A stretch of 27,637 nucleotides of DNA from IMG/VR virus record IMGVR_UViG_3300008117_000237, positions 1 to 27,637 of that record, one strand, 5' to 3'. Each line of letters starts with the position of its first letter. The stretch's first letter is position 1. The notes below the pieces were generated by a model. It did not search any database. It saw only the letters and a list, made by a program, of their open reading frames with translations, and was not told where the DNA came from. This stretch comes from a virus. Of this stretch, positions 1 through 27,637 are shown in pieces. The translations under genes and the position numbers were made by a program.

Positions 1-246
1 GTCGCGGATAATCGCCTTACGGTTCGGAACTTCGACGTATCCGTTCGGAGACTTTACGTACATTGTCTCCTCTACTGCTTTCCACGAGAAGAGGCGTCGT
101 CGGACGTCTTCGAGGGGAATCGCGCCGTCGTAGTGATTCGGTTCTTCGCTCTGAAGGTCAGCGCGATAGTGCCAAGCGTTACCGCGCTTCTCCGTAAAGC
201 CGATAAGCATATTTTTATTCAGGTAATCGAGAGTTTCTCGACTCAT
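1..246 (-). CDS. DUF932-type phage/plasmid protein, N-terminal 82 codons (cut by window edge)
   Basis: This gene starts at ATG 246 and stays open to base 1, so only its beginning is present. The protein begins MSRETLDYLNKNMLIGFTEK and continues with an RGNAWHYR segment and an LEDVRRRLF segment. I recognise this opening from the DUF932 (TIGR03299, phage/plasmid-like) family, which is common in actinobacteriophages and usually 300-400 residues long. The biochemical role of the family is not established. The start codon overlaps the stop of the preceding gene as TAATG, and AGAAGGAG lies just upstream, so the start is well supported. Family assignment rests on remembered N-terminal similarity, not a search. 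Confidence 0.8.
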   Translation of the reverse strand, partial: MSRETLDYLNKNMLIGFTEKRGNAWHYRADLQSEEPNHYDGAIPLEDVRRRLFSWKAVEETMYVKSPNGYVEVPNRKAIIRD

Positions 247-452
247 TAGTTTCTCCTTCTATCGTTTTGGATTAAGTTATAAGTTAAAGCGGCAGTAATC
301 GACGCGAAGAAAATAAAGCCTTCTACCGAAGGTATCGGCTCCGTTCCTTCTGCTTCTAAGCCGCCAGCGCAGGCGAGCGCTCCGAAGAACGCGATAGCGG
401 TTACGACGATTTTCGTACGTGTCCACTTCTGCCAGTTCGTTACTCGAATCAC
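246..452 (-). CDS. Small two-helix membrane protein
   Basis: A 68-residue protein with two hydrophobic stretches, roughly residues 14-31 (IVVTAIAFFGALACAGG) and 45-60 (GFIFFASITAALTYNL), separated by a short acidic loop, with charged ends. This fits a small inner-membrane hairpin protein. The start is GTG at 452, overlapping the previous stop as GTGA, and the stop overlaps the next ATG as TAATG. It is therefore translationally coupled on both sides. I recognise no family. A holin role is possible on topology alone, but it sits far from the endolysin gene, so I do not assign it. Confidence 0.65.
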   Translation of the reverse strand: MIRVTNWQKWTRTKIVVTAIAFFGALACAGGLEAEGTEPIPSVEGFIFFASITAALTYNLIQNDRRRN

Positions 453-664
453 GGAAGAACTACCTCCTTCTCCTCGTAAGAGAGAAGAACGGCTTCGTCG
501 TCGAGCGTGACGTAATCGAGTGGCGTAGCCATTGGAAAGTTTTTATGTTCTTCGCAAGGGTCGCCGTAATCGGGTACGACGAACCGAACCGTAAGTTCGT
601 AAATTCGCATTACCCGTACGTTTGGCTCGTCTTCGTCGAGCGGTTTAATAATCGGTTCCTTCAT
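449..664 (-). CDS. Hypothetical acidic protein (71 aa)
   Basis: No family recognised. The protein is acidic, with IIKPLDEDEPNVRVMRIYEL near the start and no membrane segment or cysteine pair; it looks like a small soluble beta-containing protein. Its segment MATPLDYVTLDDEAVLLSYE recalls the ATPLDEVSYW segment of the protein encoded at 1322-1894, which may be a shared short motif. It has a strong ribosome-binding site (AGAAGGAGCACTAATGAA). The same 18 bases occur at the start of the tail chaperone gene at 18084. It follows a 188-base non-coding stretch, so it may head its own transcript or processed RNA. Confidence 0.7.
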   Translation of the reverse strand: MKEPIIKPLDEDEPNVRVMRIYELTVRFVVPDYGDPCEEHKNFPMATPLDYVTLDDEAVLLSYEEKEVVLP

Positions 665-852
665 TAGTGCTCCTTCTTTCGTTTAGTTAGGTTTACGGTA
701 TTTCGGGGGTGTAGTGGGGTATTTACTGCTCCTTTCGTTAATCGTTTCTTTAAGAGGTTTTCTAGGAGGCTCTAGAAGCGCCGTAGGCAGGGGAAAGCCT
801 TCTACGGCTCCTACGGCGCTCCTAGCGGCTCTAGGACGCGTCTCCGCGCCTC
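665..852 (-). other. Non-coding stretch with a long RNA hairpin (772-825)
   Basis: I find no gene in these 188 bases. On the minus strand the arms CTAGGAGCGCCGTAGG (825-810) and CCTACGGCGCTTCTAG (787-772) form a 16-bp stem around a 22-base loop. The loop itself contains an AGCC/GGCT mini-stem. The single non-Watson-Crick pair is G-U when read as minus-strand RNA but A-C when read as plus-strand RNA, which favours a function in the leftward transcript. Short near-repeats (CTAGGAGC, GTAGGAGCC, GTAGAAGGC, CTAGAGCC) crowd the region. No U-run follows the stem, so a simple intrinsic terminator is unlikely. A processing site, protein-binding site or small RNA is possible. Confidence 0.6.
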
Positions 853-984
853 CTACGCCTTCCTAGCCCACGCGATAACGGCGGCTTTCTCCTGCTCCGT
901 CGCGGCTCGAAAGGTAATCCCTAGAGCCTTCTCTACTTGCCCTAAGTTCGCCTTCTTCGTGCCGCGCTTCTTAGAACGTGCCAT
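853..984 (-). CDS. Small basic hypothetical protein (43 aa)
   Basis: The reading frame is open further upstream, but ATG 984 overlaps the stop of the upstream gene as TAATG, the coupling used throughout this genome, so I take that start. The protein begins with a lysine/arginine cluster (MARSKKRGTKKANLGQVEKA) and ends with a probable amphipathic helix (EQEKAAVIAWARKA). This could be a small nucleic-acid-binding or accessory protein, but no family is recognised. It is the last gene before the structured non-coding stretch. Confidence 0.55.
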   Translation of the reverse strand: MARSKKRGTKKANLGQVEKALGITFRAATEQEKAAVIAWARKA

Positions 985-1322
985 TACCGCTCCTCGTACA
1001 TTTTTTCGTAAAGTTCTTCGACGGAATACTGCGTTCCGAACTCTTCTTTCGCGTCGTTCAGCATTTCGTACTTGTCCCAGAACTCCTCGCGGATTTCGAG
1101 CCACGACATTTCGGACGAGTCGTAAAGCCCTCCGCAGAGTTCGATAAGTTCCCAGACTTCCTTTCCTTCTTCGTCGGTAATCCCTTCGAACTCCGAACCG
1201 TCGTATGGCTCGCGGAGCACTATCGCTACGGAATCCTCTAAACGGATTCCTTTCGTCTTCGTCCCTACGCGCTCCTCGTAATCGGAATCCGCGTAAGCGT
1301 CGGCGTCTCGTTCGTATCGCAT
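984..1322 (-). CDS. Acidic hypothetical protein (112 aa)
   Basis: A strongly acidic protein, rich in Glu, Asp and Tyr (for example DADAYADSDYEER near the start and EELYEKMYEER at the end), with one cysteine and no membrane segment. High negative charge is common in small early phage proteins, some of which mimic DNA or inhibit host enzymes, but nothing here demonstrates that. The ATG at 1322 overlaps the upstream stop (TAATG), and the stop overlaps the next gene in the same way, placing it in a coupled run from 1894 to 853. No family recognised. Confidence 0.65.
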   Translation of the reverse strand: MRYERDADAYADSDYEERVGTKTKGIRLEDSVAIVLREPYDGSEFEGITDEEGKEVWELIELCGGLYDSSEMSWLEIREEFWDKYEMLNDAKEEFGTQYSVEELYEKMYEER

Positions 1323-1894
1323 TAGGCGCTCACCTCCTCGTTATTCGCTTCGCGGACGATAAGAGTAAGCGCTTCGATTACGTCGAGCGGAAAGTGACGA
1401 AGAGGCGTATCGGGGTGGATATGCGAAGCCTTCTCCGTGACCTGAACGGCGAGCGTATTAAGCGCGGACGTAAGAGAGTTAAGAGCAGGCTTAACGACGT
1501 CTTCGTAGTGCTTCTCCTGACGCGCTTTCTCTTCGCGGCGAGCCTTACGAATCGTTTCTTCTCTCTCTAAACGCTCTGTTACTTCCTGCTTCGCCTGCTC
1601 GTATGGAGCACGAATAAGACGAGCAGGAACGACGCGGAACTTACGAGTCGCAACGCCGCGATAAACGTCGTCGTAACTTACGAGGATTCCCTGACCGCCA
1701 GACATCTTACGGAAATCCGCGAGGTCAGTCGAATTGCTGACGTAATAGCCGTTTCGCCAACGTCCTTCGTACGAGTGCTCGACGTCTTCGACGCGAACCT
1801 TCGCCTGAGTGCTGTTATTCCAATACGAAACTTCGTCGAGCGGCGTAGCGCTCGTGAAGTATTCCTTTCCTACTTCGAGTTCTTTCCTTTTCAT
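1322..1894 (-). CDS. Hypothetical protein with C-terminal coiled coil (190 aa)
   Basis: The frame opens at 1945, but the ATG at 1894 is preceded by AGAGGGAGAAGGAA and gives a natural N-terminus (MKRKELEVGKEYF), so I use it. The first 110 residues look beta-rich (KVRVEDVEHSYEGRWRNGYY; GILVSYDDVYRGVATRKFRV) and may form a small SH3- or PUA-like barrel; this is inference. A charged helix follows (EQAKQEVTERLEREETIRKA), then a tail with IHPDTPLRHFPLDVIEALT. No catalytic motif is visible and the function is unknown. Its stop overlaps the next start (TAATG). Confidence 0.65.
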   Translation of the reverse strand: MKRKELEVGKEYFTSATPLDEVSYWNNSTQAKVRVEDVEHSYEGRWRNGYYVSNSTDLADFRKMSGGQGILVSYDDVYRGVATRKFRVVPARLIRAPYEQAKQEVTERLEREETIRKARREEKARQEKHYEDVVKPALNSLTSALNTLAVQVTEKASHIHPDTPLRHFPLDVIEALTLIVREANNEEVSA

Positions 1895-1937
1895 TTCCTT
1901 CTCCCTCTTAGTTAAGTTTCTAACGAGCCTCGTCAGT

Positions 1938-1971
1938 AGCGGCATTTACCGCTAGACGCCTTTCGGCGTTT
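1938..1971 (-). other. Two adjacent small hairpins between genes
   Basis: The 81-base gap 1895-1975 contains two back-to-back stems. Read as minus-strand RNA, the first is ACGCC-GAAA-GGCGU (969-956), a GNRA tetraloop hairpin directly after the stop of the upstream gene. The second is AGCGG-UAAAUG-CCGCU (1953-1938). No U-run follows, so they are more likely RNA-stability or processing elements, or a factor-dependent terminator, than a classical intrinsic terminator. Confidence 0.45.
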
Positions 1972-1975
1972 CGGC

Positions 1976-2242
1976 TTAGTTACCGTCTACTACTGCCCAG
2001 ACCAAAATGGTCTTACTATCGAGCACGTGGTGGCGGCAACCGCGAGCGCGAAAGTTAAAACGGAGAGCGACGTATTCGGCTATGCCGTGATACGGGAGAG
2101 TAATAGCGGCGCTTTCAGTACCGCGTGACGGCTTATACCACGAAAGCGTCGGCGCAGTTTCTACGCGAAATTCTTCACGTAGAAATTTCGCGATTCCTTT
2201 ACGGACGCTTTCCGCTTCCTTCTTCGTTGGCTTCCTGCTCAC
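1976..2242 (-). CDS. Hypothetical protein (88 aa)
   Basis: The start is GTG at 2242 with a strong upstream AAGAGGAGG. The N-terminus is basic and helical (MSRKPTKKEAESVRKGIAKF), followed by a beta-like part ending in ILVWAVVDGN. A CRHHV segment (one Cys, two His) is the only metal-ligand-like feature and is insufficient to call a zinc site. It is the first gene after the 2243-2350 non-coding stretch and may begin a transcription unit. Family unknown. Confidence 0.6.
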   Translation of the reverse strand: MSRKPTKKEAESVRKGIAKFLREEFRVETAPTLSWYKPSRGTESAAITLPYHGIAEYVALRFNFRARGCRHHVLDSKTILVWAVVDGN

Positions 2243-2304
2243 TTCGTTTCCTCCTCTTAGGTAATCGGCTTATTCCGATACCTCAAATCTAAGGTGGCGA
2301 GGAG

Positions 2305-2347
2305 CACCTGTCCAGAACTCGTTTTTCTCTTTAAAAACAGGTGTTTT
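2305..2347 (-). promoter_or_regulatory. Inverted repeat with an AAACASSTGTTT motif
   Basis: The gap 2243-2350 holds CACCTGT (about 2305-2311) and ACAGGTG (2337-2343), an inverted repeat around an AT-rich spacer. The right arm sits inside the near-palindrome AAAAACAGGTGTTTT (2333-2347). The core AAACASSTGTTT (S = C or G) recurs in the opposite orientation at 7251-7262, in the other large control region. A repressor or activator operator is a reasonable guess, with the phage WhiB protein one candidate ligand. A weak terminator for the upstream gene is the alternative. Confidence 0.35.
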
Positions 2348-2350
2348 CGA

Positions 2351-2851
2351 TTAGGAGCAGGAGACGAGCCACGGCTTCCAGCCGCACCCGTTTACCTCTT
2401 CGGAATAGCGAAAAATCGTTAGCGCGGCGAGGAGATTCGTACGCGGTTGGAAGAGTTCGTTTCGATTCTTCAGCACGTCGAGCGTCTGGAGATATCCGCG
2501 AGGGTAGTAACGCGTCTTCGACGTCCAGAAGTAATTTATTTGAGTTAAGCCTGCGCTTCCGCCGTTCGGGTCTTTCGCATTAAACGCTTCAGGCAGACAA
2601 CGCGACTCACGGTAAATCACGTAGTCGAGTTTCGGAAGATTCTCTTCGCTCCAGCCAACCTCGCGAGCGAGATTCCACCAGCCGCCGCAATAGGCGTCAG
2701 CAGGAACGGGAAGAGTCGTCGTAGTGCTCGTCGTAGTGCTCGTCGTCTCCGTAGGACGGCGGCGTTCAGGCTCGACGAGCGGAGCGCTCGCGGCTTCCGT
2801 AACGGCGAAGAGCGCTATCGCTATGGCTATTCCTAATCCGAAAAGTTTCAT
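2351..2851 (-). CDS. Exported lysozyme/transglycosylase-like protein
   Basis: A 166-residue protein with a signal peptide (residues 1-23: MKLFGLG, a hydrophobic core, cleavage near EAASA-PL). A Thr/Ser linker follows (about 35-47, TTSTTTSTTTT), then a compact muralytic-like domain. That domain contains YVIYRESRC with candidate catalytic Glu82 and GLTQIN at 101-106. The E-S plus G-L-x-Q-I-N pair is characteristic of SLT/goose-lysozyme-type transglycosylases. Cysteines at 55, 85 and near the C-terminus could form disulfides outside the cytoplasm. It is coupled (ATGA) to the replication gene, not the lysis cassette, so an entry, host-wall or superinfection role is as likely as lysis. Confidence 0.75.
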   Translation of the reverse strand: MKLFGLGIAIAIALFAVTEAASAPLVEPERRRPTETTSTTTSTTTTLPVPADAYCGGWWNLAREVGWSEENLPKLDYVIYRESRCLPEAFNAKDPNGGSAGLTQINYFWTSKTRYYPRGYLQTLDVLKNRNELFQPRTNLLAALTIFRYSEEVNGCGWKPWLVSCS

Positions 2852-3648
2852 TTCGTGCCTCGTTTCGAGTGCTCGACTCGTTCGCGGAAATACCTCAACG
2901 CGGTTTCGAGTTCTTCAGTAGGTCTGTGCGAGAATAAGGCTACTACGTCGTCTTCCGTTTTTCCTGTGAGGAAGAGTGCCGCGACAGTCGAAAGAGTCGA
3001 ATCGTATTTCACGTAAAGCGGATTAACGACAGGCTTTAATTCTTTCTCTTCTATCTCGTCGAGGTATCTCCCCTGATTAAGCCACGTAGCAGGGTGGCAG
3101 AAGTATTTAGCGTCGGTTACGGAGCGCTTATAGCGCTCGACTGCCGCTAGGAACTCGTCGAAGTTCGGAGCGTCGTCCTTTTCAAAGATTCGTTTAAAGG
3201 AGCGGAAGGCGGCAGACTTTCCGACGCGTCGCGGATATGCCTTCCAGAAGGTGTCGAAATTGGTAGTCAATATTGACGGTTCTTGACGGTTCTTTATATA
3301 GGAGTCGTTTACGTCGGAGTTACGCCTTTCTGTCGTCGTAGTTTCGCCTTTCTCTAAAACGCGATTCTCTAAAGGCTCCTTCGTAGTTACGCCTTTAAGC
3401 ACGTATTCAGAACGGTGTCCTCTCCCGTTACCACGCTCGACGACCTCTAATAAGCCGCTCTTAACGAGTTCTTTAATAACGAGACGAACGTACGTATCCG
3501 TACAACGTGCCTTGCGCGCCAGCGTCTTCTGCGAAGGGAAACAGTACCCTTCGTCGTTCGCGAAATCCGCGAGCGCGAGGTGTATTAGTAACTTCTCGCC
3601 GCGAAACGGAGAGCGCTCCCAAACGTGCGTTATCCACCTAATCGACAT
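2848..3648 (-). CDS. Replication initiator, winged-helix protein of lambda-O-like layout
   Basis: A 266-residue protein with two parts. Residues 1-85 form a helix-turn-helix domain (EGYCFPSQKTLARKARCTD, then TYVRLVIKELVKSGLLEVVE and a basic wing RGNGRGHRS). Residues 133-200 carry a module typical of phage replisome organisers (FWKAYPRRVGK at 134-144, later FCHPATWLNQGRYLDEI). The two are joined by a low-complexity Thr/Glu/Asn linker (about 86-130). Family knowledge suggests it binds the origin and recruits the host helicase. No phage polymerase or helicase is seen in the window. The gene segment coding for the linker contains iteron-like repeats (3273-3397), as in lambda O. The start ATG 3648 follows GAGAAGGAGGAAGT. 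Confidence 0.78.
   Translation of the reverse strand: MSIRWITHVWERSPFRGEKLLIHLALADFANDEGYCFPSQKTLARKARCTDTYVRLVIKELVKSGLLEVVERGNGRGHRSEYVLKGVTTKEPLENRVLEKGETTTTERRNSDVNDSYIKNRQEPSILTTNFDTFWKAYPRRVGKSAAFRSFKRIFEKDDAPNFDEFLAAVERYKRSVTDAKYFCHPATWLNQGRYLDEIEEKELKPVVNPLYVKYDSTLSTVAALFLTGKTEDDVVALFSHRPTEELETALRYFRERVEHSKRGTK
3273..3397. other. Candidate replication origin within the initiator gene
   Basis: Three near-identical 12-mers, AGTTWCGCCTTT, lie at 3318-3329, 3340-3351 and 3385-3396. Their spacings are 22 and 45 bp, close to two and four helical turns. Beside them is a perfect tandem 10-mer, TTGACGGTTC (3273-3282 and 3283-3292), followed by the AT-rich TTTATATA. Iterons plus an AT-rich element inside the linker-coding part of an initiator gene match the arrangement of the lambda origin in gene O. 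Function is inferred from layout; the repeats are seen directly. Confidence 0.5.
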
Positions 3649-3671
3649 ACTTCCTCCTTCTCCTCTTCTAG

Positions 3672-4130
3672 TTATTTCAGTAAGTCGAGAGCACCTAAAA
3701 GCGTTCGGAACTCCGATAGACGAATTAAAACGATTCCGTCCGTCGTCTCGTCAGGCATAGCGACCATTACGAAAGGTCGAGTATCGCCTACCGCCTTCGA
3801 CTGCTTCGACTGATTCTCCGCCGCATAGAACCGTGTAGCGATAGGAGATACCTGCGCTCCAGCCTTCACTTCGAGCCGTAGGACGCCTGCCCAATGCTCC
3901 TCGTGCCGGCTATTAGCGCCTGCGATACCTAGCGCCTTACGTGCTCTACGAGCCTTCGAGTCGCCTTTACTTCGATTCCGCTTACCTCGCGCCGCAGGGT
4001 CGTTACAGCCGCGTATTCGCCGCTTACCGTCTCTCGCAGGACGTCCTAACGTGCCGAAGAGCGGACAGTTCGGTTCCTTACACTTCTCGCGATTACCTTC
4101 ACAGTAATCCTTCTCTTTTAGGAGCGTCAT
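3672..4130 (-). CDS. Putative endonuclease / Holliday-junction-resolvase-like protein
   Basis: A 152-residue basic protein. An N-terminal cysteine cluster (Cys10, Cys17, Cys22 and Cys42) may bind zinc. A basic stretch follows (RGKRNRSKGDSKARRARKAL), then HEEHWAGVLRLEVKAGAQ, where Glu87-Val-Lys89 after a beta strand resembles the E-x-K half of a PD-(D/E)xK nuclease site. Similar small proteins in actinophages are often annotated as endonucleases or resolvases; I remember the pattern but cannot verify it. It is coupled by ATGA to the WhiB gene and lies just before the replication initiator, consistent with a DNA-processing role. Confidence 0.5.
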   Translation of the reverse strand: MTLLKEKDYCEGNREKCKEPNCPLFGTLGRPARDGKRRIRGCNDPAARGKRNRSKGDSKARRARKALGIAGANSRHEEHWAGVLRLEVKAGAQVSPIATRFYAAENQSKQSKAVGDTRPFVMVAMPDETTDGIVLIRLSEFRTLLGALDLLK

Positions 4131-4393
4131 TTAGTTCCTTTCGCTCTCCGTAGTTTTCTTTCTTGGATACGTTCGGCAGGAGTTAAGCCGCCGAATACAC
4201 CCCACCTATCTTCGAACGGTTCTAGTCGTATAACGAGACTAAGACACGGCTCTTTTTCCGTACACGTCGCGCATATGGCTTTCGCCGCGTCGAATCTCTT
4301 TTCACTAATGCCGCGTGGAAAGAAGATTTCAGCCTTCAGGCTCCTACAGGCGGCGCGTTCCTGCCAACTAAGACTCATAGCGAATGTTCTCAC
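4127..4393 (-). CDS. whiB: WhiB-family iron-sulfur transcription regulator
   Basis: An 88-residue protein with the full WhiB signature: SWQERAACR with Cys16, then ICATCTEKEPC with Cys41, Cys44 and Cys50 (the four [4Fe-4S] ligands), followed by the WGVFGGLT turn (64-71) and a basic tail (ERKLRRAKGTK) of DNA-binding type. WhiB proteins occur in actinobacteria and their phages and act together with the primary sigma factor. Two starts are possible: GTG 4393 (used here) or ATG 4378 (MSLSWQ), which has a weak GGTGAG upstream; I lean slightly to 4378. The gene overlaps both neighbours. Confidence 0.9.
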   Translation of the reverse strand: MRTFAMSLSWQERAACRSLKAEIFFPRGISEKRFDAAKAICATCTEKEPCLSLVIRLEPFEDRWGVFGGLTPAERIQERKLRRAKGTK

Positions 4394-4571
4394 CGAGAGG
4401 AAATAACGCTTCTATCTGCTTATTTACTTCGTTCCGTTTATAGACATACTCGCGAAGCGTTTCGAGAGAAAGTCGTTCCGTACCGTCGAAACGAACTACC
4501 TCCTCTGCGGCACGAAAAAGACGAGCCTCTACTTCTGCTCGCTCGTAAAGAAGATTAGAAAGGCTGTTCAT
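4368..4571 (-). CDS. Small helical hypothetical protein (67 aa)
   Basis: A mostly alpha-helical, charged protein (LLYERAEVEARLFRAAEEVV, then LSLETLREYVYKRNEVNKQI) that probably forms a helical hairpin or short coiled coil. No family recognised. It overlaps the end of the annealing-protein gene by 17 bases and runs 26 bases past the GTG of the WhiB gene. Such overlaps fit the compressed early region. It could be an accessory factor for the recombination pair upstream, but that is position-based inference only. Confidence 0.6.
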   Translation of the reverse strand: MNSLSNLLYERAEVEARLFRAAEEVVRFDGTERLSLETLREYVYKRNEVNKQIEALFPLGENIRYES

Positions 4572-5196
4572 CGGATACGTCCTCTACTTTCTCAGCCATA
4601 AGCGCGGTTATTACTTTCGAGGCTTCGACTTTAGTAATCGCCGTAGCCGTCTTCGTTGTATCTTCGAGAAGCACCTGAACGAACTGGTCGATATTCGCTA
4701 CGTTCTTTTCCTTAGCGAGTTTCTTAATCAGCCCTAGTTGCGCGGACGAAGCCGACGAGGAGAGAGCGGTTACGGACGCTCCTTCGCTCTTCGCCTGCGT
4801 ACGAGGCTTATACGGCGTCTTAGGTGCTTCCTTTACGACGTCCTCCGCCTGTCGATTACGAACCTCTTCGAGCGACGCGACACGTTGCGTATCGGCTACG
4901 AGAAGCGCGACTATCGCTCTTCCCCACGCGCTCGTCTCCGCGTTCATAACCTCTGACTCACGGGTGAAGTTCGTTTTACCTACGGCGAGTTCTGCCGCTA
5001 CTGCTACTGCTGGAAGCGTGTCCTCTGGCGAACGAAAAGCCGCCGCCGTGTAAACGATAAATTCGCGTCCGCCGATTTCCATAACACGGAAAGGTTCAGC
5101 AGGATTAAACGGACGAAGACACCCGTTCGGGTACTTCGCTCGAAACTCGCGAATACGCTCCGCTACGTCTACGTAGCCTTCCATTGAGTAACTCAT
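4555..5196 (-). CDS. Putative single-strand DNA annealing protein
   Basis: A 213-residue protein. The first 110 residues contain YVDVAERIREFRAKYPNGCL, a conserved-looking strand region (FIVYTAAAFRSPED) and NAETSAWGRAIVAL, a pattern I associate with the annealing/recombination gene that pairs with YqaJ-type nucleases in actinophages. A linker (about 125-150) leads to a small helical module (SSAQLGLIKKLAKEKNV). The last residues, EDVSDEQPF, resemble the acidic, Pro-Phe-ending tail by which SSB recruits partners. It lies directly downstream of the nuclease gene (12-base gap), matching a two-component annealing recombination system. The exact family is uncertain. Confidence 0.6.
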   Translation of the reverse strand: MSYSMEGYVDVAERIREFRAKYPNGCLRPFNPAEPFRVMEIGGREFIVYTAAAFRSPEDTLPAVAVAAELAVGKTNFTRESEVMNAETSAWGRAIVALLVADTQRVASLEEVRNRQAEDVVKEAPKTPYKPRTQAKSEGASVTALSSSASSAQLGLIKKLAKEKNVANIDQFVQVLLEDTTKTATAITKVEASKVITALMAEKVEDVSDEQPF

Positions 5197-5208
5197 TTCC
5201 TTCTCTCC

Positions 5209-6156
5209 TTATCGGTAAGTCCGCATAACGCGGAACGGTTTACTTTCTTTCTGGTATTTCTCGAAGACGTCAGGACACTCCTCTTGGAGTCTCTTCGCGT
5301 CTAGCGACTTTCTTCCCTGCTGTTCTTTCCACGAGATAACGCGAACGCCGTTAATCGTTCCTTCGTCGTTATCTAAGAGAAGACGAGCGAGTTCGTCCTT
5401 TACCTGCTTCTCTATCTGCTCCGCCTCTTTCGCCATAGTACGAGCGTGGTCGAGTTCTTCGAGAAGCGTCGCCGCGTTCGACGGAAGTTCGATAGTCGTT
5501 CCCTTCGACGGGAAGAGCCGCGCTATCTGCTCCGCGTCGAACTCTTCGACGGAGCCGTTATACGGTTCGCCGTTATCGACGAGCGCTCCTAGACGCTCCG
5601 CCTCGCTAAGAAGCGTTTCTAGGAGAGCGTCGTTCTTCGGAAGTTCGAAGAGTCCGATATTGTCTCGCGAGTCGTGAACGATAAAGAAGACGGGAGCGCC
5701 TGTAAGGAAGCGTTCGATTTCTCCCTGTGCGAGCCAGTCTGAAGGGAAGTCTTCGACGCCGCGAATCGAATAGCGGCTTGTGTGCTTCGCCTCGACTACG
5801 ACGGACGGATTCTCTACGTTGTCTACCGCGTCGAGCGAACCGCTCCAGCGCTGACGACGATAAACGACGTCGGGTGTTACGAGCGAGTGCGAGAGCAGGC
5901 GAGACGCTTCGCTAACTAGGACAGGCTCGACGAGCGTTCCCCACCTCATAGCGCCGTTCGGTTCGACGACGATAGGAGCCGTCGCCTTTTCGTAGTAGAG
6001 GTCTGCGCGTGTCTTGTATTTCGAAAGTCCGATTAGTGCTCCAGCGTCAGACGCGCCGAAGGTACAACGAGAGAACTCGTCGCGCCAACGGTTAAGAAGC
6101 CACTCCGTACTTCCGTGTTCGCTCTTCGGACTAATCCGTAGTTCGTGCTGTTTCAT
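5209..6156 (-). CDS. YqaJ-type viral exonuclease (PD-(D/E)xK)
   Basis: A 315-residue protein matching the YqaJ viral recombinase family. GASDAGALIG (34-43) is followed by YKTRADLYYEK, RWGTLVEPVL with Glu77, SGSLDAV with Asp109, and VVVEAKHTSR with Glu122-x-Lys124: the PD-(D/E)xK active-site set in the expected order. These enzymes resect double-stranded DNA ends to give single strands for an annealing partner, here the next gene. A helical segment (about 220-265) separates the nuclease core from a conserved-looking C-terminus (ISWKEQQGRKSLDAKRLQEE). The start ATG 6156 follows GAGAAGGAGCAGTA. Confidence 0.85.
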   Translation of the reverse strand: MKQHELRISPKSEHGSTEWLLNRWRDEFSRCTFGASDAGALIGLSKYKTRADLYYEKATAPIVVEPNGAMRWGTLVEPVLVSEASRLLSHSLVTPDVVYRRQRWSGSLDAVDNVENPSVVVEAKHTSRYSIRGVEDFPSDWLAQGEIERFLTGAPVFFIVHDSRDNIGLFELPKNDALLETLLSEAERLGALVDNGEPYNGSVEEFDAEQIARLFPSKGTTIELPSNAATLLEELDHARTMAKEAEQIEKQVKDELARLLLDNDEGTINGVRVISWKEQQGRKSLDAKRLQEECPDVFEKYQKESKPFRVMRTYR

Positions 6157-6251
6157 TACTGCTCCTTCTCTAGGTTCCTTCGAGTATTACGTGAGGGTGT
6201 TACAGAGTGCCAGAATCCTGTACCACGAATAACTAAGAGTCAGTTAGTCGT

Positions 6252-6980
6252 TTACTTAATAGGACGTTGGCGTGTTTCGGGTATCGGGAACTTAACGACG
6301 GCGAGCCGTAGTAACTGGCTAAGAATCACGTCGTCTACGTGATATCCCCACCGATTACCCGTAAGACTCGCGAACGAGATAAAGCACTTCCAGCGCTTCT
6401 CCGTCGTCGTTTTCATCGCGTAGTAAAACTCGCGGTGATGAGAGTCGCCCTGTTTCGGAGGACAAGCCGCGTGGCATAGTTCGTGAAGAAGCACTTTCCA
6501 CGAACGCGCCTCGTGGAAGTTTCCCGTACCGAACGGAACGAGCCGTAACGTAATTTCGCCTGAAGAGAAGAATCCTCCTCCGCGCCAATATCCGCTCGCA
6601 CCTCGCGTCTGTCTCGTATCGGTAATAACGATTCGAGGAATCGGCTTACCCTTGTGGTACGGCGTAAGAAGTTTCCAGAGTCGTTCTGCTTCTTCTAGAA
6701 CTAACTTCTCGCGCTTCTTAACGAGTCGTTCGTTCGCGGTGACTCGTCCACGTCGAGCCGCTTCCTTCTGCCGCTTCTTCTTAGAGCGCTCCTGCGTCTT
6801 CGCAGTCTGCGCTTCTCTCTTCTTCTCTAGCGACGGTGCGACTTTCTCTACGAGTCTTCCCGTCTTCGCGGAGCACGAGAGGCAGTATCGCCGTACGTCG
6901 TCGCGACGCGGCTTCGTCGGCGCTAGTCCTCCTTCTCCGCAAGTTAGGCACGTCCACCGCGCCTGTCGTTTAGTAGTCAC
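6252..6980 (-). CDS. SprT-like zinc metalloprotease-fold protein
   Basis: A 242-residue protein. An N-terminal zinc ribbon (Cys11, Cys14, Cys33, Cys36) is followed by a long, very basic helix (about 48-100), then a SprT-type domain. In that domain WKVLLHELCHA gives HExxH at 166-170, with His181/His182 a little downstream as candidate third ligands. SprT/Spartan proteins cleave proteins crosslinked to DNA or act in DNA-linked proteolysis. The phage role is unknown, but the basic helix and zinc ribbon imply nucleic-acid contact. It starts at GTG 6980 behind AGAAGGAGGACAAG. It heads the recombination block. Confidence 0.75.
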   Translation of the reverse strand: MTTKRQARWTCLTCGEGGLAPTKPRRDDVRRYCLSCSAKTGRLVEKVAPSLEKKREAQTAKTQERSKKKRQKEAARRGRVTANERLVKKREKLVLEEAERLWKLLTPYHKGKPIPRIVITDTRQTRGASGYWRGGGFFSSGEITLRLVPFGTGNFHEARSWKVLLHELCHAACPPKQGDSHHREFYYAMKTTTEKRWKCFISFASLTGNRWGYHVDDVILSQLLRLAVVKFPIPETRQRPIK

Positions 6981-7040
6981 CTTGTCCTCCTTCTCAGAAC
7001 GGTGATATAGATATCTGGCTGTTATCGAATTCGTTTCTAG

Positions 7041-7196
7041 TTAGGCGCTCTTGCGAATCGCGTCCATACGGACGAGTTTCGAAGAGTGCGTATTTGGATT
7101 ACGACAGTAGGCGTCTCGTAGGCGAACGTCGGACTCGACGATTCGACCACAATGAGAGCACCTGAAAGCGCTTCCGCGATTCCTTCTCTTCTTCAT
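7041..7196 (-). CDS. Small zinc-ribbon protein (51 aa)
   Basis: Starts at ATG 7196 with an excellent ribosome-binding site (GGAAGGAGGAACCT). The protein is MKKRRNRGSAFRCSHC (first 16 residues) followed by GRIVESDVRLRDAYCRNP and a basic end. CxxC at 13-16 and a third Cys at 31, with nearby histidines, suggest a one-metal zinc ribbon. Such peptides are common near the start of early operons, but the function is unknown. It is the first gene after the main control region, so it is probably the first product of the leftward early transcript. Confidence 0.7.
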   Translation of the reverse strand: MKKRRNRGSAFRCSHCGRIVESDVRLRDAYCRNPNTHSSKLVRMDAIRKSA

Positions 7197-7392
7197 AGGT
7201 TCCTCCTTCCTACGTCAATTCTAGCGTGTCGTGTTTTTTCGATTTCTGAAAAACACCTGTTTCAGACACGTTCGGAAAAAATCAGCCGCGTAAACACTCG
7301 TCCAAAAAATTTACAAAAAATTTTGCCCACTGTTTTTCGAGTTTGCGTCGGGTGCGCCCGCCGCGCCAGAAAAATCTGACGCGACGGACGAC
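7197..7392 (-). promoter_or_regulatory. Main non-coding control region between lysis and early genes
   Basis: This 196-base gap is AT-rich in its left two thirds and GC-rich next to the upstream stop. Reading leftward it holds two stacked hairpins (7345-7383), T-tracts near 7301-7321, the AAACASSTGTTT near-palindrome (7251-7262), an imperfect GTGTTTTTC/GAAAAAACAC stem, and a TAGAAT -10-like hexamer (7223-7218) about 20 bases before the ribosome-binding site of the zinc-ribbon gene. I see no convincing -35. It is the obvious place for early transcription to start and for lysis-gene transcription to end. Confidence 0.5.
7345..7383 (-). terminator. Stacked hairpins after the 88-aa gene (possible terminator)
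   Basis: As minus-strand RNA, CGCGUCAGA-UUUU-UCUGGCGCG (7383-7362) forms a 9-bp stem with one U-G pair right after the stop codon at 7393. A second stem, roughly GCGGG-CGCA-CCCG, follows immediately (about 7362-7348). The nearest long T-tracts (TTTTTT) come about 25-45 bases later, so this is not a textbook intrinsic terminator, but two GC-rich stems followed by T-tracts would slow or end transcription. Confidence 0.4.
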
Positions 7393-7659
7393 TTACCCGA
7401 CACTCTGCGGAGAAGGAGGACGCAGAGCGCTTTCTGAGATTACAGCCAAGCGCGTGACCATAGCAACGGGAATACAAAGAACGGAGTCATAGCACTCCGC
7501 CGCGTTAGAAGACTGAGCGATAACGACGTGGTGCGGTTTGGCGTCTTCGAGCAGGAAGCCGACGCTTACCGTTCGCATAGGTTCCGCGTCGATATCTTCC
7601 GTACTTATCCAAGACGTCGATTCTGAGTACGCGTCATTCCATTCGACGAGAACTAACAC
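7393..7659 (-). CDS. Conserved-looking hypothetical protein (88 aa)
   Basis: Starts at GTG 7659, five bases after the stop of the metallophosphoesterase gene. The sequence VLVEWNDAYSESTSWISTED, followed by a GFLLEDAKPHHVVIAQS segment and CIPVAMVTRL, resembles a small protein I have seen repeatedly in aquatic phages and called only hypothetical. Beta-rich and soluble, with no membrane segment. As the last gene of the lysis-side transcript, it is followed by hairpins. Function unknown. Confidence 0.6.
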   Translation of the reverse strand: MLVLVEWNDAYSESTSWISTEDIDAEPMRTVSVGFLLEDAKPHHVVIAQSSNAAECYDSVLCIPVAMVTRLAVISESALRPPSPQSVG

Positions 7660-7661
7660 GA

Positions 7662-8726
7662 CTACCAGCCCTCGCGTTTCCTGTCCTGTACGAATACGGG
7701 AGCCTGAAAGGTAATTCCCTTATCAGGAGCGACGAGCGCAAGCGCCTGCTGAGGCACTTCGTAGGCGAACGAATTCAGATAGGCGTATTCGTCATAGCCT
7801 TTAAGAGAACCGTTAATAATAAGAGAAGGCGTCGATATGTATTGGTGCCAATGTCCTAGCCAAAGCGTTTGGAAACTTCCGTATGTCGCTAGATACCGTT
7901 GCGCTTTACGTGCTCGAAGTCGCATAATCGGCGGATAGATACCACCGATTCCTCCGCCTCCGCTCGCTTGGTCGCCGTGAGTTAAAAGGTGTCCTTGTCC
8001 GTAGATAGTTATAAGCGCGTCCGCGCTCTCAGGAATCTGGAAAGTGAACCGCTTGTCTTTAACGAACTCGCGAAGAAGGAGTTGCGATAGGAGCCAGTCG
8101 AAGTTCGTACGAACTCGTAACTTCGCTCGTGGCTTCCTGCTCGTTCGTCCGTGATTACCGACGACGGATACGACGTGAACCTTCTTAAATTCGGTAGCGA
8201 GAAGGTCGAAAGCGGCGGCGAGACGTTCAGCCCAGTAGAGAAGGCTCGACATAATCGGCTCTTCGTTCGTCTCCGAAAGTTCTTCGTGGATATCTCCCGA
8301 AAACATATCGCCACCTAGAAGCACTACTACGCCGTCATAGGAAACGCCTGAGAGGTAATGCCGCGAAAGTTTTACGACGTTCTCTGTCCACTTCTTTAAA
8401 CGAAGTTCCGCGATAGTGCGGTTGTACGCGTTTAATCCGTCTACCTCATCTGGATTAACTACCTCGTCTAGGTGAAGGTCTGAAAGCATTACTACAAGAG
8501 TCGCCGCGCTCCTCTTCGGCTTTTCGGGAGCAAGCCATTTAGGACGAGTAAGTTCTAGCGCTTCTACTTTCTCGATTACTTCTAACGAACGGCGAAGCGT
8601 CTCGTTCTCTTCGGTAAGACGAACCGATTTATCTATAGCGGCGTCTCGTTCTCTTCGAAGCCGTGTCGTCTCTATCGCGTTCGTTTCGGCTAGTTCCTGC
8701 TCTAATCCTTCTTTAAACGACGTCAT
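7662..8726 (-). CDS. Calcineurin-like metallophosphoesterase
   Basis: A 354-residue protein. An N-terminal coiled coil (about 5-55) precedes a phosphoesterase domain with all motifs in order: SDLHLDE (82-88), GGDMFSGDIH (138-147), GNHGR (190-194), THGDQ (249-253) and GHWHQ (291-295). These ligate two metal ions in the calcineurin-like fold. Phage members may act on nucleic acid ends or nucleotides; SbcD-like nuclease activity is possible, but no SbcC partner is present. It overlaps the upstream small DNA-binding gene by 14 bases. That pairing recurs in actinophages to my recollection and suggests the two work together. Confidence 0.85.
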   Translation of the reverse strand: MTSFKEGLEQELAETNAIETTRLRRERDAAIDKSVRLTEENETLRRSLEVIEKVEALELTRPKWLAPEKPKRSAATLVVMLSDLHLDEVVNPDEVDGLNAYNRTIAELRLKKWTENVVKLSRHYLSGVSYDGVVVLLGGDMFSGDIHEELSETNEEPIMSSLLYWAERLAAAFDLLATEFKKVHVVSVVGNHGRTSRKPRAKLRVRTNFDWLLSQLLLREFVKDKRFTFQIPESADALITIYGQGHLLTHGDQASGGGGIGGIYPPIMRLRARKAQRYLATYGSFQTLWLGHWHQYISTPSLIINGSLKGYDEYAYLNSFAYEVPQQALALVAPDKGITFQAPVFVQDRKREGW

Positions 8727-8952
8727 CTAAAATCTCTCCGTTTCTCGCACGAGCCAAAGAATTACGAGAGATACGAATTCCGTATGTTTCGAGGACTCGT
8801 CGAATCGCCTCTAGCGAAACGCTTTTATCGCGAACTGCGGTAACGAACTCGTCTCTTTCAGACTCAGGAAGTGCTTCGTATGCTTTCCGAAAGTGGCTCT
8901 TATGCTTTAGTTTCGGCGGTTCGTTTCGAACCTTATTCAGGAACTCTCCCAT
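8713..8952 (-). CDS. Small helix-turn-helix DNA-binding protein
   Basis: A 79-residue protein. A basic N-terminus (PPKLKHKSHFRKAYEAL) is followed by SLEAIRRVLETYGIRISRNSL, which fits a helix-turn-helix with the recognition helix near RISRNSLARAR. The layout resembles small HTH proteins found beside phosphoesterases in other actinophages; those sometimes hold a TerS-like DNA-binding fold, but a true TerS is present at 25869-26342. It overlaps the preceding gene by 20 bases and the next by 14. Regulator or DNA-targeting subunit are both possible. Confidence 0.6.
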   Translation of the reverse strand: MGEFLNKVRNEPPKLKHKSHFRKAYEALPESERDEFVTAVRDKSVSLEAIRRVLETYGIRISRNSLARARNGEILDDVV

Positions 8953-9151
8953 AGTCGTTCGCGTGACTCTCTAGGTGTCTATCTAGTTTTTCGTCTACCC
9001 GAATAATTGACCTGTGGATAAAACGAAGATTCTCGACAACCGTTGCGTGGTCTTCGCGGTTCTCCTTCCTGAACTGTTGGATTACGACTCCTAAGAGTCC
9101 TCCTACTGTCGTAATAACAGCCACAATGATAGCCGCCTGCTCCGCGCTCAT
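8933..9151 (-). CDS. Small membrane protein with coiled-coil tail (holin/spanin candidate)
   Basis: A 72-residue protein with one N-terminal membrane helix (about residues 6-25, AAIIVAVITTVGGLLGVVIQ) and a charged, likely coiled tail (RKENREDHATVVENLRFIHR onwards). One helix with a short N-terminus fits class III holins or phage membrane proteins that assist lysis. It begins six bases after the stop of the M15 endolysin gene. Together with the hydrophobic genes at 9667-9927 and 9920-10087 there are three membrane proteins here; which one is the holin cannot be decided from sequence. Confidence 0.6.
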   Translation of the reverse strand: MSAEQAAIIVAVITTVGGLLGVVIQQFRKENREDHATVVENLRFIHRSIIRVDEKLDRHLESHANDYGRVPE

Positions 9152-9157
9152 AGCGGA

Positions 9158-9667
9158 TTACTCCATATCCGCGTCATTCGGAAACATCTTCTTAAATGCT
9201 TCCCTAATAGCCTGCGGACTATCCGCGACGGCTGGAGAAAGTTCTACGTGAATCCAGTCGCCGTTAGGCGCTCCCGTAATCGTCGGCTTCTTATAGTTCT
9301 CCCACGTGCCTCTATCGCAACGCCAGCCGCGTCCGAAAGGAGCCACCCAGTAATCCAAAATCATTTCGATTCCGAGCGCCTCCGCATTAGACGGAATAGT
9401 TAAGAGGTCGAGCCACTCGCTCGCTACCTTACGTCCGTTCGGAACACCTTTCGTAGAAGTCTTTCGATACGAGAGGTCTACCGCTCTTCCTGTTGCGTGG
9501 ACACTCATAGTGTCTTTACCGCGCTTCGTACGATTCGCGAACGTACCGTTATTCCAGAAAGCACCGTTAGAGCGTCGTTCCATTTGGCGAACGAACGCGA
9601 GAAGTCCTGTACGAGCCGCGTTCGTCGGACTAATACCGTCCGCAATACCCGTATATTTACGAGCCAT
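9158..9667 (-). CDS. Endolysin, M15-type D-Ala-D-Ala / L-Ala-D-Glu peptidase
   Basis: A 169-residue protein with the zinc-peptidase signature of the M15 (VanY/DD-carboxypeptidase) family: SVHATGRAVD at 55-64 provides His57 and Asp64, and DWIHVELS provides His140 and Glu142. These are the expected zinc ligands and catalytic residue pattern. It lacks a signal peptide, so release by a holin is expected, and it is flanked on both sides by small membrane proteins. No separate wall-binding domain is obvious. The ATG is directly joined to the end of the upstream membrane-protein gene at 9667. Confidence 0.82.
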   Translation of the reverse strand: MARKYTGIADGISPTNAARTGLLAFVRQMERRSNGAFWNNGTFANRTKRGKDTMSVHATGRAVDLSYRKTSTKGVPNGRKVASEWLDLLTIPSNAEALGIEMILDYWVAPFGRGWRCDRGTWENYKKPTITGAPNGDWIHVELSPAVADSPQAIREAFKKMFPNDADME

Positions 9668-9927
9668 TACGACTTCTTTCGCGCCTTCGAAGGAGCAGTA
9701 TCGCGAAGCGCAAACGCGTTGTCGATTTCGTCCTTCGTAAGTTTTCCGTCAATAGAAGCCTTAGCCAATTTCTCTACGACGCCAGCGACGGCGACGAAGC
9801 CAGCGAGAGCGGCAGACTTCCATACTTCGAGTTCAGGCGCGATAATCGCGCTACCCGTGATAATTCCGAGAGCACTCGAAACGAAGAGTGCGGCGATTCG
9901 GCTAAAAATATCTTTCCACTTATTCAT
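9667..9927 (-). CDS. Holin-like membrane protein
   Basis: An 86-residue protein with two hydrophobic segments, about residues 8-29 (FSRIAALFVSSALGIITGSA) and 36-53 (WKSAALAGFVAVAGVVEKLA), and a charged C-terminus (SKARKKS). Two transmembrane helices, basic tail and position immediately before the endolysin gene are the usual holin arrangement. It overlaps the upstream small membrane gene by eight bases. It is my first choice for holin among the three candidates, from topology and context only. Confidence 0.65.
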   Translation of the reverse strand: MNKWKDIFSRIAALFVSSALGIITGSAIIAPELEVWKSAALAGFVAVAGVVEKLAKASIDGKLTKDEIDNAFALRDTAPSKARKKS

Positions 9928-10087
9928 CTGAGCCTCCGTCGAGGTAAGTCATTACTACGTGAAATGATATCGCAAGCGCCGTAATCCAGATACCTAAAGT
10001 CCGCGTAGAACCTGAAAGGGTAATAAGGACAAGCCCTGTTCCAGCCCACACCCAGACGTTCTCAGTTAAATAGTTAAGCCATTTCAT
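9920..10087 (-). CDS. Small two-helix membrane protein (55 aa)
   Basis: ATG 10087 overlaps the preceding stop (TAATG) and the gene ends inside the next start region. The 55 residues begin MKWLNYLTENVWVWAGTG and hold two hydrophobic runs, about 11-25 and 32-47 (LGIWITALAISFHVVM), ending with acidic GGSDE. It is probably a membrane hairpin and may be a holin partner or antiholin to the adjacent 86-residue protein. Coupling on both sides makes it likely real despite its size. Confidence 0.65.
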   Translation of the reverse strand: MKWLNYLTENVWVWAGTGLVLITLSGSTRTLGIWITALAISFHVVMTYLDGGSDE

Positions 10088-10995
10088 TAGTTACGCCTTC
10101 GAGGAGCAGGAAGAGGTGTTACAAAGAATACAGCAGATACCGCAACGACGGTACGCCGTTCTCCTACTGAGATAGTCGAGCCTGACGGAACGTAATCGTC
10201 ATAACCGCCGTCGAAAACATTTACGTCCTCTTCGAACTTCTGCTTCTCTTCTATAGGCGCGTCTAGCGCTGGCGCGAAGAGGGTTGTCGTCGTTTCGAGT
10301 ACGAGAGAAGTAGAAGGCGAGTCGCCTACGGCTACGTCTTGGCTAATCGGATTCGTCGTAAACGAAGTAGTCGTTTCGCTAACCGTTGTCGTAGTAGTTC
10401 GAGGAGGAACCGTCGTAGGAGCGCTCGTAGACGTCTCTAGGAGGCTCGTAGAGGTCGTAGAAGCAGGTTCGGTAGTCGTAGTAGTAGGCGGCTCCGTAGT
10501 CGTCGTAAGAGCCTCCGTAGTAGGCGGAGGAGGCGCTTCCGTAGTCGTAGTAGCAGGCGGCGGAGCCTGAGTCGTCGTAGTGCTCGACGTCGTAGACGCA
10601 ACCTCCGTAGTAGTAGAGGCAGGAGCCTGAGTCGTCGTAGGAGCCTCCGTCGTCGTCGTAGACGTTTCCTCCGTCGTAGTAGACGCCTCAACCGTCGTAG
10701 TCGTTTCGCTAATAGTCGTCGTAGTAACAGGAACCGTAGTCGTCGTCGTAGTTACAGACGCGCCGTAACTCCACGTATACGGCTCGCTAGGAGCACCATT
10801 ACGCCACGCCTCGCAGTCGCTCCACGTCGGCATAAGCCCAGAGTCGTAATCGGCTCGCGGTTGTAACATCTGCCAATTCGTCGAAGAACTTACGTAACAC
10901 GTCCACGTCATATACGACTGCTCCGCGTTCGCAGGAGCCGCTAACGCTAAAACGGCGGCAGGAAGAAAAACTATCGAACCGCTCCGCCATTTCAT
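10087..10995 (-). CDS. Exported Thr-rich low-complexity protein
   Basis: A 302-residue protein with a signal peptide (residues 1-24, cleavage after PANA), a short ordered part (EQSYMTWTCYVSSSTNWQML with two Trp and a Cys), then about 150 residues of Thr with Ser, Glu, Ala and Pro (units such as TTTTEAPTTTQAP). The C-terminus has a hydrophobic run (VVAVSAVFFVTPLP) and RRRN, as if anchored in the membrane. Thr-rich spacers are typical of exported proteins of some Acidimicrobiia. The spacer could carry an N-terminal module across a cell wall. Its position between tail and lysis genes suggests a role at the cell surface, late in infection. Confidence 0.7.
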   Translation of the reverse strand: MKWRSGSIVFLPAAVLALAAPANAEQSYMTWTCYVSSSTNWQMLQPRADYDSGLMPTWSDCEAWRNGAPSEPYTWSYGASVTTTTTTVPVTTTTISETTTTVEASTTTEETSTTTTEAPTTTQAPASTTTEVASTTSSTTTTQAPPPATTTTEAPPPPTTEALTTTTEPPTTTTTEPASTTSTSLLETSTSAPTTVPPRTTTTTVSETTTSFTTNPISQDVAVGDSPSTSLVLETTTTLFAPALDAPIEEKQKFEEDVNVFDGGYDDYVPSGSTISVGERRTVVAVSAVFFVTPLPAPRRRN

Positions 10996-11015
10996 AGCGG
11001 AAAGATTACAACTAA

Positions 11016-11285
11016 TTATTCGGCGTCGATATCAGGCAACGTAACCGAAGCAGGCTCTACGAATACGTCGTTCTCTTCGTCATACGAGAAACCGACGCCA
11101 GCGTACTGACCTCGAAAGTTTCCGTTATAAGAAGTCTGAAGCCACGTACCTGTTACACCAATAGAGGCGAGGAACTCCTGACCGATAGGTTCGCTATCAG
11201 GAAAATCTCCGCCGCCACAATTCTCGTTAGCGACGACAATTACCTGTTCGACAATTCCGTTTTTAAGATTCGCAAAGTGTGCCAT
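11016..11285 (-). CDS. Small conserved tail-associated protein (89 aa)
   Basis: Begins MAHFANLKNGIVEQVIVVAN and contains TGTWLQTSYNGNFRGQYAGV followed by GFSYDEENDVFVEP. I recognise this pattern from small proteins encoded next to tail-fibre genes in many aquatic phages, usually without an assigned role. It is beta-rich with no signal or membrane segment. Lying directly after the glycine-rich fibre gene (8-base gap), it may be a fibre-associated structural protein or assembly helper. Confidence 0.65.
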   Translation of the reverse strand: MAHFANLKNGIVEQVIVVANENCGGGDFPDSEPIGQEFLASIGVTGTWLQTSYNGNFRGQYAGVGFSYDEENDVFVEPASVTLPDIDAE

Positions 11286-11293
11286 AAAAGTTC

Positions 11294-12217
11294 TCAGTTC
11301 ACCTTAAATCTAATCAGGACTACGCCTGAGCCACCTGCCGCACTTGGTCCGCTCGCTGTATTCTGATTACCTGCGCCGCCGCCACCTCCGCCGCGATTAG
11401 CCGCACCAGCAGTAGCAACCGTCGAGCCGATAGAGCCACTACCGCCACCGAAAGAGGAGGTTCGAGCGCTTCCAGTTGTAGCAGAAGAACCGCCACCACC
11501 ACCGCCTGCGTATCCAACAGAAGAACCTGTAAAGGAGGAGTTCACGCCGTCACCAGCCGTTCCACCCGTACTGCTATTCGCGGCTTGCGTAGCGTTTCCA
11601 CCGTTACCACCCATACCGCCGCCACCGCCAGTAGCGCCATAGTTAGAGTCGTTAAATCCTTGTCCTCCGTCGCCGTAAGCGGTAAGAGATGTACCACCGC
11701 TTGTAAAACTCCACTGGTTACCGCCACCGCCGCCGCCAGTAGCGCCGTTACGCGCATTGTTAGAAGTATTAAACGTCAGACCGCCGCCGCCGCCAATAGC
11801 GCGAATATTCGGATAGACCAACGGAGTTGCGGTCAAATAAATACCTGAGTAACCGCCGATAGTTCCGTTCGAGTTCGAGACAGCGCCACCTGCTCCGACG
11901 ACAACCGTATAAGAACCTGCGGAAAGGTAATACTGATAAAACTCGTGGAGTTGTCCGCCGCCGCCTGCGCCACCGTTCTGCGTACTCGACGAGCCGCCGC
12001 CGCCACCACCGCCAAGAATAAAGAGGTCAAACTGACCAGCAGTAGTAACCGTAAAACTTCCTGTTGCGTTATACGTAAAAAGCGTGTACGCCAAACCGCC
12101 AGAAGTAATAGAAGACGACGTTCCAGTTCCTACGGTTGCGACACCGTAGCCAGAAACAGCAGGAATTCTTTGCGCGGTCTGCCCTGAGACGTATCCACCA
12201 AGTCTGTCGATTCCCAT
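11294..12217 (-). CDS. Glycine-rich tail fibre / adhesin
   Basis: A 307-residue protein. The N-terminal 75 residues contain strands (YTLFTYNATGSFTVTTAGQF) and then FDLFILGGGGGGGSS. The body is dominated by runs of Gly with Ala, Ser, Asn and Thr, including several GGGGGG blocks. The C-terminus closes with GGSGVVLIRFKVN. The FILGGGGGGG start and GVVLIRF end are a recurring pattern of glycine-rich domains in phage and bacterial surface proteins; receptor binding is the common inference. The repeats would make this gene prone to length variation between relatives. Confidence 0.75.
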   Translation of the reverse strand: MGIDRLGGYVSGQTAQRIPAVSGYGVATVGTGTSSSITSGGLAYTLFTYNATGSFTVTTAGQFDLFILGGGGGGGSSSTQNGGAGGGGQLHEFYQYYLSAGSYTVVVGAGGAVSNSNGTIGGYSGIYLTATPLVYPNIRAIGGGGGLTFNTSNNARNGATGGGGGGNQWSFTSGGTSLTAYGDGGQGFNDSNYGATGGGGGMGGNGGNATQAANSSTGGTAGDGVNSSFTGSSVGYAGGGGGGSSATTGSARTSSFGGGSGSIGSTVATAGAANRGGGGGGAGNQNTASGPSAAGGSGVVLIRFKVN

Positions 12218-12219
12218 AT

Positions 12220-12579
12220 TTACCTAATCTCGTTTACGTATCCGTGAACCGTAATTTTATTTACAACTGACGCGAAACAGCGAACGACAAGCGGCGACGC
12301 GTTTCCTTTAAGAATCAGCCCTGGAATTACGAGGACGAGTCCGCTAGCAGGAAGCACCGAAAGAGCGACGATATCGTTCGGTGCGGTAGTCGAACCCCAC
12401 TCAACGCTGACGTCTACCGAAGAGGTGTGATTATTCTGAACATACACCCACACCTCGTCGAGGTAACTCGTATTCGTTGGACCAGTATGGATTAACTGAC
12501 CAGCCGTAGAGTTCGTAGCGACCAGAATTCCTCTACCGCTAGAACTCGAACTGAGGATATTTTTACTAAACGTAGCCAT
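12220..12579 (-). CDS. Beta-rich virion protein (119 aa), probable tail-tip component
   Basis: Begins MATFSKNILSSSSSGRGILV; the middle reads as alternating beta strands (EVWVYVQNNHTSSVDVSVEW, then LVLVIPGLILKGNASPLVVR) and it ends in KITVHGYVNEIR. The pattern fits a jelly-roll-like or Ig-like structural domain. It is unusually Ser/Thr/Val-rich, with few charged residues, as is common for virion proteins. It lies between two putative tail proteins in the tail-tip block. No family recognised with confidence. Confidence 0.6.
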   Translation of the reverse strand: MATFSKNILSSSSSGRGILVATNSTAGQLIHTGPTNTSYLDEVWVYVQNNHTSSVDVSVEWGSTTAPNDIVALSVLPASGLVLVIPGLILKGNASPLVVRCFASVVNKITVHGYVNEIR

Positions 12580-12587
12580 ATTTCTCC

Positions 12588-12869
12588 TTAACCGAAAATT
12601 TGGACACCGAGAACGATTTGGTCGCTATCTCCAGAGCCGCCGCCAAACGGCTTCCACGCTGAACCGTCATAATAAAACACGCTGTCGCTTGCGTCGATAT
12701 AACAGAACATACCTTCAGCCAGCGTCGGTTCTCCTGCTCCTCCAAATGCGTTATCACGCGCCGTCGTCGTCGCGAAGCGCATAATTACTTGGTCTTGGAG
12801 GTACGTATTGACCTGCGCGGCGGTCAGCACGTCGCCAGATACGAAGAGTTTTACACCTGCTCCTGCCAT
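12588..12869 (-). CDS. Small tail-fibre-type protein (93 aa)
   Basis: Contains VLTAAQVNTYLQDQVIMRFA followed by a TTARDNAFGGAGEPTLAEGM segment and YYDGSAWKPF. These phrases are familiar from N-terminal parts of phage tail fibre and structural proteins, where they lead into receptor-binding domains. Here the gene stops after 93 residues, so it may be the attachment part of a split fibre, with the glycine-rich protein downstream as the distal part. That split is inference from gene order. Confidence 0.65.
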   Translation of the reverse strand: MAGAGVKLFVSGDVLTAAQVNTYLQDQVIMRFATTTARDNAFGGAGEPTLAEGMFCYIDASDSVFYYDGSAWKPFGGGSGDSDQIVLGVQIFG

Positions 12870-12875
12870 AGGCGT

Positions 12876-14129
12876 TTATGTTAGCGCATTATCGGTATCG
12901 AGCACACCGTAGATGATATCGTCCAAAATAAACGGGTAAAGAATTTCAGCAGGCGTTAGGCGTACGGTTACGACGTGCTGATTCGGATTCATTTTATGTT
13001 GGATTCCTTCTATCGCGTAGAACGCGGTTACGGAGGCAGGAGTTCCCGTCTCATAGGTTCTAGTTATTTCGATTACGTTCCCGATTTCGAGCGCGAGGAC
13101 GTCTAGGCGCTGTCCAGACGTAAGACGGTTCATAGATACTTGGAGTTCGTCGAACCGATATACAGGATTCTTATACCTATCCAGCAGGGTGTTCGCGAGC
13201 GTTAGCGCGGCGGCGTCGTCGGTAAGAAGAAGGTCAGATAGAGCCAACGTCGAAATACCGAACTCCGTCTGAGAGGCTACGTCGTCTACGTTCTGAAGCG
13301 TTCCGCCTTCGGTCTGAGCAGAAATACGGTTATAGAGGAATTCCTGTCCGTAAAGAACTTGGAGAGACGAGTACGGGATTTCCGTTCCGTCGTCGGAAAA
13401 CGCCGCCGCCGTAGGAATAAACGAAGCGGCGAGACGGTCAGTAAACGTCAGTAAACCGTCCTTCGAAATAAACATATTGCCCTGCTCCGCGTCGGCACAG
13501 CGTTGGAGATAGGTAAGCGCGTTCGTATTATCTGCGATTTGATACGCTCCAAGACTCGCTAGACCAGTCGAGATATTTCGCGTCGTAAGCGGATAGTCGA
13601 TAGCAGGTAAATTGAGGATTCGCTCTACACGTGCTCCTGAGAGTTCCTCTGGCGGAGTAAAGGCTGTTCCTGTAGTCGCATTAGCCAGAAGAACGAAATC
13701 GTCCGACGTCGTAATAGCGACTTCTGAAAGATTAAAGTCGTAAAGAACGTCGATATCCGTAATACGCCCAACGTAGACAGCCTCGTTATCGAGAAGAACC
13801 GTTACCTTACGGCGCGGAGTAACTCCAGAACGTCCTGTTGTAATATCCCAATACGGCGAATCTTCGTTAATCGGGTCAAACCTTCTGTCGTTATTAAGAA
13901 GACGGAATTGAGCAGTACCAGCGCTGAAGTTTGCGAGTTGGTCAGTACGTCCGCGACTAACGGAGATTTCGCGACAATACGGCGAAACGTCGTCACCTAA
14001 AAGGCTTCCGTCGAGAGCGTTACTATCGAGAACGCCTAAAGAAGCCGAATCGAGCGTAAATGGATTCGTCGGAAATCCGAGTTCCATTAGAACGGTAACG
14101 GACTCACCCCAAGGGAACGTTGTAGCCAT
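12876..14129 (-). CDS. Minor tail protein, distal-tail / tail-hub type
   Basis: A 417-residue protein encoded directly after the tape measure gene (TAATG overlap), the usual place for distal-tail and hub proteins. The N-terminus has REISVSRGRTDQLANFSAGT followed by an ARFRLL-like strand and NNDRRFDPIN, a pattern seen in siphovirus tail-hub proteins of actinophages. Later segments (ALTYLQRCADAEQGNMFISK, then GLLTFTDR) look like a baseplate-hub domain. No peptidase motif seen. The distinction between distal tail protein and hub is not resolvable from sequence alone here. Confidence 0.75.
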   Translation of the reverse strand: MATTFPWGESVTVLMELGFPTNPFTLDSASLGVLDSNALDGSLLGDDVSPYCREISVSRGRTDQLANFSAGTAQFRLLNNDRRFDPINEDSPYWDITTGRSGVTPRRKVTVLLDNEAVYVGRITDIDVLYDFNLSEVAITTSDDFVLLANATTGTAFTPPEELSGARVERILNLPAIDYPLTTRNISTGLASLGAYQIADNTNALTYLQRCADAEQGNMFISKDGLLTFTDRLAASFIPTAAAFSDDGTEIPYSSLQVLYGQEFLYNRISAQTEGGTLQNVDDVASQTEFGISTLALSDLLLTDDAAALTLANTLLDRYKNPVYRFDELQVSMNRLTSGQRLDVLALEIGNVIEITRTYETGTPASVTAFYAIEGIQHKMNPNQHVVTVRLTPAEILYPFILDDIIYGVLDTDNALT

Positions 14130-16819
14130 TACGCCACCGCGAGCGGAAGAGCACCATTACGACGCTGATAACGCTTTAACGCGTCTACGATTTGGTCACC
14201 TATCTCCGCTCCGTCCGCTCCCATACCAGCGTTTACGACGATAGAGATATTCGTTCCGCCGAAGTCGCCAGCGCGAGAAAGAGGAATAATCGCCTCCGCT
14301 CCTGCTTCACCGACAAGTCCAAGAGTAGGACGCGTAACGATTCCGCCGTCAGCGAAAGGAACCGCGAAGTAAGGATTACCTCCGAAAAAATCGGATTCCC
14401 TAAACGACGGCATAGCGACGGGAGGAGCCAACCGCGAAGAAACCTCCGCTTCGGTCTGCGTCATTTCCTTCTGTGCTTTACGGACGATAGCGGCAGGTGT
14501 TTCAGAGCGAACTTTACGAAGTTCTTTCTCCGCCTCAATAAGGCGTTCGATAGCCTCACGCTCCGAATCGAGAGCGTCCTTATACGCCTTCGACGCCTCT
14601 ACTTCGTCGTCTTTCGCCTTCGTAAGTTCGAGGAGTGCCGCCGTATATTCTTCAGAGCCTTCCTTAGCGCCTTCTACGATTACGTCATAGAGGTAGTTCT
14701 GACGGTTAAGTTCCAGAGTTGCGTCAGACTGCGCAACCGTCGCCTCTTGCGCGGAAAGTTTCGCGTCAGCCAAATCGCGTTCAGCCTGCTCGATTTCTTC
14801 CGTAGTTGGAACCTGAGTACGAAGCCTCTGAAGTTCCTTCTCGCTATCCGTAATCGCGTACGTAGCGTCACGAACGGCGTACTTCGCCTCCTCTAGAGCG
14901 ATTTCGGCTCGACGAATCTCCTCTGGAGTAGCACCTTCGCGAGTACGAATCTCCTGAAGTTCTCGCTCCGCTTCACCGAGGTCAAACGTGGCTTCTTCGA
15001 GGTCGAACTTTCGTTTCTGAAGGTTAATCTCCGCGTCTTCGACGTTACGAGCGCTTGGACCTTCGCGGAGAAGACGTAGTTTCTCTTCAGCCTTCTGAAC
15101 GTTCTTAATCGAGTCTTCTACGTTCCAGTTAGCGCGGACGAGTGCTCTCTGCGCGTCCTCTACCGCTCGCGCCTGCTTCGCGGCTTCCTTCGAGTCGCGA
15201 CCATAGCCCTGTGTAACGCGATTAAAGTTCTCCTGAGCCTTACGTACGCTCTCCGTCGCAGTCTGAAGTTTCTTAAACGAATCAGATACGCGGTCACGTA
15301 CGTCGAGAAGAGAGCGTTCAGCACTAGAAACGCCTTTCAGCGCGTCGGTGTACGTCTTTAACTGTTTCTGAGCCTTCTCTAAAGGCGACTCGCCTCCGCC
15401 GCCGCCGCCTCCTCCGCCGCCGCCGCCGCCGCCGCCAGTGGGCTCTCCTGCCATACGTTCCGCGTTCTTAATCTTCGTAAGTTCACCTAGAACGTCAGCG
15501 ACTTTTACCTTCGTCTTCGTGGCTTGGTCTCCAATGCGCTTTAGGGAGACGTATCCGATTTCACCGATTTCGTCGAACTTAATTCCAATTTTCGAAAGGA
15601 ACGGACGCATAAAGTTAATCGCCTGAACGAACTTATTTATCGCCCAAATCCAATTATTTATAAACTGTTCGATAGCCGTAATAACGAAGTTAATAACGCT
15701 ATTAACGACTTTACGGAAACCTTCGAAACGTAGATATGCGGCGGCTACGGCGACGCTAAGAGCAATTACGCCTGCGACAACGATTCCTATTGGATTCGAA
15801 AATAGCGCGACGTTAAAAAGGTTCTGAGAGATAGTCGCCGCGATAGTAATTCCGCGCAGAATCGTAAACGCTGTACCGATAGCCAGCAGTAGGTCTACGA
15901 AATTATTTCCGCTCGACGTAACTTTAAGAAGTTCGCCGCCTAGATACTTAAGACCAGCGCCAATACCCTTCTCACCGACGATATCGGAGAACTTCTGAAG
16001 GCGCGGAAGAAGTTGGTCGTTAATAAATCCAAGTAACTGTTTAAATACGGGAAGGAGCGCCGTTCCTAGTTCCGCCTTAATATCTTCGAACGTCGCCTTC
16101 ATAATTCGCGTCTGATTCGCTACGCCGTCGCTCGTACGCGCAAAGTCTCCTTGCGCTAGAGCGGAGTCCTTCATAATAAGCGCGTAAGCCGCTTGCGCTT
16201 TCGCCGCTACAGGTAGCGTTCCTGACGTAGTAGTAATCAGTCCTTGTCGAAGTGCCTCTTCCTTTAGGCGAACGTCGTTAAGAGCAATACCGAAACGCTT
16301 TAGCGGTTCCGTTTCACCTGAAAGTCCTGAACGGAGCGCTAGAAGAACGTCGTCAATGTTGGCGTTATTAAACGAGGCGAGGTCTGCGGCGAGAGTAACG
16401 AGCGTCGTACTCATCTCCTGTGCTGGCTTCTGCCCAACGCCGAAGGCTTGGAAGAGATTCCCGTAAGTACCTGTGGCTTCTAGTGCCGCCTGCTTAGAGA
16501 TACCTAGATTCTTCGCCGCGTCGTCCGCGAACTTAACTACCGCTTGCGAAGACTGACCGAAAACGACGTTTACCTTCGACATCGACTCTTCGAGAGCGGA
16601 GCCAGCGTCTACTAACTGTTTACCGATAACCGCGCTCGCGACACCTACTACTGCTCCGAACTTCGCAATATTCTTCAGCGCCGTAGTCGCGGCTTTATCG
16701 ACAGTACGGAACGCATACGTCGCCTTATTTCCAGCGCCGTCAAGTTTCTTAAAGTCGTTAATCGCCTTATTTATGCCACGCGAATCGAACTGCGAAATAA
16801 TAGGTACAACGACTGCCAT
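14129..16819 (-). CDS. Tape measure protein
   Basis: An 896-residue protein, the longest in the window, following the chaperone genes as expected. Residues 1-250 match a PhageMin_Tail-type segment (EESMSKVNVVFGQSSQAVVK; a TYGNLFQAFGVG segment; LRSGLSGETEPLKRFGI). Hydrophobic segments around 300-400 (GIVVAGVIALSVAVAAAYL) could insert in the membrane. A 15-Gly run sits near residues 461-476. About 480-790 is coiled coil with a repeating unit built on AE..L..AK....DAT. The C-terminus has GGIVTRPTLGLVGEAGAEAI, common at tape-measure ends. Its length sets the tail at very roughly 130 nm by the usual 0.15 nm per residue rule (inference). Confidence 0.92.
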   Translation of the reverse strand: MAVVVPIISQFDSRGINKAINDFKKLDGAGNKATYAFRTVDKAATTALKNIAKFGAVVGVASAVIGKQLVDAGSALEESMSKVNVVFGQSSQAVVKFADDAAKNLGISKQAALEATGTYGNLFQAFGVGQKPAQEMSTTLVTLAADLASFNNANIDDVLLALRSGLSGETEPLKRFGIALNDVRLKEEALRQGLITTTSGTLPVAAKAQAAYALIMKDSALAQGDFARTSDGVANQTRIMKATFEDIKAELGTALLPVFKQLLGFINDQLLPRLQKFSDIVGEKGIGAGLKYLGGELLKVTSSGNNFVDLLLAIGTAFTILRGITIAATISQNLFNVALFSNPIGIVVAGVIALSVAVAAAYLRFEGFRKVVNSVINFVITAIEQFINNWIWAINKFVQAINFMRPFLSKIGIKFDEIGEIGYVSLKRIGDQATKTKVKVADVLGELTKIKNAERMAGEPTGGGGGGGGGGGGGGGESPLEKAQKQLKTYTDALKGVSSAERSLLDVRDRVSDSFKKLQTATESVRKAQENFNRVTQGYGRDSKEAAKQARAVEDAQRALVRANWNVEDSIKNVQKAEEKLRLLREGPSARNVEDAEINLQKRKFDLEEATFDLGEAERELQEIRTREGATPEEIRRAEIALEEAKYAVRDATYAITDSEKELQRLRTQVPTTEEIEQAERDLADAKLSAQEATVAQSDATLELNRQNYLYDVIVEGAKEGSEEYTAALLELTKAKDDEVEASKAYKDALDSEREAIERLIEAEKELRKVRSETPAAIVRKAQKEMTQTEAEVSSRLAPPVAMPSFRESDFFGGNPYFAVPFADGGIVTRPTLGLVGEAGAEAIIPLSRAGDFGGTNISIVVNAGMGADGAEIGDQIVDALKRYQRRNGALPLAVA

Positions 16820-17428
16820 TTACGATTCCGTTTCTCGTTCGCTACCGAATTGACCGCTACTACGTCGCGCTTGGAGAGACGCGCGTTCAGACTGTAGTTG
16901 TCTCTGCGAAATAGTTCCACCAGCCAGCCGTTTAGACACCATTTCTTCGGTGCTCTTTAGGCTCGCCTTAATCGAGCCAAGAACCGCTTCTAAACCGTTA
17001 TTAACGGTACGCCACATAATGCGAGAAGGCTTCTCGAAGCCAGCCGTCTCTAAACCTTTCACGAGAGGAATCGAAGGCTTACGAGAGCCAGCCATATCTA
17101 AGACGACGCCGCCAGCGTCCTTCTGCCGCAGACGAAGAATAGGAACCTCACCCGTCATACGGTTGGCTCGTCCGCCGAATACCGCCGTAACGCGACTCCT
17201 TACCTTTCCTCCGTCCCAGTACGGAAAACGAGACTCACCTTTACGTTCAGGCGTCGTATGCCAGTAAGAGACGGGAGGCTTCGTCGGGAATTGAGTTCTA
17301 GCCTGACGAACGAGTTCGTCCGCAGGCGCTTTAATCTGCTTACGAATACCGTTATAAAGCGTTCTATCGAGGTAATACAGTTCTTTAAGCGTTTCGCCTA
17401 AACCGTATACCTGAACTTTCGCGACCAT
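16820..17428 (-). CDS. Putative tail or neck component upstream of the tape measure
   Basis: A 202-residue basic protein that may resemble HK97-gp10-like proteins: an N-terminal segment (KVQVYGLGETLKELYYLDRT), then IKAPADELVRQARTQFPTKP, and a middle rich in Arg/Gly (KVRSRVTAVFGGRANRMTGE). The C-terminus is charged and helical (SERASLQARRSSGQFGSERE). HK97-gp10-like proteins normally lie in the connector block rather than beside the tape measure gene, so the family is uncertain; a minor tail protein is the safe call. The stop is directly adjacent to the tape measure ATG. Confidence 0.6.
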   Translation of the reverse strand: MVAKVQVYGLGETLKELYYLDRTLYNGIRKQIKAPADELVRQARTQFPTKPPVSYWHTTPERKGESRFPYWDGGKVRSRVTAVFGGRANRMTGEVPILRLRQKDAGGVVLDMAGSRKPSIPLVKGLETAGFEKPSRIMWRTVNNGLEAVLGSIKASLKSTEEMVSKRLAGGTISQRQLQSERASLQARRSSGQFGSERETES

Positions 17429-17438
17429 AGCGCATATG

Positions 17439-17651
17439 TTACTCGACTCGACGCGTTCTCCATTTACGAGCGTTATACGCGTTTACGCTTCCATAGATTC
17501 CTGCTCCTAAAAGGAATCCGTACTGACGCGTTGTAATCGCGAAAAGCACCCAGAGGCACTCGTTAAAAAACGCGAGAAGCCAGCCGTACCATTTACCTCT
17601 CCCAATAACGAAAAGAGCAGTAACGCCTATAACGGAAAGAACGTATGGCAC
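17439..17651 (-). CDS. Small membrane protein between chaperone and tape measure genes
   Basis: A 70-residue protein with three possible hydrophobic segments: about 4-16 (VLSVIGVTALFVI), 21-41 (WYGWLLAFFNECLWVLFAIT) and 45-57, then a basic tail (NARKWRTRRVE). The phrase QYGFLLGAGIYGSVNA is familiar from small membrane proteins at this same position in other actinophages. It starts at GTG 17651, overlapping the stop of the frameshifted chaperone (TAGTG). Its role in tail assembly or entry is unknown. Confidence 0.7.
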   Translation of the reverse strand: MPYVLSVIGVTALFVIGRGKWYGWLLAFFNECLWVLFAITTRQYGFLLGAGIYGSVNAYNARKWRTRRVE

Positions 17652-18084
17652 TAGCGGAACCGTTTCTTTCTCGCCTGCTCGTTCGCCTTTTCTTCGGCTC
17701 GCCGCTTATCTTTTAAGTAGTTCGCTATGGCTTGGAGCATTTCTGGTGACTCAGCCAACAGAACGGACGGCGCTATTCCCGTCTCGACTGCGAGAACCGC
17801 TATTTCGTAGTGGGCTGAGTCTCGACTAAAGGGCTGTCTTTCCCTTCGATAGGTTCGACAGATTCGACGGAGTTAATCCAGTCAGGGTCGAACGCGAGCG
17901 TCGTCTTACCGCGACGCTTCATACTGTGCCACGAAAGCCACGCGAGGTCAGTAAGACGAAGTTCGCTATCGAACTTAGTCACGCTCTTATTCCACGTACG
18001 TTCGAAAGAAACGAAGTCGCCAAAGACTGCTTCGAGTTCTTCCGTCGAGCCGTCCGTAAACTTTACTCGTAGAGGAATTTTCAT
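17651..18084 (-). CDS. Tail assembly chaperone, long frameshift product (144 aa)
   Basis: The short chaperone is read to Leu86 (TTA, 17829-17827). A -1 slip on CCCTTTA then adds 58 residues, beginning SRDSAHYEIAVLAVETGIAP and ending QARKKRFR before TAG at 17653-17651. The added part (ESPEMLQAIANYLKDKRRAE) is the helical, charged extension typical of the G-T type product of siphoviruses, which brings major tail protein to the tape measure. Both the slip heptamer and the open -1 frame are seen directly; that the shift happens follows from the family. The coordinates are join(18084-17827, 17827-17651). Confidence 0.85.
17800..18084 (-). CDS. Tail assembly chaperone, short product (94 aa)
   Basis: This is the zero-frame product: beta-rich N-terminus (MKIPLRVKFTDGSTEELEAV), then FVSFERTWNKSV, a Trp-containing helix (LTDLAWLSWHSMKRRGKTTL) and DPDWINSVESVEP. 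That pattern is typical of the G-type chaperone of actinophages. It lies between the major tail protein and the tape measure gene as expected. It has the strong start context AGAAGGAGCACTAATGAA, shared with the gene at 664. It ends in a short disordered tail (LVETQPTTK) after the slip site. Confidence 0.85.
   Translation of the reverse strand: MKIPLRVKFTDGSTEELEAVFGDFVSFERTWNKSVTKFDSELRLTDLAWLSWHSMKRRGKTTLAFDPDWINSVESVEPIEGKDSPLVETQPTTK
17827..17833 (-). promoter_or_regulatory. -1 ribosomal frameshift site CCCTTTA
   Basis: The minus strand reads C CCT TTA in the chaperone frame, an exact X XXY YYZ heptamer. After slipping to CCC TTT, translation enters the open -1 frame encoding the longer chaperone. 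The zero-frame stop lies 27 bases further on. I see no strong stimulatory stem immediately downstream by eye. Confidence 0.8.
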
Positions 18085-18112
18085 TAGTGCTCCTTCTTCT
18101 TAGACGTTAATT

Positions 18113-18520
18113 TCAGGAAGTCGCCTTTGCGAGCGTTCCACCCGTAAATGTGAGTTCGGTCATAGCCAATTCACCAACCGCGCCCATAACAGGTGTGTGC
18201 GCGCCGAGGAATGTATTCGAAATCGTGTATGACGGGTTGGTAGCGGAGACAGCGCCGCTAGTCGGCTTAACGACGACGGTTGTGGTCGTTCCGACGAGCG
18301 AGTAAATCGTGGCTTCGACTTCGCTTGCGGCGAAATCCTGCTGGAACGAGACTTCGCACGAGATGTTCTGGAGACCACCAGCGAACTTGTGTCCGCTATC
18401 TCCGAACGCCGTGACCTCAACTGAATCGACTTCGTAGGTCAGGGTGACGCTGTTAGCGCGGTCACTCAGGTCTACCGAGTTAATCGTGATACTTGCGTTA
18501 GTAAGAACGAGTTGCGCCAT
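18113..18520 (-). CDS. Major tail protein
   Basis: A 135-residue protein built almost entirely of beta strands: ASITINSVDLSDRANSVTLT, then VDSVEVTAFGDSGHKFAGGL, followed by ISCEVSFQQDF and a final GELAMTELTFTGG. The VDLSDRANSVTL...VEVTAFGD pattern is characteristic of tail-tube proteins in actinophages. It is encoded directly before the tail assembly chaperones, the standard order. Size is at the small end for the family, without an added Ig domain. It is expected to be one of the most abundant virion proteins. Confidence 0.88.
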   Translation of the reverse strand: MAQLVLTNASITINSVDLSDRANSVTLTYEVDSVEVTAFGDSGHKFAGGLQNISCEVSFQQDFAASEVEATIYSLVGTTTTVVVKPTSGAVSATNPSYTISNTFLGAHTPVMGAVGELAMTELTFTGGTLAKATS

Positions 18521-18526
18521 AGTCGG

Positions 18527-18694
18527 TCACTTTTCCTTTACTGCTTCGTCTGATTTCTTAAATTCCTTCAGAGGTTCGATATGTCCGCTCTGAAGAAGTG
18601 CCTCAATGTTAGCACCTTCGAGAGCGCTCTCGTCAATAACGTCGCCAGCCTTCTTATCTGCGATTCGATTAGAAAGAACTTTAAATTTCTTCAT
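18527..18694 (-). CDS. Small conserved protein before the major tail protein (55 aa)
   Basis: ATG 18694, stop TGA 18529-18527. The protein begins MKKFKVLSNRIADKKAGDVI and continues with DESALEGANIEALLQSGHIE and a lysine-rich tail. Short proteins of the pattern KVL....G..V.......N...L...G.I occur beside head-tail genes in many siphoviruses, role unknown. It is soluble and mixed alpha/beta. It starts 12 bases after the tail terminator gene ends and ends six bases before the major tail protein start. Confidence 0.65.
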   Translation of the reverse strand: MKKFKVLSNRIADKKAGDVIDESALEGANIEALLQSGHIEPLKEFKKSDEAVKEK

Positions 18695-18705
18695 CTGCGG
18701 TACTC

Positions 18706-19113
18706 CTAAGCGTGAACCGTTACTGTCGTTTGGATTTCTAGAAACTCCGCGCCGTCTACTGCGAGGCTCGAAATATCCGCACTTGATGATACCACTAGAG
18801 AAGCGGCTACGCCGCCAAGAGTCGTATCGGCTTCTAGTGCCGCTCTAATGCTTTTCGCTCCAGAGTAGGAAAGGTATTCGTCGAGAAGAGCGTGAGCCGT
18901 TCGGTCTAGATATCGTCCGACGATAACGCGAATAATCCAGACCATTTGGACATTTCCGCCAGAGAAAGCGCGGTGATATTGGATACTCGAAAGAGAAGGA
19001 AAGGCGATAGGCGGATTTAACTGTTCGGGCTGATATGAGAACGTACGAAGTCCGTTAATCGTTGCGAGACGAGCCTTTAAGCCGTCGGCAACCTGCGAAA
19101 CAGTAGCCGCCAT
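18706..19113 (-). CDS. Putative tail terminator / neck protein
   Basis: A 135-residue protein starting MAATVSQVADGLKARLATIN, followed by LRTFSYQPEQLNPPIAFPSL and the strand WIIRVIVGRYLDRTAHALLD. The pattern (N-terminal helix, then strands, a helix in LLDEYLSYSGAKSIRAALEA and a last strand FLEIQTTVTVHA) matches the lambda gpU / HK97-gp10-region tail-terminator fold by layout. It follows the head-tail adaptor gene (TAATG overlap) and precedes the major tail protein, which supports the call. Confidence 0.65.
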   Translation of the reverse strand: MAATVSQVADGLKARLATINGLRTFSYQPEQLNPPIAFPSLSSIQYHRAFSGGNVQMVWIIRVIVGRYLDRTAHALLDEYLSYSGAKSIRAALEADTTLGGVAASLVVSSSADISSLAVDGAEFLEIQTTVTVHA

Positions 19114-19709
19114 TAGATAACTCCGAAGACGCGGTAAGGAGAGAGCAGGTCGCGCACGTCGGGGTCTACAGCACGTACCTGAATAGCCATATCTCCGAAA
19201 CCGACGACTCCTAGAGCCGCGTTGTAGCGATTAAAGCCACGAATAGAAAGAAGAACGCAAGCCTCGCGAACGTCGTTCGGAATAGACGGCCAGCCAAAGG
19301 TTCCCGTAATTTCGATAGTTGGACGAGGCGGCTGATAAAGGAACGGAAACGATTTATCACCCTGAGCGGTTAGACGCGTATATGGTCTGCTCTGAAGAGA
19401 AACGTCGGTTGGCTCTAGGTAATAGTCAGAAGCGCTCCACGTAGTCGCAAACGTACCGTCACCTGCGGTATCCGTCTTAACTACAAGCCCTGTCGCCGTA
19501 GCGAGGTCAGGAAGACCAACAGAGAAATCGTCTACAGGAAATAACTTAATCGTCTTCGTTGTCTGATAGAAGAAGCGTCCGCAATAGCCGTCGATACGAC
19601 GCGAAGCGCCTTCTATCGACTTCTCTAGAAGCGTGTCGTCAGTCGAATCGGTAAGCCGAAGCGCGGCTTTAACCTCTGCGAGGGTACAGTAGCCGTTCGT
19701 GATAGCCAC
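19113..19709 (-). CDS. Head-tail connector (adaptor) protein, HK97 gp6-like
   Basis: A 198-residue protein. The first 55 residues, with YCTLAEVKAALRLTDSTDDT and LLEKSIEGASRRIDGYCGRFFYQ (split by a short turn), are the typical helical start of gp6/gp15-like connectors. A beta domain follows (TIKLFPVDDFSVGLPDL; YYLEPTDVSLQSRPYTRLTA), then a helix (SIPNDVREACVLLSIRGFNR). The start is GTG 19709, just after the stop of the small gene upstream. It is expected to bind the portal ring and mediate head-tail joining. Confidence 0.78.
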   Translation of the reverse strand: MAITNGYCTLAEVKAALRLTDSTDDTLLEKSIEGASRRIDGYCGRFFYQTTKTIKLFPVDDFSVGLPDLATATGLVVKTDTAGDGTFATTWSASDYYLEPTDVSLQSRPYTRLTAQGDKSFPFLYQPPRPTIEITGTFGWPSIPNDVREACVLLSIRGFNRYNAALGVVGFGDMAIQVRAVDPDVRDLLSPYRVFGVI

Positions 19710-19901
19710 TTACTCGCCTCGTTTCTTCGCTCGTTTCTTTACTGCTCGTTCTACTACAGGAGAAGCCGTAGCCGTTTCTTCGACTTCGATTCCATAAGCG
19801 CGAAGAGCCGCGTCTACTTGTGCGACTCGTGCCGCTAGACCACGCTGAACGTAGCCTTCTCGCTCGATTAGGAGCGCCTCGATTTCTTTCTTCATTTTCA
19901 T
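19710..19901 (-). CDS. Small helical protein after the capsid gene (63 aa)
   Basis: A charged helical protein: MKMKKEIEALLIEREGYVQR, then GLAARVAQVDAALRAYGIEV and a disordered basic tail (VVERAVKKRAKKRGE). Its start could be ATG 19901 or ATG 19895; GAGGAACGT lies just before the former. Small genes of this character commonly sit between capsid and connector genes in actinophages. The basic tail could contact DNA or capsid, but no function is known. Confidence 0.65.
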   Translation of the reverse strand: MKMKKEIEALLIEREGYVQRGLAARVAQVDAALRAYGIEVEETATASPVVERAVKKRAKKRGE

Positions 19902-19970
19902 ACGTTCCTCTTCCGTAGTTAGAGCCTGACGGCGGAATTAACCGCCGCCAGACTCTACAACTACTCGACG

Positions 19971-21278
19971 TTAGAACGTCGGGGTGACCAGACCAGTACC
20001 CGTGATTTTTGCGAAAGCGTTCGGGTAACGATTTGCGGTAAAGGCGCTGTAGCCATACACCACCATAGTCACGTCGAGTTCCGCAACCTTCGGCTGTTCG
20101 AAGCGCAACATCATTGGAGAACCGTCGCCCTGCTCCCACAGGTGCGCCTCTTGCGAGTTACCGATAATGATGACGTCCTCGTTCGTTCCTGCGCCGTTAG
20201 CAGTCGTAACGTTCGCGTCGGTGATAACGGGGAATCCTGCGATTTGGTAACCGCTATTTCCGTACACGACACCTGCGCTACCCGTAGCGACGGCGTTCAT
20301 TGGACCTTGCGGCGTCGGAACCGCCAACGGACGGTTGGTGGTATCGAGTGCCGCCAAAATCCAAGCCAAGCGGCGCGGGTGCATAAGGATAAAGTTTGGA
20401 CCTCCGAAGAACGTGGTCTGAACCTTCTGAACCGCGTCGAGAAGTTTCGGATAGAGTTCCGCGACGGTTGGAGAAGCGTCGGTGTAGGTGACGCTCTGAC
20501 CAGCCTGCGAGACGGTAGCCGCAACGATAGTGCTGTCCAACAGCGTGTGGTAAGCGGAAACGAGGTCAGCCATAACGAGGCTGTCCACGTTCGTACCGCG
20601 CTCCAACGCCTGACGGCTCACGTTCTGCTGACCTGCGATAGTCACTACCGAGACGTCCAACTTCGTGTCGTCCATATTCGTCTCTTGGACGGCGGCTCCT
20701 TCGGTCTGCTCTGCGACGGCGGTTCCAGTCGTGACCTTCGAAATCGAAATGGTCAGACCTTCCGCAGGGAGTTCGTGCTTACGAGCGATATCCGCGAACG
20801 GACGACCTGCGCGAGCGAACGGAGCGGCGAGTTCCGTGAGGAACTGCGGAACGATAAGACCAGCGAAGTTTGCGCTAGTCACGTCACGGCGCTCTACGCG
20901 CTCCTCGTTCATATGGCGAGCGAGACGCTCCTTAGCGGCGAAGTCGTTGTGGAACTGCGCGGCGAACGCGTCTGCGACGAACGAGTTCTTCGACTGCTTC
21001 GAGTAGGTGCGCTCTTCGCGGACGACGCGAGCAGGAGCGGTGACTTCCGCAATTCCGTTCGCCTTGCGAAGTTCTGCGGCTTCTGCCGAGCGCTTCTCCA
21101 GTTCGACGTGCTTCGAAATCTGCTCGTCAAGTGCGCGAACCTCGTCGAGAACGGCGGAAACGTCCGCGTCCTCTTCGGTGCTCAGGTCGCGAGCCTCGTC
21201 CTTCGCCTTCGCGATAACGGCGTCAGCCTTCGCGAGAGCGGCGTTGCGCTTTTCGGTAAGTGTCTCTGAATACTTCAT
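19971..21278 (-). CDS. Major capsid protein, HK97 fold
   Basis: A 435-residue protein. Residues 1-80 are a charged coiled coil (NAALAKADAVIAKAKDEARD; then VLDEVRALDEQISKHVELEK), the delta/scaffold domain removed by the prohead protease encoded upstream. From about residue 115 the HK97 core follows, with a helix (RLARHMNEERVERRDVTSAN), SISKVTTGTAVAEQTEGAAV (E-loop region), a TFFGGPNFILMHPRRLAWIL spine and a DVTMVVYGYSAFTANRYPNA strand near the end. Preceded by GGAGGATTCCTCAA. Size matches capsid proteins with a fused scaffold. Confidence 0.92.
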   Translation of the reverse strand: MKYSETLTEKRNAALAKADAVIAKAKDEARDLSTEEDADVSAVLDEVRALDEQISKHVELEKRSAEAAELRKANGIAEVTAPARVVREERTYSKQSKNSFVADAFAAQFHNDFAAKERLARHMNEERVERRDVTSANFAGLIVPQFLTELAAPFARAGRPFADIARKHELPAEGLTISISKVTTGTAVAEQTEGAAVQETNMDDTKLDVSVVTIAGQQNVSRQALERGTNVDSLVMADLVSAYHTLLDSTIVAATVSQAGQSVTYTDASPTVAELYPKLLDAVQKVQTTFFGGPNFILMHPRRLAWILAALDTTNRPLAVPTPQGPMNAVATGSAGVVYGNSGYQIAGFPVITDANVTTANGAGTNEDVIIIGNSQEAHLWEQGDGSPMMLRFEQPKVAELDVTMVVYGYSAFTANRYPNAFAKITGTGLVTPTF

Positions 21279-21347
21279 TTGAGGAATCCTCCGTAGTGAG
21301 TTGTGGAATTTTCTTCAGTGAAGTATTCGAGTGCGAGTATCGCGGCT

Positions 21348-22850
21348 CTACTTCGGCTGACTGATTCGTGCTCTCGCAACCTCTTTCGAGCGAAGACGAG
21401 TAAAAGCACTTGGCTCAATGTTAGTAGTTTCGTTAGTGCTTCGCAACTCCGCTACGGTGCTCTCGTAGGCAGGGTAGGTCACTACCGAAACGTCGTATAA
21501 CTGAACTTCTTTAAGTTCGCGAATACTCCTATCGGTGCTCCACGAATCCTTAATAGTCCTAAACGCGAAACTCATCTGTGAGAGGTCGCCGCGACTAAGA
21601 GCACTCATAACGCGAGCGGCGTCAGGGTTGGAAGGGTCTAGTTTCGCCTCGACGCGAAGCCCACGTTCGTCCTCGACGAGTTCGAGAGTACCTGACTTAG
21701 TACGAGCGAGCGGAACGCCTTCGTGGTCGATAAGCAGGCGGACGTCAGCGCCGTCCTTAATCGTCTTCGTAAACGCGCCGCGCTTAACGTACTCCGTCCA
21801 CGGCAACGGCTCTGAAGGCGAATCGAAGACGGCGGCATAGCCAACGAGCGTCGAGCCTTCGCCTTCCGCACGAAGTTCGAGATTCGTATATGCGACGGAA
21901 CGCTTCTCGTCAAACGCCTTCGTTACCCAACGAACTTCGACGTCGCTCTGAATCTGTTCTTTATCTCGTTCCATAATCGCCTCGTCTATCCACTTTAGAT
22001 TCCTTTTATCTAATTGCGCTACTACTCGCTCTGCGTATGCCTGAGCACGACGAGCGCTCTCCTTCGAAGAGCCGCCTCCCCAGAGAAGCATTGCGACTAG
22101 ACCAGCCGTAATCTCGTCGTCTTCTACCGCGTCTAAATCGACGATATGCCGCGCTATCCAAGGTGCGATTTTCCGCCACTTGCGTTCAGTAATACGACCA
22201 GCCGCCATTTCGCGAGCGTCTTCTACCGTCTGCGGCTTTAATCCGTCTCCTGAATATCCTTCCTCGTGTAAACGAATTCCGCGACGAGCAGACTCGCGCA
22301 TAAACTCAGGAGCGGAGATATCTACGGCGCGAGATTCGTACTCCATAGGAGTCTCTTCTGGCTCCTCTAGCTCCTCTTCGTCGTCTTCTTCCTCCTGAAT
22401 CGGTGCTAATTCGGGAACGTTTTCGAGTCCTTTAATCAGCCTTTCAGAGATAATCCAGAACTTACAAATAGCCTCTGGCGCTATCTCTCCTTCGACGATT
22501 TCGCAGGCGCGACCACCCTCGTAGAAGACACAATTCGCGCAAATTAAACCGTCCTCGCTAAAAGGCGATTCCTCGACGTAATGCGAGCCGTGTTCTCCTG
22601 CTCCTTTATCGAACTTTCCGTATTCCTCCGCGATTCCTTCGAGAAGGTCATAAAGCACGTTCTGAACAGGCGATAAACCTTCTTCGCCGTTCCTCTCTTC
22701 CTCTTCGTAAGCGGACGTAACCGCAACGAAGTGCGCCTGAGCCTCTTCTTTCGTCGCGTGGCAACCGCCGTCAATAGGCATTTTTTCACCTTCCTTAACT
22801 ACAGCGAAACCGCTACAGCCTTCGGCGTCGGAAATAATTTCGTACGGCAT
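21348..22850 (-). CDS. Prohead protease (HK97 S78 type) fused to extra N-terminal domains
   Basis: A 500-residue protein. Residues about 317-475 are the protease: RSVAYTNLELRAEGEGSTLV, GYAAVFDSPSEPLPW, RLLIDHEG with candidate catalytic His376, and SQMSFAF with Ser427. This domain alone is the usual size of the family (150-220 residues). The N-terminal 310 residues are extra: a GCSGFAVVKEG...CHATKEEAQAH module, a four-Cys cluster (Cys104, 107, 116, 129: CANC...AC...IC), an acidic linker (about 150-170) and a helical domain (ITERKWRKIAPWIARHIVDL). Similar domains occur in structural genes of environmental phages, to my recollection. Encoded between portal and capsid genes as expected. Confidence 0.85.
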   Translation of the reverse strand: MPYEIISDAEGCSGFAVVKEGEKMPIDGGCHATKEEAQAHFVAVTSAYEEEERNGEEGLSPVQNVLYDLLEGIAEEYGKFDKGAGEHGSHYVEESPFSEDGLICANCVFYEGGRACEIVEGEIAPEAICKFWIISERLIKGLENVPELAPIQEEEDDEEELEEPEETPMEYESRAVDISAPEFMRESARRGIRLHEEGYSGDGLKPQTVEDAREMAAGRITERKWRKIAPWIARHIVDLDAVEDDEITAGLVAMLLWGGGSSKESARRAQAYAERVVAQLDKRNLKWIDEAIMERDKEQIQSDVEVRWVTKAFDEKRSVAYTNLELRAEGEGSTLVGYAAVFDSPSEPLPWTEYVKRGAFTKTIKDGADVRLLIDHEGVPLARTKSGTLELVEDERGLRVEAKLDPSNPDAARVMSALSRGDLSQMSFAFRTIKDSWSTDRSIRELKEVQLYDVSVVTYPAYESTVAELRSTNETTNIEPSAFTRLRSKEVARARISQPK

Positions 22851-22852
22851 AG

Positions 22853-23119
22853 TTAGTCCGTATCAGGCGTCAAAATGCGTAGGTCTGCGGTTCCTACTTG
22901 GGCTGTAACGATTCCGTACATCTTCTGTTTAAGTGGAAGGAAGAACTCGTGTGGCGCACTGTGCTTCTCTAGCGGCATACCGTTACTCGTAGTAACCGTC
23001 GAGTCTCCGACGTAGACAGTCGCGCTATTTACAATTTGTAGATAGATATACCTATTCTGGTCGTCTTGTTCGACGATAAGAGTTGGCGTAGTTCCAACGT
23101 TTACTTGAGTCGTCTTCAT
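22853..23119 (-). CDS. Small beta-rich head protein (88 aa)
   Basis: Begins MKTTQVNVGTTPTLIVEQDD, then RYIYLQIVNSATVYVGDSTV, HEFFLPLKQKMYGIVTAQVG and ends ADLRILTPDTD. The pattern is a small beta sandwich resembling phage decoration or fibre proteins (VYVGDS...V.T..G.PL....). It overlaps the portal stop as ATGA and is followed directly by the protease gene, so it belongs to the head block. A capsid decoration or head-fibre role is a guess; the structural class is the firmer statement. Confidence 0.6.
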   Translation of the reverse strand: MKTTQVNVGTTPTLIVEQDDQNRYIYLQIVNSATVYVGDSTVTTSNGMPLEKHSAPHEFFLPLKQKMYGIVTAQVGTADLRILTPDTD

Positions 23120-24291
23120 TGTGGCGGCTCCGCGTCAGTTCCGATATCAGCAGTAGCGGCGACGTCCGAAACGGGAAGCGCCATAACGAACTTATCTCCG
23201 CCTTCGAACGGCTCCTTATTCTCAACAGCGCGAGCCTCGTTCGGCGTAAGAGTTCCCGAACTAATCTGAATCTGTTGAGCACGAACACGCGTAAGAAGGT
23301 CAGCGCGTTGGAATTCGTCCGTATTAAATCGAACCTTCTGACCTAGCGGAAGCATTTCGCTAAGTGCGTCCTCGATACGGCGGAGCCACGGAAGCAGGGT
23401 GTAGCGCACGAAGTTAATACCCATACTTTCGACGTTCTGATAAGTCTGTGAGTCTCCTCCGCTTCCGTTAATCATATGGAGCGGAATTCGATAAGCGCGA
23501 GCGATATCGCGAACTACTGCTTCGCGGTGTTCGAGCATTTGCATATCTGCGGCGCTCGTAAGAATCGGACGCCACTTTAAGCCGCTAGTAAGAACGGCTG
23601 GACGACGGTGTTTATAGTGCGAGTCTTCCCACTGCTGACGAATAAGTTCCGCCTGTTCTTTCGTTAGCGACGTATCCGTTTCGAGAACGCTCGACGGAGT
23701 AGCGCCTTCGCCGTAGAACTGCGAAAGGAATCTATCCATAGCGATACTCATACCGATAGTGTTTCGAAGTGCTTCGAGCGGCGAAATAGAACGACGCTGA
23801 TTAGGAAGACGAAGCCAATGGATAGCGCGAATTTCGCCGTCCGTATATTCACGCTTGTCGATTTTAAAGTATTCGTTTCCTTCGTCGTCTAGAACTACTG
23901 CCACTTTAAACGGGTGGATATTTCGCATTTCTACGGGAAGTTCTCCAGCGCGACGCGGCGCGTAAATGTAATCGGTTCCGTGAAGCGCGAGCGTTACCGT
24001 CATCTGGTGGATAAATTCGAACATCGTCTGCTCGCTATTCGGGCGAACGAGAAGAGACGGAGTAGGGAGGCGTTCGATTCTGCCTCCTCTATCGCGAGTA
24101 AGTTCGAGCGGCATAGAGGCGACTGAATCCGCGATAAGCGTTACAGACGCGAGCACAGCGGAGACGGCGAACGCCGAAGTCTCCGTAACGATTTCCCCTG
24201 AGTAGTTCGGGTAGTACGGACGCGCAGAAATCTGATACGGGTCGATACTTGTAGGGAGAGCACGAGCCTCACGTTTACGCCACAGACTCAC
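23116..24291 (-). CDS. Portal protein, HK97 type
   Basis: A 391-residue protein with classic portal features: FAVSAVLASVTLIADSVASM near the start, then MPLELTRDRGG, FIHQMTVTLALHGTDYIYAP, IHWLRLPNQRRSISPLEALR, RQQWEDSHYKHRRPAVLTSG, and a C-terminal RAQQIQISSGTLTPNEARAV followed by ENKEPFEGGD. All are characteristic of the Phage_portal family, and the length is normal. It starts at GTG 24291, overlapping the upstream small-gene stop (GTGA). It forms the dodecameric DNA gate at the capsid vertex and binds the terminase during packaging. Confidence 0.93.
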   Translation of the reverse strand: MSLWRKREARALPTSIDPYQISARPYYPNYSGEIVTETSAFAVSAVLASVTLIADSVASMPLELTRDRGGRIERLPTPSLLVRPNSEQTMFEFIHQMTVTLALHGTDYIYAPRRAGELPVEMRNIHPFKVAVVLDDEGNEYFKIDKREYTDGEIRAIHWLRLPNQRRSISPLEALRNTIGMSIAMDRFLSQFYGEGATPSSVLETDTSLTKEQAELIRQQWEDSHYKHRRPAVLTSGLKWRPILTSAADMQMLEHREAVVRDIARAYRIPLHMINGSGGDSQTYQNVESMGINFVRYTLLPWLRRIEDALSEMLPLGQKVRFNTDEFQRADLLTRVRAQQIQISSGTLTPNEARAVENKEPFEGGDKFVMALPVSDVAATADIGTDAEPPQ

Positions 24292-24425
24292 GCTGATATT
24301 CCTCCGAGAACGATTAGAAGTACGCCGCTAGTAATAATCGCCACAGGAACGCTAAACGCTCCTACGCCGATTACTACAAGTATGCCACCTAGAAGTTCTG
24401 CTGTCGTGGTAAGTAGTTTTCTCAT
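24288..24425 (-). CDS. Two-helix membrane peptide between terminase and portal genes (45 aa)
   Basis: ATG 24425 overlaps the terminase stop as ATGA, and the TGA stop overlaps the portal GTG. The protein is MRKLLTTTAELLGGILVVIG, then VGAFSVPVAIITSGVLLIVL, then GGISA: two hydrophobic helices separated by a Pro-containing turn. Perfect coupling on both sides and the clean hydrophobic pattern make it a real gene despite its length. Similar tiny membrane genes sit here in related actinophages, to my recollection. Function unknown. Confidence 0.7.
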   Translation of the reverse strand: MRKLLTTTAELLGGILVVIGVGAFSVPVAIITSGVLLIVLGGISA

Positions 24426-25927
24426 TTCCAGATATCCATAATCGTCGGTGCGTCTATGATACGCGTTTTCGTTGTCGCTCTATCTACTGCCATAACGAGC
24501 GCTATAGCGGCGTCGATTTTCCTTCTGCTTTTACCTTTCGAGAGTCGCCACCCGTTATCCGTCATACGTTGAGCGGCTGATAATACTTGGTCTGTAAACG
24601 TCGGAGAGCCGTCGTGGGCTATTTTCCCGTTTACGATTAACTCGTAGGCGTTACCGCAGGCAGGAACGAGACGAGAAGACGTCTGCGGATACTCGACCAT
24701 AGGAAGTCCGTCGTCGGCGAGTGCTTCTGCTGAACGCTGGAAGTACGCAGGGTCGTAAACGAATTCCCGTACTTCGTAAGTGTTATGGATTTCCCGTAGG
24801 TAGTGCTCGACTGCGGCGATATCTACGCCTTCGTCTTTCGGTTGCCAGATTTTCGCTCGTACGACTAGCCGTGTCTCCTGCTGTTGCGCGATAACTACGG
24901 CTATCGAGTCGTGTTTAAGAGCCATATCTATTCCGACGTAAATGGGTAGTTCTTCGTCTATCTCATCTTCGGAAACGCAACGTTCCCACGAGCCAGCAGG
25001 AAGCCACGACTCCTGAGCGCGCACCCACTGATTTAAACGCCAACGACGGAACGCGCTTTCAGAAGTCTGCTTTACCGCCGTCTCGAAATCCTCTAACGAA
25101 AGGAGTCGTTCCGCGATATTCGGATTAGCGGTACGCCACGCGGCTTTATCGTTTAGGTCGCAGTCTGGCGGAGCCTCCCACCACCAGAAGCCGTAAGACT
25201 CGTCTACGACTTCCTTCGCCGCGCACCTCTTCCCGTAGTCGTAAAGTTCGCCACAGAGCGAGGAAAGGTCATAGCCAGCCGTCGTAATCGAGACTACGAG
25301 CGGCTCGATACGTGCTCCGCTACCTAGCGTCATCTGGTCGTAGAGGTCACTCGTTCCCTGATTCCATAACTCGTCGAAGAGCACGAGAGACGGATTAAGT
25401 CCAGCCTGCGAACGGAACTCCGACGAAAGTACGCGGAAGATAGAACCGAAACGCGGCATTTCGAGCGCGTCGCGATACACGCGGCACTCCTTCGAGAGAA
25501 TCGGACTCGCCTGAATCTGCTGTTTAGCCTCGTTAAAAATAATCCGCGCCTGTTGCCTATCTCCTGCGACGGCGTAGATTTCCGCTCCTGCCTCTCCTGC
25601 GACTAAGCCATAAACGGCGATAGCGGAACCTAGAAGACTCTTACCCTGTTTACGAGGAAGCCCAATAAGCGCTCGACGATAACGAAGACGTCCGTTCGGC
25701 GTCCGCTCGTAGAGAGCACGAAGTAGCCACTTCTGCCACGAAGTAAAGTCGAGAGGTTCGCCTGCGCGATTACCTTTTAGAACCGTAAAATGGTCGAGAG
25801 CGAACTGAATGATTTCGTCGCCGTCAGACGGCTTATAGATACGCGGCGTGTAGTACGTCGGTTTCCACTTATTCGACGGCTCTAGCGCGTTTCGCCGCGA
25901 TACGTTTATGGAGGTCTGCGAACTCAC
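24422..25927 (-). CDS. terL: Terminase large subunit
   Basis: A 501-residue DNA-packaging motor. The ATPase has PRKQGKS (Walker A, 91-97), LVLFDE (Walker B, 181-186) and SITTAGY (coupling motif, 213-219). The C-terminal nuclease has YVGIDMALKH with Asp334, FVYDPAY with Asp392 and KIDAAIALVMA with Asp472. This is the Terminase_1 (HK97-like) arrangement at normal length. The GTG start at 25927 lies 58 bases inside the small-subunit gene. Its ribosome-binding site is AGGAG at a long 12-base spacing, so the start is the least certain part. Confidence 0.93.
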   Translation of the reverse strand: MSSQTSINVSRRNALEPSNKWKPTYYTPRIYKPSDGDEIIQFALDHFTVLKGNRAGEPLDFTSWQKWLLRALYERTPNGRLRYRRALIGLPRKQGKSLLGSAIAVYGLVAGEAGAEIYAVAGDRQQARIIFNEAKQQIQASPILSKECRVYRDALEMPRFGSIFRVLSSEFRSQAGLNPSLVLFDELWNQGTSDLYDQMTLGSGARIEPLVVSITTAGYDLSSLCGELYDYGKRCAAKEVVDESYGFWWWEAPPDCDLNDKAAWRTANPNIAERLLSLEDFETAVKQTSESAFRRWRLNQWVRAQESWLPAGSWERCVSEDEIDEELPIYVGIDMALKHDSIAVVIAQQQETRLVVRAKIWQPKDEGVDIAAVEHYLREIHNTYEVREFVYDPAYFQRSAEALADDGLPMVEYPQTSSRLVPACGNAYELIVNGKIAHDGSPTFTDQVLSAAQRMTDNGWRLSKGKSRRKIDAAIALVMAVDRATTKTRIIDAPTIMDIWK

Positions 25928-26342
25928 TCGTCTTCACTTCTCCTACTCCCAGATTCGCTCTATCTGTCGGACTAAATCCTATCTGACCTAGAAGTTTCGC
26001 TATCTGATTATCTAACTCGCGCAAGCCGCGACGTTCGCGCCACGCGTCAGGCTGAGAGAGAACGCGAGCACGTAACTGAACTCGCTCGTCGAGTAACTCG
26101 CAAGCCATAAGGACAAGTTCGCCGTCGATAGACGGCTTCAGCCACGGCGCTCCTCCCGTCCAGACGGCTTCCCAGAGACGCATACCGTACGGCGAGAGTT
26201 TCCTATGCGGTTCAGGGATATCGCTATGGGCAGTAGGGAGCGCGATTACCTCCGCCTTCGGAAGTTTCCGCTTCCCTAGATTCCCTAAACGAATCTTCTG
26301 TTCGACAGGCTTCGGACGCCTGCCGCTACCTTTCCCACCCAC
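25869..26342 (-). CDS. terS: Terminase small subunit, P27 family
   Basis: Two GTG starts are possible (26351 and 26342). I choose 26342 because AGGAGG (26356-26351) is then spaced eight bases away and the codon overlaps the stop of the preceding small gene (TAGTG). The protein begins with GGKGSGRRPKPVE, then PEPHRKLSPYGMRLWEAVWT, and ends LLGQIGFSPTDRANLGVGEV. The GFSPTDRANLG phrase near the C-terminus is typical of P27-type small terminases. It recognises phage DNA and delivers it to the large subunit encoded directly after it. Confidence 0.8.
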   Translation of the reverse strand: MGGKGSGRRPKPVEQKIRLGNLGKRKLPKAEVIALPTAHSDIPEPHRKLSPYGMRLWEAVWTGGAPWLKPSIDGELVLMACELLDERVQLRARVLSQPDAWRERRGLRELDNQIAKLLGQIGFSPTDRANLGVGEVKTSEFADLHKRIAAKRARAVE

Positions 26343-26548
26343 TAGGAGCACCTCCTACGAGCAGGATTCGTGGTGACGTCTACCCTTCCGTGAAAAACGG
26401 GGTGAAACGGCGATTTCCCTTTATTCATAAGTGTTTCGAGAATACTTCTTTTTACGCGGCTACGCATAAAGAGACGGGCAGGGGAGCCGTAGGTACGCGG
26501 TCTAGGAAAAATCGCACACCTGCGCGTGTCGAGTGCTGGTCTGGTCAT
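26342..26548 (-). CDS. Possible small basic protein between HNH and terminase genes (68 aa)
   Basis: Supported mainly by coupling: its ATG (26548) overlaps the HNH stop as ATGA, and its TAG (26344-26342) overlaps the small terminase GTG. The sequence is rich in Arg, Pro and Thr (MTRPALDTRRCAIFPRPRTY; later SRVKRSILETLMNKGKSPFH) and does not look like a known fold, so the alternative is a non-coding spacer of 200 bases. A small hairpin, CCGT-GAAAA-ACGG on the plus strand, lies near 26388-26400. I rate gene and spacer about equally likely. Confidence 0.45.
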   Translation of the reverse strand: MTRPALDTRRCAIFPRPRTYGSPARLFMRSRVKRSILETLMNKGKSPFHPVFHGRVDVTTNPARRRCS

Positions 26549-26847
26549 CTGCGGTGTTCTCTCGCGCCTCGTCGAGAGTTACAGGAGCGGTGCGCTGGTA
26601 GTAGGGGTGACGTCGGTTCTCCCGTTAGTACGTGGTCTGCGGTGAATGGGTCGTCTGGTCGTGCTCCTTCGCCGCATATCCAGCAGGCTTCGGCGTTCTC
26701 TCTTACTGCTTTCGCTCTGGTCTTATAGGTTCCTTTGTAGTGAGGACGCGTCGCGTTTCGTACTGCTTCTCGTATCTTCGTACACGTGTCGCACCTGCTG
26801 GAGTTCGGCGTTAGTTGTCCGCAGTTTAGACAAGGCTTCTTAATCAT
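26545..26847 (-). CDS. HNH endonuclease
   Basis: A 100-residue protein. A zinc knuckle (CLNCGQLTPNSSRCDTC) leads to CWICGEGARPDDPFTADHVL, followed by PTSPLLPAHRSCNSRRGARE. ADHV supplies the catalytic His, and the His-x3-Asn part of the beta-beta-alpha-metal motif is HRSCN. HNH proteins next to the terminase genes of HK97-like phages assist in cleaving DNA during packaging, and this position fits. It is coupled by ATGA to the CmoA-like gene upstream. Size and motif leave little doubt on the class. Confidence 0.87.
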   Translation of the reverse strand: MIKKPCLNCGQLTPNSSRCDTCTKIREAVRNATRPHYKGTYKTRAKAVRENAEACWICGEGARPDDPFTADHVLTGEPTSPLLPAHRSCNSRRGAREHRR

Positions 26848-27497
26848 TTCTCTATTATGAAGCCTGAGAACTCTCCGAATCGAAAGAACTCGTAGTAGAC
26901 GAACGGGAAGATATCGCGGCTTATAGGTCGCTGGATTCCCGACAGGCTGAGTTCCTTCTGGAGGATTTCGTTCGCGTCTACGCCGCTCGCTACCTTTCCT
27001 GCGAGGGTAAGGCGGCGGTAGATAGTGCCGATATAGCGAGAGGCGTCTTCGGTTTTATCTACGACGATTAGCGCTCCTCCTACGTTGAGGTTGTCGTATA
27101 GGCGGCGGAGGTAAGGCTTTCGTTCTGCTATCGGTAGGAACATAAGCACGAGGAAGAGCGTCGCGACGTCGAACGGTTCGTAGTCGTAGTCGAGTACGTC
27201 GGCTAGTTCGAAGCGTCCGTATCCGTCGAAGAGTTCCTTCATCTGCGGAGAGTTATCTATAGAGACGGCTTCGCAATTACGCGCTTTCAGGGAATCGGTT
27301 AAGAGGCGCGTTATGTTTCCCGTCGAGGCTCCAATGTCGTAGAGCCTTCCGCCTTCGGGGAGGTAGTGCCTAGCGATATGCGCTACGGCTCCTGCTACGA
27401 GGTCATAGAAGGGTAACTGTTCCCGTACGTGCCGCTCGAAGCCTGCCGCTACGTTCGCGTTTTTAAACGTCCAGTCACGCGGTATCTCGAAGGTCAT
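26844..27497 (-). CDS. CmoA-like class I SAM enzyme (carboxy-SAM synthase homologue)
   Basis: A 217-residue Rossmann SAM-binding protein. The N-terminal half follows CmoA closely as I remember it: RDWTF (7-11), VREQLPFYDLV, LYDIGASTGNITR (motif I, 52-64), CEAVSIDNSPQM (75-86), then a LFLVLMFLP segment, LNVGGALIVVDK and EILQKE. CmoA makes carboxy-SAM from SAM and prephenate. The protein is about 30 residues shorter than E. coli CmoA. The family's C-terminal SQKR appears here as LQKE, so substrate or activity may differ. Its ATG overlaps the stop of the C5 DNA methyltransferase gene, pointing to joint action. The alternative is an ordinary methyltransferase. Confidence 0.75.
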   Translation of the reverse strand: MTFEIPRDWTFKNANVAAGFERHVREQLPFYDLVAGAVAHIARHYLPEGGRLYDIGASTGNITRLLTDSLKARNCEAVSIDNSPQMKELFDGYGRFELADVLDYDYEPFDVATLFLVLMFLPIAERKPYLRRLYDNLNVGGALIVVDKTEDASRYIGTIYRRLTLAGKVASGVDANEILQKELSLSGIQRPISRDIFPFVYYEFFRFGEFSGFIIEK

Positions 27498-27637
27498 TAG
27501 GACGCCTTTCTTAGTATCTCGTTGCGGACGGTTTCCGCGATTCGTTTCATCATTAGCGGCGGTACGGAACGTCCGATTCGTTCGGCTCGCTCTCTATAGG
27601 TTCCTGTTAGTTCGAAGTCAGCAGGGAAGGAGCATAA
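27497..27637 (-). CDS. C5 cytosine DNA methyltransferase, C-terminal 46 residues (cut by window edge)
   Basis: The visible end reads SFPADFELTGTYRERAERIG, RSVPPLMMKRIAETVRNEIL, then RKAS and TAA, in a frame open to base 27637. FP.DF.LTGTYRERAERIG.SVPPLMMK.IAE is the motif IX-X region of C5 DNA methyltransferases, in which motif X normally reads GN(S/A)VP and contacts SAM. Here the Asn is Arg (codon CGT, 27571-27569). The catalytic Cys and target-recognition domain lie outside the window. The stop overlaps the CmoA-like ATG (TAATG). Modified cytosine would protect phage DNA from restriction. Confidence 0.82.
   Translation of the reverse strand, partial: LCSFPADFELTGTYRERAERIGRSVPPLMMKRIAETVRNEILRKAS

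Follow-up and report, generated by a model that had tools for sequence, protein, structure and literature searches.

The CmoX fragment and the overlapping CmoA gene

The window, by which we mean the whole 27,637-base linear IMG/VR virus fragment analysed here, ends inside a minus-strand gene (27497-27637) of which the C-terminal 46 codons and the stop remain (LCSFPADFELTGTYRERAERIGRSVPPLMMKRIAETVRNEILRKAS*), the 5' part lying beyond the window edge where the contig end cuts the gene. The 46 residues match the end of C5 cytosine methyltransferases (PF00145, E 0.0027; PHROG 116, E 3e-7), and their motif X reads AERIGRSVPP, with an arginine in GRSVPP (codon CGT, 27571-27569, minus strand) where ordinary C5 methyltransferases have an asparagine. 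Sharing a single base with the stop codon of this gene (TAATG at 27497), a second minus-strand ORF (26844-27497) encodes a 217-residue protein with the sequences DWTF, YDIGASTG and IDNSPQM. It is a real CmoA homologue and a predicted carboxy-SAM synthase, the homology being evident from profiles (TIGR00740, E 2.4e-20; PHROG 4752, E 2.3e-50), from the match to an experimental structure (E. coli CmoA 4gek, E 1.6e-17) and from the fold, the top PDB matches of its AlphaFold model (pLDDT 87) being CmoA 4iwn and 4gek (TM 0.79-0.82). Both the Arg-type methyltransferase end and the adjoining CmoA-like gene with its one-base overlap, as claimed in the initial annotation, are therefore borne out. A short ORF and then terminase-like genes follow. 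The gene pair is not a product of chance, since the CmoA-like protein recurs on 60 other viral contigs, with an Arg-type C5 enzyme beside it on 35 of them.

What does the complete enzyme look like? The full methyltransferase gene, which the initial annotation had recommended obtaining, is present intact in the near-identical phages L002-L005, for example at L003:4898-6001 (PF00145, E 4.2e-56). The catalytic part of the gene is missing from the window; the intact homologues of L003 and L005 show GSPPC there, the SPPC motif. The best PDB match of the intact protein is 8YF3 (E 3.8e-66), the crystal structure of SpCmoX, followed by HaeIII (1e-22) and HhaI (about 4e-21). It is 39% identical to SpCmoX and falls with it into one supported group, and in the alignment arginine meets arginine, which makes the window's CGT codon equivalent to SpCmoX Arg350. 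The gene order in L003 is DUF932-type gene, small ORFs, ParB-domain protein, CmoX, CmoA, short ORF and terminase. As the window's left end (1-249, minus strand) falls inside the DUF932-type gene that in L003 precedes ParB-CmoX-CmoA, the contig looks like an opened-up genome, which suggests that only about 4 kb of the window phage are missing.

SpCmoX is the enzyme of Synechococcus phage S-B43, whose CmoA and CmoX make 5-carboxymethylcytosine (PMC12783734, Nat Commun, December 2025). In its crystal structure Arg350, at the position of HhaI Asn304, contacts the cofactor carboxylate; the wild-type enzyme accepts carboxy-SAM as its only cofactor, and CmoY then adds glycine to the carboxymethyl base (PMC12783734). 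The M.MpeI variant N374K, as cited in the same paper, likewise uses carboxy-SAM by virtue of a basic residue at the motif-X asparagine; it is engineered and has a CpG target, whereas the window enzyme is natural. The hypothesis of the initial annotation, in which the phage makes its own carboxy-SAM for an Arg-type C5 enzyme, is well supported, the same mechanism having been demonstrated in S-B43; it is right in kind, but already published (PMC12783734).

The window pair is thus, to judge from its sequence, very probably a further member of the known CmoA-CmoX system, with the activity predicted accordingly. Like S-B43, it sets CmoA beside a C5 enzyme with SPPC (in its intact relatives) and motif-X Arg; unlike S-B43, where the order is CmoA-CmoY-CmoX, it is of the ParB-CmoX-CmoA type (an order seen in L003), its CmoX and CmoA genes overlap, and no CmoY was found. 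The closest record in the phage collection, Moraxella phage Mcat8 (KR093632), has the same ParB-CmoX-CmoA order next to terminase and a CmoA 52% identical to that of the window, but its motif X reads GRMVAP and its proteins are annotated merely as hypothetical. With the bacterial CmoA/CmoB pathway to tRNA cmo5U the window shares the CmoA fold and most SAM-binding residues, whereas CmoB is missing from it, the partner is a DNA C5 enzyme and Arg199 is replaced by Glu. A compilation of 5,615 candidate CmoX sequences drew on IMG/VR as a partial source (PMC12783734); the window fragment would fail the published SPPC filter because the SPPC part is absent, while its intact relatives pass. What the window adds to this DNA-modification system, first described in December 2025, is a compact phage of about 31 kb, apparently without a hypermodifying ligase.

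Motif-X arginine and CmoA among CmoX relatives

Does the arginine go together with CmoA? We scanned with three seeds, CmoX, a divergent C5 enzyme (L016) and an Asn relative, recorded for each match its motif X and whether the locus also contains CmoA, and merged the matches at 90% identity. In 75 of the 79 Arg clusters among the CmoX relatives the locus includes CmoA; of the four that lack it, a single one is flanked by 3 kb on either side. Three CmoX-like SPPC enzymes carry Asn (L201:906-2168, L207:1606-2952) or Cys (L354:245-1198) instead, reading WARLGN or WARLGC as against WERLGR, and no CmoA was found on their whole contigs (8-29 kb, incomplete). Such relatives are natural cofactor-switch controls and offer a natural test of the motif-X rule, in which the Asn side comprises few cases, because the contigs are incomplete and the clusters only three. 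Where Asn clusters do have CmoA in the locus (three cases), they are second C5 enzymes of genomes that also hold an Arg enzyme; Asn is the motif-X residue of such second C5 enzymes in CmoA phages. The initial annotation had named an arginine equally common in enzymes without a CmoA neighbour as a finding that would speak against it; the comparison came out in its favour. As a scan with the canonical C5 enzyme L006 gave only two loci, this control covers the relatives of CmoX rather than all phage C5 enzymes. An alignment that mixed C5 enzymes proved too diverse for scanning.

The arginine is not universal, since Staphylococcus phages (vB-SscS-F1 and SPbeta-like; L066:8494-9501, L067:7690-8688) pair CmoA with a HhaI-like C5 enzyme whose motif X contains Gly (VVGGVIN), possibly another solution for a bulky cofactor. 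A divergent C5 lineage (L016:5023-5991 and L230-L309; L016 and 79 relatives) has the motif ERCGRT and immediately precedes CmoA in almost every locus. With GFPC in place of SPPC it would fail the published filter, and its members are candidate CmoX enzymes of another lineage. Placing all Arg-type C5 enzymes in a single clade was rejected (p 1.5e-5) in a test that is ill-posed, the Asn relatives nesting within the SPPC group; with proper outgroups, the comparison of one against two origins of the motif-X Arg gave an AU p of 0.43, and we therefore do not claim convergence.

Proposed product and cofactor of the window pair

What base would the window pair make? We assign a probability of about 0.88 to the reading that its genes are a CmoA-CmoX pair making 5-carboxymethylcytosine. 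Gene identity, gene order, the arginine, family membership and co-occurrence are our own results and the chemistry is taken from PMC12783734; from these we infer the activity, the target sequence and a protective role. The CmoA homologue would convert SAM to carboxy-SAM by carboxylation, using prephenate as known CmoA enzymes do. The C5 enzyme would form the usual covalent Cys-cytosine intermediate and, because its motif X has Arg instead of Asn, would accept carboxy-SAM, placing the carboxymethyl group on cytosine C5 of the phage DNA. The modification would probably serve resistance to host restriction, and 5-carboxymethylcytosine itself may be the final base.

Alternatively, the carboxymethyl base could be an intermediate that is subsequently amidated, either by a host enzyme or by a phage ligase not recognised as such, comparable to the addition of glycine by CmoY in S-B43. 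Many CmoX contigs do carry ligases (PMC12783734), and an Asn_synthase-type ligase is present on the contigs of the relatives L015, L042 and L054. However, our search for a CmoY-type ligase found no Asn_synthase domain (PF00733) in the window, L003 (30.7 kb), L004 (32.6 kb), L009 or L061, on contigs that may be incomplete and with a profile that would miss other ligase families, and in L003 the stretch from the DUF932-type gene to CmoX contains no ORF resembling a ligase. We consider such a further step unlikely; as no CmoY was found, plain 5-carboxymethylcytosine may be the end product.

A second alternative concerns the cofactor. In the window's CmoA homologue, the E. coli SAM-binding residues Tyr39, Asp62, Gly64, Ser66, Asp89, Asp117 and Phe137 are kept. 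Asn132 is not, being Phe in the window and Leu in SpCmoA; across the window's CmoA subfamily this residue has become Phe/Tyr, and Gln136 has become Met, both changes lying near the pocket. Arg199, which forms a salt bridge to the carboxylate in E. coli CmoA (PMC3663124), is replaced by Glu or Asp in 61 of 61 subfamily members, by Glu in the window. Together with a TIGR00740 score (73.3 bits) under the curated NCBIfam cut-off (193.3), these substitutions would suit a protein that makes a different sulfonium cofactor, and hence puts another group on the base. Yet SpCmoA, just 21% identical to the window protein, has the same Glu, likewise lacks Asn132 and still makes carboxy-SAM (PMC12783734); as this proven enzyme also falls under the cut-off (115.6), the cut-off does not decide for phage CmoA, and the Arg199 salt bridge is evidently not required there. 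Furthermore, the partner enzyme retains its carboxylate-binding Arg, and subfamily members and Arg199-keeping CmoAs serve the same two partner types. A different cofactor is thus quite improbable. The initial annotation had entered as a caveat that the conserved Arg of SQKR is Glu here: the substitution is real, but it is no argument against carboxy-SAM synthesis, and a loss of CmoA function through it was rejected on the same evidence from SpCmoA.

Least probable is an ordinary SAM-dependent 5-methylcytosine enzyme next to a CmoA homologue engaged in tRNA modification or another process, for although the C5 protein is homologous to DNA methylases and tRNA cmo5U is the classical destination of CmoA, the motif-X Arg is present and tracks CmoA, the closest match is an enzyme whose wild type takes only carboxy-SAM (PMC12783734), and no CmoB was found. 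Specifically, TIGR00452 had no match in the window, in L003 and L004 or in six further phage and plasmid records; with CmoB missing from the window and two near-identical phages a tRNA role is unlikely, and we rejected it for the window CmoA.

PMT and other contexts of the CmoA subfamily

Carboxymethylation of cytosine by CmoX, the reading we prefer for the window, covers one of two settings in which this CmoA subfamily is found. Loci collected with CmoA as the seed contain exactly one of CmoX or a second protein, PMT, in 102 of 106 cases, and never both. The 60 loci from IMG/VR divide into 35 with Arg CmoX, 24 with PMT and one, on a cut contig, with neither; the 46 from bacterial genomes (prophages) divide into 21, 22 and three, again with none that has both. 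When PMT was the only seed, so that CmoA played no part in the selection, 79 of 80 loci (24 of 25 clusters at 90% identity) proved to have CmoA, which was always downstream and on the same strand, and none of the 80 had an Arg C5 enzyme; by comparison, homologues of the window CmoA occur in only 29 of 50,697 phage records. On 14 of 16 long PMT contigs there is no C5 methylase at all. In a quick tree of CmoA the partner switches at least eight times, and E. coli Arg199 is kept in some PMT-linked CmoAs.

PMT, of about 505 residues, combines ParB-fold domains with a class I SAM-methyltransferase domain. The N-terminus of PMT matches ParB_N (PF02195) and its whole length phrog_5475, of 'unknown function'; in structure searches the AlphaFold model resembled class I SAM methyltransferases (E about 2e-4) as well as ParB/Noc, but no C5 enzymes, and its sequence contains a SAM-type VLDFGAGH and an invariant PK-QK-H stretch. 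In most loci, though not all, PMT is followed by a small HAD-like gene; the product of this HAD-like gene may not be a phosphatase, since D-x-N/H-x-T replaces DxDxT. The resulting series of a ParB protein, PMT, often the HAD-like gene, and then CmoA, without CmoX, is seen in L041:3579-5521, L064:1-3952, L310:7193-10274, L311:91-3382 and L312:7172-10326. It forms a tight module that is represented in phages of Gordonia, Pseudomonas and Aeromonas. Complete records with PMT and CmoA are those of Gordonia phage Evaa, Pseudomonas phage SM1, Aeromonas phage HJ05 and Rhizobium plasmid p7, in none of which a C5 methylase or CmoB was found; HJ05 and p7 additionally encode an Asn_synthase-type protein. 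A scan with the PMT of SM1 returned SM1 itself as the only match.

These observations tip the balance modestly towards a scenario in which the window's CmoA subfamily serves two interchangeable systems, the second being a structurally unrelated carboxy-SAM-using transferase that acts most likely on phage DNA. That PMT would transfer a carboxymethyl group, and that DNA would receive it, is suggested by its association with CmoA and its domain make-up. PMT appears to represent a second family of putative transferases, so far undescribed, that is linked to the same carboxy-SAM synthase: the open-access literature held nothing relevant on the family or on modified DNA in SM1-like phages, which is no proof of novelty. 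If PMT does use carboxy-SAM, the carboxymethylation of phage DNA is not confined to cytosine C5 enzymes. No adenine N6- or cytosine N4-carboxymethyltransferases were found with CmoA in the published survey (PMC12783734), which makes PMT a concrete candidate for other chemistry, in phages that are already in culture.

Two bacterial contexts stand apart. In Polynucleobacter bastaniensis (L381:1754-8383), a CmoA of the subfamily adjoins an asparagine-synthase-like gene within an apparent surface-sugar cluster, with neither CmoX nor PMT, and the carboxy-SAM made there may go into modifying a surface sugar. Two Verrucomicrobiota genome bins hold six CmoA loci each (L385, L386, L389, L392, L411 and L414 in the first; L388, L391, L393, L394, L397 and L400 in the second). 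An Arg CmoX is present in nearly all of these loci, and each bin looks like a carrier of many related prophages.
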